Both the position numbers and the translations under genes were made by a program. A stretch of 64,000 nt of DNA from the NCBI RefSeq assembly GCF_030295915.1, contig NZ_AP027361.1, forward strand, positions 930,001 through 994,000. The letters are read 5' to 3'. Numbering within the stretch: the stretch's first letter is position 1; every line of letters starts with the position of its first letter. Shown piece by piece: positions 1 through 64,000 of this stretch. The notes below the pieces were generated by a model, which was given only the letters and a program-made list of their open reading frames with translations, had not been told where the DNA came from and searched no databases. The stretch comes from Thalassotalea sediminis (lineage in GTDB: Bacteria > Pseudomonadota > Gammaproteobacteria > Enterobacterales > Alteromonadaceae).

Positions 1-617
1 TTTGGCAGTAAAACCTTGCCAATATCATGCAGAAATGCACCTAAGGTAAGCTGCTGTATAATTCTTTTATCGAGCCCTAAATACTTAGCGAAAATTGACA
101 TTAAAATTGCAACATTAAGAGAATGCTCGAACAAATATGAATCTTTAGATTGTAAACGTGTTAAGCAGCTTAGGGCATCTTGGTTGCGATAAACGGAGTC
201 AACCAGTGAATCGGTGGTATCGCCAATATCGACAATTTGTAATGACTTATTTAACTTAACTGAGGATAAAATGTGTTTTTGTAAATCTCGCGCACTATTG
301 TAAAGCTTATTTGCTTTGCGCATTTCTTGATCTATCGTAATTTCAGGCTTTTTTCGTTGTTCAGCCTTTGCTTTTGTTACCGTTATCTCGCTGAGTACGC
401 GATCAACTTGCTCTACTGCTTTTTCTTTCTTGGTATCGACCGTAACATAGGTTATTTGGGCTTTTTCGAGTTGTGAGATGCTTTCTTGTGTGGAGATGTA
501 ACCTTCAGATTTAAACTCTGTGTTGTTGTTGTCGGTAACAGAAACAACGTACATGCCGAGTCTAAGGTTCGCTAGTGGTATTTTGTTAAATGTATTGGTT
601 GTTGTTTTTTTGTTCAT
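1..617 (-). CDS. HD-GYP domain c-di-GMP phosphodiesterase (3' part beyond the window)
   Basis: This is the first 205 codons of a gene read leftward from an ATG at 617; the rest lies outside the window. Residues 10-70 (IPLANLRLGMYVV onward) look like the DUF3391 domain that precedes many HD-GYP domains. The HD part begins with FEHSLNVAILMSIFAKYLG and reaches the metal-binding HDIGK just before the edge. HD-GYP enzymes hydrolyse cyclic di-GMP to pGpG or GMP in the cytoplasm. The GYP motif is not in view, so activity cannot be judged. No Shine-Dalgarno is evident: the bases before the ATG belong to a perfect 23-bp inverted repeat (626-680), which may control this gene. It lies downstream of leuD on the same strand but has no functional link to leucine synthesis. 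Confidence 0.85.
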   Translation of the reverse strand, partial: MNKKTTTNTFNKIPLANLRLGMYVVSVTDNNNTEFKSEGYISTQESISQLEKAQITYVTVDTKKEKAVEQVDRVLSEITVTKAKAEQRKKPEITIDQEMRKANKLYNSARDLQKHILSSVKLNKSLQIVDIGDTTDSLVDSVYRNQDALSCLTRLQSKDSYLFEHSLNVAILMSIFAKYLGLDKRIIQQLTLGAFLHDIGKVLLP

Positions 618-625
618 TTCTGAAT

Positions 626-680
626 AAATTAGGTGGTAACGTTAAAAGCCTATGAGTCTTTTAACGTTACCACCTAATTT
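626..680. repeat. perfect 23-bp inverted repeat between leuD and the HD-GYP gene
   Basis: Arms at 626-648 and 658-680 are exact reverse complements, separated by a 9-nt loop. The element starts 18 nt after the leuD stop and ends 8 nt before the HD-GYP start codon. Neither strand has a T-tract after the stem, so it is not a textbook intrinsic terminator, though the RNA stem would be very stable. The arm segment ATTAGGTGGTAACG (628-641) recurs at 61322-61335, which suggests a dispersed palindromic element. Confidence 0.8.
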
Positions 681-698
681 CATTTTCAGCGAATTATT

Positions 699-1295
699 TT
701 ATTGCCATGCAGGCATATTTGCTTCAAACGCTTCTATTTTCTCTAGTTTGTTTAGTGTCCATCCCACACTATCAATGCCTTCTTCCAGACAATATTGGTG
801 GAATTTATCCAACGAAAATGTATATGTAGTGCCTTGAGCGAATATTTTGTTGTTAAGTAAATCAACTTCTAACGTTAAATTAGCATTATCTGCTTGGGCA
901 AATAATGCGTTTATTTGTGCTTCAGGCAACATAATTGGCAATACTCCAATGTTGATGCAGTTGCCATAAAAGATATCGGCAAAGCTCGGTGCAATAATAA
1001 CTTTAAAACCATATTCTTGAATCGCCCATGGCGCATGCTCTCTACTAGAGCCACAGCCAAAATTTTCTCTAGTTAATAAAATGCTCGCATCATTATAAAT
1101 AGGATCATTCAAGATAAAATCAGGGTTGTCTTGTTTCCCTTCAGCATCAATATAGCGCCAATCATGAAACAGGTGTTGCCCGAATCCGATACGTTCTGTT
1201 TTTTGTAAAAACTGCTTAGGAATTATTTGGTCGGTATCTACATTTGCGGCATCTAGAGGAACGACTAATCCTGTATGTGTTGTAAATTTTTCCAT
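699..1295 (-). CDS. leuD: 3-isopropylmalate dehydratase small subunit
   Basis: LeuD pairs with LeuC to convert 2-isopropylmalate to 3-isopropylmalate, the second step of leucine synthesis. The 198-residue protein has the swivel-domain signatures [13 protein letters not shown] (about residues 20-32) and [14 protein letters not shown] (about 79-92). Length is normal for the family (E. coli about 201). It is the last gene of leuABCD, 10 nt after leuC, so subunit co-expression is expected. The start is preceded by an AAGGAG-like ribosome binding site. Confidence 0.98.
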
Positions 1296-1305
1296 GAATT
1301 TCTCC

Positions 1306-2715
1306 TTAAGCGTTTAAATCAACAAAGTGGCCTTCTATCGCAGCTGCTGCTGCCATTTCAGGGCTTACCAAATGCGTACGGCTGCCTCTACCTTGACGAC
1401 CTTCAAAGTTGCGATTACTTGTAGAAGCGCAACGATCACCGGCGTTAAGTTTGTCGTCATTCATGCCTAAGCACATTGAGCATCCAGGTAAACGCCATTC
1501 AAAGCCAGCGTTAGTGAAAACTTTGTCTAGTCCTTCGTTTTCAGCTTGTTCCTTAACGCGATATGAACCCGGTACTACGATAGCAGTAACGGAATCATTA
1601 CATTTCATACCTTTTTCCATATAGCGTTCAACAATTGATGCAGCAGCACGTAAATCTTCTATTCTGGAATTCGTACAAGAGCCGATAAAGACATTATTGA
1701 CTTTAATATCTGTGATTTTTGTGCCTGCGCTCAAACCCATATATTGTAACGCTTTTTCACAAGAGTCACGCTCTACCGGATCTGAGAAATCTGTTGGAGA
1801 TGGTACCACGGCATCAACTTCTATAACTTGTCCAGGTGTTGTTCCCCACGTTACTTGTGCTTTGATGTCTTTCCCTTCTAACGTTAAGGTCGCATCAAAA
1901 ATGGCGTCATCATCACTTTTAAGTTGTTTCCAGTCTGCTAATGCCTGTTGCCATAACTCGCCTTTAGGCGCGTATTCTCGACCTTCTACGTAATCAAACG
2001 TTTTTTGATCTGGTGCTATTAGCCCAGCTTTTGCGCCAAATTCAATGCTCATATTACATATGGTCATGCGCTCTTCCATCGAAAGTGCTTCTATTGCTTC
2101 ACCACAGTACTCAACAACATAACCAGTTGCACCAGCGCTACCTGTTTTGCCAATAATAGCCAGAATAATGTCTTTTGCACTGATGCCTGGTCCAACGTTG
2201 CCTTTTACTTCTATTTTCATCGTTTTAGCTTTTGTTTGGCGTAAAGTTTGTGTTGCAAACACATGCTCTACTTCTGAGGTACCAATACCAAAAGCCAATG
2301 CGCCAAATGCGCCGTGTGTTGCTGTGTGAGAGTCGCCGCAGACAATAATGGTTCCAGGTATAGTTAAACCCAGTTCAGGCCCCATAACATGGACAATACC
2401 TTGGTTTTTATGTCCCATACCGAAAAGTTCGATGCCAAATTCTTTACAGTTCTTTTCTAATGTACGCAATTGGTTAGCTGCACCTTCGCCTGCGGCTGAT
2501 ATTTCAATGGAACGAGTAGAAATATTATGATCCATGGTTGCGATTGTACGCTCTGGACACCTTAATTTTCGGTTGTGAAAGCGTAAATTTGCAAAAGCTT
2601 GTGGAGAAGTAACTTCATGGATTAAGTGACGGTCTACATACAGTAAAGGTGTTTCACCTTGCTTTTCTTCAACAAGATGGTTCTGCCATAATTTATCATA
2701 TAATGTGTTTGCCAT
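1306..2715 (-). CDS. leuC: 3-isopropylmalate dehydratase large subunit
   Basis: LeuC is the aconitase-type [4Fe-4S] subunit of isopropylmalate isomerase. In its 469 residues I see [22 protein letters not shown] (about 128-149) and the cluster cysteines in FIGSCTNSR (about 345-353) and GCSMCLGMN (about 408-416), so all three iron-sulfur ligands are present. It follows leuB by 2 nt and precedes leuD by 10 nt, consistent with one transcript and translational coupling. Confidence 0.98.
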
Positions 2716-2717
2716 TT

Positions 2718-3827
<1,110 letters not shown>

Positions 3828-3866
3828 TTATTTTTAAACGGCTTGGCGAGATCAAGCGCGTCACTA

Positions 3867-5417
3867 TTATTCGTTTATTTTTTTCTGCTCTTTAATTTCC
3901 GCAATGGTGATTGCTCGGTTTATACTATTTAAGCAATGGATTAACGCCTGACCAGAAGCTTCAATTACGTCAGTTGCTAAACCGTAACCATGGAAGTTTC
4001 TGTTTTGCCACGAAACAACTAAATGCGCTTGGCCTAAGCCATCTTCACCTGAGCCTTTATTTGATATTTTGTAATCTGTTACTTCAAAGTCTAAATCTAC
4101 AGCTTGTTTGATTGCTTGATATAACGCATCGACAGGGCCATTACCTGTAGCTGAGGTTATTTGACTATTTTCTCCGGTAATTAATTTAATGCCTGCGGTT
4201 GCATATTCTCTACCGCCAGACTGCACGTTGATGGAAGCTAATGTGTAGAAATCTTTCTTATCTTGTTGTTGAATATTGAATAAAAGGGCTTCTAAATCGT
4301 CATCAAACACTTGACCTTTTTTGTCTGCTAAGGCTAAAAAGTCTTTGTATAAATCATCTAAATTATAATCGGACTCTTTATATCCTAAGCTTTCCATACG
4401 GTGTTTAATTACGTGTCTTCCGCTACGAGAGGTTAAATTAAGTTTTGTTTTTGCGATGCCAACGCTTTCAGGGGTCATGATCTCATAGGTATTCGATGCT
4501 TTAAGCATACCATCTTGATGTATTCCTGAAGAATGGCTAAACGCATTACTTCCAACTATTGCTTTATTAGCTTGAACGGGCATATTGCATAATTGACTCA
4601 CTAATTTCGACGTGCGTGCGATTTCTTGATGATTAATATTCGTTCTTACGCCAAGTAAGTCTTGTCGTGTTTTCATTATCATTGCAACTTCTTCTAATGA
4701 ACAGTTGCCTGCGCGTTCACCAATGCCATTAATCGTACTTTCTATTTGTCTGGCACCTGCCTGTACAGCCGAAATGGAGTTTGCAACAGCTAATCCTAAA
4801 TCATTGTGGCAGTGTACAGAAATAACGGCTTGGTCTATGTTAGGCACGCGATTAAATAATTGGGTAATAATTCCGCCAAATTCATTAGGTAGCGTGTAGC
4901 CAACGGTATCTGGGATATTTACGGTTGTAGCACCTGCTTTAATGGCACTTTCAACCATGCGGCATAGGTTATCAATAGGCGTTCTGCCGGCGTCTTCACA
5001 GGAAAATTCAACATCATCAGTAAATTTTCTCGCAAATTTGACCGCATTTATTGCCATGGCTTCTACGTCATCAAAGCCTTTACGAAGCTTCTGCTGCACG
5101 TGAACATCTGACGTTGAAATAAAGGTATGAATGCGAAACTGTTCAGCTACGCCCAAAGCATCACCACAAGCTTGAATATCGGCCTCTACTGCACGTGCCA
5201 AACCGCAGACGATTGAATTTTTTACATGCTTAGCGATTTGCTGTACGGAGTGAAAGTCACCTGGTGATGAAACCGGAAAACCCGCTTCTATAATATCAAC
5301 ACCAAGGCGCTCAATTGCTTGCGCAATTTGTAGTTTTTCGTGAACAGATAAACTTGCGGTTAATGCCTGCTCTCCGTCACGTAATGTGGTGTCGAATATG
5401 ATAACTTGGTTGTCCAT
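3867..5417 (-). CDS. leuA: 2-isopropylmalate synthase
   Basis: LeuA condenses acetyl-CoA with 2-oxoisovalerate, the committed and leucine-inhibited step. The 516-residue protein starts with the DRE-TIM metallolyase motif [10 protein letters not shown] (about 9-18) and has [13 protein letters not shown] (about 202-214). The C-terminal third (from about residue 390) is the leucine-binding regulatory domain. The ATG follows an AAGGGA ribosome binding site. It heads leuABCD and lies just downstream of an attenuator hairpin and a leucine-rich leader peptide. Confidence 0.98.
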
Positions 5418-5457
5418 TTTTTATCCCTTAATTTACGTTGCCTATTCTTGCGAGCAT

Positions 5458-5488
5458 AAAAAAACCCGCGTTGAGTAGCGCGGGTTTT
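5458..5488 (-). terminator. leu operon transcription attenuator
   Basis: Read on the minus strand, CCCGCG (5479-5484 complement) pairs with CGCGGG (5465-5470 complement) around an 8-nt loop and is followed by seven T. It lies 28 nt after the leader-peptide stop and 41 nt before leuA, the classic attenuator position. With leucine plentiful, this hairpin should end transcription before leuA. Confidence 0.88.
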
Positions 5489-5516
5489 ATTGAATTTGAC
5501 TGTTTTAATTACGTTA

Positions 5517-5597
5517 TTAACAGTTACCAACAAGCAATCCGCGCATATTCACTGCGAGGAGGATGAGGCTTAAAAGGTTGTTAATTGTAATTTTCAT
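5517..5597 (-). CDS. leuL: leu operon leader peptide
   Basis: This is a 26-codon reading frame too short for usual gene calling. Seven of 26 residues are leucine: positions 8-9, 11, 13-14 and 21-22, including rarer codons (tta, ctt, ctc). It also has several Ile and Val. It lies between the promoter and the attenuator hairpin. By analogy with enteric leuL, ribosome stalling at the Leu codons when charged tRNA-Leu is low would favour an antiterminator. No strong Shine-Dalgarno precedes the ATG, a weak point, but composition and position make the call solid. Confidence 0.85.
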   Translation of the reverse strand: MKITINNLLSLILLAVNMRGLLVGNC

Positions 5598-5681
5598 ATT
5601 TTTTGTATTTATTTAATCGCGATGAATATTCTCATTCATCATACAAAGCAAACTTTGTAACTTAATTACATCTCTTGCTCT

Positions 5682-5712
5682 ATTAATAACGTATTTATTT
5701 AAATATTGTCAA
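5682..5712 (-). promoter_or_regulatory. sigma70-type promoter of the leu operon
   Basis: On the minus strand a perfect -35 box TTGACA (complement of 5707-5712) is followed after 18 nt by TATTAA (complement of 5683-5688). Transcription would begin near 5676, leaving about 80 nt before the leader peptide. A 7-bp inverted repeat (GATGAAT/ATTCATC, 5621-5640) lies in this untranslated stretch and could be an operator or RNA fold. Confidence 0.75.
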
Positions 5713-5767
5713 ATTTTTATTCATAGTTAAAAAATATAAGCTAGGTGTTATTAATTATATAATGCGG

Positions 5768-6799
5768 TCAAAAGCGCCAATAATTCAGTTTTTTTCGTTG
5801 TTTAAAGTTTCGGATTATATTTAGTGGTAACTTTTTAGGTGCCTTTTTTCCATTGATGAGTATTGATTCAACTGCCTGCAATATGCGTGCAGAAGAACGC
5901 CCATCTGTATAAGGGTGAAGTTCCTCAGCATAGGCTTGAATAGAGTTTTTGAGTTGACTGGTAGGGTTTAAAGCAAGCTTTATAGCGTCGTCTAATTGAT
6001 CGGCTGATTGAATATCAATTAAATATTCTCCTGGAGCGCTATTATTAAGTGTTATAACCGGTTTACTAAGTAAAGAAAATTCGCCTATTACAGAAGATGT
6101 ATCTGAAATGAGCATGTTGGCCGATTGCAGCAGTACATTAATATTATCGGTGTCAATAATTTTCAAATTTTCTGAGCTGATGCCACTGTAATCAGCAATG
6201 TATTTATCAGCCATTTTGGGGTGAAATTTTATTAACCAATTGTAATGACTCTTTTCACTTAGTGATTTGATTTTTTCGTACAAAATTGGCGCTGACGTTA
6301 ACGAAGGAGAAAAAGTTGGCGCATATAAAATGGTTGGGTTGCTATTTTCAAAATGCTTTATTACTGATGCATTGAAGAGAGTGTCTAGTTTGGGCCAACC
6401 TGTTTCAACGACATCGAAAGATTTATGTTTCTGCGCTAATTTATTAAACCTAGACGTTGTAACCTCACCGTGAGTGCAGTAGAGGTCAAAACAGTCTCGA
6501 ATTACAAAGTGACCCTTTTTCTTCCACTCTAAACCATGAAAAACTTGTACTTTTATCCCAGGAATAAAACTCGGGATAACATTTCCTGGCACAAAACAGG
6601 CATCAGGGTTGTATTCTATGACTGCTGAAACATTAGTCAGTATTTTTTCATCGTCGTTAAAAAAATCGAAGTTAATTTTGTTACCAGCAACAAACCAGTG
6701 TACTTCTGAGCCTTGGCGAATAATTTCAGACTGTAAAGGGCGTAATATCTCAAACGAGTAATTTTGTGAGATATAAAATAAATATCTTCTTTTGGACAT
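5768..6799 (-). CDS. CDP-glycerol glycerophosphotransferase family protein (copy 1)
   Basis: This is a TagB/TagF-like glycosyltransferase-fold enzyme of 343 residues. Family motifs are visible: PTILYAPTFSPS (about 174-185), WLIKFHPKMAD (about 208-218) with the conserved Lys-x-His-Pro, and LISDTSSVIGEFSLLSKPVI (about 251-270). Family members transfer glycerol- or other polyol-phosphate from a CDP-activated donor to a surface polymer at the cytoplasmic membrane. It starts 2 nt after a TagD-like cytidylyltransferase gene, which would make the donor. No signal peptide or membrane segment is seen. In Gram-negatives the product may be a phosphoglycerol-containing capsule or LPS part; acceptor and polymer are unknown. 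It ends about 55 nt upstream of the leu promoter. Confidence 0.85.
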   Translation of the reverse strand: MSKRRYLFYISQNYSFEILRPLQSEIIRQGSEVHWFVAGNKINFDFFNDDEKILTNVSAVIEYNPDACFVPGNVIPSFIPGIKVQVFHGLEWKKKGHFVIRDCFDLYCTHGEVTTSRFNKLAQKHKSFDVVETGWPKLDTLFNASVIKHFENSNPTILYAPTFSPSLTSAPILYEKIKSLSEKSHYNWLIKFHPKMADKYIADYSGISSENLKIIDTDNINVLLQSANMLISDTSSVIGEFSLLSKPVITLNNSAPGEYLIDIQSADQLDDAIKLALNPTSQLKNSIQAYAEELHPYTDGRSSARILQAVESILINGKKAPKKLPLNIIRNFKQRKKLNYWRF

Positions 6800-6801
6800 T
6801 G

Positions 6802-7197
6802 TTAAGTGCGATCTGTTTTTACAATTTCAATAATTTCAGTCGTCGATATGGATGGTGTCCTCGGTAGATAGATAATTTGACAAAGGTTGCTCAAATGGTC
6901 AAATTTACCGTGCCAGTCATCACCCATCACTAATATATCTGCCTTATGAGTTTTGATGTATTCTGCTTTTAGTTCTAGAGACTCTTCAATAAATACTTCA
7001 TCAACACAGTCTAATGCGCTAATAATATGTATGCGATCTTCTTGTGAATAAATGGGATAACGTTGCTTTTTAATCTTGCTAAGTTGGTCAGAAGACACCC
7101 CAACGATGAGATGATTACCTTGGTCTTTTGCGCGCTCTAGAATGTTTACATGGCCGACATGAAATACATCGAATGTGCCAAAAGTTATTACCCGCAT
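6802..7197 (-). CDS. glycerol-3-phosphate cytidylyltransferase-like (TagD family, copy 1)
   Basis: The 131-residue protein has the nucleotidyltransferase signature GTFDVFHVGHVNILERAK (about 7-24; HxGH) and the C-terminal RTPSISTTEII motif (about 115-125), both typical of TagD. TagD makes CDP-glycerol from CTP and glycerol 3-phosphate in the cytoplasm. Length matches the family (about 130). The tight link to the glycerophosphotransferase gene (2 nt) supports donor synthesis plus transfer. Another polyol phosphate as substrate cannot be excluded. Confidence 0.88.
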   Translation of the reverse strand: MRVITFGTFDVFHVGHVNILERAKDQGNHLIVGVSSDQLSKIKKQRYPIYSQEDRIHIISALDCVDEVFIEESLELKAEYIKTHKADILVMGDDWHGKFDHLSNLCQIIYLPRTPSISTTEIIEIVKTDRT

Positions 7198-7255
7198 ACT
7201 ACTACCTTATTTTTATTATTTTATAGCACTACTTTTATTTATATATGTTGTAAAG

Positions 7256-7275
7256 AGCGGAACAATAATTCCGCT
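7256..7275 (-). terminator. possible weak terminator hairpin after the Wzi-type gene
   Basis: AGCGGAA (7256-7262) and TTCCGCT (7269-7275) pair around a 6-nt loop, 194 nt after the Wzi-like gene stop. The following bases are only moderately T-rich. The 272-bp gap 7198-7469 otherwise shows no gene to me; it probably holds this stem and the promoter of the downstream cytidylyltransferase-transferase pair. Confidence 0.4.
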
Positions 7276-7469
7276 ACTTTTGAAAAACAGCTATATATGA
7301 TATGCACAAATTGAGGAAAAGATCACTTTATTCAAGATATTTTTTAAGTTGAAAGTATTTATGAATAAAGAGAAATATGCAGAATTGCAAAACAGTGCAA
7401 GGGGAAATACGTTAAAAAGCCTATCATTTAGTTATGAAAAAGGAAAATAATAAGCTGCTGATTGTAAGG

Positions 7470-8990
7470 CTATAAATTGTATTCTATCTTTGCGAATGCA
7501 CTTATATCATTATTATTATTTTCGTTAGTAAACTTAGAGTGGTTTACTTCAACACCAAACGTATAGCGCCAGTTTTTATAGCTATGTTGAACTTTGCTTG
7601 CTAGTTGTAATAAGTCTTCTGCTTTAGTCGTTAAAGTATTACCGATTAACGGGTTGTTTGGTGCTTTATCATTATTATCTTTGTTCAATTGTAACCATCT
7701 TAGCTTAATTTCAATTTGTGTATTGCTTGAAGATAATGTGCTAGCGCCAATAACCAAACTTGTTGCATCATTCTCATATATACTGCCCATTACGCGACCT
7801 TCATACCGCATCCCTGTTTGGTAAATTTTGTGTTCATAGTAACAATCACCAATTGAACTTGTACCGTCACCATTGACACCGTCTCTACATAGCGCGTATG
7901 TGTCGGTTCCTTCTATGAAAACCTTCCAATTATAATTGAATGCGGACAGTTGAGATTCTACGCCTAATTGATAGCGCTCTTCACCTAATATGCTTAGCCC
8001 GCCTTTTCGATCGCCATCTTCAGCAAATGACGTAAAATAAAGCGCAAATGGATGAGCGAAAAGTGTACTTGACCAGCGAATATCGTAACCAGCTAACTGA
8101 TTGCCAGGTTCTTTGCCTGCCGCGCATTCTTCAACGGTTGGTCCGTTACCGCCGCAATTATCTAAACCTTTAAGGACATCTACAAAAGTACTTAAATCGC
8201 CAGGACGACCATCACCTGACCATTGAGCTAAGCGCGTTATACCTACTTCTAAGTTTTTGATTGGGTTGAAGTTAAACCTGAAGCCCCAGAGCAAAGTATT
8301 TTTAACAATACGCTCATCGTCCATTTTTCCCATAAAGGTTGTAACGGTCCATGGGATTTCATGTTCTGTCCAAGGGATTGAAACAGGGATAGCTGACTTT
8401 CTTGATAATGCTAGTGCTGGTAACGCTTTAGCATTATTGGTTAAACTCAAACTTGTATCTAAACCAGGCCCCCACCATCTGTCTTGCATGCCAGCAGAAA
8501 CAACCCAATTTCCAACGAATAGTGCGCCATAGCTACCGTCAAAACTGGTTTCATCACTTAAGGGATCCTGAGGACGATAATGAGAAGAAACGCGAAAAGC
8601 AAATCGATCAGAGATCCAATTTGTCGCAACATTCAAGTGATATTTATTGCGGTAATCTTCTCCAAAACTTGTAAAGCGTTTATTATCAGTTGCTGCACTT
8701 GCAGTAATTGTTTTGCTATTACGTTTTGCCAGTTTAAGTTGATGTTTTACGTATAGTACGGATTCGCGAGTTTTCTGATCGAGTTGACCTATATAAATAG
8801 CGTCTAAATCGCGCGCTATGTCATGCCACATCAACGGAAATGTAGTCACAGGCGTTTTTAAAATGCCTACATCAGCAAGCCATTGGATGTTTGCACGTAA
8901 AAAACTATTACTAGTATCGACCCATGGATCTGCTTTGACAGAAGCTGTAAAAAAAACGATGGCCAAAAAAGAGGATAACAATAATTTCAT
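7470..8990 (-). CDS. Wzi-family capsule assembly outer-membrane protein
   Basis: This 506-residue protein has a clear signal peptide (MKLLLSSFLAIVFFTASVKA, cleavage about residue 20), then a domain starting DPWVDTSNSFLRANIQWLADVGILKTPVTTFPLMW typical of the capsule assembly Wzi family. The rest alternates aromatic/polar residues and ends in aromatic-rich FAKIEYNL, as expected of an outer-membrane beta-barrel. E. coli Wzi is a lectin-like barrel that anchors capsule at the surface. Here it lies among glycerol-phosphate transfer genes, so it may hold or organise that polymer. It starts 16 nt after the second cytidylyltransferase gene. Confidence 0.85.
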   Translation of the reverse strand: MKLLLSSFLAIVFFTASVKADPWVDTSNSFLRANIQWLADVGILKTPVTTFPLMWHDIARDLDAIYIGQLDQKTRESVLYVKHQLKLAKRNSKTITASAATDNKRFTSFGEDYRNKYHLNVATNWISDRFAFRVSSHYRPQDPLSDETSFDGSYGALFVGNWVVSAGMQDRWWGPGLDTSLSLTNNAKALPALALSRKSAIPVSIPWTEHEIPWTVTTFMGKMDDERIVKNTLLWGFRFNFNPIKNLEVGITRLAQWSGDGRPGDLSTFVDVLKGLDNCGGNGPTVEECAAGKEPGNQLAGYDIRWSSTLFAHPFALYFTSFAEDGDRKGGLSILGEERYQLGVESQLSAFNYNWKVFIEGTDTYALCRDGVNGDGTSSIGDCYYEHKIYQTGMRYEGRVMGSIYENDATSLVIGASTLSSSNTQIEIKLRWLQLNKDNNDKAPNNPLIGNTLTTKAEDLLQLASKVQHSYKNWRYTFGVEVNHSKFTNENNNNDISAFAKIEYNL

Positions 8991-9006
8991 GAATACTCGG
9001 GAGATG

Positions 9007-9423
9007 TTAGGTGATTTTTTCTAGCACTTCTCTTAACTTAGTGCTTGACGTGTGTGACGTGTAAGGAAAATAAATAATTTCTACACCAAATTCTGCAAAT
9101 TCCTTTTCAATTTGATTCCATTTCTCAGTACCTTTCCAATCATCACCAACAAACATCAGATCAAATTTTAAATTATTCCAAGCCTCTTTTTTGTCGTAGT
9201 TAACTTGTGGTACCACTTCATCAACAAATTTTATATTTTCGACAATTTCCATTCTTTCTGGAAATGGAATAATTGGCTTTTTATTTTTAGCACTCAAACA
9301 TAGTTCATCACTAGTAACACCGACAATTAAATAATCACACTCTAGCTTTGCTCTTTTTAAAACATTTAAGTGGCCAATATGAAATAGGTCGAATACGCCT
9401 GTGGTATAGCCAATTTTTTTCAT
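9007..9423 (-). CDS. cytidylyltransferase-family protein (TagD-like, copy 2)
   Basis: The 138-residue protein carries TTGVFDLFHIGHLNVLKRAK (about 7-26; HxGH) and a C-terminal SHTSSTKLREVL (about 122-133) in place of the usual RTxxISTT motif. It belongs to the nucleotidyltransferase group that activates glycerol 3-phosphate, ethanolamine phosphate and similar compounds. The altered C-terminal motif and weak likeness to copy 1 suggest a different donor or a distant paralogue. It lies between a glycerophosphotransferase gene (68 nt upstream) and the Wzi gene (16 nt downstream), so it probably serves the same polymer. Confidence 0.8.
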   Translation of the reverse strand: MKKIGYTTGVFDLFHIGHLNVLKRAKLECDYLIVGVTSDELCLSAKNKKPIIPFPERMEIVENIKFVDEVVPQVNYDKKEAWNNLKFDLMFVGDDWKGTEKWNQIEKEFAEFGVEIIYFPYTSHTSSTKLREVLEKIT

Positions 9424-9491
9424 TACATATTCCAGATCTATTAAAACGGGACAATTCTACACAAAGCATTGTCAGTTAGGTAGCATTCTAA

Positions 9492-10556
9492 CTAGTTATT
9501 TTGTAAATAATGTACAATACGTTCACTTGCTTTTCCGTCAAGTTTACCTGCGAGTTTTTCAGCCATTGATAGTCGCACTGATTCGAGCATTTCAGGTTTT
9601 GTCATTTGTTGGTCAACTATCATTTTTAGTTCACTATATTTTTTTGCATGAACAGCAATATCGGCGTATGCACCATAATCTTGGTCCATGCGCTTTTTAA
9701 ATCGATAAGAAAAAATTCCACGATAGCTCCACCTAAGTTTGAGAAAATCACACCATATAACCGGTTTGTTTAATGCTGCAAATTCAAACAATGCAGAAGA
9801 GGCGTCACTGATAAGTACATCTGCTACTGCCATGAAAGGTACTAATGAGTAATCAGTGACCTCTGCTAAGTAGACATTTTTATAGGTTTGCCAATGTTTG
9901 AGTAAAGCTTGCTGTTGGTGATACTTTTCTTTACTTAAAGAGAAATAATGAGGCTTAATCAGTATATTGTAGGCATTAAACGTTTCTGGCCAGTTTTTTG
10001 GGAAGCATTCTATACTACTTGGATAAAATGTCGGCGCATACAATAATGTTGGTTTATCTAAGTCTAAGCCAAGCTTTTCTAAATCAAGGCCTACAGGCTC
10101 GTGATTAATAATCGGATCAAGCTTACAAAAACCTACATTGATGAAGGTATCTTGTGGGTACATTTCTCGAAAACGATCTGTACGATGTTGTCCTTCAACA
10201 AATCTTACTGTGGTTGGAGTATCAGACTTTGTATAATAACTCGCCTTTGGACCAATACCATGACCTAGCTGGACAGATTTACTTACTTGGTGAACTTTGT
10301 CCAAGAAAGGGAAGCTATTGGCGAAAAAAATCCAGTCTGCTTTGACAGCTAAGTAATGTTCGGTTGCTTGTTGCTCGTTGTTAACCCAAATATGCTCAAG
10401 CTGTTCTTGCTCAATGATTTTTTGAATGATCTCATCATGAATACCTTTATAAAAAACAAAGGTTGCTTTACCCGCCGATTTTTTTTTAAGTTCTTGATAT
10501 ACAGGAAGGTATTGAGGTAAGTAGTATAGATGTAATACGTCAAAAATAATTCGCAT
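9492..10556 (-). CDS. CDP-glycerol glycerophosphotransferase family protein (copy 2)
   Basis: From the ATG at 10556 (MRIIFDVLHLYYLPQYLPV) the protein has 354 residues; an ATG at 10583 would add nine that look less natural. Neither start has a strong ribosome binding site. Motifs PTLLYAPTFYPSS (about 173-185) and LISDASSALFEFAALNKPVIW (about 254-274) place it with copy 1. Where copy 1 has Lys-Phe-His-Pro it has LIKPHYF, so acceptor or donor may differ. It appears to be the first gene of the cluster. Confidence 0.78.
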   Translation of the reverse strand: MRIIFDVLHLYYLPQYLPVYQELKKKSAGKATFVFYKGIHDEIIQKIIEQEQLEHIWVNNEQQATEHYLAVKADWIFFANSFPFLDKVHQVSKSVQLGHGIGPKASYYTKSDTPTTVRFVEGQHRTDRFREMYPQDTFINVGFCKLDPIINHEPVGLDLEKLGLDLDKPTLLYAPTFYPSSIECFPKNWPETFNAYNILIKPHYFSLSKEKYHQQQALLKHWQTYKNVYLAEVTDYSLVPFMAVADVLISDASSALFEFAALNKPVIWCDFLKLRWSYRGIFSYRFKKRMDQDYGAYADIAVHAKKYSELKMIVDQQMTKPEMLESVRLSMAEKLAGKLDGKASERIVHYLQNN

Positions 10557-10642
10557 AGTCGATGGTAAATTAGTTGGTAGCATTAGCGCTTTGTTACTAT
10601 TCAGCTAATACTACCATTTCTTTGCCGTCTAATTGCAGTTAT

Positions 10643-11245
10643 TTATTTCCAGTTATCCATACTTGAACGCTTTCTCGCTGCTAGTCTAGGTAGAACAAGA
10701 CCGAGTATTAAGCCAATAGCTAAAACAATAGCACCATTAAAGAAGTACTCTTTTTTCAACGCTAAATCTTGATTGTCTACCTTGGATTTTGCTGCATTTA
10801 GCTCTTTAGTTAATGTCGTTATTTGCTCGTTTAACGCCTTTTCATTTGTTTTTAGTTGGTTTATTTCGCGGTTTGCTAAAGATAAGCTAGACTCCGATTG
10901 TTCTACGCTTTCTTCTTGATTAGCAAGCTTAGTATTTAATTCAGCAATAGCGAATCTCATACCTGGCGTTTTGCTAAGGTATTTACTTTCAACCCAAGTA
11001 ACTCTGCCGCGAGGGTCAATAATTTCGGTATAACCGTTGCTCTCATTGCCTGTTAATTTGATTTCATCGCCAGCATTAACACTGCCTACAATGCGATAAT
11101 TCGCACCTGCACCAGCATGCATGTAAATAAATAAATCATCTATAATATAGGCTGATTCTTTCGCTTCTGGTTGTGATTCTTCAGATAAAGCTTGTGGTGC
11201 GATTAGCGACAAGCTTGCAATCACCAAACATGTTATTAATTTCAT
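10643..11245 (-). CDS. ygiM: SH3-domain membrane protein (YgiM/TIGR04211 family)
   Basis: The 200-residue protein has an N-terminal signal (MKLITCLVIASLSLIAPQALS), a bacterial SH3 domain (about 32-95; YMHAGAGANYRIVGSVNAGDEIKL), a coiled coil (about 100-162), and a C-terminal membrane segment (FNGAIVLAIGLILGLVLPRLAA, about 169-190) with a basic tail. The SH3 and coiled coil should face the periplasm. The biochemical role of YgiM is not well defined; SH3b domains often bind peptidoglycan. It is divergent from ygiF, as in the E. coli ygiM-ygiF neighbourhood. Confidence 0.88.
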   Translation of the reverse strand: MKLITCLVIASLSLIAPQALSEESQPEAKESAYIIDDLFIYMHAGAGANYRIVGSVNAGDEIKLTGNESNGYTEIIDPRGRVTWVESKYLSKTPGMRFAIAELNTKLANQEESVEQSESSLSLANREINQLKTNEKALNEQITTLTKELNAAKSKVDNQDLALKKEYFFNGAIVLAIGLILGLVLPRLAARKRSSMDNWK

Positions 11246-11325
11246 TTAGTTACCTAAATACTTCTATTCTTTGTTCGTTGATGAAAATAGTAGGGGTTTG
11301 ACCGTACGATAGCAAGCGAAAAATA

Positions 11326-11354
11326 TTGCACCATGGCGTTAGCTTTTGTATGGT
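11326..11354 (+). promoter_or_regulatory. candidate promoter of ygiF
   Basis: TTGCAC (11326-11331) and TATGGT (11349-11354) are spaced by 17 nt, about 50 nt before the ygiF start in the ygiM-ygiF divergent gap. Prediction from consensus only. Confidence 0.45.
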
Positions 11355-11402
11355 AAACTCAAAATAAGCCAACTTTACCGTAGAGTTCGTAAAATATACC
11401 TA

Positions 11403-12920
11403 ATGATCACCGAAGTCGAACTTAAATACTTGATTTTAAGTGAGGATGCATCCACAAAAATCGAGCAGCTATTATCTAATCATCACATATCCTATGAGTA
11501 TAATGTACGTCGGTTACATAACTGTTATTTTGATACGCCGGATTTGCAATTACGCCAGTTAGATTTTGGTCTGAGAATTCGTCAGTATGAAACACACCTT
11601 GAACATACGATAAAAACTGCAGGTAAAGTGATAGGTGGTTTGCATCAGAGACCAGAATATAACGTTAATGATTCTCGAAACTTCCCAGAACTTACTCTCT
11701 TTCCTACAGATATTTGGCCAGATCAGGTAAATGTTGGTCTAATTCAATCAGCCTTAACCTCGCTTTTTTCTACTAATTTTGAACGTGAAACTTGGTTAGT
11801 TGAAATGAGTGGTTCAAAAGTTGAAATTGCGCTAGATCAAGGGGAAATATTATCTGATGGCCGTAGTACCGTCATAAATGAACTTGAGTTAGAGTTAGTT
11901 GAAGGCGAGATGAGTGCACTTTATGAAATAGCTAGCATACTCTTTACAGGCTTGTCATTGCGTGCTGGCATTCATAGCAAGGCTGCTCGTGGATACCGGC
12001 TTTTTGCTAATGCATCCATTGAATTTGAACCTGAATTATTGTTTAGTGACGGCCATTCAACCTTAACTTCACAACAATGGTTTACAACGGCACTCAGTCA
12101 TTATCTTCAGCAATTGCAAATGTGTGTGGAAAAGTACTTAACTGAAAAATCGTTAGTCGCGCTCGCAAGTGTTGTGGAACTGTTGTCAGTGATTCGTCAT
12201 GGCTTTTGGTTATATGACGAACTACTAACAGAAGAGTGCATTGCTGTAAGACAAGAGTTGAGCTTTTTTATTCAGTTATTTGCTTGGGTTGAAAGTGCGA
12301 TTCACCTCAAAGAAGTGATGAATAAAACGGGAAACTATCGTAAGAAACTCGAATATAGTCAACAGCTTGTAGAACAATTGAAATTAGAAAAAAGGCGTTT
12401 CCCTGATTTTTCGATGGTATGTGAATTATTACACAGTGAGCGCTTCAATCAATTACAACTCCGTTTACTTCAGTTGATTTTGTCAGATATTAAACCGTTT
12501 ACTTTTGTTGAACAAAGTGAAGAACAATCGTTATTGCCTTTCGCACGACACTGTATGAGTGCTAGTTTAACAGAGCTTCATCAAGAAATGATCGCAGTTG
12601 ATATTACCGACGCGGAACAATTATTAGCGAAGCGAAAGATTTTGCAGCGCTGTTTATTAACAGGTAATTGGTTTGGACATTTATTTGATCAAGAACATCG
12701 TCACCAATTTCGTATTCCTTGGTTAGATATGCAGCAAGGATTATCTGAATTGCAAAGCTTATGGATTATCAAACAGCAATTAGAAAAGTTAGATAAAGAA
12801 GATAACGCATCAGCGGTTAAAGTTATTGCTTGGCAACAAAGAAAAGTAGAAAACTTACTCGTAGCATTATCTCATACTAAAGACGCAGCATTAGCGCTTC
12901 CTGCCTATTGGCAAAATTAA
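11403..12920 (+). CDS. ygiF: CYTH-CHAD inorganic triphosphatase
   Basis: The ATG at 11403 gives a 505-residue protein opening MITEVELKYLI, the ExExK hallmark of CYTH domains. The CYTH part spans about 1-205 (with RIRQYETHLEHTIKTAG and ELELELVEG, acidic and basic residues for metal-triphosphate binding). A helical CHAD-like region fills the rest. E. coli YgiF is an inorganic triphosphatase of similar length. An ATG at 11346 would add 19 basic residues before the conserved motif and is rejected. In E. coli the next gene is glnE; here glnE is 7.7 kb away. The stop overlaps the next ATG (TAATG). Confidence 0.9.
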   Translation: MITEVELKYLILSEDASTKIEQLLSNHHISYEYNVRRLHNCYFDTPDLQLRQLDFGLRIRQYETHLEHTIKTAGKVIGGLHQRPEYNVNDSRNFPELTLFPTDIWPDQVNVGLIQSALTSLFSTNFERETWLVEMSGSKVEIALDQGEILSDGRSTVINELELELVEGEMSALYEIASILFTGLSLRAGIHSKAARGYRLFANASIEFEPELLFSDGHSTLTSQQWFTTALSHYLQQLQMCVEKYLTEKSLVALASVVELLSVIRHGFWLYDELLTEECIAVRQELSFFIQLFAWVESAIHLKEVMNKTGNYRKKLEYSQQLVEQLKLEKRRFPDFSMVCELLHSERFNQLQLRLLQLILSDIKPFTFVEQSEEQSLLPFARHCMSASLTELHQEMIAVDITDAEQLLAKRKILQRCLLTGNWFGHLFDQEHRHQFRIPWLDMQQGLSELQSLWIIKQQLEKLDKEDNASAVKVIAWQQRKVENLLVALSHTKDAALALPAYWQN

Positions 12921-13807
12921 TGATGTTTTTGCGTTGCCTTAGTTTTATTTTTACCGTTGGTTTTGCTTTATACGCTCATACGAGTGTTTATCTATTGCCT
13001 AACGCTGACAGCAGAGTTATTGGTGAAGATATCAAACATGAAGTTTTGCCTGGTGATTATTTTCAAGCACTTGCGGAATATTATGATGTAGGGCTACTTG
13101 CACTTATCGAAGCTAACCCTAATGTCGATCCATTCTTGCCTACTGTGGGCGATACATTGGTCATTCCAAAACGTATGATTTTACCTTTTGGTGAGCGCAA
13201 AGGAATAATCATTAATTTACCTGAACTTCGTTTGTACTACTTCCCGCCAAATGAGTCACTTGTCTATGTTTTTCCTGTTGGAATAGGAAGAGAAGGACTT
13301 TCAACGCCCAAAATAACAAGTGTAATTGGTGATAAACGTAAAGATCCTATTTGGCGACCACCTGAAGCACTTCGAAAGCGGTATAGAGAAGAGCATGGTG
13401 TTGAACTCGCTAAAGAAATATTGCCAGGCCCTAATAATCCTTTTGGTAAATATGCGCTTAGAATTGACACAAGTGAATACCTCATTCATGGTACAAACAA
13501 ACGCATGGGTATTGGGTTACGTGCCAGTTCTGGCTGTATTCGAATGTACGCGCCTGATATTGAATGGCTATATCATAATGTAGCCGTAGGCACGCAAATA
13601 AAGATAATTGATCAGCCTATCAAAATGGCCTATCAGCCTAATGGCAAAAAGTTGATTGAGGTACATAAACCGTTAAAAGAGTACGCGAATAAACGGCACA
13701 ATGGACTATCAAAGTCGGTAAGAAAATTTTTAGGAGAGGCAACAGATAGTGAGCGGATACAACAGATACTCACTGAACAAAAAGGGCTTGTTTACACCTT
13801 AATGTAA
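12920..13807 (+). CDS. LysM / L,D-transpeptidase (ErfK/YbiS/YcfS/YnhG family)
   Basis: The ATG at 12920 shares its A with the ygiF stop, so the genes are probably coupled. The 295-residue protein has a signal peptide (to about residue 22), a LysM-like peptidoglycan-binding region (about 38-85: HEVLPGDYFQALAEYYDVGLLALIEANP), then a YkuD catalytic domain (about 92-240) with HGTNKRMG and catalytic Cys in SSGCIRM. Such periplasmic enzymes attach Braun lipoprotein to peptidoglycan or make 3-3 crosslinks. The convergent gene 30 bp away encodes an Lpp-like lipoprotein ending in lysine, a fitting substrate. The end of the gene is inside a terminator hairpin. Confidence 0.92.
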   Translation: MMFLRCLSFIFTVGFALYAHTSVYLLPNADSRVIGEDIKHEVLPGDYFQALAEYYDVGLLALIEANPNVDPFLPTVGDTLVIPKRMILPFGERKGIIINLPELRLYYFPPNESLVYVFPVGIGREGLSTPKITSVIGDKRKDPIWRPPEALRKRYREEHGVELAKEILPGPNNPFGKYALRIDTSEYLIHGTNKRMGIGLRASSGCIRMYAPDIEWLYHNVAVGTQIKIIDQPIKMAYQPNGKKLIEVHKPLKEYANKRHNGLSKSVRKFLGEATDSERIQQILTEQKGLVYTLM

Positions 13808-13818
13808 AATAAGCCCTT
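13782..13818. terminator. bidirectional terminator between L,D-transpeptidase and Lpp-like genes
   Basis: AAGGGCTTGTTTACA (13782-13796) pairs with the 13803-13818 segment ending AAGCCCTT with one bulge. Read on the minus strand, the stem is followed by TTTTTGTTC. The stem includes the stop codon of the L,D-transpeptidase gene. Confidence 0.75.
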
Positions 13819-13836
13819 AACAAAGTAATTTAACGT

Positions 13837-14076
13837 TTACTTTTTAAAGCTAGAAGAAATATTGTTTAGCTTTTGTTTTGTTTTTTTATTTTCTGCTCTT
13901 ATTTCATTTAGCGCTTGTGTATTTTTAGTTTGCTGTTCTTTTAGTTTACTGACTTCAGTCGTGAGCCTATCAACTTTATTTGATAAGGTTGTTACTTGTT
14001 GCTCAAGATTATTTGAGTTAGAGCACCCAGTAAAAAGCAATATTGTTGTTATGCTTATACATAGTGATTTTTTCAT
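13837..14076 (-). CDS. small Lpp-like coiled-coil lipoprotein
   Basis: The 79-residue precursor has a lipoprotein signal with lipobox LFTGC (cleavage before Cys 18), giving a 62-residue mature lipoprotein. It is nearly all heptad-like coiled coil (LEQQVTTLSNKVDRLTTEVSKLKEQQ) and ends in Lys-Lys. Size, coiled coil and C-terminal lysine match Braun lipoprotein, whose terminal lysine is joined to peptidoglycan. It is the last gene of the PspA-type operon (14 nt after the K+ channel gene) and faces an L,D-transpeptidase gene. Whether it is crosslinked is inference; another outer-membrane lipoprotein with a spacer role is possible. Confidence 0.75.
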   Translation of the reverse strand: MKKSLCISITTILLFTGCSNSNNLEQQVTTLSNKVDRLTTEVSKLKEQQTKNTQALNEIRAENKKTKQKLNNISSSFKK

Positions 14077-14090
14077 AATTGTTACGTCCC

Positions 14091-14564
14091 TTAATCTTTG
14101 TTGGCGTTATTAACCATAGGTTCAATTTTATCCACTAGCAAGTCAATTTTTTTCTCTAGTTTCTTATTCATTTCTAAAATTTCAGCATTTTGTTTACGTA
14201 ATTCTCTATTTTTCACATTGGTATCTGAAAAGCCAACAAACTTATTTACAAATTGGGCGCCAACAAAACCAACCATACCAACGCCTATATAGAACATAGC
14301 TGCGACAATTACTCGTCCTTCTAATGTTGTTGGATAAAAATCGCCAAAACCGATAGTACTAGCGCTCATTTGCAGTGTCCAGAATGCATCTTTATAACTT
14401 TTAATATTACCGTCGCTCGTCGCCGCTTCAAATTGATACAAGGGAATAGAAAGTATTGCGATGATGCCATACAGTACAGCAATAGTTATTAATAATAGAT
14501 AGAACGAGTTATAATTTTTCACGCCAAACTCGTCGATAGTGTAAGCTTTTAATTTTTTGTTCAT
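14091..14564 (-). CDS. two-TM potassium channel family protein
   Basis: The 157-residue protein has two membrane helices (about 20-43 and 85-112) around a pore loop FWTLQMSASTIGFGDFYP (about 61-78). TIGFGD replaces the canonical TVGYGD selectivity filter, so K+ selectivity is likely. After the second helix comes a cytoplasmic coiled coil (about 118-150), perhaps for tetramer assembly or for contact with partners. No RCK domain is present. It follows the ribbon-helix-helix gene by 15 nt and precedes the Lpp-like gene by 14 nt. Ion channels are found with PspA/DUF350-type gene sets in other bacteria. Confidence 0.85.
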   Translation of the reverse strand: MNKKLKAYTIDEFGVKNYNSFYLLLITIAVLYGIIAILSIPLYQFEAATSDGNIKSYKDAFWTLQMSASTIGFGDFYPTTLEGRVIVAAMFYIGVGMVGFVGAQFVNKFVGFSDTNVKNRELRKQNAEILEMNKKLEKKIDLLVDKIEPMVNNANKD

Positions 14565-14579
14565 TGTAATAATTAACGA

Positions 14580-14903
14580 TTAGTTTCCTTGATCGACATG
14601 GTAAACTAAATCTTCCATTAATTTTCGTTTTATTTCTAGTTGTTGTGTTGCATCTAGACCATATTTTTCAGCTAAGGCTTGATAATCTTCACTCGAAAGG
14701 CTAACAGTTAGTCTAGGCCGTTTAGGGCGCTTATTTACTGGCAAGCCAAGGATTTCTCTAATTTTTTCTGATGGGCTTAAGCCTGACTCTAAAGCTTCAC
14801 GTCGAATATGCATTTGAAATTTTTCATCTAAATCAAATGCCACTTGCGTAGCTTTAGCTGCTTTAACTGAAGATTGCCATTTATCAGGGACTTTTCGACT
14901 CAC
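14580..14903 (-). CDS. tandem ribbon-helix-helix-like protein, candidate regulator
   Basis: This 107-residue protein starts at GTG with an AGGAAG ribosome binding site about 8 nt upstream. Two segments each have the strand-helix-helix look of ribbon-helix-helix DNA-binding proteins: ATQVAFDLDEKFQMHIRREALESGLSPSEKIREIL (about 18-52; pattern described, not aligned) and LTVSLSSEDYQALAEKYGLDATQQLEIKRKL (about 64-94). Between them is a basic linker (NKRPKRPR). I do not recognise a named family. The gene starts 3 nt after the DUF2491 gene, inside an operon whose promoter carries palindromic sites, so autoregulation is a reasonable inference. Confidence 0.6.
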   Translation of the reverse strand: MSRKVPDKWQSSVKAAKATQVAFDLDEKFQMHIRREALESGLSPSEKIREILGLPVNKRPKRPRLTVSLSSEDYQALAEKYGLDATQQLEIKRKLMEDLVYHVDQGN

Positions 14904-14906
14904 TAT

Positions 14907-15548
14907 TTAACTTCCTGGGTACATATCTACGATATCTGTGGTAGGGCGGTACAACGTTAAAAAAACCTCCGTATCGCCATCTGACCATACTTCAACTTCT
15001 ACACCTTTATCCTCATCTTGGTTTAGCAACATATAACGCTCAAATTGTTCTCCAGAGCCTTCTCCTTCATAAGGAGATAGTTTCTCTGTTCTACTATCTT
15101 TTCGGTGAAAGTAGCCAATTTGTGCAAAAATGCGCTGCAAGTAAGAACTATCACTCCATTGGTTAGTATTATCGTTATCGCTTACACGATCAAGTTGCGC
15201 CTCACCAGGTTCATCAAATAATGTAGAGAATTGATCTAAGTCGAAAAGCGTTTCAACGTCATGATGTTGAATTTTCATGGCGAATTTTAAGTAAATAACA
15301 TCGTCAACATCAAGAGAAAGGAATAACTGCTTTTCTGTATTGCCTTTTAATACCCATTCTGTTTCTGTTTGATGCTCATATTCGTAGCTATTAATGGCTG
15401 ACACTTCAAATTGTTGCCCTCGCAAAAGCTCAGGTAACGCAAAGCTATCATTTAACTGGATAATATCACCTGTTTTTAGGTCGTTGACCTGTGATATTTT
15501 TCGCGCTGTTGTTTTGTCTTTGTTAAAGATATTTTTAAATAAGCTCAT
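14907..15548 (-). CDS. DUF2491 family protein (YjfK-like)
   Basis: The likely start is the ATG at 15548 (MSLFKNIFNKDK, 213 residues). A longer frame to 15593 would run through a terminator hairpin and is rejected. The protein is acidic and soluble, with no membrane segment, and ends FLTLYRPTTDIVDMYPGS. It resembles DUF2491/YjfK, and its place after the PspA-like gene and DUF2170 matches the E. coli yjfI-yjfJ-yjfK order. Function is unknown. Confidence 0.75.
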   Translation of the reverse strand: MSLFKNIFNKDKTTARKISQVNDLKTGDIIQLNDSFALPELLRGQQFEVSAINSYEYEHQTETEWVLKGNTEKQLFLSLDVDDVIYLKFAMKIQHHDVETLFDLDQFSTLFDEPGEAQLDRVSDNDNTNQWSDSSYLQRIFAQIGYFHRKDSRTEKLSPYEGEGSGEQFERYMLLNQDEDKGVEVEVWSDGDTEVFLTLYRPTTDIVDMYPGS

Positions 15549-15564
15549 CATTAGTACCAAAAAA

Positions 15565-15591
15565 GGCCACTTGGTTGGGAGACAAGTGGCC
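15565..15591 (-). terminator. internal terminator between pspA-like and DUF2491 genes
   Basis: GGCCACTTG (15565-15573) and CAAGTGGCC (15583-15591) form a perfect 9-bp stem with a 9-nt loop, followed on the minus strand by six T. It begins 17 nt after the PspA-like stop. It probably lowers expression of the four downstream genes relative to DUF2170 and PspA. Confidence 0.85.
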
Positions 15592-15608
15592 AAAGGGTTT
15601 AAAATTGA

Positions 15609-16298
15609 CTATTTCTGTTTTGCTTTTAGGCGTTCTAGCACTGAATTCGCGCTTTTATCTTGCTCGCCTATGCCCGCAGCTTTTAATTTTGCTTCTAAGG
15701 AGTTATCAGAGTTTTCTGATTCTAATACTTCAGCTGCTTTTAATTGATCATCAAACTTTTGTTGTTTTGCCTTAATGCGCTCTAAAGAATCTTTGGCGTT
15801 CAACAGTTTTGAATTACTAGACGAAAAATTGTCAGTGATCGCCGATGTCGCTTTTTGTACACTTTCGGTTGTTTTAACCATCGATAATTGACGTTTGTGT
15901 TCTTGTACTTGGCGTTCACTTTTCTTGACTAGTTCTTTTAACCTGTTGGCATTAGTTTCGAAGCTATCAAGTGCCTGTTGCTGAGCGGCAAGTTCACTTT
16001 CTAACGCTGAGATTTTTTCTGCTACAGCAAGTGCTAATGTTTCATCACCTTTTTCTAGCGCCTGCACTGCATAGCCTTCATGTTCTGTGATTTCTCGTTT
16101 AATGCGGTCAACTTCACGGCTAGATGCCATTTGTTGTGCCATTACGCCCGTTAGGTCACGCTTTGCTTTTGTTAAATGGTTTTCTGCATCTCGTATTTCT
16201 TGTTCAAAGATTCGAGTTGCATTTGCATCTACCACAGCTTCGCCAACTTCTGTGGCACCACCACGGATAGCAGTCATAATTTTTTTGAAAATGCTCAT
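15609..16298 (-). CDS. PspA/IM30 family protein (YjfJ-like)
   Basis: The 229-residue protein is almost entirely helical coiled coil, starting MSIFKKIMTAIRGGATEVGEAVVDANATRIFEQEIRDAENHL, typical of PspA/IM30 proteins. These peripheral inner-membrane proteins polymerise and protect or remodel damaged membranes (ESCRT-III-like). The start has a good GGAG ribosome binding site. It follows DUF2170 by 24 nt, as yjfI-yjfJ in E. coli. No pspF, pspB or pspC is nearby, so control differs from the classical psp operon. Confidence 0.9.
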   Translation of the reverse strand: MSIFKKIMTAIRGGATEVGEAVVDANATRIFEQEIRDAENHLTKAKRDLTGVMAQQMASSREVDRIKREITEHEGYAVQALEKGDETLALAVAEKISALESELAAQQQALDSFETNANRLKELVKKSERQVQEHKRQLSMVKTTESVQKATSAITDNFSSSNSKLLNAKDSLERIKAKQQKFDDQLKAAEVLESENSDNSLEAKLKAAGIGEQDKSANSVLERLKAKQK

Positions 16299-16322
16299 AA
16301 TATTACTCCAGTAATAGGGTGG

Positions 16323-16736
16323 TTATAATAGAAAATCACTCATGTCATCGATAACTTCGATGGCATTGTTACTTAAAACAGCTAGTTCGTGTTCAATATC
16401 ACTAAACGGTGAACTTGTTGATAAGGCACCAAAGATCACATATTTATCGCCAACTTTAGAAAATGATGACAACGGCATTGGTATGTTCATCTCTAACATA
16501 GCTTCGTGCATGTCTGATTTAGTGTCTTGCTTTACTTCATCTTCACCCCAAAGGTAAGTAATACATAGAATCTGATCATCTGTTACAGAAACAAAGATTG
16601 GTAGCTCTTCACGTCCGATTACAGTGATCTGCAATACGTCTACTTCACCAGAAATAGGTTGGCAGTCAAATACCATACCTGTTTCAGAGTCATCCGCTAA
16701 CGCATTCAGGTGATTCGCGATATTGTGAATATTCAT
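16323..16736 (-). CDS. DUF2170 family protein (YjfI-like)
   Basis: The ATG at 16736 is chosen (MNIHNIANHLNAL, 137 residues) because an AGGA ribosome binding site lies 5-6 nt upstream; an ATG at 16748 has none. The protein is small, acidic and soluble, and matches the size of YjfI/DUF2170 proteins, which accompany PspA-like YjfJ. It contains LPIFVSVTDDQILCITYLW and ends EVIDDMSDFLL. Function is unknown; the conserved pairing with PspA suggests a partner or regulator. It heads an operon with a promoter embedded in palindromic operators. Confidence 0.78.
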   Translation of the reverse strand: MNIHNIANHLNALADDSETGMVFDCQPISGEVDVLQITVIGREELPIFVSVTDDQILCITYLWGEDEVKQDTKSDMHEAMLEMNIPMPLSSFSKVGDKYVIFGALSTSSPFSDIEHELAVLSNNAIEVIDDMSDFLL

Positions 16737-16759
16737 TTGATTCCTCATCTATTTAAGCT

Positions 16760-16775
16760 CGATAACATGTTATCG
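16760..16775. promoter_or_regulatory. 16-bp perfect palindrome CGATAACATGTTATCG in the DUF2170 leader
   Basis: The sequence reads the same on both strands. It lies 24 nt upstream of the DUF2170 start, downstream of the predicted transcription start. It differs from the nearby 13-bp operators, so it may bind another factor or fold in RNA. Confidence 0.55.
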
Positions 16776-16785
16776 AATTTATCTA

Positions 16786-16800
16786 CGACATATTATGTCG
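16786..16800. promoter_or_regulatory. palindromic operator copy 2 (CGACATATTATGTCG)
   Basis: Arms CGACATA and TATGTCG flank one central base. The 13-bp core is the exact reverse complement of the cores at 16822-16834 and 20536-20548. It covers the predicted start point of the DUF2170-pspA operon; its centre is 35 bp from copy 1. Confidence 0.75.
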
Positions 16801-16808
16801 ATGTGTTA

Positions 16809-16836
16809 AATGTAACACCGTGACATAATATGTCAA
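16809..16836 (-). promoter_or_regulatory. promoter of DUF2170-PspA operon with operator copy 1
   Basis: On the minus strand TTGACA (complement of 16831-16836) and TACATT (complement of 16809-16814) are 16 nt apart. The -35 box lies within the palindrome TGACATAATATGTCA (16821-16835), so a protein bound there should block RNA polymerase, or replace it as activator site. Confidence 0.7.
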
Positions 16837-16859
16837 GCACATTGTTGTTATTAATTTTA

Positions 16860-18572
16860 CTATTGATTATAGGCACTATTTAAACCTTGTTGTTCACGCC
16901 AAGCTTGTTGGTGAAGTTGATAAATAGTGTGGCTCCCTAAGTAGTTTATTGGTATTTTTTCTTTTTCTTGGTAAAAATCAACCGAAAACTCAAAAGCTCC
17001 TAATAGCATTGGTAATGTTAGCCAAGACTGAGGCTGTTGCAGGTGGCTCAATTGCCTAAGCCTAGTTTTTGGACTAACACCGTTTTTGGAAGCGATTGTC
17101 CACCCCCACTCACCGAAACTTGGTACATTATCGTGGTATTGTTCAACATGATTAAAACCAGCAGCTTCTATGGTTTTACCTATTGCAATAAAGGCTGTTT
17201 TTGCGTGGTAAGGGCTGGTAGATTGCACTGACATAAGCCCATCGCCTGATAAAAGCTGTTTTAGCTTGGCATAGAAACTAACTGAATAGAGCTTATTTAA
17301 ATCGGGATGATTAGGATCAGGTAAATCCACGATTATTGAGTCAAACGTGCGCGACGAAGCAAGAAAAGTTTCAATCGCTAAATAAGCATCCTGGTGTAAA
17401 AGTTGTACACGAGAATCTTGTAAGCTTCCTTTATTTAACGTTAATAACCGCTTTGATAAATTATGATCTACGCTTTCGTTGGGATATTTAAATGTATTAA
17501 CTAATTGTTCATCTAAATCAATTAATGTAACGGAAGTAGGGTTCCAAGCTAATACATCTCGAAGTGCTAAGCCATCACCGCCGCCAATAATAAGGATATG
17601 CTCTTGTCGCGCAGAGCCCGCTAATGCAGGTGTTACTAAGTAGCTATGGTAAATGTGTTCATCCGCGGAAGAAAATTGCAAACGGCCATTAAGATAGAAA
17701 TTTAATATTGATGGTTGTTCATTACCCAAACGGCGTTCAGTGAAAGTGAGTTGTTGATAACGTGTTTTTTCGGTATAAATCACTTTATCTAAGTACAACA
17801 AGTTACTCATACTATTGAGCCATTGGTTACCATGCTGATAAATAAATACCAACCCAATAAACATAATGCTATGTAATGCGATAAGTATCTTCTGCCAGCG
17901 TAAGTGGTGCCAAAACGCGAAAATAAAGATAAAGCCAGCGATCAAATTTAATCCGGCGGTAAGGGCGCTTGCTTTACTAATATCTATGGTGAGTAAAAAA
18001 ATCACCCAAATGGCTGCGCCAATTCCTGCGCCAATATAGTCAGCGCCATAAATTGTTCCAAGGTTATTGGCGAGGTGTTTTTGATGAAGTTTCTCTCTAA
18101 TTTGCGCAATAAGTGGTATTTCCATACCAATAAAGAAACCCAGTAATAATCCAAAAAAGTATGGGCTATTTAACGCTAACCAAGTAAGTTGCTTGATAAA
18201 GCCACCGCGTATAAGAACATCCGGTGGTATTTCAAAGGTATCGCTAATTACTTGTGGCAATATTTGTGTAACAGCGATCAAGCCACCAATAATTAAGATT
18301 GCAGATGAGCCAATTATTGCGACTAATAGCTCTAACCAAACAATACCATTAAATGGACACGCTATTTTTCGAGCAGCAAAAGCGCCAAGACCCATTGCTA
18401 CAATCATAAGGCCTATCATGGCATATATTGCACTTTCCATTATACCGAGCACACGCCCAGCATAATGAGAAAGTAAATATTCATAGATTAGTCCACAGCC
18501 GGCAAGTACCGCCATAGATAAAATCAGAAGAACATCATACCAAAACAGTCTTTGAAACAAGAATTTTGGCAA
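16860..18572 (-). CDS. membrane-anchored spermidine synthase-like aminopropyltransferase
   Basis: The 570-residue protein has an N-terminal membrane region with about seven hydrophobic segments (about 12-250), then a soluble spermidine synthase-like domain. There FYLNGRLQFSSADEHIYHSYL (about 297-317), IIGGGDGLALRDVL (about 336-349, nucleotide loop) and DLPDPNHPDLNKLYS (about 423-437, with the catalytic-type Asp) are clear. Family enzymes move an aminopropyl group from decarboxylated S-adenosylmethionine to a diamine, but for membrane members the substrate is unproven. The predicted start is TTG, 4 nt after the DUF350 stop, without a good ribosome binding site, so it may depend on coupling. 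No SAM decarboxylase gene is adjacent. Confidence 0.85.
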   Translation of the reverse strand: MPKFLFQRLFWYDVLLILSMAVLAGCGLIYEYLLSHYAGRVLGIMESAIYAMIGLMIVAMGLGAFAARKIACPFNGIVWLELLVAIIGSSAILIIGGLIAVTQILPQVISDTFEIPPDVLIRGGFIKQLTWLALNSPYFFGLLLGFFIGMEIPLIAQIREKLHQKHLANNLGTIYGADYIGAGIGAAIWVIFLLTIDISKASALTAGLNLIAGFIFIFAFWHHLRWQKILIALHSIMFIGLVFIYQHGNQWLNSMSNLLYLDKVIYTEKTRYQQLTFTERRLGNEQPSILNFYLNGRLQFSSADEHIYHSYLVTPALAGSARQEHILIIGGGDGLALRDVLAWNPTSVTLIDLDEQLVNTFKYPNESVDHNLSKRLLTLNKGSLQDSRVQLLHQDAYLAIETFLASSRTFDSIIVDLPDPNHPDLNKLYSVSFYAKLKQLLSGDGLMSVQSTSPYHAKTAFIAIGKTIEAAGFNHVEQYHDNVPSFGEWGWTIASKNGVSPKTRLRQLSHLQQPQSWLTLPMLLGAFEFSVDFYQEKEKIPINYLGSHTIYQLHQQAWREQQGLNSAYNQ

Positions 18573-18576
18573 AATT

Positions 18577-19479
18577 CTACGCCATTAAAGCCGTTAATAT
18601 GAGTGCAATAGAAATACTAATCGCCATTTCCACACTTGCAACGCCAATATTATGTTGCTGATCAACTTCCTCAACAAGGTTGATCCCCCAAAGTATTATG
18701 CGTTTAGCAATTGCTGTAAGTACGGCAACTAAAATCGTCATACAGATACTAAAGACAAACCAGCCTACTAAATTTTCTAGTAGGGTATCTGGGCTGTAAA
18801 CAAGAAAGTAACTTGCAGCAGTAACGGCTAACGCTGTACTGATAACTTGACCGGCGTATCTGATCGCTAATGCATCTTGACCATTAGCAAACGCTTCTTG
18901 CATGCTATCTTCTTGATTGTTTTTAGCATATTGTTTTTCTTTAATACGAGTAACAAGTACCAGCATGGCTTGAGAGACAAAAAAGCCCGCAATAATCGCG
19001 ATAAAAGTACTGATATCTAAGCCATGAACCCACAATAGTACCGCACGAATAATAATGGCGGTAGCAATAGCGCCGGCAGCATCCACGATACCTACGGTAA
19101 TATTGCGTGCTTTAATTTGTTCAGTTTTATTAATTTGGTTTAGTGCTAATCTATCGTGAATAATACGTCCGACTTTAATCAGTATTAAACCTAATAGTCC
19201 ATAAGAAAGCATTCCAATAGCTTCCATGGTGTAACTTTCAGCGTTTTCGCCTGTAATTGCACCTGTTAGTACAATGCCTAGAGCGGCGACACTACCAGCA
19301 ACACTGATGCCAAAAGCAAAATTATCTTCTTTTGACAATTCGTCTGTTGCATTAACTTGTGCTGATATACCAGATATAAATTTCATAAAGCCAAGTAATA
19401 TGATGGCAATGGATATATCGATCGCAAGGTAGATCAAAAGATCTACATTTAAGCCTATATTTTCGAGTAATGTGTTCAT
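18577..19479 (-). CDS. DUF350 family membrane protein (YjfL-like)
   Basis: The 300-residue protein contains about eight hydrophobic helices arranged as two similar halves (about 1-140 and 145-300), consistent with duplicated DUF350/UPF0719 units. Charged loops such as DELSKEDNFAFGISVAG and NGQDALAIRYAGQ occupy matching places in each half. DUF350 proteins are inner-membrane proteins of unknown function that co-occur with PspA, YjfC-like ATP-grasp and aminopropyltransferase genes. A GGAA ribosome binding site precedes the ATG. It lies 24 nt after the lipoprotein gene and 4 nt before the aminopropyltransferase gene. Confidence 0.85.
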   Translation of the reverse strand: MNTLLENIGLNVDLLIYLAIDISIAIILLGFMKFISGISAQVNATDELSKEDNFAFGISVAGSVAALGIVLTGAITGENAESYTMEAIGMLSYGLLGLILIKVGRIIHDRLALNQINKTEQIKARNITVGIVDAAGAIATAIIIRAVLLWVHGLDISTFIAIIAGFFVSQAMLVLVTRIKEKQYAKNNQEDSMQEAFANGQDALAIRYAGQVISTALAVTAASYFLVYSPDTLLENLVGWFVFSICMTILVAVLTAIAKRIILWGINLVEEVDQQHNIGVASVEMAISISIALILTALMA

Positions 19480-19503
19480 ATTATTTCCTTGCGTATTCTG
19501 CTC

Positions 19504-20490
19504 TTATTTTCCGCGACGAAAACTACGAGATGTTGTATTAGCGCTATTTCTAAAACTCGCGTTTTTACTGTAGCTAGATGATTTCTTGGCGTAACTACTT
19601 TTAGCTCTACTCGTTTTAGCGAATTTATTAGCACTTGATTGAGCACTTCTACTTTGCCCTGACAGCGCAGATGCACCGGATTTATTTTTGCTATACGGGC
19701 TGCGATAGCGCTGTCCTTTATTACTAAAAGACTTTCTTGTACGTGTTTCTAATTGTGTTTGTTTTTGAAGTTGAGACGGTGAACTATAGCGTGTACGCCC
19801 GTAATCGTGGTAATAACTGTAATTACGATTGCTGCCCCACTGGTGATAATAGCGTTTACGTTTATAATCGAAAATGTCATCCATTAGCGAGTAAACTCCG
19901 TACCAAGCCCAAAACGACATGCCGCTACTATTTGTTTGCCACTGTCCATAATTAGGGTTACCAACAAGCTGCTCACCAACACCAAAATCTTGTGCATTAT
20001 TAGCTTTTAGACTTTGTTCTTTACTCAGGGCATTTACTCTTGGTAGTTCACCACCTGACATATCTGCAAGCACATTAAGTGGATCACTTAATGCGTCAGA
20101 GTATAGGGTAGGATCTGACGCTTGGTATATATTAATGAGTTCTTCAAAAACAGCTTCATTACTTGCAAACATTTGAGGTTGATTTTTAACGGTATTTAAC
20201 CTGTCTTGCAAGGCTTTATACATAGGACTTTTTGTTGTTGAATCTTTTAAAAATTCCTCAACAACAGGGCGTAATTGTGGTTTACTCGCGATTAATTGCT
20301 CTGCATACTGTTTGATAAGGGTTGCATTTCGCACTTCGCCTGCTGATAACGCAGCGCCAAGCTGAGTTAATCGCTGTTCGGTTAGCGGCGTTTGCTGGGC
20401 AATTTTATCGATGTAGGGATCTGAACACCCCACTAAAAACAGTAAAAAAGCGATTATTAGCGATTTTGTTAACTGGTGCATTTCTGCCAT
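19504..20490 (-). CDS. lipoprotein with Tyr- and Ser/Arg/Lys-rich tail (unknown function)
   Basis: The 328-residue precursor has a lipoprotein signal with lipobox FLVGC (Cys about 22). Residues 25-165 are mixed helical. A central part SFWAWYGVYSLMDDIFDYKRKRYYHQWG (about 191-218) is aromatic, and the last 100 residues are rich in Ser, Arg, Lys, Gln and Tyr and probably disordered and strongly basic. The start follows GAGGGA at 5-6 nt. It is the first gene of the lipoprotein-DUF350-aminopropyltransferase operon. E. coli yjfM (DUF1190) occupies a similar neighbourhood, but I cannot claim homology. Confidence 0.7.
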   Translation of the reverse strand: MAEMHQLTKSLIIAFLLFLVGCSDPYIDKIAQQTPLTEQRLTQLGAALSAGEVRNATLIKQYAEQLIASKPQLRPVVEEFLKDSTTKSPMYKALQDRLNTVKNQPQMFASNEAVFEELINIYQASDPTLYSDALSDPLNVLADMSGGELPRVNALSKEQSLKANNAQDFGVGEQLVGNPNYGQWQTNSSGMSFWAWYGVYSLMDDIFDYKRKRYYHQWGSNRNYSYYHDYGRTRYSSPSQLQKQTQLETRTRKSFSNKGQRYRSPYSKNKSGASALSGQSRSAQSSANKFAKTSRAKSSYAKKSSSYSKNASFRNSANTTSRSFRRGK

Positions 20491-20521
20491 AGTTCCCTCA
20501 AAATGCTATGGTTATCTTTCA

Positions 20522-20550
20522 TTAATAACACTGTTGACATAATATGTCTA
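20522..20550 (-). promoter_or_regulatory. promoter of lipoprotein-DUF350-aminopropyltransferase operon with operator copy 3
   Basis: On the minus strand TAGACA (complement of 20545-20550) and TATTAA (complement of 20522-20527) are 17 nt apart, giving a leader of about 25 nt. The 13-bp palindrome at 20536-20548 overlaps the -35 box exactly as at 16.8 kb, and both promoters share GTGTTA before the -10. The site is also about 55 bp upstream of glnE on the other strand. Confidence 0.7.
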
Positions 20551-20557
20551 CGGATAT

Positions 20558-20569
20558 TTTGTTAACAAA
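20558..20569. promoter_or_regulatory. 12-bp palindrome TTTGTTAACAAA upstream of glnE
   Basis: A perfect palindrome in the divergent gap, 33 bp before the glnE start and just upstream of the lipoprotein promoter. It could be an operator for either gene, or chance in AT-rich sequence. Confidence 0.35.
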
Positions 20570-20601
20570 CATTATACAAGTTTACACGGTAGGTGATAGG
20601 G

Positions 20602-23484
20602 GTGAATAAAGATTTTCGTAAACCCATGAATGTTGTTTTGTTGGAGCAACAAAACAAGAGTTGGCAACAATTTAGTGAGCAGTATGCAGAAATTGCGACT
20701 GACTTTTGTGCCAATGCGTCTCAGCAACAGCTTGAAGACTTCAAAAGGTCGATAGCACTAAGTGATTTTATTCATCGTTCAGCAATGCAAGCCCCAGTCT
20801 TGATAACATCATTATTTTTATCGTCGACGATTTATCGAAAAGACTTACCCGATTACCATCAGCTATTGCAGGCGCAACTTTCCGATTGTACTTCCGAGGA
20901 GTCACTGCATCGAGTGCTTAGACAATTTCGTATGCAAGAAATGGTTGCGATAGCATTTGCAGATATGGTGCTAAACCTTTCAATTGACGCGTCTTTAGCG
21001 CGTTTATCTTTGTTAGCAGATAGCCTTATATTATGTGCTTTAGAATGGTTATCACAGTTGTGTTATCAAACGCTTGGTAGACCGATGAATAATAACGGGG
21101 AATTACAACCTTTACTCGTTTATGGCATGGGGAAACTTGGTGGTAAAGAATTAAACTTTTCTTCTGATATTGATCTGATCTTTGTTTATCCAGAATCAGG
21201 TGAAACCCAAGGTGGTAGGAAAAGTATTGATAATCAAAACTTTTTTACTCGTCTCGGGCAGAAACTTATCACCGCATTAAATCAGAAAACAGCAGACGGA
21301 TTTGTTTATCGTGTTGATATGCGATTAAGACCTTTTGGTGAAAGTGGACCACTGGTCTTGAGTTTCAATGCGATGGAAGATTACTACCAAGAACAAGGAC
21401 GAGACTGGGAACGTTACGCTATGTTAAAAGCTCGATTGATCGGTGAAGGAAAGTACCATGGAATTTTAAGTGAAATGCTAAGGCCATTTGTGTATCGACG
21501 ATATATTGATTTTAGCGTTATAGATAGCTTGCGTCGCATGAAAATGATGATCGCACAAGAGGTTAGGCGTAGACAACTTATCAATAATATTAAACTAGGT
21601 GCAGGTGGTATTCGAGAAATAGAGTTTATTGTTCAAGTTTTTCAATTGATTCGTGGTGGGCGCACAAAAGCACTTCAGCAACGAAATTTATTGACGGTTT
21701 TACCGCAGTTAGTTGAGCATGAGGCCATTTCAGAAAGTAGCCGACAGTTACTTGAAAATGCCTACCGATTTTTACGTCGCTTAGAAAATATCATACAAGC
21801 TTTACATGATGAACAAACGCAAACTTTGCCAGATGCAGAGCTAGATAGACTTCGAATATTACATGTACTTGGCGAAGAAAACTTTAGCGACTGGCAAGCG
21901 TTACTAACACACATTCATGAAATTATGTCTGCAGTGCATCAAGAGTTTTCGGCATTAATTGGAGAAGAAAGCCCAAATCAACAAAATATTGATAGCCATT
22001 GGGCAGACTTATGGGAAGGAGATTGGCCGATCGAAGAATGCCAAGGGTGGATAGAAGATCATGAGCCTAATTGGCAAGGTAAGCAAATATGGCAGTTGTT
22101 GGTTGATTTTAGAAAGGATGTTGGTAAGCGATCAGTAGGCAGCCGAGGTAGGCAAGTGTTGGATAAGTTAATGCCACAAATATTAACGACTGTGTCAGAA
22201 CTAAATGGTAATGAAATTTGCTTAGAACGTGTGTTGTGGATATTGGCAAAAGTAGTGACACGTACAGCATATCTAGAGCTACTTTATGAAAATACTGGCG
22301 CATTAAAGCATTTGGTCAAGCTTTGTCATGCAAGTCGTTGGGTTGCTGAGCATATTGCAAAATACCCTATTATTCTAGACGAGCTGATAGATCCAAAATT
22401 ATTAAATAACCCGCCAACATTGGATAGCTATGGTGTGGAGTTGCGTCAACAATTGTTACGGATCCCTGAAGACGATCTTGAAGCGCAAATGGAAGCACTG
22501 AGACAGTTTAAGCAAGCACAACAATTGCGTATTGCGGCTGCAGATATTGTTGATGTTTTGCCTGTGACTAAAGTCAGCGATCACCTTACCGCTCTTGCTG
22601 AAGCGATTATTGCAGAGGTGATTAATATGGCCTGGCAACAAATAGCTGAAAAATATGGCGTACCCGAGCACTTACCGGAAAATAATAAAGCGTTTGCTGT
22701 TCTTGGTTATGGAAAAGTAGGTGGTCTGGAGCTTAGTTATAGCTCAGATCTTGATTTAGTCTTTGTGCATAATCACGACATTAACGATATGACCAATGGC
22801 AGTAAACAAGTTGCCGCAGGACAATTTTACGCAAAATTGGCGCAACGTATCATGCATATTTTTAATACGCGCATGGCATCAGGCATTTTATATGAATTAG
22901 ACATGCGTTTAAGGCCTTCAGGTAACTCGGGCGTGCTGGTCGTAAGTTTACCAACATTCGCACAATACCAAAAAGAAGAGGCCTGGACATGGGAGCATCA
23001 AGCACTTGTAAGGGCACGTGTTGTTTTTGGCGATACTAACATTACTCAGCAATTTGAATTGATAAGGCGAGAAGTGCTGAGTAGAAAACGTGACTTAACG
23101 CAGTTAAAACAAGATGTTATTAAAATGCGGGAAAAAATGCGTGAGCACCTAGACAAATCGACCGATGAAGTCGCTGACATCAAGCAAGGTGAAGGTGGTT
23201 TGGTTGATATTGAGTTTTTAGCGCAATATTTGGTATTGGGTTATAGTCGAGACTTTCCTGAAATATGTCATTACTCTGATAATTTAAGAATCTTTGAGGC
23301 ACTGGCCAAGCACTTAGTGATAGAAGAAAAACAATTAGAGGTATTGGCGACCAGTTATTGTCATTTGCGCGATTTTGGTCACAAAACTAGTTTACAGCAA
23401 CAAGAAAATAAGATGAGTAAAACGAGGTTTGCAGAGTTAACTGCACCTGTTGACGCCATTATCAAGCAGTTTTTCAAAAACTAG
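20602..23484 (+). CDS. glnE: bifunctional glutamine synthetase adenylyltransferase/deadenylase
   Basis: GlnE adds or removes AMP on glutamine synthetase in response to PII and glutamine. The protein is about 960 residues (E. coli 946). Two nucleotidyltransferase domains are visible: GMGKLGGKELNFSSDIDLIFVYPE (about 176-199) and GYGKVGGLELSYSSDLDLVFVH (about 701-722), each with the G-G/S-D-x-D signature, each followed by DMRLRP. Starts are GTG at 20593 or 20602, or ATG at 20626; 20602 is chosen for its AGG 8 nt upstream, but this is uncertain. In E. coli it lies between ygiF and hldE; here both neighbours are displaced. Confidence 0.96.
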   Translation: MNKDFRKPMNVVLLEQQNKSWQQFSEQYAEIATDFCANASQQQLEDFKRSIALSDFIHRSAMQAPVLITSLFLSSTIYRKDLPDYHQLLQAQLSDCTSEESLHRVLRQFRMQEMVAIAFADMVLNLSIDASLARLSLLADSLILCALEWLSQLCYQTLGRPMNNNGELQPLLVYGMGKLGGKELNFSSDIDLIFVYPESGETQGGRKSIDNQNFFTRLGQKLITALNQKTADGFVYRVDMRLRPFGESGPLVLSFNAMEDYYQEQGRDWERYAMLKARLIGEGKYHGILSEMLRPFVYRRYIDFSVIDSLRRMKMMIAQEVRRRQLINNIKLGAGGIREIEFIVQVFQLIRGGRTKALQQRNLLTVLPQLVEHEAISESSRQLLENAYRFLRRLENIIQALHDEQTQTLPDAELDRLRILHVLGEENFSDWQALLTHIHEIMSAVHQEFSALIGEESPNQQNIDSHWADLWEGDWPIEECQGWIEDHEPNWQGKQIWQLLVDFRKDVGKRSVGSRGRQVLDKLMPQILTTVSELNGNEICLERVLWILAKVVTRTAYLELLYENTGALKHLVKLCHASRWVAEHIAKYPIILDELIDPKLLNNPPTLDSYGVELRQQLLRIPEDDLEAQMEALRQFKQAQQLRIAAADIVDVLPVTKVSDHLTALAEAIIAEVINMAWQQIAEKYGVPEHLPENNKAFAVLGYGKVGGLELSYSSDLDLVFVHNHDINDMTNGSKQVAAGQFYAKLAQRIMHIFNTRMASGILYELDMRLRPSGNSGVLVVSLPTFAQYQKEEAWTWEHQALVRARVVFGDTNITQQFELIRREVLSRKRDLTQLKQDVIKMREKMREHLDKSTDEVADIKQGEGGLVDIEFLAQYLVLGYSRDFPEICHYSDNLRIFEALAKHLVIEEKQLEVLATSYCHLRDFGHKTSLQQQENKMSKTRFAELTAPVDAIIKQFFKN

Positions 23485-23499
23485 TTGTGCGGGGGCTAT

Positions 23500-24159
23500 C
23501 TAATATGTGCGCGTTCTGCTTTTTCTTGGCAGTTTAAGGCACTCTTCATCTAAATAGGGCTCGTTTTCTTCAATTAATACTAATGTTCGTTGCTGGTAAC
23601 AGAAGTAAGAAGAGAGCCCATCTTGAAAGTGGCCATTTATCGCAAGGCCTACTTGATAAGCTGTATCGATAATATCTTTATCTATACGGAAGGGATCTTT
23701 AATGATGAAATCTCGGTCTAGCCACCAAATGACATCGAGTCCCTCTGCTTTTGCATATTCACGCAGTTTTTGATGCAAAGTACTTTCTGGACGGAAAGGT
23801 CTATTTAACTTAGTACTTTTCCAGTTTTTTCGTAGAGGTCGAGTGACTAATCTTTTCGCTTCTAATATCTCAACAAGATCGCCTTTTGGTGCGGGTAGAT
23901 AAACAATATTATTACGAACGCGTGGTTCGTCTTCATCTTCCGTGCCTCTTAAATTTGCATAGAAGCGTGATAAGCCCTCCGCAGCTGGGTTGGTATCTTT
24001 TTTATCAACCTTTGGTTTAGTAATGGCTGAGCTTTCTCCTTGAGCTGCACTGTCTTGTTCATTATTTTGCGAAAACAGCTCTTCTTCGTTGGCAATTAAA
24101 TAATATGCCAACGCGATAAGTAGCAAAGCAAATAGAACATTTTTCAACCAAAAGATCAT
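23500..24159 (-). CDS. TcpQ-like C-terminal domain membrane protein
   Basis: The 219-residue protein has one N-terminal membrane anchor (WLKNVLFALLLIALAYYLI), a disordered Gln/Ser/Lys/Asp linker (about 28-75), and a C-terminal domain from about 130 (LREYAKAEGLDVIWWLDRDFIIKDPFRID) that resembles the TcpQ C-terminal domain (toxin co-regulated pilus biosynthesis Q). Such domains bind secretin-like or envelope partners. No pilus or secretion gene is nearby, so its job here is unknown. It converges with glnE (15-bp gap). Confidence 0.6.
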   Translation of the reverse strand: MIFWLKNVLFALLLIALAYYLIANEEELFSQNNEQDSAAQGESSAITKPKVDKKDTNPAAEGLSRFYANLRGTEDEDEPRVRNNIVYLPAPKGDLVEILEAKRLVTRPLRKNWKSTKLNRPFRPESTLHQKLREYAKAEGLDVIWWLDRDFIIKDPFRIDKDIIDTAYQVGLAINGHFQDGLSSYFCYQQRTLVLIEENEPYLDEECLKLPRKSRTRTY

Positions 24160-24221
24160 AAGCGCGTCTTTAATTTCTTTATTCGATAATCCCTTTAGTA
24201 TAATAACATAATAAAAATCTG

Positions 24222-25160
24222 CTACTTATACAATGATGGGGCATTTTCGTCGGGCCTCGTTTTGAACCGACGATGCAACCACATGTATTGTTCTGGCTTG
24301 TACAATATCGCTTTTTCAAGCTCTTGGTTAATACGCGTGACATCTGCTGTATCGTCATCGGTAGGAAAGTTTTCTAATTTAGGAGTGATCTCAATAGTAT
24401 AACCACTGCCGTCGTCGTTGCGTGTTGGTATAAGCATATGAGATTGCGTATTTTTGTTGCGTGCAAAAATTAATGTTCCTGTCGTCGTTGCAGCATCGGG
24501 TACAGCGAAAAATGGTACAAAAAGGCTTCGGTTTCTTCCATAATCTTGATCTGGTAAATACACACATGTTTCACCGTTATTCAATGCCTTAAGTAAGCCT
24601 TTTACATCTCGCTTACCTAACATGTATTTATTTGAACGGCCCCTACCTCGATATTGAAAGTATTCCATTAAGGGATTGTTATGCGGGCGATAAAATACCA
24701 CCATCGGATGCCCTGTTCCTATTCCACGACAATTAATCTCAGCACTTAAATAATGCATGGCTAGCAGCAACACACCTTTTCCTTCTTGATGTGCTTGGGC
24801 GAGGTGTTCTAAACCCTTTACTTGCACTTTTCGTCTAACTCGCCAGTCAGGCCACCACCAACCCATGCCGGTTTCAAGTAGCGCGATACCTGTATTTTCA
24901 AAGTTTTTCCGTAGCATTGTACTAACGTCTTGTTCTGACATTTCAGGAAAACATAATTCAATATTTCGTTTGGCTACTATGCGTCGCTTGCCGCCAATTT
25001 TAAAGAGTAGCTTGCCAATGCCTTTACCGAGCACTAGTTGTAATCGATAGGGTAACCAAGAAATTGTGTATAGAATTACTACACCTATCCAAGTTAGCCA
25101 GTATTTAGGCAGAAAAAACGAATATTTAAAATTTGGTTGTAAAACTTTATTTTTACTCAC
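24222..25160 (-). CDS. lipid A biosynthesis acyltransferase (LpxL/LpxM family)
   Basis: The 312-residue protein has an N-terminal membrane segment (YWLTWIGVVILYTISWLPYRL, about 20-40) and the catalytic HX4E motif as HYLSAE (about 137-142), followed by FYRPHNNPLMEYFQYRGRGR (about 157-176). These are signatures of late acyltransferases that add lauroyl or similar chains to Kdo2-lipid IVA at the inner membrane. Length matches LpxL (306). LpxL, LpxM and LpxP cannot be told apart by eye. It is divergent from hldE, another LPS gene. Confidence 0.92.
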   Translation of the reverse strand: MSKNKVLQPNFKYSFFLPKYWLTWIGVVILYTISWLPYRLQLVLGKGIGKLLFKIGGKRRIVAKRNIELCFPEMSEQDVSTMLRKNFENTGIALLETGMGWWWPDWRVRRKVQVKGLEHLAQAHQEGKGVLLLAMHYLSAEINCRGIGTGHPMVVFYRPHNNPLMEYFQYRGRGRSNKYMLGKRDVKGLLKALNNGETCVYLPDQDYGRNRSLFVPFFAVPDAATTTGTLIFARNKNTQSHMLIPTRNDDGSGYTIEITPKLENFPTDDDTADVTRINQELEKAILYKPEQYMWLHRRFKTRPDENAPSLYK

Positions 25161-25228
25161 GGTGAGAGGTCAACTCATTTAAATTGATATGATACACTAA
25201 GGTTATTATATCTGTTATGGAATAGATG

Positions 25229-26656
25229 ATGAAAGTAGATATTCCCGCTTTTAGTAAAGCACGAGTTTTAGTTGTTGGTGATGTAATGCTTGATCGTTAC
25301 TGGTATGGCCCTACACAGCGTATTTCGCCTGAGGCTCCTGTTCCAGTAGTAAAAATAAATCAAGATGAAGATCGTCCAGGTGGCGCTGCCAATGTTGCTT
25401 TAAATATTGCATCAATTGGAGGAAAAGTCTCTTTAGTTGGTGTTACCGGTAATGATGAAGCCTCGCAATCATTACAAACGCGTTTGGCAGCCATGGACAT
25501 TCAATGTCATTTTGCTAAAGATGCAAATGTACCAACCATTACAAAATTACGTGTAATGAGTCGAAATCAACAATTAATCCGTTTAGATTTTGAGCAGTCT
25601 TTGTCAAGCGTTGATAAGTCTGCGTTAAACAAGGAAGTTGAAACATTAATTGCAGATCATGATGTGTTATTACTTTCTGATTATAACAAAGGTACGCTAA
25701 CAGATGTCGAAGCATTAATCGCACTCGCTAAAAAACACAATGTTGCAATCGTTGTAGACCCTAAAGGTACAGATTTTTCTAAATATCATGGTGCAACGAT
25801 GCTAACACCGAATATGGCTGAATTTGAAGCTATAGTCGGTGCCTGTGTAGATGAAAACGATATTGTAAGTAAAGGACAAACATTACTTGAAGAGTTAGCT
25901 TTAGACGCAATGTTGGTTACACGTAGTGAGCAAGGTATGACTTTGCTGCGTAAAGATCACGAAGAGTTTCATTTGCCAACTCAAGCAAAAGAAGTATATG
26001 ACGTTACAGGTGCTGGCGATACGGTTATTGCAACGTTAGCGCTTGCTATTGCAGCGCATGCGGACTTACCGCAAGCAAGTGCGTTAGCCAATATTGCCGC
26101 AGGCATCGTAGTCGGTAAGCTGGGTACAGCGACGGTGAGCGAAGCAGAATTGATGACTGCTGTTTCAACAGGGCAAGAAAGTGGTTTTGGTGTTGTTTCC
26201 GAAGATCAATTAAAGATTGCCGTTGAATTAGCGAAGGCGCGCGGTGAAAAAATAGTGATGACCAATGGCTGCTTCGATATTTTACATGCGGGGCACGTTT
26301 CTTATTTAACAAATGCTGCAAAGATTGGTCAGCGTTTAATTGTCGCGGTAAATGATGATAATTCCGTGAAGCGTTTGAAAGGCGAGGGAAGACCGGTAAA
26401 TTCGGTTGACCGCAGAATGGCTGTACTATCTGGGTTGGCTGCCGTTGACTGGGTTGTACCATTTTCAGAAGATACCCCTCAAAGGCTAATTGCAAACATT
26501 TTACCTGATGTATTGGTAAAAGGTGGTGACTATAAAGTTGAAGATATTGCTGGTGGCAAAGAAGTCATTGCTGCTGGAGGCCAGGTAAAGGTATTAAACT
26601 TTGAGCAAGGCATTTCAACTACCGAAATTATTAATACGATACGTTTAGAAGATTAA
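25229..26656 (+). CDS. hldE: bifunctional heptose 7-phosphate kinase / heptose 1-phosphate adenylyltransferase
   Basis: HldE phosphorylates D-glycero-beta-D-manno-heptose 7-phosphate and then adenylates the 1-phosphate for LPS inner core synthesis. The 475-residue protein (E. coli 477) has a PfkB/ribokinase-type kinase domain (about 10-315; [23 protein letters not shown], and DVTGAGDT with the catalytic Asp) and a nucleotidyltransferase domain (about 343-475; [16 protein letters not shown], and KGGDY). Start at the second of two ATGs (25229) matches known N-termini (MKVDIPAF). It ends just before a strong hairpin. Confidence 0.98.
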
Positions 26657-26661
26657 CTCGC

Positions 26662-26693
26662 GTATCAGCCGACGTTTTTACGTCGGCTGATAC
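26662..26693. terminator. hairpin terminator between hldE and the TPR-sulfotransferase gene
   Basis: Perfect 13-bp stem GTATCAGCCGACG (26662-26674) / CGTCGGCTGATAC (26681-26693) with a T-rich 6-nt loop, between two convergent genes. No T-tract follows on either side, so it may act more as RNA 3'-end protection than as a strict intrinsic terminator. Confidence 0.75.
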
Positions 26694-26706
26694 GATGTTG
26701 ATGCGA

Positions 26707-28653
26707 TTAAATTAAATATTGTTCTAGTTCTTGCAAGTAAGGTTGATAATGCTTCCACTGCTCAACCCCTTTCTGGTTAATCGGTTGTCTTACTTGCTCA
26801 GAACTTGCTGTTCTAACGGCTCTTTTTGTTTTATAGAATTCAAAACAAGCAGGTTCTGCTTTGAAACCCAAGTAGGTAAACATTTGGTTAATGGTTTTTT
26901 CTGGCTCTGCGACAAGTGCTTCGTAATTGACCGTTAAAATTTGTTGCGGATACACCTCATGCCAATGCGTCATTAAATCACAATAACCTTTATAGTATTC
27001 AGCTATATCTTTAAAGTCGTAACTAAATTCTTGTCCTTCAGCAAATAGCTGTTTATAAACACTAAAACAACAAGACAAGGGGGCTCGCCTCGTATCGATT
27101 ATTTTAGCATTTGGCAATATTGACTTGATTAAACCAATATGACGAAAGTTGTTCGGCATTTTATCGATAAAATATGGAGCAATATCTCTGTATATTTTTG
27201 TTTCTTCTAGATATCTTTCGCCGAGAGCATACAGTTCACTTTTGTCTAAATGAGCAAGTACTTTTGGATATTTTGCTTCCACATGTTTGTACTTTCTGCC
27301 GTTTAGTTCTTGTACGTAGGCAAGAATATTTGGCAGCTCTAAAGTGCCATCAATATCTGAATGAGACGAGAGAATTTGTTCGACTAATGTAGAGCCTGTT
27401 CTTGGCAAACCAAGAATAAAGATAGGATCCTTGGCTTCATTACCACTGCCGCTTAATGACGCTATTTTTTCTTTTGTAAAGAATGATTTTTGCAGTGCGA
27501 AATTGTTTGTCATTGTCGTATGATCGTAACTCAGTGACGCACGCTTTATACGGTTACCTTGTTGATAATGCTCAAATGACTTTTGATAATGCTTGTTGAT
27601 TTCAAGCGCTTTACCTAATGCAAAATGCAGCTGTACTTTGTCGTTGTCATTTAGTGACGCTTGTCTTAAAACATTAGACATCTGATTGATTAATGTTTGT
27701 GGGAAAGTAAATGTTTTTAGGTTTGCTAAACTCCAATAAGCATCGCCAAAAGAATCGTTAATGTCGATTGCTTTTAGGTAGCTTTTAGTCGCTTGATCTT
27801 GGTCGCCTATGGTTTTTAATGTATGACCTAAAAGTAGATGCATTAGAGGGTCATTGCTATTTTTTGCGATCAGTGTGCGGTAATGATTAATTGCCTCGTC
27901 ATATTTGCCAACCGCTGCCTCTTGGTTTGCTAAAGTTAACATCGTACTGGGATCTTCAGGTAAACGTTTAGCAAGTTCAACCGCTTTTTCGTAGGCGATT
28001 TCAAATTTTTGTCTCTTATGTAATACATTAATTTGATCAAACTGTGCCCAGTAATTATTGGGTTCAAGTTGCAAACATGTTGCTAATAGTAATTCAGCAT
28101 CGTCCAGTACATGATGCTGTTCAGCTATTTTGGCAAGTAGTCGCATTGCTTCTACGTGTTTTGGCTGTTGTAGTAAAAAGTGTCGGCACAGCTTTTCAGC
28201 TTTTTCTATTTTATCTTCAGCGATAAAACTTAATACACTCTGTAAAGGCTTTGGTAAATGGCTAAGATAATTAATATTATGTTGTGCCGTTATTTGTTGT
28301 TCTTTATTACTACTGAGATCATGAATTGCTTGCCAACTTGCGAGCAATGAAGGGTTAAACTTGACCGCATTAATATAATGTTCAACCGCTTTTTGTGGTT
28401 GATTTAATACTTTTAAATTATGCCCTAGCTCTTGATAGGCTCTGCCGTAAGAGGGAGATAATGTTAGCAATGCTTCAAGGTAAGTAGTTGCTTGTTGGTA
28501 TTGCGCAGAATAACGGCAACTGACTGCAGCTAAATACAGTAACTCACTATCATTTGGTGTTTCTTGGAGAAGCGAAGTTGCTTGTTCACGAGCTTGCTCA
28601 AATTGCCCGCTTTGAATAAGTTGCTGAATATAGGTTTGTTGTTTTTGATGCAT
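26707..28653 (-). CDS. TPR-repeat sulfotransferase family protein
   Basis: The 648-residue protein begins with about ten tetratricopeptide-like repeats (about 1-390) and ends with a sulfotransferase-type domain. There DPIFILGLPRTGSTLVEQILSSHSDIDG (about 410-437) is the PAPS 5'-phosphosulfate loop, and KIIDTRRAPLSCCFSVYKQ (about 515-533) matches the 3'-phosphate site. No signal peptide, so it should act in the cytoplasm or at the membrane face. It is immediately downstream of a TonB-dependent receptor gene, a pairing recurrent in marine gammaproteobacteria. Substrate unknown. A terminator between the two genes suggests partly separate control. Confidence 0.85.
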   Translation of the reverse strand: MHQKQQTYIQQLIQSGQFEQAREQATSLLQETPNDSELLYLAAVSCRYSAQYQQATTYLEALLTLSPSYGRAYQELGHNLKVLNQPQKAVEHYINAVKFNPSLLASWQAIHDLSSNKEQQITAQHNINYLSHLPKPLQSVLSFIAEDKIEKAEKLCRHFLLQQPKHVEAMRLLAKIAEQHHVLDDAELLLATCLQLEPNNYWAQFDQINVLHKRQKFEIAYEKAVELAKRLPEDPSTMLTLANQEAAVGKYDEAINHYRTLIAKNSNDPLMHLLLGHTLKTIGDQDQATKSYLKAIDINDSFGDAYWSLANLKTFTFPQTLINQMSNVLRQASLNDNDKVQLHFALGKALEINKHYQKSFEHYQQGNRIKRASLSYDHTTMTNNFALQKSFFTKEKIASLSGSGNEAKDPIFILGLPRTGSTLVEQILSSHSDIDGTLELPNILAYVQELNGRKYKHVEAKYPKVLAHLDKSELYALGERYLEETKIYRDIAPYFIDKMPNNFRHIGLIKSILPNAKIIDTRRAPLSCCFSVYKQLFAEGQEFSYDFKDIAEYYKGYCDLMTHWHEVYPQQILTVNYEALVAEPEKTINQMFTYLGFKAEPACFEFYKTKRAVRTASSEQVRQPINQKGVEQWKHYQPYLQELEQYLI

Positions 28654-28662
28654 AGATAAATA

Positions 28663-28685
28663 AAAGTCCCGCTGAGCGGGACTTT
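28663..28685 (-). terminator. intrinsic terminator after the TonB receptor gene
   Basis: AAAGTCCCGC (28663-28672) and GCGGGACTTT (28676-28685) form a perfect 10-bp stem with a 3-nt loop and T-rich 3' side on the minus strand (TTTTATTT). It lies between the receptor stop and the TPR-sulfotransferase start. Confidence 0.88.
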
Positions 28686-28696
28686 ATCATAAATGA

Positions 28697-31096
28697 TTAA
28701 TAATAGGCGTAAGAGAATGATAAACCGATCGTTCTTGGACGGTTTGTTGTTACTCGTGGTACATCATCTTGATTGTTAATAAACAGTTCCGCGCGTTCGT
28801 CAGTTAAGTTGTCAATGTATAACTTAGCGCTCCAACCGTCTTTTTCAAGACCAAAAGAAGCATTAAGTAAACTATAACTATCTTGCTCTTCGCGTTCACT
28901 TTCAACAATTGAACTGTATGACTTACCAGCATACTGTGCGGCAATTTGCCAGTTAGCATAGTATTCACCTAATTCCCAGTCATAACGTGCGCGCACATTA
29001 CCTTGGAATTTTGGTGTTAATGGTAATGCACTGCCTATTGGCGCCATTTCAATAACTTCAGCTTTCAATGCTGTTAGTTCTGTATCATTATATGAGAATG
29101 CACCGTATAAGGTTAAGTTGTCGGTTGCGCGCCAAACAACATCACCTTCAAGACCCATAATTTCTGAGTCTGCAGCATTTTCGATAAAGGTCAAAATAGA
29201 AACGTTGACAGGGTCAAAACGTGAAACCTGCATACTATCCCACTCAATGAAATAGAGGTTACCATTGAACTTCAGTGCCCCATTTAGCATCATTGTTTTC
29301 CAACCAAATTCATAGTTGGTTACATCATCAGTATCATAGGTTACACCAACATCTGGAAATGCAGGATTTGATGAAGGAATACCACCACCTCTATTGAAAC
29401 CACCGGGTCTAAAACCTTCAGAGTAGGTAGCGTAGTACATAACATCATCAGTGGCTTGGAAGCTAAGGTTTACTTTGGTAATGATGTCATCAATTTTTAA
29501 TGGCTCATCTGAGTGACCGCCTGATTTGTCATAGTCTCTGCCGCTGTCACCATCCTCACCTTTTTGAGCGAAGTTAGATGAACCCGTAAAATCTGATTCT
29601 ATCTCATACCAACGTAAACCACCGGTGATAGTTAAACGGTCAGTTAGGTCGTACGATACTTCACCAAATACGGCTAATTGCTCTTCAGTACGTGTAATAT
29701 CGTTGAAAAATGCTACGCCTGCAGGTCTAGTATTTGGATTAATGTTATTTGCATCAGCAATAGGGGCATTTGGTGCAAACCCTAACTGTGGTGTTGCTAG
29801 ATATAAGAAATCATCTTGTGTTTCAATTTCATAATCATCATAGAATACACCACCAATAAAACGTAGTGTTTCATTAGCATCCGTTGCAATACGAAATTCG
29901 TGCGTAAAACGTTTATGATCTTGCTTACCTTTAAAGCCTTTAGTCGGATCTAAACATTCACGATAACTTGTTTCTGCGGAGGTATAACTGCATGTGTACC
30001 AAGGTATGTAGCCACCACCGTTATTATAGCCTGTATAGTCAATCGCTTGTTCTACTTCACGGTCTAAAAATGCACCTGTGTATACGATTTCTAATTCGTC
30101 AATAAGCCCTTTGGTTGTCCAAGAAGTTTGACCAAATTCATCTCGTAATTTATCAGGAAAATAACGCTGTACTTCTAAGTCACCCACTTCTGGGTCATAA
30201 TCAAATACACCATCGGCACCGAGTTCTTGCTGAGTATGTTGTACTAATAATTCCCAATTTGCATTGATGTCGTATTTTACACCAAAACGAGCGCCTTTAT
30301 AAAAGCTGTCATTAAAGTCTTTCTCGGCAATATCAACGTTATTCGCCGTTTGATAAGTGGTGTCACTAGGTAAGCCTTTTACGCTGTCTGCAACATTTGG
30401 ATTAATGCTTGGATCAAGCACAAATTCGCCTTGTACATTATCGATGTACCCACCTTTATGGACACTATACATAGCAGCTCTAAAGGCTAGATCTGTAGAC
30501 AATGGAATGTTGATATAACCTTCGACATTATTACTAAGTTCGCCTGACTTTGTCGTCGCTAAACCTGCGGTAAACCCCGCTTCAAAGCCTGATGTATCTG
30601 GTTTTTTAGTGATGTATCGAACGGTACCCGCTTGCGAACTTGCGCCAAACAACGTGCCTTGTGGCCCAGGAAGTACTTCTATTCGTTCTAAATCCGTTGC
30701 ATATACATCTAAGTTTCGACCAGGTGCTGTGACGGGCTGTTCATCTATATATAATGCTACGTTTGGACTTGTGCCTTGTGCACCCGATAACATAACTGAA
30801 ATCGGTTGAATGGCCATACCTCTGATGAATACATCAGCTTGGCCTGGTCCTCTGCTTCCTACCGTTACGTTTGGCATATATCGAACGAAGTCATCAAAGT
30901 TGCCAATATTATTATTTTTAAGATCGGCTTCACTCATTGCTTGAACTGCAACAGGTGTAGATTGGATGTTTTGCGATCGTTTGGTGGCGGTAACTTCAAT
31001 AACTTCAACTTTTTTTGTATCTTCTTCTGCGAAAATAGGTGTCGATAGACCTAATGCAGATAGTACGGCACATGTAACGGCCTTACGTTGGAACAT
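28697..31096 (-). CDS. TonB-dependent outer-membrane receptor
   Basis: The start at 31096 (MFQRKAVTCAVLSALGLSTPIFAEE) has a GGGAG ribosome binding site and gives a clean signal peptide; a start at 31144 would put 16 residues in front. The protein is 799 residues. After the signal comes a TonB-box region (KVEVIEVTATKR), a plug domain (about 45-165; DVFIRGMAIQ, VALYIDEQPV, ERIEVLPGPQGTLFGASSQAGTVRYITKKP), and a barrel ending in aromatic FSYAYY. No STN signalling domain. Ligand unknown; the IRxQ-type plug sequence is common in large marine receptor families for carbohydrates or siderophores. Confidence 0.92.
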   Translation of the reverse strand: MFQRKAVTCAVLSALGLSTPIFAEEDTKKVEVIEVTATKRSQNIQSTPVAVQAMSEADLKNNNIGNFDDFVRYMPNVTVGSRGPGQADVFIRGMAIQPISVMLSGAQGTSPNVALYIDEQPVTAPGRNLDVYATDLERIEVLPGPQGTLFGASSQAGTVRYITKKPDTSGFEAGFTAGLATTKSGELSNNVEGYINIPLSTDLAFRAAMYSVHKGGYIDNVQGEFVLDPSINPNVADSVKGLPSDTTYQTANNVDIAEKDFNDSFYKGARFGVKYDINANWELLVQHTQQELGADGVFDYDPEVGDLEVQRYFPDKLRDEFGQTSWTTKGLIDELEIVYTGAFLDREVEQAIDYTGYNNGGGYIPWYTCSYTSAETSYRECLDPTKGFKGKQDHKRFTHEFRIATDANETLRFIGGVFYDDYEIETQDDFLYLATPQLGFAPNAPIADANNINPNTRPAGVAFFNDITRTEEQLAVFGEVSYDLTDRLTITGGLRWYEIESDFTGSSNFAQKGEDGDSGRDYDKSGGHSDEPLKIDDIITKVNLSFQATDDVMYYATYSEGFRPGGFNRGGGIPSSNPAFPDVGVTYDTDDVTNYEFGWKTMMLNGALKFNGNLYFIEWDSMQVSRFDPVNVSILTFIENAADSEIMGLEGDVVWRATDNLTLYGAFSYNDTELTALKAEVIEMAPIGSALPLTPKFQGNVRARYDWELGEYYANWQIAAQYAGKSYSSIVESEREEQDSYSLLNASFGLEKDGWSAKLYIDNLTDERAELFINNQDDVPRVTTNRPRTIGLSFSYAYY

Positions 31097-31322
31097 AACT
31101 CTCCCATTGGACTTGTTTATCTTATGCGATAATATTCGTATCAATTCTAACTATTTCAACTAAAGGGGCTTAGCTGATACACTGGTTAGATCAGTTGCTT
31201 ATTATAACAAATATAAACGATTTATTCATGTTACAATGTAATTTATAAAGTGAATGTTGCTTATTACGCAACTACATTCTGTTTTACAAAGTTCGTAGTC
31301 GAATTATTAGAGAGCGAAATAT

Positions 31323-33275
31323 ATGAGATTGGATGCTTCTAAAATTAATCCTCCTGTGTTTGTAACGGCATCAATAATCATTATTGGCTTATTGTTGTTT
31401 ACTATTTATGCACCAACCTTAGCTACAGAGATATTTTCTGCAGTGCAAGCCAGTATCATTACCAATGGTAGTTGGTTTTATGTGTTAACTGTTGCAGTTA
31501 TTTTGGGTTTTGTTATTTATTTGAGCGCATCAAGGTTTGGCTCTATTAAACTGGGCCCCGATCATGCCGTACCTGAATATAAAATGACGACGTGGTTGTC
31601 GATGTTGTTTGCTGCGGGTATGGGCATAGGACTAATGTTTTTCGGTGTTGCAGAGCCGGTAATGCACTATTTATCGCCTCCTACAGCTGAAAAAGGTTCA
31701 CTTGAAGCAATTAAAGAAGCCATGAAGATTACCTTTTTTCATTGGGGCCTTCATGCATGGGCTATATACGCAATTGTTGCGTTAATTTTGGCATACTTTT
31801 GCTATCGGCATAAGTTGCCATTAACTTTAAGGTCAGCGTTGCACCCGATTATTGGTGATCGAATTTATGGTTGGCCTGGGCATTTTGTCGATATTTTTGC
31901 GGTTGTAAGTACCGTCTTTGGTGTTGCTACTTCCTTAGGTTTAGGCGCTACGCAAGTAAACGCCGGTTTAGGGTACCTATTTGGCTTAGACGTTACGGTT
32001 GTGAACCAAGTGATTATTATGGTCGTTATTACCTTGCTTGCATCGGTTTCGGTTGCAACGGGTTTAGACAAAGGTATTAAAATATTATCAGAAACGAATA
32101 TGTTGTTAGCCGTTGCCCTGTTGTCATTTATTTTTATATTGGGGCCGACAGTGTTCTTATTGCAGGCTTATGTGCAAAATATCGGAGCTTATTTATCAGA
32201 ACTGGTTTCGAATACTTTTAATTTATTTGCCTATGAGAAGAAAAGTTGGATAGGCGGTTGGACTATTTTTTATTGGGGATGGTGGTTAGCGTGGGCACCT
32301 TTTGTTGGTTTATTTATCGCGCGAATTTCCAAAGGCCGAACAATTCGTGAATTTGTTTTAGGCGTTATGTTAGTTCCTACCGCGTTTACTCTTTTATGGA
32401 TGACCATTTTTGGTAATTCGGCAATTTCGCTAATTGTAGATAGTGGTGTTACTGGACTTGCCGAAATGATCAGTCAAAATAGTTCCGTTGGGCTATTTGT
32501 GTTCTTAGAGAGTTTTCCGTTTGCGGCTGTACTTACCGGCTTTTCGATTCTGATGATCGTGATATTTTTCGTAACATCGTGTGATTCAGGCGCAATGGTC
32601 ATTGATATGTTATGTTCGAATGGTCGCAACGATACGCCTTTATGGCAGCGTTTATTTTGGGCATTTGGTGTAGGTATTGTTGCCGCTGTATTAAGTTTAG
32701 CTGGTGGATTAGATGCCTTACAGACTATGACTATTGCGAGTGCCTTACCATTTTCTATCGTTTTATTGCTTGCGTGTTTTGGATTAATGAAAGCATTACA
32801 CATAGAATCGGCGAAGCGAGAGAGTTTACAAATTAATGTTACGCCCATTAATTATTATGACAGCGCGAATGAATGGCGAGAAAAGCTTGATAATATAATT
32901 GCGATGCCAAATAAGGGAAATGCAGCGAAGTTTATAGATTCCACTGTTAAACCGGCCTTTATAAAGGTTCAAACTCAGTTTAAGGAAAATCATTTACAAG
33001 CCAATATTGAAATTGTACCCACTGGTATCTTATTAAGAGTGCTTCACGGTGGTGAGCAAGATTTTCTTTATGGTGTGCATGCTAGAAAACGTGTAAGCCC
33101 TGATTTCACGCATGAAGAGTCTCGAGATGTCGACACGTACTACCGAGCGGAAGTTCATTTACTTGAAGGCGGTCAAGATTACGATATTCTAGGTTGGTCT
33201 GAGATTGCGGTGATTAACGATATTCTTGATCAATATCAGAAGCACATGCACTTCTTACACTTACTTCGAGAGTAA
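31323..33275 (+). CDS. BCCT family betaine/choline/carnitine transporter (BetT-like)
   Basis: The 650-residue protein has twelve hydrophobic segments. The family glycine motif region AAGMGIGLMFFGVAEPVMHY (about 99-118) and the signature GWWLAWAPFVGLFIARISKGRTIREFVLG (about 317-345) are present, including the aromatic residues that bind quaternary ammonium groups. From about residue 500 a 150-residue cytoplasmic tail follows, as in BetT, whose tail senses osmotic state. It probably imports choline or glycine betaine with H+ or Na+. No bet dehydrogenase genes are in the window, so the transported compound cannot be inferred from neighbours. Confidence 0.93.
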   Translation: MRLDASKINPPVFVTASIIIIGLLLFTIYAPTLATEIFSAVQASIITNGSWFYVLTVAVILGFVIYLSASRFGSIKLGPDHAVPEYKMTTWLSMLFAAGMGIGLMFFGVAEPVMHYLSPPTAEKGSLEAIKEAMKITFFHWGLHAWAIYAIVALILAYFCYRHKLPLTLRSALHPIIGDRIYGWPGHFVDIFAVVSTVFGVATSLGLGATQVNAGLGYLFGLDVTVVNQVIIMVVITLLASVSVATGLDKGIKILSETNMLLAVALLSFIFILGPTVFLLQAYVQNIGAYLSELVSNTFNLFAYEKKSWIGGWTIFYWGWWLAWAPFVGLFIARISKGRTIREFVLGVMLVPTAFTLLWMTIFGNSAISLIVDSGVTGLAEMISQNSSVGLFVFLESFPFAAVLTGFSILMIVIFFVTSCDSGAMVIDMLCSNGRNDTPLWQRLFWAFGVGIVAAVLSLAGGLDALQTMTIASALPFSIVLLLACFGLMKALHIESAKRESLQINVTPINYYDSANEWREKLDNIIAMPNKGNAAKFIDSTVKPAFIKVQTQFKENHLQANIEIVPTGILLRVLHGGEQDFLYGVHARKRVSPDFTHEESRDVDTYYRAEVHLLEGGQDYDILGWSEIAVINDILDQYQKHMHFLHLLRE

Positions 33276-33320
33276 AGCAGGCTATAAACGCTGGAAGTAC
33301 TCAATTTAACGCTGTTAAAT

Positions 33321-33354
33321 AAAAAAGCCGATAATTAATATTATCGGCTTTTTT
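33321..33354. terminator. bidirectional terminator between BCCT and tolC
   Basis: AAAAAAGCCGATAA (33321-33334) pairs perfectly with TTATCGGCTTTTTT (33341-33354) around a 6-nt loop, with T-tracts on both strands. The two genes converge here. Confidence 0.92.
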
Positions 33355-33372
33355 TATTACATCTTAATATTA

Positions 33373-34698
33373 CTATTTTGCAGGCTTTAACCCTTGATTA
33401 ATCGCTGCGATATCTTTTTCACTGATAGTACCACCAGCACGTTTTAAGTTTAAAATCGCTTGTATATAGCTATAACGTGTTGAAGAAAGGTTACGTTTAG
33501 CATTATACAGATTACGCGTGCTATCTAGTACATCCACAATGGTACGTGTACCCACTTCAAAGCCTGCTTCCGTTGCTTTTAAGGCACTTTCTGCCGAAAT
33601 TACCGATTGCTGTAGTGCTTTGATGCCTGATACATTTGCAATCACTGTATTGTATGAATTTCTCGCATTTCGTACGATGTTACGATGAGTTTGCTGCAGA
33701 TCTTGGCTTGCTGCTACATAATTAGCCTGTGCTTGTCTCACGCCACTTGTTGTTGCACCACCTGAGTAAATCGGCACTGTCAAGGTAACACCAATTGACT
33801 GACGTTGAGTTTTTGAGGTTGTATCCAGTAAATTGTCATCGCTATCAGAGCGATTCAATGATCCGTTAAGGTCTAAAGTAGGGTAATGGCCTGAGCGTGC
33901 GATATTAATACTTTCTTTCGCAATATCAACAGAAACTTTTTGAATAATTAAATCAAGGTTTTTAGCTTCTGCTGTTTGTTGCCATTCGTTAGCGCTATCA
34001 GGTGACGGACGAGATGCGCTAAATCGTTCAGTGTTTAAAATATTGAGGTCGCGAGGGTATACATTCGTAATAACACGCAATGCTTCTTCGGTATTAAATA
34101 CATTATTTTCTGCACGAATAACTTCTGTGACCGCATTATCAAACTGCGCCTGTGCTTCATGTACAGCAGTAACAGCCGTTAAACCAACAGCATGACGTTG
34201 TTTAGTTTGTTCTAGCTGGCGTTCAATGGCTTTTTTCTCAGCATTTGCAAACTCTAAATCGTCTTTTGCACTCAATACGTCAAAGTAGGCTTGTGTAACG
34301 CGCACGATTAAATCTTGTTTCGCTGCTTGGTATGTAATGTCACTTCTATGCGCAACTTTCTTGGCGTTATCGAGTTTAAGCCAGGTATCGTGATGATAAA
34401 TTTGCATATTTAAAGACGCGCCAATTGAAGTAGAATCGGAGTCGTCGTATTTAGCACCGCCACGAATTTCGCTTTCCTCGTAACTTTGGCTTGCCGTTGC
34501 TTTGATTTGAGGGAGTAATAATGATCTGGCCTGTACAATCCCTTCTTGAGATGCTTTAAATTGTGCTTGTGCTTTTAAAACAACAGGATCATTCGCTTTA
34601 GCGAGTTCGTAAGTTGATAATAAATCTTGTGCATTAATCATCGAACTACTTGTAGCACAAACAATGCCGATAATTATCGAGGTAACTGATTTTTTCAT
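33373..34698 (-). CDS. tolC: TolC family outer-membrane efflux protein
   Basis: TolC forms the outer-membrane exit duct for efflux pumps and type I secretion. The 441-residue precursor has a signal peptide (to about residue 23, MINAQD), starts with DLLSTYELAKANDPVVLKAQAQFKAS, and shows the two repeated helical halves of the family, each with NARNSYNTV- or VTQAYFDVL-type stretches. It lacks the long acidic C-terminal tail of E. coli TolC (493). It is divergent from nudF, as in E. coli, which supports orthology. Confidence 0.93.
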   Translation of the reverse strand: MKKSVTSIIIGIVCATSSSMINAQDLLSTYELAKANDPVVLKAQAQFKASQEGIVQARSLLLPQIKATASQSYEESEIRGGAKYDDSDSTSIGASLNMQIYHHDTWLKLDNAKKVAHRSDITYQAAKQDLIVRVTQAYFDVLSAKDDLEFANAEKKAIERQLEQTKQRHAVGLTAVTAVHEAQAQFDNAVTEVIRAENNVFNTEEALRVITNVYPRDLNILNTERFSASRPSPDSANEWQQTAEAKNLDLIIQKVSVDIAKESINIARSGHYPTLDLNGSLNRSDSDDNLLDTTSKTQRQSIGVTLTVPIYSGGATTSGVRQAQANYVAASQDLQQTHRNIVRNARNSYNTVIANVSGIKALQQSVISAESALKATEAGFEVGTRTIVDVLDSTRNLYNAKRNLSSTRYSYIQAILNLKRAGGTISEKDIAAINQGLKPAK

Positions 34699-34877
34699 GT
34701 CGAAGCAATTCCTTAGATATGCTATTAGTGCTTATTATTAATTATGTCGTTATCCTACATGGACATAGGGCGAACCTAAATAGAATAAATGTTTACTAGG
34801 GCATTCTAGTGTAACAAAATGTTTAATGCTATTTCTAAAGTCAAATTTGTATACATTTAAGGGGTTTTATTTACAAG

Positions 34878-35507
34878 ATGAAACATAAAGTAACAAATTC
34901 ACCTGTACTTCGCTTTGGAACGCAGGATTTTAAGGTGCACGCAAAAGAAACACTTTATAAAGGTTTTTTTAAAATGGATTGCTACCAAATTAGTTATCAA
35001 AAGTTTGATGGTAATTCTAGCGCAATTATTCAACGTGAAGTCTTTGAGCGTGGAGATGCTGTAGTGTTGATCCCCTATGATCCTGTTTCAGATACTGTTG
35101 TTTTGATCGAGCAATTTAGAGTTGGTGCTATTCGATGCGGCGACTCTCCTTGGTTGCTAGAGTTTATTGCTGGTATGTTCGAACAGGATGAAGATCCAAT
35201 TGATGTAGCAATTCGAGAAGCTAAGGAAGAGGCAAACCTTACTGTTTTACCTGAGCATATGAAAAAAGTAATGACCTACCTTTCTAGCCCCGGCGGGATG
35301 AGTGAAGCAATACATATATATGCGGCAAGTATAAATAGTGAAAATATTGGTGGTATTCATGGCCTTGATAGCGAAGATGAAGATATTTTAGTTCATGTTA
35401 TTACCAGAGAAAAAGCATTATCTATGCTTTCAGATGGAAAAATTACTAATGCTGCAACTATTATTGGGTTACAATGGTTGGCGATGAATTACCAAACTAT
35501 TACGTGA
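34878..35507 (+). CDS. nudF: ADP-ribose pyrophosphatase (Nudix)
   Basis: NudF hydrolyses ADP-ribose to AMP and ribose 5-phosphate. The 209-residue protein (E. coli 209) has the Nudix box with G-x5-E-x7-REAKEEA (about 97-117), preceded by VVLIEQFRVGA and followed by YLSSPGGMSEAIHIYAA. It is the first gene of a conserved operon nudF-yqiB-cpdA-yqiA-parE; yqiB starts 29 nt later. Confidence 0.97.
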   Translation: MKHKVTNSPVLRFGTQDFKVHAKETLYKGFFKMDCYQISYQKFDGNSSAIIQREVFERGDAVVLIPYDPVSDTVVLIEQFRVGAIRCGDSPWLLEFIAGMFEQDEDPIDVAIREAKEEANLTVLPEHMKKVMTYLSSPGGMSEAIHIYAASINSENIGGIHGLDSEDEDILVHVITREKALSMLSDGKITNAATIIGLQWLAMNYQTIT

Positions 35508-35536
35508 TAACTACCATAGAATATAAGATTTAACGT

Positions 35537-35986
35537 ATGACAACGATAAAATCACCATACCGCCCTAGACTGTCAAATCTTATGACTGTTTGTGAGGTAA
35601 ATTATATGTTGTTGCTTAGGCTGATGGCCGATAATGAACAGCAGGGTGAGTCACGTCAATTTTTCATTTCAGATTTTCTTTCTTATCAAATAACGATTGA
35701 TGAAGTTACGCGCTATACATCGTTAATTACCATGAAACAAGACGCGGTAGTAAATGGTAATGTGTTATCTAACTTTTTTAGGCCTAAAATGGTTGTACGT
35801 TTATATCATGATGCCCGAATGGCAGAGGTTGTTGCTAACCAAGATATTAGACGTGTAAAACCACGTTATGATTATCCAAACAAAAATATGCATTTACCTG
35901 ATGAAAAACAGCAAATAAATCAGTTTCTCACTGAATGGCTACAATTAAGTTTACAGTTAGGGCAAACGAATGTCGCATTGTCTTAG
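35537..35986 (+). CDS. yqiB: DUF1249 family protein (YqiB)
   Basis: The 149-residue soluble protein has the family features YRPRLSNLMTVCEVNYMLLLRL (about 8-29) and VRLYHDARMAEVVANQ. Its role is unknown. It is always in this operon in gammaproteobacteria, between nudF and cpdA. The cpdA start lies 15 nt after its stop. Confidence 0.92.
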   Translation: MTTIKSPYRPRLSNLMTVCEVNYMLLLRLMADNEQQGESRQFFISDFLSYQITIDEVTRYTSLITMKQDAVVNGNVLSNFFRPKMVVRLYHDARMAEVVANQDIRRVKPRYDYPNKNMHLPDEKQQINQFLTEWLQLSLQLGQTNVALS

Positions 35987-36001
35987 TATGAGGAGTGACT
36001 G

Positions 36002-36745
36002 TTGTCTGTAACTTTTGCTCAGATTTCTGATTGTCACTTGTTTGCTGAGCCAAGTAAATGTCACCATGATGCAAACGTTTATCAACACCTGTGTAGAGTA
36101 TTGCACGACATTAATCAACGTGATGAAATAAGTTTTATTGTTTTTACTGGCGATCTTACTCAGGATCACTCTGAAGAGTCTTACCAATTATTTATTGGGG
36201 CATTCAGCGCTATTATTAAGGGTAAACCTTTATATTATATAGCAGGCAATCATGATGAACCTTTATTATTAACTCGTTATTTTCAAGGTGAACAGATTTA
36301 TCAAGATAAAACGATTGAATTGAACGCTTGGCAGGTTCACCTAATTGATACAAAAAGTGAAACACCCGCCGGAAAATGGCATGAAAGAGAAGAAAACAGA
36401 CTTGCTAATGTCATCAATTCTGATAAAGCCCAATGCCTGTTAATGCATCATCATGTCAAAGATGTCGGTTATTTTATTGATAAGCACCATGTAGTGAATC
36501 AACACGACTTTGTTCAGTTTACTGATAATTATAAAAATATTTGTATTGTTGCTTGTGGTCATGTGCATAATGCGTTGACAATGACGTTAGGAGATATACC
36601 GTTTTATACTTGTCCCGCCACTTCTATTCAGTTCGATAAAACAGTAGCAACGGTCGCAAACAGTAAGCTGCCTCCAGGTTATCGACTATTTACACTTAAT
36701 CCAGATAAAACGTTTATGACGGAAGCGATCTTTCTAGCGGAATAA
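36002..36745 (+). CDS. cpdA: 3',5'-cyclic AMP phosphodiesterase
   Basis: CpdA hydrolyses cAMP and so tunes CRP signalling. The 247-residue protein has calcineurin-type metallophosphatase motifs: QISDCHLF (D-x-H), FTGDLTQD (GD), AGNHDEP (GNHD), LMHHH and CGHVHN. The start is TTG (MSVTFAQISDCH), with AGGAG spaced 6 nt upstream; no in-frame ATG lies between the upstream stop and the first metal motif. Length resembles E. coli CpdA (275) though shorter. Confidence 0.93.
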   Translation: MSVTFAQISDCHLFAEPSKCHHDANVYQHLCRVLHDINQRDEISFIVFTGDLTQDHSEESYQLFIGAFSAIIKGKPLYYIAGNHDEPLLLTRYFQGEQIYQDKTIELNAWQVHLIDTKSETPAGKWHEREENRLANVINSDKAQCLLMHHHVKDVGYFIDKHHVVNQHDFVQFTDNYKNICIVACGHVHNALTMTLGDIPFYTCPATSIQFDKTVATVANSKLPPGYRLFTLNPDKTFMTEAIFLAE

Positions 36746-36746
36746 T

Positions 36747-37322
36747 ATGACTAATCAAATTTTATATATCCACGGATTTAATTCATCGCCAAAATCGGAA
36801 AAAGTTACGATCACACAACAATACATTGATCAAAATAACGTTGATGTCGTCATGCACTGTCCACAAGTAGAAAGCTCACCTCAAGCAGCATTAGTGCAGT
36901 TTGAAAAGATACTAGCAAGTGAGCCTGTGGCAAAGTGGCATTTAATGGGCTCGTCACTGGGAGGTTTTTTTGCGACGTATTTAGCCGAAAAGTATGGATA
37001 CCCAGCGGTTTTAATTAACCCCGCTGTTAAGCCATTTGAACTACTCAGTGATTATATTGGTGAACAACAAAACCCCTATACAGGAGAAGTTTATCAAGTA
37101 ACAACACAGCACATGCATGATTTGCAAAGTATATACCGTAAAAAAATATCAAAAAATCGTTACATGGTGATGGTACAAACAGGCGATGAAGTGTTAGATT
37201 ATCGTCAAGCAGTAAAAAAATATCACGGCAACCAACTAATCGTGCAAGAAAATGGCGATCATAGTTTTGTTGATTATCATAAAATGTTGCCGCAAGTGAT
37301 GGCATTTTTATCGCTGTCGTAG
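36747..37322 (+). CDS. yqiA: esterase YqiA (alpha/beta hydrolase)
   Basis: The 191-residue protein begins ILYIHGFNSSPKS, has the nucleophile elbow GSSLGGFFA (about 71-79; Gly-x-Ser-x-Gly-Gly) and the catalytic acid/His region ending in NGDHSFVDY. E. coli YqiA (193 residues) is an esterase on short acyl esters; the natural substrate is not known. It begins 1 nt after cpdA and precedes parE by 37 nt. Confidence 0.93.
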   Translation: MTNQILYIHGFNSSPKSEKVTITQQYIDQNNVDVVMHCPQVESSPQAALVQFEKILASEPVAKWHLMGSSLGGFFATYLAEKYGYPAVLINPAVKPFELLSDYIGEQQNPYTGEVYQVTTQHMHDLQSIYRKKISKNRYMVMVQTGDEVLDYRQAVKKYHGNQLIVQENGDHSFVDYHKMLPQVMAFLSLS

Positions 37323-37359
37323 CATCAATTCACAGTCATAATAATTATTAGAAACCGTT

Positions 37360-39249
37360 ATGAGCGAACAATACAATTCGGAATCAATAGAAGTACTTAG
37401 CGGCTTGGACCCTGTCCGTCATCGTCCAGGCATGTATACCGAAACCTCAAGGCCAAATCATTTAGGTCAAGAAGTTATAGATAACTCTGTTGATGAGGCG
37501 TTAGCAGGGCATGCACAAAATATTTCAGTGATCCTTGATAAGGATCAGTCATTAGAGGTTATAGATGACGGCCGAGGTATGCCAACAGATATACACCCAG
37601 AAGAAGGCGTCAGTGGTGTTGAATTGATCTTTTGCAAGCTGCACGCTGGCGGCAAGTTTTCCAATAAAAACTATCAGTTTTCAGGGGGCTTGCATGGTGT
37701 TGGTATTTCAGTTGTAAACGCATTATCTTCGCGCGTTGATGTTGCTGTTCGCCGAGACGGTAAAGTCTTTGAAATGGCATTTGAAAACGGTGAAAAAGTC
37801 GAAGAGTTGCGTGAAACAGGCACTGTTGGTAGAAGAAACACCGGGACACGGGTCAAGTTTTGGCCGGATGCAAAATATTTTGATTCAGCCAAGTTTTCGG
37901 TTCGACGCTTGGTTCACTTGTTAAAAGCTAAAGCTGTTTTATGTCCTGGGTTAACGATAAAGTTCCATGATAAAAATGAAAATCAAAAGTATCAGTGGTG
38001 TTATGAAGACGGGCTTTGTGACTACTTAAAAGAGTCAGTAAAAGGTTTTGAAAGCTTACCTGAAGACCCTTTTGTTGGGACGTTTTCTTCACAAAATGAA
38101 GCTGCAGATTGGGCTGTTACTTGGTTGCCAGAAGGCGGAGATGGTATTGGTGAAAGTTATGTTAACTTAATTCCAACTGTACAAGGTGGTACACATGTAA
38201 ATGGCTTAAGACAAGGGTTACTAGAGTCGATGCGTGAGTTTTGTGAGTTCCGTAACTTAGTGCCTCGAGGAGTTAAATTAACCCCTGATGATATTTGGGA
38301 TAAGTGCTCTTATATTCTATCCGTTAAAATGGAAGATCCACAATTTGCTGGACAAACAAAAGAAAGGCTTTCTTCGCGACAATGTGCGGCATTTGTTACC
38401 GGGGTTGTAAAAGACGCTTTTAGCCTATGGTTAAATGAACACACCGAGATTGCAGAAGCTTTAGCTGAGTTTTGTATTTCGAATGCACAACGCCGACTTA
38501 AAGCTGCGAAAAAAATTGTACGCAAGAAAGTTACTCAAGGGCCTGCTCTACCAGGTAAGTTAACTGATTGTGGAAGCCAAGACACTGCTCGAAGTGAATT
38601 ATTTTTAGTTGAGGGTGATTCAGCAGGCGGTAGTGCTAAACAAGCACGTGATCGTGAAAATCAAGCAATAATGCCATTGCGAGGTAAAATATTAAATACA
38701 TGGGAAGTTGATTCAGGCCAAATACTTGCTTCACAAGAGGTACATGATATTTCTGTCGCTTTAGGTATTGATCCTGATAGTGACGATTTAACAGGCTTAC
38801 GCTACGGAAAAATTTGTATTCTAGCGGATGCTGATTCAGATGGCTTGCATATTGCGACTTTATTGTGTGCTTTATTTATGCAACATTTTTTACCACTTGT
38901 CCAAGCGGGCCATGTTTATGTTGCTATGCCGCCTCTTTATCGCGTTGATGTCGGTAAAGAAGTCTTTTATGCCTTAGATGAAGATGAGAAAAATGGGATT
39001 TTAGATCGTATAGAAGCTGAGAAGAAGCGCGGTAAAGTTAATGTACAGCGTTTTAAAGGGCTAGGTGAAATGAACCCGCTACAGTTACGTGAAACCACTA
39101 TGGATCCCAATACCCGTCGATTGGTGCAATTAACTGTCGATGAATTTGATGCAACAATGGAAATTATGGATATGTTGCTATCGAAAAAACGTAGTGGTGA
39201 CCGTAAAGAATGGCTTCAAGAGCATGGTGATCGTGTCGAGGTGATTTAG
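37360..39249 (+). CDS. parE: DNA topoisomerase IV subunit B
   Basis: ParE is the ATPase half of topoisomerase IV, which decatenates daughter chromosomes with ParC. The 629-residue protein (E. coli 630) has the GHKL ATPase motifs EVIDNSVDEALAGHA (about 34-48), DDGRGMP and the GGLHGVGISVVNALS loop (about 108-122), and the TOPRIM acidic motifs EGDSAGGSA and DADSDGLHI. Last gene of the nudF operon. parC is 9.6 kb downstream in the same orientation. Confidence 0.98.
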   Translation: MSEQYNSESIEVLSGLDPVRHRPGMYTETSRPNHLGQEVIDNSVDEALAGHAQNISVILDKDQSLEVIDDGRGMPTDIHPEEGVSGVELIFCKLHAGGKFSNKNYQFSGGLHGVGISVVNALSSRVDVAVRRDGKVFEMAFENGEKVEELRETGTVGRRNTGTRVKFWPDAKYFDSAKFSVRRLVHLLKAKAVLCPGLTIKFHDKNENQKYQWCYEDGLCDYLKESVKGFESLPEDPFVGTFSSQNEAADWAVTWLPEGGDGIGESYVNLIPTVQGGTHVNGLRQGLLESMREFCEFRNLVPRGVKLTPDDIWDKCSYILSVKMEDPQFAGQTKERLSSRQCAAFVTGVVKDAFSLWLNEHTEIAEALAEFCISNAQRRLKAAKKIVRKKVTQGPALPGKLTDCGSQDTARSELFLVEGDSAGGSAKQARDRENQAIMPLRGKILNTWEVDSGQILASQEVHDISVALGIDPDSDDLTGLRYGKICILADADSDGLHIATLLCALFMQHFLPLVQAGHVYVAMPPLYRVDVGKEVFYALDEDEKNGILDRIEAEKKRGKVNVQRFKGLGEMNPLQLRETTMDPNTRRLVQLTVDEFDATMEIMDMLLSKKRSGDRKEWLQEHGDRVEVI

Positions 39250-39257
39250 TTTTGCCC

Positions 39258-39285
39258 AGGTACCATTCAGGATCGTATGGTACCT
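39258..39285 (+). terminator. hairpin after parE
   Basis: AGGTACCAT (39258-39266) and ATGGTACCT (39277-39285) form a 9-bp stem with a 10-nt loop, 9 nt after the parE stop. The following bases are T-rich but not a run of T. Confidence 0.6.
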
Positions 39286-39326
39286 ATTGATGTTTTATAG
39301 ACAGGGAGTAGTGGAGTATTTGATAT

Positions 39327-42300
39327 ATGTTCGACTGGATTATTACGCAATTTACCATCCCTGCTGATAGTATTTTAATTTATGGTAGCTATAATCCTTG
39401 GTTAGTTGCTCTCTCTGTTTTTATCGCTATATTTGCCTCTTTTATGGGGTTACAAGTTGCCTCTCAAGCAAATAACAAAATATCTAATTTACGCCGCCAT
39501 AGTATGCTAGGAATAGGTAGTATTGCTCTTGGTGGCGGTATTTGGAGTATGCACTTTATTGGCATGCTTGCCTTCGATTTATGTACAACCGTTGAGTATG
39601 ATGGCTTTATTACTTTTATGTCGATGTTGCCTGGCATTTTTGCATCGTGGGTCGCCTTAAGTTACATCAATAGTCATCGTAAAGACTTTCTATCGTTATT
39701 CGTTGGCGGCGTTCTTGTAGGTGCTGGTATTGGTACCATGCATTATACCGGCATGGCAGCAATGGATATGGCACCTCTACTCAGGTATGAGCTTTGGATT
39801 TTCGGATTATCTATTGTCGTTGCGGTAACGTTGGCGATGTTATCGCTTTGGATTCGCTTTGGTTTGGTTGTTTTACGTAGTAAAGGCCTTAATTGGTGGT
39901 ATCCAGAACTATGGGCGAGTATCGTAATGGGGTGTGCGATAACTGGCATGCATTATACCGGTATGGCAGCAGCACGTTTTGTTCGACCTCCTGGTCTAGA
40001 GCTTAGTCAGCAAAGTTCGGAAATTTCTATTTATTTAGCCTTAGGTATTTCAATTACGACTATTGTTATCATCTGTTTAGTTTTAGGACTGAACATGGTC
40101 TATCGATATAAAGATATTTCTCGCAGAGCTGAAGAAAGTGAACGTCGTATGCGAGCAATGATGGACACAGCGGTTGACGGAATTGTTAGTATTGACAGCG
40201 AAGGGACAGTCCTTAGTATCAATCAAGCAACTGAAAACTTGCTCGGTTGGTCTGCAAAAGAAATCATCGGACAGAATGTTAATGTATTAGTTCCTGCACC
40301 ATACCATGATGGACATGATGGTTATATTCAGCGTTATCTTGAAACGGGTGAAGCTAATATTATTGGTAAAGGACGTGAGGTAGATGCGCGTCATAAAGAC
40401 GGTAGCAAGGTGGCAATTAGGTTAGCAATTGGACACGTAAAACTTAGTACAAATGATTTTTTTGTTGCTTTTATTTCCGATATACGTCCTCGATTGAAAA
40501 TGGAACAAGCATTAAGAGACAACGAAGAAAAATATCGCTCTCTAATAACCAATATTCCAGGTATCGCCTATCGATGTAAAGAAACACCTGAATGGCCTAT
40601 GATTTTTATTAGTGATGCCGTAGAAAGTATCACAGGCTATCCAGCTTCAGATTTTACGTTACCTGAACCAAAACGTAGCTTCACTGAACTATATCATCCA
40701 GATGATTTAACACGTATTACACAAAGTGCTTTTTTCGACGGACCATTTAATCTCGAGTATCGCATTATTAGGCGTGATGGCGCAGTACGTTGGGTTATGG
40801 AGCAAGGTATACATGTAAAAATGCCAAACCATGATGAAACATGGCTTGACGGTTTTATTATGGATATAACTGAACGTAAGGAAATGGAACAGGCACTAGT
40901 GCAAGCGAAGGAAAGTGCAGAGCAGGCAGCCTCAGCCAGAGCAAGTTTTATGGCAAATATGAGCCATGAAATCCGAACGCCAATGAATGCGATTATCGGC
41001 TTTAGTGATATTTTACTAGAAAGTAATTTAGCGCAAGAGCAGCAACGTCATTTAAGTACGATTAATAATTCTGCCAAATCGTTGTTACATTTATTAAACG
41101 ATATTTTAGATAGTGCTAAATTAGATAAAGGTAAAGTAGAATTAGAACTCCGAGACTTTTCACTTATTCAAGAGGTTGATGAAATTGTTTCAACTTTATG
41201 GTTACAGGCTAGAAATAAGGGGCTCAAACTAACAGTAGATGTTTCGCCTAAACTGGCAAAAAATTACAAAGGCTCTCCTGAACGTATTAGGCAGGTTCTG
41301 ACTAATTTAATGAGTAATGCGATCAAGTTTACCCAAGAAGGTTTTGTAACGCTTTCTGTAAAACCCATTGCAGATGACAATATCGAATTTATTATAGCTG
41401 ATAGTGGCATTGGCATGGATGCGTCTCAATTGGCGAGTGTATTTGAACCTTTTACACAAGCCGATTCGTCAATGAGCAGACGGTTTGGTGGTACGGGGCT
41501 AGGCACGACTATCAGTAAGCAACTTGTTGAACTAATGGGCGGTGAAATTAGTGCAGAAAGCACATTAAATAAAGGCAGTACTTTCCGTTTTAATTTACCA
41601 CTAATATCGAGTAGCAATACCGTTGCAGAAAGCAAGACAGAGCGTATAAAGTTGCCACCAATGAAAATTCTTGTCGTTGATGATATTCAGCAAAATATCG
41701 AATTGCTTTCCGTATTGTTAGAACGAGAGGGGCATATAGTCGTGTCAGCAAGAGATGGTCAACAGGCATTGATTAGGATGGCGACTGAAGACAATCTTGA
41801 TCTCGTTATAATGGACGTACAAATGCCGGTAATGGACGGCTTAACAGCGGCTCAAGAACGAAGGAAGGTCGAACAACAGCAAGGATTGTCACACCTGCCA
41901 ATTATCGCTTTTACTGCCAGTGTGCTTAATGACGATCGTATTGCAGCAAAAAAATCTGGTATGGATGGCTTCGCCAATAAGCCCGTAGATATAAATGCCT
42001 TATTTAATGAAATAGCGACGGTGTTAGGCATAACAATTGCCGATGTAAATGTAAGTAGCCAAGAAACATCACTAGGTAAGCTAATTGATGAGAAAAAAGG
42101 CGCTGCCCTTTGGGGGAGTGTTGATGCGTATTATCAAGAGCTTAGCCAATTTACCAAACAATTTTCGCAAGACTTTTCGGGTCTCACAACACTTTGTGAA
42201 CAACAAAACTGGCAAGAATTAAAGGCTCAAGCGCACAAACTTAAAGGCGTTTGCGGAAACCTTTCGCTAGTTTGTTTAATGCGTAATTTAGAAAAACTGG

Positions 42301-42644
42301 AAGCTGTTATTACAAGTCATCCATTACAAAGCCAAGCCGTAGTCGATGTAATTCAAAAACTATTTGAAGCAGTTCAATGCGAAGTAGATAAATATATCCC
42401 CAATATATCTAAAGTCGATGTAGACACAGGTAATTTAGAAACATTTGTTCAGGCGTTGCAGCATTTACGTGATGCAGCTGCACAAAATGAAATTGATGAG
42501 TCTGCTCTACTGTTGATATCAGATAGCGCTTTTAAGGGGTATCAATTGGATGTAGATGCGATTAATCAAGCAATAAATGATTTTGAATTTGAGCAAGCGG
42601 TCGTTTTTGTTAATAAATTATTGGCAAAAATTGAAACAAGTTAA
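39327..42644 (+). CDS. MHYT-PAS-PAS hybrid histidine kinase with REC and HPt domains
   Basis: The 1105-residue sensor has an N-terminal seven-helix MHYT domain (about 1-255) with three motif units WSMHFIGM, GTMHYTGM and TGMHYTGM. Two PAS domains follow (about 270-385, 395-520), then HisKA with FMANMSHEIRTPMNAIIGFSD (His about 555), an ATPase domain with LMSNAIKFT, DSGIGMD and GGTGLGTTIS, a receiver domain (about 775-895; VVDD, VIMDVQMPVMDG with phospho-Asp, K in ANKPVD), and an HPt domain with AHKLKGVCGN. MHYT domains are predicted to bind copper or sense O2, CO or NO. Phosphate would pass to the receiver of the next gene, 11 nt downstream. Two near-identical 24-bp DNA stretches (39738-39761, 39948-39971) encode two MHYTGMAA motifs. 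Confidence 0.9.
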   Translation: MFDWIITQFTIPADSILIYGSYNPWLVALSVFIAIFASFMGLQVASQANNKISNLRRHSMLGIGSIALGGGIWSMHFIGMLAFDLCTTVEYDGFITFMSMLPGIFASWVALSYINSHRKDFLSLFVGGVLVGAGIGTMHYTGMAAMDMAPLLRYELWIFGLSIVVAVTLAMLSLWIRFGLVVLRSKGLNWWYPELWASIVMGCAITGMHYTGMAAARFVRPPGLELSQQSSEISIYLALGISITTIVIICLVLGLNMVYRYKDISRRAEESERRMRAMMDTAVDGIVSIDSEGTVLSINQATENLLGWSAKEIIGQNVNVLVPAPYHDGHDGYIQRYLETGEANIIGKGREVDARHKDGSKVAIRLAIGHVKLSTNDFFVAFISDIRPRLKMEQALRDNEEKYRSLITNIPGIAYRCKETPEWPMIFISDAVESITGYPASDFTLPEPKRSFTELYHPDDLTRITQSAFFDGPFNLEYRIIRRDGAVRWVMEQGIHVKMPNHDETWLDGFIMDITERKEMEQALVQAKESAEQAASARASFMANMSHEIRTPMNAIIGFSDILLESNLAQEQQRHLSTINNSAKSLLHLLNDILDSAKLDKGKVELELRDFSLIQEVDEIVSTLWLQARNKGLKLTVDVSPKLAKNYKGSPERIRQVLTNLMSNAIKFTQEGFVTLSVKPIADDNIEFIIADSGIGMDASQLASVFEPFTQADSSMSRRFGGTGLGTTISKQLVELMGGEISAESTLNKGSTFRFNLPLISSSNTVAESKTERIKLPPMKILVVDDIQQNIELLSVLLEREGHIVVSARDGQQALIRMATEDNLDLVIMDVQMPVMDGLTAAQERRKVEQQQGLSHLPIIAFTASVLNDDRIAAKKSGMDGFANKPVDINALFNEIATVLGITIADVNVSSQETSLGKLIDEKKGAALWGSVDAYYQELSQFTKQFSQDFSGLTTLCEQQNWQELKAQAHKLKGVCGNLSLVCLMRNLEKLEAVITSHPLQSQAVVDVIQKLFEAVQCEVDKYIPNISKVDVDTGNLETFVQALQHLRDAAAQNEIDESALLLISDSAFKGYQLDVDAINQAINDFEFEQAVVFVNKLLAKIETS

Positions 42645-42655
42645 GGTATCGATAA

Positions 42656-43642
42656 ATGCACGATGAAAGAGCACTTATTTTAGTCGTAGATGACGAACCC
42701 GCTAATTTGCGGGTTATAAAACAAATTTTACATCAGGATTATCGTCTCGTTTTTGCAAAAAATGGTGACGAAGCGCTGCGCTTGGCAACCGAAAAACAAC
42801 CCAATTTAATTTTACTTGATATCATGATGCCCGACATGACAGGTTTTGAAGTTTGTCAGCAGTTAAAAACACTAGAAATAGCCAAAAGAATTCCTGTTAT
42901 TTTTGTGACGGCATTGAATCATGAAACCGACGAAGCTCAAGGGTTTGAAATTGGCGCGGTAGATTATATCACTAAGCCAGTTTCGCCGGCAGTTGTTAGA
43001 GCGCGCGTCGCCACGCATTTATCGTTGGTAGATGCTGAGGAATTGAAAGCTACTCGATTACAAATAATTCAACGGTTAGGGCGTGCATCAGAGTTTAAAG
43101 ATAATGAAACGGGGATGCATGTTGTACGTATGAGTCACTACGCCAAAATTATCGCATTAGCTTATGGGTTTAGTAAAGCTAGAGCCGATATGTTGCTGCA
43201 TACGGCGCCAATGCATGACGTTGGTAAAATAGGTATACCGGATCACATCATGTTAAAGCCAGGAAAGTTAACGGAAGAAGAGTTTAAAGTGATGAAAACA
43301 CATCCTGAAATTGGTGTTGAGATTCTCGGTGAAGATGACTCTGAACTGATTAGTTTGGCAAAAGTCGTTGCCCTAACACATCATGAAAAGTGGGATGGTA
43401 CTGGATACCCTAAAGGGCTAAAAGGCGAGAAAATACCAATTGAAGGACGAATTGTTGCGCTAGCAGATGTTTTTGATGCATTAACGAGTAAAAGACCATA
43501 CAAAGAAGCATGGAGTATCGAAGATACAATGCGCTTTATGAAAGAGCAAAGTGGTAAGCATTTTGAACCTAAATTAGTAGAATTACTTGAGCAAGAACTG
43601 GATAAAATACTATCCATAAAAAATGCCTACCAAGATGAATAA
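42656..43642 (+). CDS. response regulator with HD-GYP phosphodiesterase output
   Basis: The 328-residue protein has a receiver domain (about 1-125; VVDDEPANLRV, LLDIMMPDMTGFEV with phospho-Asp about 57, and K in YITKPVSP) and an HD-GYP domain (about 140-320). The latter shows HTAPMHDVGKIGIPDHIMLKPGKL, LTHHEKWDGTGYPKGLKGEKIP and ADVFDALTSKRPYK, so all metal and GYP residues are present. Output is hydrolysis of cyclic di-GMP. It is cotranscribed with the MHYT kinase and overlaps cutC. Confidence 0.95.
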   Translation: MHDERALILVVDDEPANLRVIKQILHQDYRLVFAKNGDEALRLATEKQPNLILLDIMMPDMTGFEVCQQLKTLEIAKRIPVIFVTALNHETDEAQGFEIGAVDYITKPVSPAVVRARVATHLSLVDAEELKATRLQIIQRLGRASEFKDNETGMHVVRMSHYAKIIALAYGFSKARADMLLHTAPMHDVGKIGIPDHIMLKPGKLTEEEFKVMKTHPEIGVEILGEDDSELISLAKVVALTHHEKWDGTGYPKGLKGEKIPIEGRIVALADVFDALTSKRPYKEAWSIEDTMRFMKEQSGKHFEPKLVELLEQELDKILSIKNAYQDE

Positions 43643-44360
43643 AATTGAAGTCTGCCTAGATGCAGATAATTTGACGCTATTGGCTGATAACGCATACTTG
43701 TGTGACAAAACGAGTGTTGACCGAATCGAATTATGTTCAACCATGAGTCAAGATGGTTTAACGCCAACATGTGAGGCAATCAAAACGGCTAGACGCTTTT
43801 TTCAGCATGGCGAGCTAATGGTTATGATACGGCCAAGGGCTGGTGGTTTTAACTACAGTGATGATGAATTGTTACTGATGAAAAAGCAAATACATTTGTC
43901 GAGTAAATATGGCGCTGATGGCGTTGTATTTGGCGTGATAAATGCAAAAGGTAAGCTCGATATTGATAGTTGTGACGCGTTGTGTACGCTAGCCGAATCA
44001 TTAACGTTGAAAACAACTTTTCATCGAGCATTTGATGCACTTACTGAACCCGAATTAACGTTAACGCAATTAAAAACGTTTAGTATTAATCATGTGTTAA
44101 CTTGCGGTATACCTTGGTCTTCAAGAGGCAGTGCAATGGATGGAATCGATAATTTAAATCGGTATATCAGCGCGGCAAAAGACAGTATTGAAGTGGTTAT
44201 TGGTGGCGGTATTACGCCGCAAAATATCGTTCAATTAAATGAGGCAATATCTCCTACTACATCGAGTATTAGCTTTCATAGTTTCTCCGGTATACTAGAT
44301 AAACAGCGAGTGAATAGAGATAAGGTATTAGCGTTGAAGCAAAACGCACCATACTTATAA
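43635..44360 (+). CDS. cutC: copper homeostasis protein CutC family
   Basis: This TIM-barrel-type protein of about 241 residues has family motifs VDRIELCSTMSQDGLTPT (about 27-44), VMIRPRAGGFNYSDDEL (about 64-80), TTFHRAFDAL (about 131-140) and LTCGIPWSS. The ATG at 43635 starts MNKIEVCLDAD, like known CutC N-termini; one at 43623 would add four residues. It overlaps the 3' end of the HD-GYP gene by 8 bp, so expression is coupled. CutC was linked to copper tolerance in E. coli, though its biochemical role is disputed. Its fusion to a transcript with an MHYT sensor is suggestive. Confidence 0.88.
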   Translation: MNKIEVCLDADNLTLLADNAYLCDKTSVDRIELCSTMSQDGLTPTCEAIKTARRFFQHGELMVMIRPRAGGFNYSDDELLLMKKQIHLSSKYGADGVVFGVINAKGKLDIDSCDALCTLAESLTLKTTFHRAFDALTEPELTLTQLKTFSINHVLTCGIPWSSRGSAMDGIDNLNRYISAAKDSIEVVIGGGITPQNIVQLNEAISPTTSSISFHSFSGILDKQRVNRDKVLALKQNAPYL

Positions 44361-44369
44361 GTGATACAA

Positions 44370-44783
44370 TCAATTGAACTCTTGCGTGACAAAGACTCTA
44401 TCTTTTCCATGGAATTCAGGTGTTTGAATTGATAAGACTTTTAATGGTTTTAAAGAAGTAACGTTAACACTATGCACTTTGCCTGGCAGTATACGAATAA
44501 AGTCTCCTGCTTTAACGTTTGTGGTCACTTGTTCAAGTGTAAATTGTGCTGAACCTGCCAAAATATAAACTAGCTCGGTATGATGAGCATGGTAATGAGG
44601 CTTTACTTCTTTTTTTATAAAAATTGCATAGGAAGACGTATGCTCATTCGTCCCTAAAGGTTTTACATAAAGGTTGTCAAAACGTGCGGGCGCTTTTATG
44701 TCTTGCAGATTAGTAGTATTGGCTGCACTGATGTTAAATGTATGTAGTGCTACTATTAAGGCAAATAAAAACCTAATACTCAT
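44370..44783 (-). CDS. secreted small cupin-domain protein
   Basis: The 137-residue protein has a signal peptide (MSIRFLFALIVALHTFNISA), then a single cupin fold: KPHYHAHHTELVYILAGSAQFTLEQ (about 55-79; His-x-His and Glu as metal ligands) and GDFIRILPGKVHSVNVTS (about 86-103; second motif with His). Such proteins bind a metal in the periplasm, but substrate and function cannot be told. A ribosome binding site AAGGGG precedes the start. It converges with cutC with a 9-bp gap and no terminator in between. Confidence 0.75.
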   Translation of the reverse strand: MSIRFLFALIVALHTFNISAANTTNLQDIKAPARFDNLYVKPLGTNEHTSSYAIFIKKEVKPHYHAHHTELVYILAGSAQFTLEQVTTNVKAGDFIRILPGKVHSVNVTSLKPLKVLSIQTPEFHGKDRVFVTQEFN

Positions 44784-44946
44784 ATATAACCCCTTATGTT
44801 AATTAGTCATTTTTTGTCAAAGAAAAGCCTTTAATTCGCAACTTTTATGCATTATCTTTGAACTCTTTGGTTTATAGTTAATCATGACTAATGATATGCA
44901 TACGTGCAAATATAGTGTTGATTAACTCACTTTTATGACGTGCAAC

Positions 44947-45351
44947 ATGATTGAAAATAGGTTACTTAGAAGTATATGCCATGCATCAATTGGTACTAAC
45001 GACATAGCGAAAGCAAAACTATTTTATCAGCCATTGCTTGCTGTATTAGGTATTGAATTAGTGAGTGAATATCAACATGCATTAGCTTTTGGTAAAGGCT
45101 ATCCTGAGTTTTGGGTACAGTTGCCCTTTAACAAAAAAGTGGCAACATCAGGTAATGGTGTGCACTTTGGTTTTGTTGCCAATTCAACAGAGCAAGTGGA
45201 TAAGTTTTATCAGTTAGCGCTATCATTGGGTGGAAAATGTAATGGAAAACCAGGGGGGCGAATTGAGTATGGCGAACCTTACTATGGTTGTTTCGTTGTT
45301 GACCCTGATGGAAATAAAATAGAAGCAAGTTATTGGCACATTGATAATTAA
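44947..45351 (+). CDS. VOC (glyoxalase/bleomycin resistance) family protein
   Basis: The 134-residue protein starts MIENRLLRSICHASIGTNDIAKAKLFYQPLLAVLG and ends PYYGCFVVDPDGNKIEASYWHIDN; both are typical of a VOC fold, with metal-binding candidates His (CHAS), Glu and the C-terminal Glu. Members include glyoxalase, dioxygenases and antibiotic-binding proteins; the activity here is unknown. An ATG at 44935 gives four more residues; neither start has a good ribosome binding site. Neighbours offer no clue. Confidence 0.75.
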   Translation: MIENRLLRSICHASIGTNDIAKAKLFYQPLLAVLGIELVSEYQHALAFGKGYPEFWVQLPFNKKVATSGNGVHFGFVANSTEQVDKFYQLALSLGGKCNGKPGGRIEYGEPYYGCFVVDPDGNKIEASYWHIDN

Positions 45352-45447
45352 TAATTCTGTTTTTTTTATTTGTTTTTAAGTATGTTAGTACTTATACCTA
45401 TACTTTAAACGTACCTGTAGTTAATACTCTGTATAAAGGAAATAAAG

Positions 45448-47379
45448 TTGCCTGATAAGTATGCAATAAAAAATGTCAGAACTCTTAGCTTACTTTCCTT
45501 TTTCTGCCTTTACTTGTTAATTAATTGTAAAGTTATTGCTCAGGAGTTGTTAACCTCTGCGGGTTTTGACCAATTTGTCACTAACGTTGAAGCATTAAAA
45601 GACAGCAACCCCGCAAAAGCCTATGAGGCTTTATCGAAACAAATTTCCCAAATAGAACATTTATCTATAGAGCAGCAACTGGTTTTTTATAAGCTTCAAT
45701 CTGAACTGTATGTTGAACAGGCACGTTATATAAAAGGCAAAGAAACCGCTGACAAAGCTTTGAAGCTCGCTAGAAACTTGAAAAATCCAAGTATTGTGAC
45801 TAGCGAACTATTGTACTCCCGTGGTTTTGCTTATGAGAGCTTAGGTGATTATGAAAATGCGCGCCAAGACTACTTAAATGGTTTTGAGATCGCTAACTCA
45901 CTTAAAGATCAAAAAATTGTCGCGATTGGATTGATCAATTTAGGCGCGCTTGATTATTTAATGGAGAAGTTTGATCGAGCCTTAATCATGTTTAATGATG
46001 CATTAGCTATAGCGAATAAAATACAAGATAATGAATTGCTTGGTTATATCAATACTGAGCTTGGGGTTTTGTATAGTTTACTTAACCAGTTAGATAAATC
46101 TTTAGCGTTTTATCTAAAAGCAAAGCAGCATTATACCGAAGCAGGCAAAGAGCAGTACACATACAACACAATTCGAAACATCGCCATGCATTACTCTTAT
46201 ACTGAACAGTATGAGAAAGCGATAAGTGCTTACCAAGAAATTTTGGCAGATATAGACAAACTCAGCAATAATGAGTTGATCTCTTCAGTATATGTTGGCC
46301 TGGCTTGGGCTTATGCGAAAAAAGAGGATAAAAATCCTGAAGCGTCATATCAATATATGCAAATGGCGACAAAATATTTAGAACACGCTGAGCAAGCCGA
46401 TATCCCTATTAACCATGCCTTGAATAAAGCTTACTTGTTTTTTGAGTTAGAACGATATCAGGAAGCATTAACTGCGTTAAACAAAGCAAGTACTTATATA
46501 GCAAAATACAAAGATAGTGATCAAAAAGTAGTGGCGAATAACGCTACGTTGGACTTGTTATATTTAAAAGGTGAGTTGCACTATAAGTTGAAAGACTTTA
46601 AAGCGGCAAGTGAAGCTCAAAATGCACTGATAGATTTTCTTTTTCAACTCATTGAAGATAGTAACGTTGATGAAGTTGAAGATTTACGCATGCGTTATGA
46701 AAGCCAGCAGGCTGACTTAGATAAACAGTTACTCGAGCAGAAAAAAAGCGTTCAAGAGCTGATGTTAAAAGAAACGCAAAGAACTGTTGAAAATAGGCAG
46801 TGGTTTATTGTCCTGTTTGCTATTGTAGCCTTAATTTTAGCTTGGATTTTAATTAAAATTATTACGGGGCAACGCAAGTTACTGCTAGCGACGAGAACAG
46901 ACTCTCTTACTGGCGTTTCAAACCGTCGACACATTTTAGCAGAGGCAGAAAAGGCCTTTAATTTAGCTAAACAGCATAATATGCCGTTGAGTTTATTCAT
47001 GGTAGATATTGATGACTTTAAACGGATTAATGATAGGCTTGGGCATAAAAGCGGTGATAAAGTTTTACAAAAAATTGCGCAAATGGGTAAAGACTTAATG
47101 CGAGAAACTGATACGTTTGGCCGTTTTGGCGGAGAAGAGTTTATTGCTGTTTTACCGCATGTAACCCAAGAACAGGTCAATGTTATTGCAGAGCGTTTGC
47201 GTAAACAAGTAGCTGAAACTACCTGGGATATTAAGGATCTTGACAGTGTAACGTTAAGTATTGGCGTAGTGACGTATCAATCTGATAATTATGTAAATAA
47301 TATGGCGCTAATGAAAAAAGCTGATGAGTTGCTTTATAAAGCAAAGAATCAAGGAAAGGACAGGGTATTCAGTGATTAA
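45448..47379 (+). CDS. TPR sensor diguanylate cyclase (GGDEF)
   Basis: The start is TTG (AAGGA 7 nt upstream; no in-frame ATG nearby), giving 643 residues. Order: signal peptide or anchor (to about residue 32), periplasmic TPR repeats (about 35-420), coiled coil (about 420-445), a membrane helix (WFIVLFAIVALILAWILIKI, about 452-471) and a cytoplasmic GGDEF domain (about 485-640). The active site is GGEEF, with an RETD inhibitory site five residues before it. It should make cyclic di-GMP and be feedback-inhibited. The 3' end overlaps the next diguanylate cyclase gene. Confidence 0.9.
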   Translation: MPDKYAIKNVRTLSLLSFFCLYLLINCKVIAQELLTSAGFDQFVTNVEALKDSNPAKAYEALSKQISQIEHLSIEQQLVFYKLQSELYVEQARYIKGKETADKALKLARNLKNPSIVTSELLYSRGFAYESLGDYENARQDYLNGFEIANSLKDQKIVAIGLINLGALDYLMEKFDRALIMFNDALAIANKIQDNELLGYINTELGVLYSLLNQLDKSLAFYLKAKQHYTEAGKEQYTYNTIRNIAMHYSYTEQYEKAISAYQEILADIDKLSNNELISSVYVGLAWAYAKKEDKNPEASYQYMQMATKYLEHAEQADIPINHALNKAYLFFELERYQEALTALNKASTYIAKYKDSDQKVVANNATLDLLYLKGELHYKLKDFKAASEAQNALIDFLFQLIEDSNVDEVEDLRMRYESQQADLDKQLLEQKKSVQELMLKETQRTVENRQWFIVLFAIVALILAWILIKIITGQRKLLLATRTDSLTGVSNRRHILAEAEKAFNLAKQHNMPLSLFMVDIDDFKRINDRLGHKSGDKVLQKIAQMGKDLMRETDTFGRFGGEEFIAVLPHVTQEQVNVIAERLRKQVAETTWDIKDLDSVTLSIGVVTYQSDNYVNNMALMKKADELLYKAKNQGKDRVFSD

Positions 47380-48577
47380 ACGTTTCAAGTTTGCTTATAT
47401 ATTTATTCCACTGTTTCTTATTTCTTTGCCGTCATTCGCAGAGCAAGCTGAAGCGACTGCGTCTGAATTGTTAGAACAAAAACAAAAGCTTCCGGTTGAT
47501 GATCGTATCAAAGATCTAGTAGCAAAGAGTCGTAATGAGCATCGCGATGTCGAAGAAATTTTTCTTAGGTTACAACAACAAAGTGATACATTTAACCTCG
47601 CAGAAAAATATCTCATGCTTATAGTCGATGCATATCTTGCAAAGCAAAAAGGAGATTATACGTTAGGTGTTGAAAAGCTAACGCAAGCGCTTAGTTATGA
47701 AAAATCGATGAATGAAGCACAAATTAATACTCCAGAGTTTTCTAAAATTCATTTATTGCTTGCAGAGCTTTACGAAGCACAACAAGAGTTTAAACGTGCT
47801 TATGATGAGAAGAAAATTTATTTAGATAAAAGTAATAAATACAGAACTGTTTTACGAGAAGAGCGCCTAGCAAATTTAAATAAAAAGTATGAAACGGATC
47901 TTAAGCTTAAGGAAAATGAGGTACTCGCAAGTCAGCAAAAGCTGAAAGCCCTGCAGTTAGCCGACGCTGCAAAACAGCGAGAATCACAACAACGAAACTT
48001 AGCCATTTTAATGGTAACAGCACTTATCTTTCTAGTGTTATTGATCAGGCAATTAAAAATTAGAAGCAAATTACGACATCTTGCTAAAACTGATAGTTTA
48101 ACTGGGCTTTATAATAGACGAATATTATTTAAACGTGGAGAAGCTTTATTACAAGAAGCACTCACTAAAAAGACACCGCTTAGTGTGATGATGATCGATA
48201 TTGATCACTTTAAAAGTATTAATGATACCTACGGGCATGATATTGGCGATAAAGCAATTGTTGAAGTTGCCAAGCTTGGTAAAGAAACATTGCGAGCCAA
48301 AGATATTTTTGCGCGCATTGGCGGCGAAGAGTTTGCCATTGTATTGCCAAATACCGAATTAAAAGAAGCAAAGGCAATTGCGGAAAGATTACGTGAAAAA
48401 GTACAAAAGTTTTCGCTAGAGGTTCAGGCAACGGCACCGGTAAATGTGAAAACAACGATTAGCATTGGTGTAACAGCTGTAAATGAACAGGCAACAGATT
48501 TTGATGCTCTACTGCATTTAGCTGATGAAGCCATGTATCGTGCTAAGTCACTTGGCAGAAATCAAGTGTGTCACTGA
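47372..48577 (+). CDS. membrane diguanylate cyclase (GGDEF)
   Basis: The GTG at 47372 gives a 401-residue protein with a signal peptide (VIKRFKFAYIFIPLFLISLPSFAEQ). An upstream ATG at 47324 would hide this signal behind 16 residues. A periplasmic helical, partly TPR-like region (about 25-180) and coiled coil precede one membrane helix (about 220-238) and a GGDEF domain (about 250-400) with GGEEF and the inhibitory site RAKD. The first 8 nt overlap the preceding GGDEF gene, so the two cyclases are made together, possibly as partners. Confidence 0.9.
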   Translation: MIKRFKFAYIFIPLFLISLPSFAEQAEATASELLEQKQKLPVDDRIKDLVAKSRNEHRDVEEIFLRLQQQSDTFNLAEKYLMLIVDAYLAKQKGDYTLGVEKLTQALSYEKSMNEAQINTPEFSKIHLLLAELYEAQQEFKRAYDEKKIYLDKSNKYRTVLREERLANLNKKYETDLKLKENEVLASQQKLKALQLADAAKQRESQQRNLAILMVTALIFLVLLIRQLKIRSKLRHLAKTDSLTGLYNRRILFKRGEALLQEALTKKTPLSVMMIDIDHFKSINDTYGHDIGDKAIVEVAKLGKETLRAKDIFARIGGEEFAIVLPNTELKEAKAIAERLREKVQKFSLEVQATAPVNVKTTISIGVTAVNEQATDFDALLHLADEAMYRAKSLGRNQVCH

Positions 48578-48843
48578 CATGCTTTTTGAAGCACAATATA
48601 GTCTTTAGATGTTAATTGTCCTCTAAATGTAGTTCTCCATCTCAACAGCTAAGCGACGGCTTTATTGCGTAATGTAAAATATATGCAACAAACAGTTTTT
48701 TCCGATGCAATAATTCGCTAAGCTAACAGTCATATTTCTATAAAGTGGAAGTATTCAATTACTTTCATGCTAGAACATAACAAGATACATAAGTAATAGT
48801 TGCTAATTATTGCAATGATAGCTAGCAAACCGTGGGAAAAAGA

Positions 48844-51150
48844 ATGTCTGATGCGCTTGATTTTAGTTTAGACGGAATAGAACAACGTCCGTTAAGACAG
48901 TTTACCGAAGAAGCTTATTTAAACTACTCCATGTATGTGATCATGGATCGTGCTTTACCGCATATTGGCGATGGGTTGAAGCCAGTACAGCGACGTATTG
49001 TCTATGCAATGTCTGAACTTGGCTTGTCAGCTGTTGCTAAGTACAAGAAGTCTGCGCGTACAGTAGGTGATGTATTAGGTAAGTTTCATCCTCATGGAGA
49101 TTCAGCCTGCTATGAAGCCATGGTGTTAATGGCTCAACCTTTTTCGTATCGCTACCCATTAGTTGATGGGCAAGGTAACTGGGGGGCTCCAGACGATCCT
49201 AAGTCTTTTGCCGCAATGAGGTATACAGAAGCGAGATTGTCTCGCTTTAGTGAAGTATTACTCTCGGAATTGGGTCAGGGTACCGTTGATTGGGTACCTA
49301 ATTTTGATGGCACAATGAAAGAGCCAAAAACCTTACCTGCTAGGCTACCACATATCTTGCTCAATGGTATAACCGGTATAGCCGTAGGTATGGCAACGGA
49401 TATTCCACCGCATAATGTTAAAGAAATCGCCAATGCGTGTGTTCAATTATTAGAAGCACCAAAGACCGAGCTTAATGAGTTGCTAACGCATGTTCAAGGG
49501 CCTGATTTTCCAACAGATGCAGAAATTATTACACCAAAAGCGGATATTGAAAAAATTTATCAAACCGGGCGCGGTAGTATAAAAATGCGCGCTGTTTATG
49601 AAGTAGAACATGGGGAAATAGTGATTACCGCTCTGCCTCATCAAGCGTCTGGCGGTAAGGTATTAGAGCAAATAGCAGGGCAAATGACTGCGAAAAAGCT
49701 GCCAATGGTGGTTGATTTACGTGATGAATCAGATCATGAAAATCCTATTCGCTTAGTTGTTGTTCCTCGCTCAAACCGAGTTGATGTTGAACAACTAATG
49801 CAGCACCTTTTTGCCACAACAGATCTTGAAAAAAATTACCGCGTAAACCTCAATATGATTGGCTTAGATTGTAAGCCAGCGGTTAAAAACTTACGCGATA
49901 TTTTATCTGAGTGGTTAGTCTTCAGACGCGAAACGGTGACTAGGCGCCTACAGCATAGATTAGATAAAGTGCTCGCCCGTTTACATATTCTTGAAGGCTT
50001 GTTGGTTGCTTACCTAAATATTGATGAAGTTATCGAAATTATTCGTAATTTTGATGATCCTAAAGCAGAGCTGATATCGCGCTTTGCGTTATCTGAGCGA
50101 CAAGCTGAAGCAATATTAGAAATCAAATTACGCCAACTTGCAAAACTTGAAGAAGTTAAAATTAGAGCTGAGCAAGAAGAGCTCAACAAAGAACGTGAAT
50201 ATTTAGAAAAAACACTAAACTCTAAAGCACGTATGAACACGTTAATGAAAAAAGAAATCCTTGCTGCTGCTGAAAAGTATGGCGATGATCGTCGTTCTAA
50301 AATTGTTGAACGTTCAGAAGCAAAAGCCTTATCTGAAAAAGATCTTGTACCAAGTGAGCCTGTTACCGTTGTGGTATCAGAAAAAGGCTGGGCTCGGTGT
50401 GCTAAAGGACACGATATTGATCCTGAATCAATGAGTTATAAAGCTGGTGATAAGTATTTATCATCTGCCCGAGGTCGTAGTAATCGACCTGTTGTATTTA
50501 TAGATTCTACAGGGCGAGCATATACAACAGACGCGCACTCATTGCCCACTGCGCGTAGTCAAGGGGAGCCTCTCACCGGCCGATTTAATTTGCCAACAGG
50601 GGAAAACTTTGAGCAAACAGTGATGGCAGATGACGAAGATAACTACTTACTTAGTAGCGATGCGGGTTATGGTTTTGTTGGCAAATTCGCCGATATGGTC
50701 AGTCGAAATAAGAATGGTAAAGCATTGTTAAGTTTACCTGCAAATGCCAAGGTTCTTGAACCTAAGCCAATAAATTTACTTGACTCATCTTTTGTTTTAT
50801 CTATTACCTCAGAAGGGCGCATGTTAGTCTTTCCCGTGAAAGATTTACCGGTATTAAGCAAAGGTAAAGGTAATAAGATCATTAACGTATCTTCAGCTAG
50901 AGCTAAAGCTAGAGAGGAGTTTGTCACACTTATTGAGGTGATTGGTGAATCTGATGCTGTCACGTTGCATGCAGGCAAACGAAAGCTAACCCTTAAAGCG
51001 ACAGACATAGCCCATTATCGTGGTGAAAGGGGAAGACGAGGTAACAAGTTGCCTCGCGGTTTACAGCGAGTAGATCGAGTTGAAATTGAATCATATCAAC
51101 CTGCCACAGCAACTGACGTCGTTGATGAGTCAAATACCGATAACGATTAG
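48844..51150 (+). CDS. parC: DNA topoisomerase IV subunit A
   Basis: ParC is the DNA-cleaving subunit of topoisomerase IV. The 768-residue protein (E. coli 752) has [27 protein letters not shown] (about 23-49), the quinolone-determining region [18 protein letters not shown] (about 74-91; Ser and Glu/Ala positions as in sensitive strains cannot be ranked here), and catalytic Tyr in RYTEARL. A C-terminal beta-pinwheel follows. The ATG at 48844 (MSDALDF) aligns with known starts; a GTG at 48832 would add four residues. Confidence 0.97.
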
Positions 51151-51160
51151 TGTGATTACC

Positions 51161-51190
51161 AAAGCAGGCTACAATTTTAGCCTGCTTTTT
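51161..51190 (+). terminator. intrinsic terminator after parC
   Basis: AAAGCAGGCT (51161-51170) and AGCCTGCTTT (51179-51188) form a perfect 10-bp stem with an 8-nt loop and a run of five T. Confidence 0.93.
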
Positions 51191-51345
51191 GTATAACACC
51201 CCCGCCAATATTATTCTTGAACAAGTAAGTTAACTGCATGTTATTTCGCTTTAAGCTTTAAGCCTTTAAAAAGACACAACATTTATTAGCATTGTCATAA
51301 AACGGTCATTTATTCCGCCTACTATGCTCGGGTAAGGAGATTCCT

Positions 51346-52119
51346 GTGTATAGAGAAATTGAAAAAATAATCAGTGAAAAAGCGGTATCCACTGTTTTTC
51401 AACCCATATTTGATATTCAAAATAAATCCATTCTTGGTTATGAAGCACTAACACGTGGGCCTACGAATAGTACTTTACATGCACCAGATAAGTTATTTCA
51501 ATGTGCGACTGATTTGGGGTTATTGTCTGAGCTCGAAATTTTATGTCGTGACACTGCTATTAAACAATTTGTAAACTTAGGGTTAGAAGGTAAGCTGTTT
51601 CTAAATATAAGTCCTTTAGTGTTATTAGATAATGCTCATCCGCAAGGAGAGACAATTAAGTTTGTTGAGCAAGCGGGATTAAATTGTCATCAGCTGGTTA
51701 TTGAGCTAAGTGAAAAACATCCTTACCCCAACGCAGAGATGTTGAAAAAAGCGTTAGAAAAGTACCGTCAATTTGGTTTTGATGTCGCAATCGACGACTT
51801 GGGAGCTGGTTATTCGGGGTTAAAAATGTGGAGCCAGTTAAGACCAGAAATCGTGAAAGTAGATCGTTATTTTGTTGAGAATTGTCATCGAGATAGTTTT
51901 AAACGAAAATTCTTAACGGCTATCTTTGAATTGGCGAGATCTGCCAGTGCAAAGGTGATTGTAGAAGGCATCGAAAACGTTGAAGAATTTGCATTATTAA
52001 GACAGCTTGGTATGCGATATGCGCAAGGGTATTACCTTGCAAAGCCTCAGCATAACCCTAGCCACATATATCCACCGTGGATAGAGGTTGATAACCTCTA
52101 TCAGTTTAATGCGATATAA
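51346..52119 (+). CDS. stand-alone EAL-domain c-di-GMP phosphodiesterase
   Basis: The GTG start has a GGAG ribosome binding site 6 nt upstream. The 257-residue protein is a single EAL domain. The motif is complete: YEALTRGP (EAL), NISP, VIELSEKH, IDDLGAGYSGL (the DDFGTGYSS position), KVDRYF, EGIEN and QGYYLAKP. Metal and catalytic residues are therefore retained, and hydrolysis of cyclic di-GMP to pGpG is expected. No sensor domain; control must be by expression or partners. A small minus-strand gene overlaps its 3' end. Confidence 0.9.
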   Translation: MYREIEKIISEKAVSTVFQPIFDIQNKSILGYEALTRGPTNSTLHAPDKLFQCATDLGLLSELEILCRDTAIKQFVNLGLEGKLFLNISPLVLLDNAHPQGETIKFVEQAGLNCHQLVIELSEKHPYPNAEMLKKALEKYRQFGFDVAIDDLGAGYSGLKMWSQLRPEIVKVDRYFVENCHRDSFKRKFLTAIFELARSASAKVIVEGIENVEEFALLRQLGMRYAQGYYLAKPQHNPSHIYPPWIEVDNLYQFNAI

Positions 52120-52636
52120 ATGAAGGGAACGATTGCGTAATTAACTGACAGAGATAGGTGATTTTTTGATTGGTGAGTTGGCGATAATCAAAGTACGGGC
52201 AAATAATTAACTGTTTTTGCTGATGAATGGCAAAGTCTTCTGAGAGCCAAAAGCATTGTTTTGCGATATTCAGCCTCGTAGCATATCCTTTCCCCATTAC
52301 GATATTCAACCCGCTATGATGGGATAGTTTATTTTGAAACTCGTTACTATTGACTGCAAGCCACAAACAAAATGAAGATCCTTGCTGCAACAGTTGTTCA
52401 TCTCTGTAGTGTTGCCAACTGCTGTAACGGCACGTTTCTTTGGTTGCTAATTCATAGACGACTTTAGCATATACATTAAAGACTTTACGCCAGCCATTAC
52501 CTGCTTGTTGTCCTATAGCATGTATTTCGTTTTTTCTTATCCATCTGCAATTTTCTTGATCTGTAAGGTTGGGAATATTTGGTGCTGTTTCTACATAAAC
52601 GTTAATTGCTGCTTGATGATTGCCTAGCCCTAAAAT
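52106..52636 (-). CDS. DUF6942-like protein with probable ATT start codon
   Basis: The open frame on the minus strand runs from a stop at 52646-52648 to the stop at 52106, but has no ATG or GTG, and its first TTG (52390) would leave only 94 residues. An AGGAG ribosome binding site lies exactly 6 nt upstream of ATT (52634-52636), giving 176 residues starting (M/I)LGLGNHQAAINVYVETAP. The upstream half codes for sensible protein (IHAIGQQAGNGWRKVFNVYAKVVYELATKE), continuous with the rest (IICPYFDYRQLTNQKITYL). It looks like a DUF6942-type protein of unknown function; the family name is from memory and unverified. AUU starts are known in infC and pcnB, where they limit expression. Confidence 0.68.
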   Translation of the reverse strand: MLGLGNHQAAINVYVETAPNIPNLTDQENCRWIRKNEIHAIGQQAGNGWRKVFNVYAKVVYELATKETCRYSSWQHYRDEQLLQQGSSFCLWLAVNSNEFQNKLSHHSGLNIVMGKGYATRLNIAKQCFWLSEDFAIHQQKQLIICPYFDYRQLTNQKITYLCQLITQSFPSFISH

Positions 52637-52672
52637 GGTCAGCTCCTAAGTGCTTATTAGAGGTTAAAATAA

Positions 52673-52697
52673 AAAACCCAGTCTAAGACTGGGTTTT
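52673..52697 (-). terminator. intrinsic terminator after the DUF3545 gene
   Basis: AAAACCCAGTC (52673-52683) pairs with GACTGGGTTTT (52687-52697) around a 3-nt loop, with a T-rich tract on the minus strand (TTTTTTATTTT). It separates the DUF3545 gene from the DUF6942-like gene. Confidence 0.9.
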
Positions 52698-52713
52698 GCG
52701 TGATGGCATTTCT

Positions 52714-52887
52714 TTAAAATTCGTCCAACATATACTCGAGTGAATCCTCATACTCTCGGAGTTCTTTTTCAAGTTGGAATTTTTCTTTTATTTGTTCAAT
52801 TTCACGCCATTTTCGTTTTTTATTGCTAGATGCTGACGCCTTAGGTTGTTTACTTAGTGAGTCCAATATTTTTTCTACGTTATTCAT
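52714..52887 (-). CDS. DUF3545 family small protein
   Basis: The ATG at 52887, preceded by GGAG at 6 nt, gives 57 residues; an ORF start at 52929 has no ribosome binding site. The protein is charged and helical: MNNVEKILDSLSKQP, a basic stretch SSNKKRKWREIEQIKEKF, then acidic LEKELREYEDSLEYMLDEF. This matches the DUF3545 family of small gammaproteobacterial proteins with unknown function. A strong terminator follows. Confidence 0.8.
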   Translation of the reverse strand: MNNVEKILDSLSKQPKASASSNKKRKWREIEQIKEKFQLEKELREYEDSLEYMLDEF

Positions 52888-53042
52888 GGAATGCTCCTTT
52901 TTTCTACAACAGCATGTTTTTAATAACATACTCTGCCGCAGAATTGAAACACTTTTTCTTTAGCTTTTTATAAGCAATTGAATAGTAGAAATTTTTATTA
53001 ACACTTTATGATTGCTTTCAACTATCTAAACGAATGAAAATA

Positions 53043-53996
53043 CTAAAATAATTCACTTAACTGTGACTCAAGCTTAACCTGATCTACTGCGAAATTACGT
53101 ATTCCTTCAGCGAGTTTCTCTGTAGCCATTGCATCTTGATTAAGTGCCCATCTAAATTGCGCTTCAGTTAACACTTCTTCTTCTGCAAGTGATGCATGAT
53201 CATCAGATAACTTCTGAACGATAGGTGTATTATTAGACGCTAATTCATCTAACAACTGAGGGCTTATTGTAAGTCTGTCACATCCTGCTAGTTCTAAAAT
53301 TTCACCGCTGTTTCTAAAGCTTGCACCCATAACAACCGTATTGTAGCCTTTCGCTTTGTAATAATTATAAATTTTAGTGACAGATACAACACCTGGATCT
53401 TCATGTGAAGGATAGTCAGTTTTACCGGTGTCTTTTTTATACCAATCTAAGATGCGACCAACAAAAGGTGAAATAAGGTAAACACCAGCTTCAGCACATG
53501 CTTGAGCTTGAGCAAAGCTAAATAACAATGTTAGGTTACAATTTATACCATCTTTTTCGAGTTGCTCTGCTGCTTTAATTCCTTCCCAAGTTGATGCAAG
53601 CTTAATCAGTATTCTGTCATTACTAATGCCAGCTTCGTTGTACATTGCTATTAATTTATGCGCTTTTTTAATTGATGCTTCTGTATCGAAAGATAGACGA
53701 GCATCGACCTCTGTAGATATACGACCAGGGATAATTTTTAAAATTTCCATACCAATAAGCACTGAAAGTTTATCACCAGCATCGATAATTTGCTGTGCTT
53801 TATTTGATGATTGTGTTTTCGCCCAACTCACTGCCTGTGTTAATAAATGTTGATAAGAGGGTAGTGAAGCAGCTTTAAGTAGTAGCGATGGGTTTGTGGT
53901 TGCGTCTTGCGGTTGAAACTTTGCAATAGCTTCAATATCACCGGTATCTGCTACTACTGTTGTCATTTGTTTCAATTGTTCTAATTGCGTCGCCAT
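53043..53996 (-). CDS. talB: transaldolase
   Basis: TalB exchanges a dihydroxyacetone unit between sedoheptulose 7-phosphate and glyceraldehyde 3-phosphate in the pentose phosphate pathway. The 317-residue protein (E. coli 317) has [31 protein letters not shown] at the start, the Schiff-base lysine in ILIKLASTW (about 130-138), and [33 protein letters not shown]. It is divergent from yaaA; in E. coli the two genes are near neighbours. Confidence 0.98.
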
Positions 53997-54209
53997 ACTT
54001 GTTGCCTTAATGTTTTCCTAAAAATACTATAAGTTAACCATGGTGCTGATTAACCTTACGTGAAAATGAATACTGATTATATTTGAGTTTCAGCTCTAAT
54101 ATGCACTAACAAAGCGGCTTATTGCAAGTGACTTCTTAGAGCAAATTATTTTAATTATGCAGTGCTATGATATAGTAACAAAAATTTTCTTTTGTCTTTT
54201 AGGTATTAT

Positions 54210-54986
54210 ATGTTATTCGTTGTTTCTCCCGCAAAAAACCTAGACTTTGAGTCGCCTTTAGCGACAGAAATTTATTCGCAGCCAGAATTGTTAGCAGATA
54301 GTCAAATATTGATTGATCGTTGTAGGAAAATGTCACCTGCTGACATTGCAAGCTTGATGGGAATAAGTGATAAATTGGCAGGCTTAAATGCAGCGCGTTT
54401 TGGTGAATGGCACCAACCATTTACACCGAAAAACGCGAGACAAGCTGTTTTAGCGTTCAACGGTGATGTGTATACAGGGCTTGACGCAGCAAGTTTCACC
54501 GATAAAGATTTCGAATTTGCTCAAGATCATATGCGCATTTTATCTGGCCTTTACGGCATTCTAAAACCGTTAGATTTAATGCAGGCGTACAGATTGGAAA
54601 TGGGTATTAAACTTGAAAATGATCGCGGTAAAAATCTCTATCACTTTTGGGGCAATATTATTACAGATAAGCTTAATGAAGCTATAGAACAACAAAATAA
54701 TGACGTTCTGATCAACTTAGCTTCGAACGAATACTTTAAATCAGTAAAGAAAAAGCAGCTTAACGGCACTGTGATAACGCCAGCCTTTAAAGATTGGAAA
54801 AATGGTCAGTATAAAATGATAAGCTTCTTTGCGAAAAAAGCGCGTGGCATGATGGCGCGTTATATCATAGAAAACCGTATAGATGATATTGAATCATTAA
54901 AAGGTTTCAATGCGGGCGGTTACCAATTTAATGAGGAGCTATCAAAAGGAAACGATTGGGTGTTTACGCGCGATGAGCACGGATAA
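54210..54986 (+). CDS. yaaA: peroxide stress protein YaaA (DUF328)
   Basis: The ATG at 54210 gives 258 residues, the same as E. coli YaaA; a TTG at 54192 would add six. Features: [12 protein letters not shown] at the start, [11 protein letters not shown] (about 81-91), and [31 protein letters not shown] near the end. In E. coli, YaaA limits free iron and DNA damage during H2O2 stress and is controlled by OxyR; it has DNA-binding capacity with a helix-hairpin-helix. No OxyR site was recognised here. Confidence 0.95.
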
Positions 54987-54994
54987 TGAGTAAG

Positions 54995-55028
54995 CGAGCA
55001 GGGCATAGCAGCGAAGCGTTCCTGTTCG
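54995..55028. terminator. possible bidirectional terminator between yaaA and the STN-type receptor gene
   Basis: CGAGCAGG (54995-55002) pairs with CCTGTTCG (55021-55028) with one G-T wobble and an 18-nt loop between convergent genes. No T-tract. Confidence 0.45.
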
Positions 55029-55038
55029 TTGTTATGTA

Positions 55039-57909
55039 TTAGAAGTTATATTGTAATTTTGCGTAGTAATATTTGCCATTGAAGCCAAATGGCGCAGACC
55101 GACGTGAATATTTGAACACCCCAGAACTCTCTACAATCACATTATTTTCCTCGTCGACAATGGTGCCTGCATGAGAGTTTCCAATTGTATTTTGGTCTGG
55201 CATTTCGTCAAACACGTTATTAACACCAATCACGATTGACAGTGCGGGGGTTATTTTTCGCTCGATGTTGATATCTGTCAGCCACTCAGCACCAAATTTT
55301 TGGCGACTACCATCTGTAATGGTATAAGAGCCATAGCGGTTTATTGCTAAGTTTACTTTCAAATTATCTCTTTGAAAGTTAGCCATGACACTTATACGAT
55401 CTTCAGGTTGCCATTCTTCAATTATGGATATGTCTTGTTGTGAAAACACCTCATTGACTGATAACTTGTGTAATTCACTATTTTTAGGTGAATAAAGTTT
55501 ACTGACCTCGGTATTAGTAACATTTGCAGCAATGATCAGATCTAACTCCCCAACGGTAAGCGACGTATTATAACTAGCAATAAAATCAATGCCTTTAGTT
55601 TTTGTATCAGCCGCATTTAAGAATACTTGCGCTTTATCCACGTGAGCATTTGCAAGAGTTTGTGCTAACGTTGGTGAAAAAGTTGAGGAAAGTTGATTAC
55701 TAATTACAATTCTATCGTCGATATTTATCGCGTAATAATCGATAGTAACAGTTAAATTATCCTTGTCGAATACACCTCCTAAAGAGAGGTTTGTCGACTT
55801 CTCTTCTATTAATGGCGGAATACCTATCGATTTTGCAAGTACGCTATCGTTTCTAAAGGTACCTATTTGCTCAGCAACGAGATGTTGCTCATTTTCCACG
55901 ACAAATTGTGTACTTGTGTTGTTAAAGTACAATTGTTGCATTGAAGGTGCTCTAAAGCCGGTACTAATTGAACCTCGAAAAGAAAGTAGTTGGTTAAGTT
56001 GCCACTTTGCCGCGACTTTGATGTTTGATGTATCTTGAACGCCATCATAATCATCAAACCTCAATGCGCCTGTAAGATCAAATGAAGGAGTGATTTGAGT
56101 TCCTACTTCTGCATATAGTGATAATACATCCCGTTGTTCGTTTACTGTATCTTCAGGTGCTATTCCTGGAAATCCCTGAATCCCTGGTAACGCTTTAACG
56201 AGTCTAACGTATTCAGCATCATTTTTATGATAATCATAATAACTATATTTTTCTCCCGCAGTGACCTGATAATGGTCTTTTCTTAACTCTAATCCTACAG
56301 CAAAGTCAAAATGATCAAATTGTCGCGTTAGGTCGATATTTATGGTTTGTAGTGCTAGTGCTAATCCATAAGCATCAGCATTGCGTGGCACTGTTCTTCT
56401 GATCACGCTTGCGGGCTTTAAATCTTTTATGGAGGCAACAAATGAAGCGTTAATTGCATTTCTTGTTTCGTAATCAATGGTATTTTTACCATAGGAATAA
56501 GAGATGTCATAAAGTAGCTTGTTAAAAGCGGTGCCGTTATAGCCTAATGTAAAAGATTTATCAGTAATGTCAGAGTGGATGATGGGTAGATAACCGTTTT
56601 TAATTGTTGCCTCACCGTCACTTAAAAGAGGGTTAGCTGGTTGGTTGTTGGCTTGTCGAAAAAATGCTGAAGCATTGTTATGCCGTTTAGAAAATATTGC
56701 AAAGCTATAAAGTTTACCTTGACCAAGCGGTACAGCACTATTTAATGCAACAGCAAACTGTTGTGATTTAGGGTCACCGATATTAAATGTTTTTCTATTT
56801 GCGCTTATTTCGCGAGGATCATTGGTTTGGTAAAGACCATCTTTAGTCATTTTACAAGTAGAATATTGGCAAGTACCATGCAGGCCGGAGCGATCAGTGC
56901 TGTTATGATGCATTGTTGTTAAGGTGGTGTTGAGAAACCCTTCGTTGCCGATATCGTGATGATAATTTACGCTCGCTTTAGCTGTTTCCCCATCACTGCG
57001 ACTATACTGGCCAAGTGAAGTTGTAATGTTATTTTTTTGGTTGCCTGATTTTAAAACAATGTTAATTACACCTGCAATTGCGTCAGAGCCATATTGTGCA
57101 GCAGCACCGTCTCGCAAAATTTCTACTCTGTCGATTGCATTCACAGGAATCGCATTGATATCTGCCCCTGTAGCGCCTCTACCAACTGAGGTATTAATAT
57201 GAATGAGGCTGGCGTTATGGCGACGTTTACCGTTAATTAGGATGAGCGTTTGATCGGGGCCTAACCCTCGTAACGTCGCAGGTTTTAATACATCTGTCCC
57301 ATCACTAATTGAAGAACTAGAGAAATTAAAAGAGGGCGCGAGTTTCTGAATCATACGGCCTAATTCTGTTTCCCCAGTTTCTATAAGTGTTCTATTTGTT
57401 AAGATATCTACAGGGATCGATAAATCGTTGATGGTCCTTGAAAAAGTGCGGCTGCCAATGACCGAAATTTTTTCAATGGACAGAGGTTGTTGCTCTTCTG
57501 TTGTTTGGACACGTTTGCTTTTCGTTATATTAGCTTGATGAATATCATCGTTTAATCGTGTGATTACACTGATTTCTCCTTTTTCTGTAACCTTTGCACC
57601 TAATCCTGTCTCTCGTAACATGATCCTTAACGCTTGTTGTTGGGTGTAATAGCCTTGTACAGCATTTGTTGTGCGAGATTTCGTAAGCTCGTATGAATAC
57701 AGTAATGTTTGTTGTGTTTGTTGTCCAAACTGGCTCAGTGCTTGATCAGCACTTTGCGCTGGAATATTAAATAAATATAGCTCTGCTGATTGTGCATTAC
57801 ATAAAAGCGGAAATATAAACCAAGCGGATATTACTAGCGAATGCAGCCTAATTAACAGTTGTGAACGAACTGTTTTTTTCTCTTTACGTGTTATTTGAGA
57901 AAACAGCAT
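55039..57909 (-). CDS. TonB-dependent receptor with STN signalling domain
   Basis: The 956-residue precursor has a signal peptide (to about residue 40, CNAQ), an STN (secretin/TonB N-terminal) domain (about 42-117; LYLFNIPAQSADQALSQFGQQTQQTLLYSYEL and RIMLRETGLGAKVTEKGEISVITR), a TonB-box-like segment (EKISVIGSR), a plug with TLRGLGPDQTLILINGKRRHNASLIHIN and DRVEILRDGAAAQYGSDAIAGVINIVLK, and a barrel ending in YAKLQYNF. STN receptors signal ligand binding to a FecR-type anti-sigma factor. Such a gene lies 94 bp upstream, but no ECF sigma gene is adjacent. Ligand unknown. Confidence 0.93.
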   Translation of the reverse strand: MLFSQITRKEKKTVRSQLLIRLHSLVISAWFIFPLLCNAQSAELYLFNIPAQSADQALSQFGQQTQQTLLYSYELTKSRTTNAVQGYYTQQQALRIMLRETGLGAKVTEKGEISVITRLNDDIHQANITKSKRVQTTEEQQPLSIEKISVIGSRTFSRTINDLSIPVDILTNRTLIETGETELGRMIQKLAPSFNFSSSSISDGTDVLKPATLRGLGPDQTLILINGKRRHNASLIHINTSVGRGATGADINAIPVNAIDRVEILRDGAAAQYGSDAIAGVINIVLKSGNQKNNITTSLGQYSRSDGETAKASVNYHHDIGNEGFLNTTLTTMHHNSTDRSGLHGTCQYSTCKMTKDGLYQTNDPREISANRKTFNIGDPKSQQFAVALNSAVPLGQGKLYSFAIFSKRHNNASAFFRQANNQPANPLLSDGEATIKNGYLPIIHSDITDKSFTLGYNGTAFNKLLYDISYSYGKNTIDYETRNAINASFVASIKDLKPASVIRRTVPRNADAYGLALALQTINIDLTRQFDHFDFAVGLELRKDHYQVTAGEKYSYYDYHKNDAEYVRLVKALPGIQGFPGIAPEDTVNEQRDVLSLYAEVGTQITPSFDLTGALRFDDYDGVQDTSNIKVAAKWQLNQLLSFRGSISTGFRAPSMQQLYFNNTSTQFVVENEQHLVAEQIGTFRNDSVLAKSIGIPPLIEEKSTNLSLGGVFDKDNLTVTIDYYAINIDDRIVISNQLSSTFSPTLAQTLANAHVDKAQVFLNAADTKTKGIDFIASYNTSLTVGELDLIIAANVTNTEVSKLYSPKNSELHKLSVNEVFSQQDISIIEEWQPEDRISVMANFQRDNLKVNLAINRYGSYTITDGSRQKFGAEWLTDINIERKITPALSIVIGVNNVFDEMPDQNTIGNSHAGTIVDEENNVIVESSGVFKYSRRSAPFGFNGKYYYAKLQYNF

Positions 57910-58003
57910 AAAAGGTTCGCTTTGTTATCCAGTTTATAAAAGGTTAATTTGATGGGTATAGTACGATGATTTGATGCGAATGAAAATCACGAAGTTTTTT
58001 AGA

Positions 58004-59026
58004 TTAGTGTCGTGATAATTGCACGGAGTTGGTTGCATTGTATTTATAACTGACATTGAAGCTATGTGCTAGTGATGATAACAATGCGTCAATATCACCC
58101 GTATTATAGGTGCCAGAAATTTCAATGTTGGCAATATCGCTTGAAAGTATTTCAAATTGAATATCGGTATAACGGCTAACTTCTTGAAGTACGTTAAATA
58201 ACGATTCACCATCAAAAATTAGCATACCTTGTTGCCATGATAATGTTTTAGCGAGTTCATTAGCCGTTAGTGTGGTTACTCGCTGATTAACTGCATTTTC
58301 AACGTGTGCTTTTTCTGAAGCCGTAATAATGTCTCGGGAGTTGATTTTTTGTTGTTCATTTAACATGCGTTGTTTAAGTTGCTCATTTGCGATAAATGCG
58401 TCACTTATTAACACTGAACCTTCGGTAACAATTAACTCCATATCGGCTTCATTGCTTTTTTCAACATTAAAAATAGTACCTAAAGCAGTAAATGCTTTTT
58501 TACCTGCAATGACAGTGAATGGCTTGTCCGCATTTTTAACAACATCGAATTGACCTTCACCATAAACAAGGTCTACTTTTCTCGCTTTGTTTGAGTAATT
58601 AACGTTTAATTTACTATTAGAGTTCAGTAATACTGTACTACCGTCAGGTAAGGTGAACTGGCGAGATTCTCCTACATTCGTCGTATAAACGTGAACAGCT
58701 GGCGAGCTATTGAGTTGTTGGATCCATTGATAAGACGCATAAGCTGCTGAAATAGCAATCGTTAATAATAGCAGTACAGGAATAATAACCGTTGATGACC
58801 ACAATGTAGGCTTATTTTCTAACGGAAAAACACCATTTAGTTCTTCAAGTTGAGCGATATTATCGAAAAAGCTAGCAAACTTATAAATTGCTTTATGGTG
58901 CGCTGGATCTTGATTAATCCATGCAATGAGCTGAGGTTTTTCTTCATCGGTTAAGCCTCGATTCAAACGGCTAATCCAAGCGCTAGCTTGCAAGCGAATA
59001 GGATCGTGTACTGAATGAGTTGGCAT
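58004..59026 (-). CDS. FecR-family anti-sigma factor
   Basis: The 340-residue protein has a cytoplasmic N-terminal DUF4880-type segment (ASAWISRLNRGLTDEEKPQLIAWINQDPAHHKAIYKFAS, about 14-52), one membrane helix (VIIPVLLLLTIAISAAYASYQW, about 79-100), the FecR domain (about 115-235; FTLPDGSTVLLNSNSKLNV, GEGQFDVVKNADKPFTVIAGKKAFTALGTIFNV) and a C-terminal STN-like domain (about 270-338). FecR proteins inhibit or activate ECF sigma factors on a signal from an STN-type receptor. Upstream, 59027-59214 carries only promoter space, so the sigma factor gene is elsewhere or lost. Confidence 0.9.
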   Translation of the reverse strand: MPTHSVHDPIRLQASAWISRLNRGLTDEEKPQLIAWINQDPAHHKAIYKFASFFDNIAQLEELNGVFPLENKPTLWSSTVIIPVLLLLTIAISAAYASYQWIQQLNSSPAVHVYTTNVGESRQFTLPDGSTVLLNSNSKLNVNYSNKARKVDLVYGEGQFDVVKNADKPFTVIAGKKAFTALGTIFNVEKSNEADMELIVTEGSVLISDAFIANEQLKQRMLNEQQKINSRDIITASEKAHVENAVNQRVTTLTANELAKTLSWQQGMLIFDGESLFNVLQEVSRYTDIQFEILSSDIANIEISGTYNTGDIDALLSSLAHSFNVSYKYNATNSVQLSRH

Positions 59027-59214
59027 CGCGCTGATTCTTCCTTAAAGTAGCTCGTTGTCTGCTTATAAATAACCTACTTATCATTTAAATAAGGTTACTC
59101 ATACGTTATGTAACTAAATATAGTATACAATTTTATATGTTGGTATTTTCACCTAATTTTATTTACTTGGCAACCAAAATTGAGCAAATGTTCAATTTGC
59201 ATGAATGTGTTTGG

Positions 59215-60450
59215 CTACTTCTTAGCACGTTTACCTTGTTTTTTGGCTTTAGCTTTCTTCTGTGCAGCCGACTTTTTCACTTTAGGCTTTTTCATGGCAA
59301 CACGCGCCTCTTTGTGTTTAGGTCTTAACGACTCAATAATACGCCTCGCTAATCGTTCACCCATATAACGCTCTATTTTGGCAACATTTGCCATATCATG
59401 GGCTTCGGTAAGTGATATAGCCGTACCTTTATTACCGGCACGACCTGTTCTTCCTATTCTATGCAAATAAATGTCGGCTTTGCGTGGCATGTCAAAGTTA
59501 ATAACATGCGATATGTCGTCAATGTCTAGCCCTCGTGCTGCTACATCTGTTGCGATTAATACGTTTACTTTACCATCACGAACGCGTTCAACAGCACTGT
59601 TTCTTTTATCTTGTGGCATTTTTCCTTCAAGCCAAGCACAAGGAATTTCAGAGGAGTAAAGCTTTCCTGATAAATATTGTACGGTTTCTCTTTTGTTAGC
59701 AAAGACAACTGCTCTAGTTACGTCCTCTTGTTTGAGCGTGTTAATGAGTAACGCTAACTTATGGTCTTTATCGTCTGCAAGGTGAATCCATTGATGAATT
59801 TTGCCTTTTTCTTTTCGTGACGGTGATGCTTCAAGGTACACTGGTTCATTGAGGATATCTTTTGAAAATTTAACAACACCTGAACCTTCTAGCGTAGCGG
59901 AAAATAGCATTGTTTGTTTACGCCAACGTGCTTCCCCGACGATACGGTTTATTGTTTCTGAAAACCCCATATCTAACATACGATCAGCTTCATCGAGGAT
60001 TAGAATTTCTATTTCTCGTGCGTCGAATTGTTCTGTTTCAATGTACTCTAATAATCTGCCAGGAGTTGCAACGAGCATATCCGTTGTTGACGTTAAAATT
60101 TCTTTATGGCTACCATAATTAACGCCACCAGTAATTACACCCGTTTTTATATTGGTTTGCGTGGTTAACTTTTCACTTTGTTCACTAATTTGTAAGGCAA
60201 GCTCTCGTGTTGGCGTTAAAATAAGTACACGAGGAAAACCAGGTTTAGTTCTGGGGTAATCGAGTAAGTGTTGAGCGGCAGGCAATAAAAACGCGGCGGT
60301 TTTTCCTGTGCCTGTAGGTGCCGATGCTAACACATCTTTACCTGCCATTGCTTCTGGAATAACGAGAGATTGAATAGAAGTAGGCTTCTTATAACCAGCC
60401 TCTTTTATGCCGGCTAGGAGGGCTGAATCAAGTTCAAATTGCTCAAACAT
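59215..60450 (-). CDS. srmB: DEAD-box RNA helicase SrmB
   Basis: SrmB aids early 50S ribosomal subunit assembly by unwinding rRNA. The 411-residue protein has all core motifs: Q-motif region PTSIQSLVIP, ASAPTGTGKTAAF (Walker A), PTRELA, TPGRL, DEAD (LDEADRMLD), SAT, RGLDI and HRIGRTGR. The tail (about 375-411) is lysine-rich. Length fits (E. coli 444). A weak inverted repeat (59177-59183 / 59192-59198) lies after the stop. It is read away from the FecR gene. Confidence 0.95.
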   Translation of the reverse strand: MFEQFELDSALLAGIKEAGYKKPTSIQSLVIPEAMAGKDVLASAPTGTGKTAAFLLPAAQHLLDYPRTKPGFPRVLILTPTRELALQISEQSEKLTTQTNIKTGVITGGVNYGSHKEILTSTTDMLVATPGRLLEYIETEQFDAREIEILILDEADRMLDMGFSETINRIVGEARWRKQTMLFSATLEGSGVVKFSKDILNEPVYLEASPSRKEKGKIHQWIHLADDKDHKLALLINTLKQEDVTRAVVFANKRETVQYLSGKLYSSEIPCAWLEGKMPQDKRNSAVERVRDGKVNVLIATDVAARGLDIDDISHVINFDMPRKADIYLHRIGRTGRAGNKGTAISLTEAHDMANVAKIERYMGERLARRIIESLRPKHKEARVAMKKPKVKKSAAQKKAKAKKQGKRAKK

Positions 60451-60557
60451 ACTTACTGCTTTGGATTAATGATTAAAAACTGGCGCTAATTATAGTGTTT
60501 TTCAGCCAAATTAGCTAAAGCTATTTGGCGATAATATGAAGCTGCTTGCGTGTGAAG

Positions 60558-61082
60558 CTAATGTTGTAGGATGTCGTTAATTTCATTATTTAATTGCTTG
60601 CACCATTGCGTAATTCTATCGTCAGATAAGTCATATTGATTGTCTTCATCTAACGCTAGGCCAACAAAGTGCTTTTGGTCGCTAGTAAGGGCTTTAGAGG
60701 CGGCAAATTCATAGCCTTCGTTTGGCCATTGACCAATTATAAACCCACCTTGTGCTACAACTTGTTCATGTAGTAAACCTAGCGCATCTTGAAACCAGTC
60801 AGTATAACCAATCTGATCACCCATGCCATACAAAGCAACAATTTTTCCTTCTAAATCGAGCGTACTAATGTCGTCCCATTGACTCTCCCAGTCTTCTTGA
60901 ATTTCACCGTAATCCCAAGTTGAAATGCCAAAAATTAATACATCAAATGCTAAACATTCCTGTAAAGAAACATCTTTCAAGTTAAACAGCGTTATGGTGC
61001 CTTGTGGGAATTGTGCTTGAATTTTTTCTGCTGCAATCTCGGTATAACAAGTGGTTGAACCGTAAAAAAGACCTATTTTCAT
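60558..61082 (-). CDS. fldB: flavodoxin FldB
   Basis: The ATG at 61082 starts MKIGLFYGSTTCYTEIAAEKI, the FMN-phosphate loop at the start of the flavodoxin fold; an ATG at 61184 would add 34 residues that do not belong. The resulting 174 residues match E. coli FldB (173). Other signatures: GISTWDYGEIQEDWESQWDDI (about 51-71), VALYGMGDQIGYTDWFQDALG (about 83-103), WPNEGYEF and LALDEDNQYDLSDDRI. It carries electrons in the cytoplasm. In E. coli the order is fldB-xerD-dsbC-recJ; here xerD is absent. Confidence 0.93.
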   Translation of the reverse strand: MKIGLFYGSTTCYTEIAAEKIQAQFPQGTITLFNLKDVSLQECLAFDVLIFGISTWDYGEIQEDWESQWDDISTLDLEGKIVALYGMGDQIGYTDWFQDALGLLHEQVVAQGGFIIGQWPNEGYEFAASKALTSDQKHFVGLALDEDNQYDLSDDRITQWCKQLNNEINDILQH

Positions 61083-61445
61083 TACAATATAGCATGCCGT
61101 AATTAAGTAAAAACAATGAATCGGCGCAAGTTTATCAGATGCAAGTGGTAACTTTCTAGCAAGACAAGAAAGTTTCTGAATCAAAAGCAGGTCTCATATA
61201 TATACTCTGCAAAACTTAACGCGTTTAAGTCATTGTTTTGAGTCTTAAGGTTTGTTGTTCTTTCTTTGTGACCCTTTATTGTTTAGAACTATGTCCTTAA
61301 AGGACATCATGATTAACGTATATTAGGTGGTAACGCTAATACAACAAAGACTAATCTGCTGTGATGGTAATTAGCGATTATTAGTTTATTTCGGTAATTT
61401 GCTAATGGTACACTGTGTAAAGTGAATAGATAATTAGGTAGTTAC
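61083..61445. other. 363-bp intergenic region between fldB and dsbC
   Basis: This divergent gap has no gene I can support. It holds a 17-bp palindrome ATGTCCTTAAAGGACAT (61291-61307) and, at 61321-61341, a TATTAG...CTAATA inverted repeat that contains ATTAGGTGGTAACG, the same 14 bases as in the large inverted repeat at 626-680. The dsbC promoter should lie in 61350-61440. No XerD remnant is seen. Confidence 0.7.
61291..61307. promoter_or_regulatory. 17-bp palindrome ATGTCCTTAAAGGACAT
   Basis: Perfect 8-bp arms around one A, 139 bp upstream of dsbC and 209 bp upstream of fldB. Shape fits a dimeric regulator site; the regulator is unknown. Confidence 0.45.
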
Positions 61446-62207
61446 ATGTTTTCAAAACGAGTATTTTCGACGGTTTTTTTATGTATGCTTGTTGCCATTT
61501 CTGGTTTTGTTGGCGCGAAAGAACAGCAAGCGAATAGTAATAATAATTTATCAGAAAAGTTAAGTAAGCTTATTGGTTTAGAGGTGCAATCAATTACACC
61601 AACACCTGTTGATAATTTAATTGAAGTATTAACAGATCAAGGATTGTTTTATGCCAGTGCAGATGGACAATATTTGATTCATGGGAAGTTATATGGTCTT
61701 GGCGAAAACGTCGTCAATTACACCGAACAATCCTTATCGAAGGTGCGTGTTGAAGGGTTGGCTCGATTTAAGGATGATATGATTATTTATCCAGCAAAAG
61801 ATGAAAAGCATGTCGTCACTATTTTTACTGACATTACTTGTGGATATTGTCGCCAACTGCATCAGCAAATGGATGAATATAATAAGTTAGGCATAACCAT
61901 TCGTTATTTACCCTATCCTAGAGCAGGCATTACCGATCGATTTGGTAACTTATCTCAAGGCTTTAAAGATTTACGTTCAATATGGTGTCATGAAGACCCA
62001 GCAAGTGCTTTAACAAAAGCTAAAGCAGGCTCAAATGTTGCCCATCGCATTTGTGAAAAGCCGATAGCAGAAGAGTTTGAATTTGCGCGTAAAGTGGGGG
62101 TCAGTGCAACGCCTGCCATTATTTTCGACAACGGCATGATGATCCCAGGCTATCAAAAGCCTCAAGCATTAATTAAAGTATTAGATAGCTTGAAATCTGA
62201 AAGTTAA
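61446..62207 (+). CDS. dsbC: thiol:disulfide interchange protein DsbC
   Basis: DsbC isomerises wrong disulfides in the periplasm and is kept reduced by DsbD. The 253-residue precursor has a signal peptide (to about residue 25, VGAKE), an N-terminal dimerisation domain (about 30-95), a linker, and a thioredoxin-like domain with the CGYC active site (TDITCGYCRQLHQQM, about 129-143). A second cysteine pair (WCHEDP and HRICEKP) matches the structural disulfide of E. coli DsbC. The cis-Pro is in ATPAI. recJ starts 15 nt later, as in E. coli. Confidence 0.96.
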   Translation: MFSKRVFSTVFLCMLVAISGFVGAKEQQANSNNNLSEKLSKLIGLEVQSITPTPVDNLIEVLTDQGLFYASADGQYLIHGKLYGLGENVVNYTEQSLSKVRVEGLARFKDDMIIYPAKDEKHVVTIFTDITCGYCRQLHQQMDEYNKLGITIRYLPYPRAGITDRFGNLSQGFKDLRSIWCHEDPASALTKAKAGSNVAHRICEKPIAEEFEFARKVGVSATPAIIFDNGMMIPGYQKPQALIKVLDSLKSES

Positions 62208-62222
62208 ACAGTAAATAAAATT

Positions 62223-63959
62223 ATGCCGCAACAAATGACTATTACGAGAAGAGCTGTTGTTGATGACAGCTTTTTGCCTGATTCGCTGCATCCGATTATA
62301 CGGCAAATTTACGCTAGTAGAGGTATTTCTGATGCGGAAGAACTTGCCCTTAACCTTAACAAGTTAATTGATATAAATCGTTTGTTAGGTATAGAGCAAG
62401 CTTGTGAGGTACTGCATCAAGCGATTGTTGAACAGGTGCCCATTATTATTGTTGGAGATTTTGATGCTGATGGTGCAACAAGTACCGCATTAATGATGCA
62501 AGCTCTTACATGGTTGGGTAGTCAACATCATGATTTTTTGGTTCCTAATCGTTTTGAATATGGTTATGGATTAACACCTGAAATTGTAGATCTTGCACAT
62601 CTACAACAGGCTAAATTACTTATTACGGTTGATAGTGGTATTAGTTGTATTAAAGGTGTCGCTCACGCGAAAGCACTTGGTATGAAGGTGATCGTTACTG
62701 ATCATCATTTGCCAGGCCATTCACTGCCTGATGCTGACGCGATAGTAAACCCTAACCAACCTGGCTGTAGTTTTCCGAGTAAATCGTTAGCAGGTGTTGG
62801 TGTCGCATTTTATTTTATGTTGTTTATGCGCAAATATTTACGTGAGTTAAATTGGTTTGCCGAACGGGGTTTAGCAGAACCTAATTTTGCAAGATTATTA
62901 GATTTAGTCGCGTTAGGTACGGTAGCTGATGTTGTCTCGTTGGATAATAATAATCGTATTCTGGTTGAGCAAGGGTTGAAAAGAATTAGAGCGGGGCATA
63001 CCCGACCAGGTATCCAAGCACTCATTGAGGTCGCCAATAAAAATCAACACCAATTAGTAGCAAGTGATTTTGGCTTTGCGCTTGGACCTCGTATAAATGC
63101 AGCTGGCAGGCTTGATGACATGGCATTTGGTATTAATTGTTTATTAGCACCGGATATTATATCGGCCCGATCTATGGCGGTTGAATTAGATGCGCTAAAT
63201 AAATCGAGAAGGGAAATTGAACAAGGCATGCAACAAGAAGCCGAGCACATCTTGCAGCAACTAGATTTTGCTCAAGATAACGTGCCTTATGCTTTTGCGT
63301 TATTTCACCCGGAATGGCACCAAGGTGTAATAGGGATTGTAGCCGGACGTATTAAGGAAAAGTATTACCGTCCAACAATCGTGTTTGCTATGAATGATGT
63401 TGGTGATGAATTGAAAGGATCAGCGCGTTCAATTGCAGGCCTACATATCAGGGATTTACTCGAATATATTGATAGTCAGCACCCTGAACTTATTCTTAAA
63501 TTTGGTGGCCATGCTATGGCTGCCGGGTTGAGTATCAAAAAAGAGCATTTTAGCAAGTTTCAAACAGTATTTCAGTTAACAGCAGAGCAATGGTTATCTG
63601 CAGAAAAACTCCAAGGCTTATTAATGACTGATGGCGAGCTGCCTGTTACGTTAATTTCACTTTCTTTTGCGGAACTTTTACGTGAAAGTGGACCGTGGGG
63701 GCAAGCATTTCCTGAGCCTGTTTTTGAAGGCATCTTTAAGATTGAACAACAACGTATTGTAGGCGATAAACATTTAAAGTTAGTGTTATCTCAAGAACAA
63801 CACATGTTTGATGCAATCGCTTTCAATGTTGACGTTAAGTGTTGGCCTAATGCAATGGCAAAACAAGTAAAAATTGCTTATAAACTGGATATAAACGAGT
63901 TTCGAGGCCAGCGAAATGTTCAGTTACTTGTCGAGCAACTTGATACTATCACGCCTTAA
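62223..63959 (+). CDS. recJ: single-stranded-DNA-specific exonuclease RecJ
   Basis: RecJ degrades single-stranded DNA 5' to 3' in recombination and mismatch repair. The 578-residue protein (E. coli 577) has the DHH-family motifs VGDFDADGATSTALM (about 78-92), TVDSGIS, VTDHHLPG (about 159-166), VALGTVADVVSL and GPRINAAGRLDDM, and the DHHA1 domain with KFGGHAMAAGLSIKKE. All metal-binding Asp and His motifs are visible. It follows dsbC by 15 nt. In E. coli prfB comes next; the window ends before it. Confidence 0.97.
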   Translation: MPQQMTITRRAVVDDSFLPDSLHPIIRQIYASRGISDAEELALNLNKLIDINRLLGIEQACEVLHQAIVEQVPIIIVGDFDADGATSTALMMQALTWLGSQHHDFLVPNRFEYGYGLTPEIVDLAHLQQAKLLITVDSGISCIKGVAHAKALGMKVIVTDHHLPGHSLPDADAIVNPNQPGCSFPSKSLAGVGVAFYFMLFMRKYLRELNWFAERGLAEPNFARLLDLVALGTVADVVSLDNNNRILVEQGLKRIRAGHTRPGIQALIEVANKNQHQLVASDFGFALGPRINAAGRLDDMAFGINCLLAPDIISARSMAVELDALNKSRREIEQGMQQEAEHILQQLDFAQDNVPYAFALFHPEWHQGVIGIVAGRIKEKYYRPTIVFAMNDVGDELKGSARSIAGLHIRDLLEYIDSQHPELILKFGGHAMAAGLSIKKEHFSKFQTVFQLTAEQWLSAEKLQGLLMTDGELPVTLISLSFAELLRESGPWGQAFPEPVFEGIFKIEQQRIVGDKHLKLVLSQEQHMFDAIAFNVDVKCWPNAMAKQVKIAYKLDINEFRGQRNVQLLVEQLDTITP

Positions 63960-63960
63960 A

Positions 63961-63995
63961 AAATAAACAGATAAAACCACCGCAGGCGTTTATTT
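63961..63995 (+). terminator. possible hairpin after recJ
   Basis: AAATAAAC (63961-63968) and GTTTATTT (63988-63995) could pair across a 19-nt loop right after the recJ stop. The window ends within 5 nt, so its role cannot be judged. Confidence 0.3.
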
Positions 63996-64000
63996 GCCCC

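What the first reader, a model, noticed from the sequence alone, without database searches (positions are those of the whole stretch)
13837..20490. PspA / DUF350 / membrane aminopropyltransferase / K+ channel island: possible polyamine-linked membrane-stress system
Nine minus-strand genes form two operons: DUF2170, PspA-like, DUF2491, tandem RHH, K+ channel, Lpp-like lipoprotein; and lipoprotein, DUF350, membrane-anchored spermidine synthase-like enzyme. Part of it matches E. coli yjfI-J-K-L. It lacks the ATP-grasp yjfC gene, and adds an ion channel and a membrane-embedded aminopropyltransferase. Inference: a system that senses or repairs inner-membrane damage and modifies an amine- or peptide-linked molecule at the membrane.
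Basis: partly seen in the sequence, partly recalled or inferred. Interest (0 to 1): 0.75.

Follow-up and report, generated by a model that had tools for sequence, protein, structure and literature searches.

The report
Membrane-stress regulon under RHH repressor
The nine-gene cluster is real and its gene make-up was already described, but it carries a DNA switch site that recurs in front of other membrane-protection genes around the genome, which points to an undescribed regulator running a whole inner-membrane stress response in marine bacteria.

Summary
All nine genes are present at the stated coordinates, in two minus-strand operons. Corrections: the 'DUF2491' gene is DUF4178-like, and the cluster is a known neighbourhood (Ravi et al. 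2024, 'group 2': DUF2170/CesT-Tir, PspA, DUF4178, DUF350, 7TM-spermidine synthase, lipoprotein, sometimes RHH), not a yjfI-L locus that lost yjfC.

The new part is regulatory. The palindrome GACATANTATGTC lies once before operon A and twice, 35 bp apart, before operon B. It occurs only six times in the 3.9-Mb genome (reversed control 0). The other three precede a second pspA operon, nhaA and a band-7 gene. In 197 family genomes, all 85 with the cluster's tandem-RHH protein carry 2-13 sites; 102 of 112 without it carry none. Sites recur before NhaA, PspA, NfeD, SPFH, HtpX and Yip1 genes across genera, and before the RHH operon in four other gammaproteobacterial families. Best reading: the RHH protein is an autoregulated repressor of an inner-membrane stress regulon parallel to PspF. 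Binding and repression are inferred. The inducing signal and the aminopropyltransferase's substrate are unknown; no polyamine role is shown.

The parts
20536..20548 (.). Operator A, GACATAATATGTC on +, 45 bp before the lipoprotein start codon (operon A)
   Evidence: Exact palindrome; 6 in the whole genome, reversed control 0
19504..20490 (-). 328-aa lipoprotein, operon A
   Evidence: No Pfam/NCBIfam hit; conserved next to DUF350 in nearly all clusters; probably Ravi's 'Ctha_1186' lipoprotein (inference)
18577..19479 (-). DUF350 (YjfL family), two repeats
   Evidence: PF03994 6.5e-34, two stretches
16860..18572 (-). Membrane-anchored aminopropyltransferase-like enzyme (APT)
   Evidence: PF01564 4.3e-30, NF002956 1.2e-175 over cut-off; catalytic motifs conserved in 31 homologues
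16822..16834 (.). Operator B1, GACATAATATGTC on +
   Evidence: paired operator 34-37 bp apart conserved in the family
16787..16799 (.). Operator B2, GACATATTATGTC on +
16323..16748 (-). DUF2170 (CesT/Tir-like chaperone fold, relative of BacA/YjfI)
   Evidence: PF09938 1.6e-38; solved relative 8q8o, 2e-8
15609..16298 (-). YjfJ-type PspA (ESCRT-III-like)
   Evidence: PF04012 2.1e-38; Vipp1/PspA structures about 1e-5
14907..15548 (-).
   Evidence: PF13785 1e-4, 22.9 bits, cut-off 25; homologue in L196 passes the cut-off
14580..14903 (-). Tandem ribbon-helix-helix protein, proposed repressor; the only DNA-binding protein recognised in the cluster
   Evidence: Predicted E20-22 H27-39 H44-51 / E66-68 H71-81 H88-105; co-occurrence with operators
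14091..14564 (-). Two-TM-type K+ channel with TIGFGD filter
   Evidence: PF07885 1.9e-7; Lmo2059 5e-10 and KcsA about 1e-8; variable accessory
13837..14076 (-). Small Lpp-like coiled-coil lipoprotein, accessory
   Evidence: Sub-threshold LPP match; present in some clusters only

Best explanation
The cluster is the home of an inner-membrane stress regulon. The tandem-RHH protein binds GACATANTATGTC and represses its own operon (paired operator), the neighbouring lipoprotein-DUF350-APT operon, and distant operons: in this genome a second PspA, NhaA and a band-7 protein, in relatives also NfeD, HtpX, Yip1 and YqiJ-like proteins. When the inner membrane is damaged or loses proton-motive force, repression is relieved and the cell makes PspA/SPFH scaffolds, membrane proteases, ion-balance proteins and the APT enzyme. 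It runs in parallel with the PspF-controlled psp operon. Shown: gene order, operators, their co-occurrence with RHH, target identity and conservation. Inferred: RHH-operator binding, repression (from operator placement), stress induction (from target functions). Speculative: release of RHH through the co-encoded DUF2170-PspA pair.
For: Six exact sites in 3.9 Mb, reversed control 0; 3 at the cluster, 3 directly before a pspA operon, nhaA and a band-7 gene. 85/85 RHH+ family genomes have 2-13 sites; 102/112 RHH- have none, 12 sites in total. Three APT-less RHH+ genomes keep 3-6 sites. 32 of 45 tested RHH- genomes have DUF2170; 24 of these have no site, and the 8 with 1-2 sites had been included because they had one. 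Class-wide, 6 of 10 distant RHH+ genomes have exact sites, five before the DUF2170-PspA-RHH operon and one before a DUF2170 gene on another contig; two more (one genus) have near-matching pairs at that spot. Targets repeat across genera: PspA 13 genomes, NhaA 11, NfeD 7-9, band-7 6, HtpX, Yip1 and YqiJ-like 3 each. In the PspA promoters a -35-like hexamer sits 16 bp before a -10-like hexamer inside the site (0/300 shuffles). The pspF-pspABC locus has no site within 2 mismatches.
Against: No binding or expression data. RHH presence follows genera, so genomes are not independent and the Fisher value is inflated. The RHH model has moderate confidence (pLDDT 70.6) and no significant PDB match. Core-promoter overlap is statistically clear only for the PspA group. 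Two distant RHH+ genomes show no site near RHH (L191, L193). Outside the family few remote targets were found, so the wide regulon may be a family-level expansion. In divergent genera operon A has no operator of its own.
Confidence: 0.75

Rival explanations
1. The RHH protein is an activator of the same regulon: it binds the palindrome and recruits RNA polymerase under membrane stress.
For: Co-occurrence and target data fit equally. In NfeD, Yip1 and YqiJ-like promoters the site makes a perfect TTGACA -35, a place some activators can use.
Against: Sites about 20-60 bp before the start codon (most NhaA, band-7, HtpX genes) leave little room for an upstream activator, and in PspA promoters the -10 lies inside the site. 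Variable placement and a paired autoregulatory site fit repression.
Confidence: 0.12
2. The palindrome is read by another transcription factor that happens to be inherited with the RHH gene.
For: No binding data; RHH distribution is lineage-structured.
Against: RHH is the only DNA-binding protein recognised in the cluster. In four other families the same operator stands before the operon that encodes RHH, including the smallest form SITE-DUF2170-PspA-RHH (L190). Sites persist where APT is gone and are absent or rare where DUF2170-PspA exists without RHH.
Confidence: 0.08
3. One reading: a polyamine-linked repair system in which APT modifies an amine- or peptide-linked molecule at the membrane. 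This can be true together with the regulon model.
For: APT catalytic motifs are conserved; a decarboxylated-SAM source exists, a eukaryotic-type AdoMet decarboxylase in this genome and SpeD in 10/22 APT+ against 1/22 APT- genomes. The alternative cluster carries a glutathionylspermidine-synthase-like ligase.
Against: APT is absent from sub-groups that keep RHH, operators and the dyad; the AdoMet decarboxylase is unlinked; no polyamine gene was seen among the remote targets.
Confidence: 0.25
4. Only the two cluster operons are truly co-regulated; the remote sites are chance palindromes.
For: Some sites lie near genes with no evident link (L126, L142); in some lineages only two sites exist per genome (genus g20).
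Against: Reversed control 0 in this genome; the same orthologues (nhaA, pspA, band-7, nfeD) carry the site in many genera.
Confidence: 0.05

Closest known systems
Ravi et al. 2024 (PMC11237479) 'group 2' CesT/Tir-PspA operon (e.g. AAN56744-AAN56747)
   Same: DUF2170 + YjfJ-PspA + DUF4178 + 8TM DUF350 + 7TM-spermidine synthase + lipoprotein, sometimes a terminal RHH
   Different: The section read mentions no operator, no remote targets and no tested RHH function; here also a small K+ channel and an Lpp-like gene
E. coli psp (PspF/sigma-54) regulon
   Same: PspA-centred inner-membrane stress response
   Different: Regulator is a predicted RHH repressor with sigma-70-like promoters; PspF and its own pspABC locus coexist elsewhere without the operator
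Bacillus subtilis sigma-W regulon (PMC3498285) and the YdjI-PspA link (PMC8581546)
   Same: One regulator joins the pspA, yuaF-floT and yqeZ-yqfA operons; an SPFH protein works with PspA
   Different: ECF sigma factor instead of an RHH repressor; here NhaA, HtpX and the APT cluster are added
P. aeruginosa bac cluster (BacA = DUF2170, PMC10948618) and E. coli yjfIJKL-yjfC
   Same: DUF2170-PspA dyad
   Different: No spermidine synthase-like gene in or around bac; the yjfC-type cluster read in an RHH- relative has no RHH gene (L230)
Tandem RHH proteins: AvtR, F-plasmid relaxosome TraY, single-chain Arc
   Same: Two RHH units in one chain; among the highest TM-scores seen (0.36-0.40)
   Different: No significant sequence or Foldseek match; chromosomal stress role proposed here

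Membership tests
Ravi 2024 group-2 CesT/Tir-PspA operon | DUF2170 next to PspA | tested here: met
Ravi 2024 group-2 CesT/Tir-PspA operon | Membrane-fused spermidine synthase, long DUF350, lipoprotein, DUF4178 | tested here: met
   DUF4178 just below cut-off in the window, above it in L196; TM counts were not computed
Ravi 2024 group-3 / yjfC-type cluster | ATP-grasp GSP_synth, DUF2491, DUF1190 | tested here: not met
   None of these families hit in the window genes; all three found in RHH- relative L230
Canonical PspF-controlled psp operon | pspF next to the pspA gene | tested here: not met
   pspF lies about 1.7 Mb away beside its own pspABC
Ribbon-helix-helix regulators | Beta-alpha-alpha motif | tested here: met
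   Predicted twice at moderate confidence; weak sub-threshold RHH_1 hit in homologue L189
Ribbon-helix-helix regulators | Binds a short symmetric operator | not testable with these tools
   Co-occurrence only
Aminopropyltransferases | Spermidine synthase active-site motifs (GGGDG, DxxDP, DExxYH) | tested here: met
   Present in the query and largely invariant in 31 homologues; aligns with 7xif
Aminopropyltransferases | Aminopropyl transfer activity and substrate | not testable with these tools
   Needs an enzyme assay
K+ channels | Pore with TxGFG-type selectivity filter | tested here: met
   TIGFGD in the sequence; PF07885 and PDB matches

The most novel reading that the evidence does not exclude
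A new kind of PSP control: a tandem-RHH repressor of a genome-wide inner-membrane regulon whose release is governed by its own operon's PspA-DUF2170 pair sensing damaged membrane, in parallel with PspF.
Probability: 0.35. Interest if true: 0.78.

Novelty: new variant of a known kind. Interest (0 to 1): 0.62.

Why it matters
It turns a list of poorly characterised families (DUF2170, DUF4178, DUF350, membrane APT) into members of one proposed regulon with a regulator, an operator and known co-targets. It offers a Gram-negative counterpart of the Bacillus sigma-W logic joining PspA with SPFH/NfeD proteins, and a cheap direct test: one gene deletion with RNA-seq. It also suggests that PspA control in these bacteria runs through two parallel circuits.

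Tried and rejected
DUF2491 identity: rejected. 'No decarboxylated SAM in this genome': nearly concluded from absent PF02675, overturned by PF01536. RHH as a replacement of PspF: rejected, PspF is over cut-off in 196/197 family genomes. RHH in PDB by sequence: nothing; Foldseek not significant. One-mismatch sites as a class: barely above control (10 against 7), so only hflKC and yccA are named, as candidates. Rfam and tRNA scans of the window: nothing. Paper searches for the operator or an RHH-PspA regulon: nothing on point. A genome-contig scan with the RHH protein gave only 12 close relatives.

Full report
Observation. The nine minus-strand genes exist at the stated places and fall in two blocks: A (lipoprotein, DUF350, APT; 20490-16860) and B (DUF2170, PspA, DUF4178-like, tandem RHH, K+ channel, Lpp-like; 16748-13837). 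Families were assigned with Pfam and NCBIfam. The one wrong name is DUF2491: the gene is DUF4178-like. Flanks are an L,D-transpeptidase and glnE. Named relatives are Thalassotalea, Colwellia and Litorilituus.

Known part. Ravi et al. 2024 (PMC11237479; [quoted passage not shown] Their third group, with ATP-grasp ligase, K+ channel, DUF2491 and DUF1190, is what an RHH-less relative carries here (L230). DUF2170 occurs in 32 of 45 RHH-less genomes tested, with a YjfJ-type PspA beside it in the ten loci checked. The window cluster is therefore a member of a described alternative, not a yjf locus with a missing gene.

Operators. Reading the promoters showed GACATATTATGTC before operon A and twice before operon B. 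It is exact three times in the window; every other match there has two mismatches. In the whole 3.9-Mb genome there are six exact sites and none for the reversed control. The three remote sites lie before (i) a small secreted coiled-coil gene followed by a second PspA that passes the PspA equivalog cut-off, (ii) nhaA, 30 bp before its start codon, and (iii) a band-7 protein, 30 bp before its start codon.

Regulator. RHH homologues occur in 85 of 197 family genomes; all 85 have 2-13 sites (mean 5.7). Of 112 without RHH, 102 have none and 10 have one or two. Sites remain where APT is lost (G001, G053, G194). Genomes with DUF2170 but no RHH have no site, or one or two; in the four whose coordinates were listed the site is on another contig from DUF2170 or megabases away. 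Across the class, a profile search found RHH in 12 of 321 genomes. Of the ten outside the family, six have exact sites against one of ten controls. In five of them (four families) these stand before the DUF2170-PspA-RHH operon; in G374 they stand before a DUF2170 gene on another contig. Two more genomes of one genus have close variants in a pair at the same place (L192, L194), as has the G374 RHH operon (L198). The pair is 34-37 bp apart in the family and 15-18, 33 or 46 bp elsewhere. Genome counts are not phylogenetically independent; the distant families are the better evidence. The predicted fold is beta-alpha-alpha twice, with Q20 and F23 of the first strand kept in all aligned homologues. 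Foldseek hits are not significant, though AvtR, single-chain Arc and F-relaxosome chains have among the highest TM-scores.

Regulon. About sixty loci from 14 other genomes of the family, holding sites outside the cluster, were read. Recurrent targets, this genome included: PspA operon in 13 genomes (PspA found downstream in all 13, 62-79% identity for the other twelve), NhaA 11, NfeD 7-9, band-7 6, HtpX 3, Yip1 3, YqiJ-like 3 (YqiJ by resemblance only, no Pfam hit), and isolated cases of alpha-carbonic anhydrase, YbjQ, a YidC-type insertase and another SPFH protein. In the own genome one-mismatch sites precede hflKC and a YccA-like gene; such sites are near chance as a class.

Mode. The gap from site to start codon is about 20-60 bp for most NhaA, band-7 and HtpX genes, so the site lies at the core promoter. 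In the PspA group a -35-like hexamer sits 16 bp before a -10-like hexamer inside the palindrome (mean 3.29 of 6 against 2.30 in shuffles, 0/300); NhaA shows a weaker trend (p about 0.04). In NfeD, Yip1 and YqiJ-like promoters the site supplies TTGACA. Occlusion by a repressor explains this best. PspF is over cut-off in 196/197 genomes, and its pspABC locus lacks the site, so the two circuits are parallel.

Enzyme. APT catalytic motifs are conserved in 31 homologues and align with solved aminopropyltransferases. The genome lacks bacterial-type SpeD but has a eukaryotic-type AdoMet decarboxylase, so decarboxylated SAM is likely available. The substrate is unknown. Because APT and the channel are lost in sub-groups while DUF2170, PspA, RHH and operators stay, they look like outputs and not the core.

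Mechanism. The core is the operator pair, DUF2170, PspA and RHH (L190). I propose that RHH represses until membrane damage changes the state of PspA/DUF2170, which then sequesters or releases RHH. The sensing step is speculation by analogy with PspA-PspF and CesT-type partner switching (own knowledge, not tested).

Noticed in passing
G000:C1:2415074-2415964 (L228:5072-6034): Eukaryotic-type AdoMet decarboxylase (PF01536, 3e-51) with an LSESSLFV motif, directly followed by a radical-SAM-like protein (L228:6115-8079). None of the 14 control genomes has the family.
   Followed up: partly
L007, L104, L111, L116, L119, L137 and other PspA-operon promoters, 20-60 bp upstream of the site: A repeated element resembling GTYAAWTTNACYA, two copies about 21-25 bp apart, seems conserved before the RHH site, suggesting a second regulator of the remote pspA operon.
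   Followed up: no
L007:4233-4514 and orthologues: A 90-110-aa predicted secreted protein without any family hit, located just before the remote pspA in most genomes read.
   Followed up: no
RHH+ against RHH- family genomes: The group-2 (RHH/APT) cluster and the yjfC-type (group-3) cluster may be mutually exclusive: at most one DUF2170 match per genome tested.
   Followed up: partly
L112, L114: Alpha-type carbonic anhydrase under the operator in two genera, an unexpected regulon member.
   Followed up: no
L202:1992: In a distant family (G248) a site overlaps the start of a TraB/PrgY/GumN gene.
   Followed up: no
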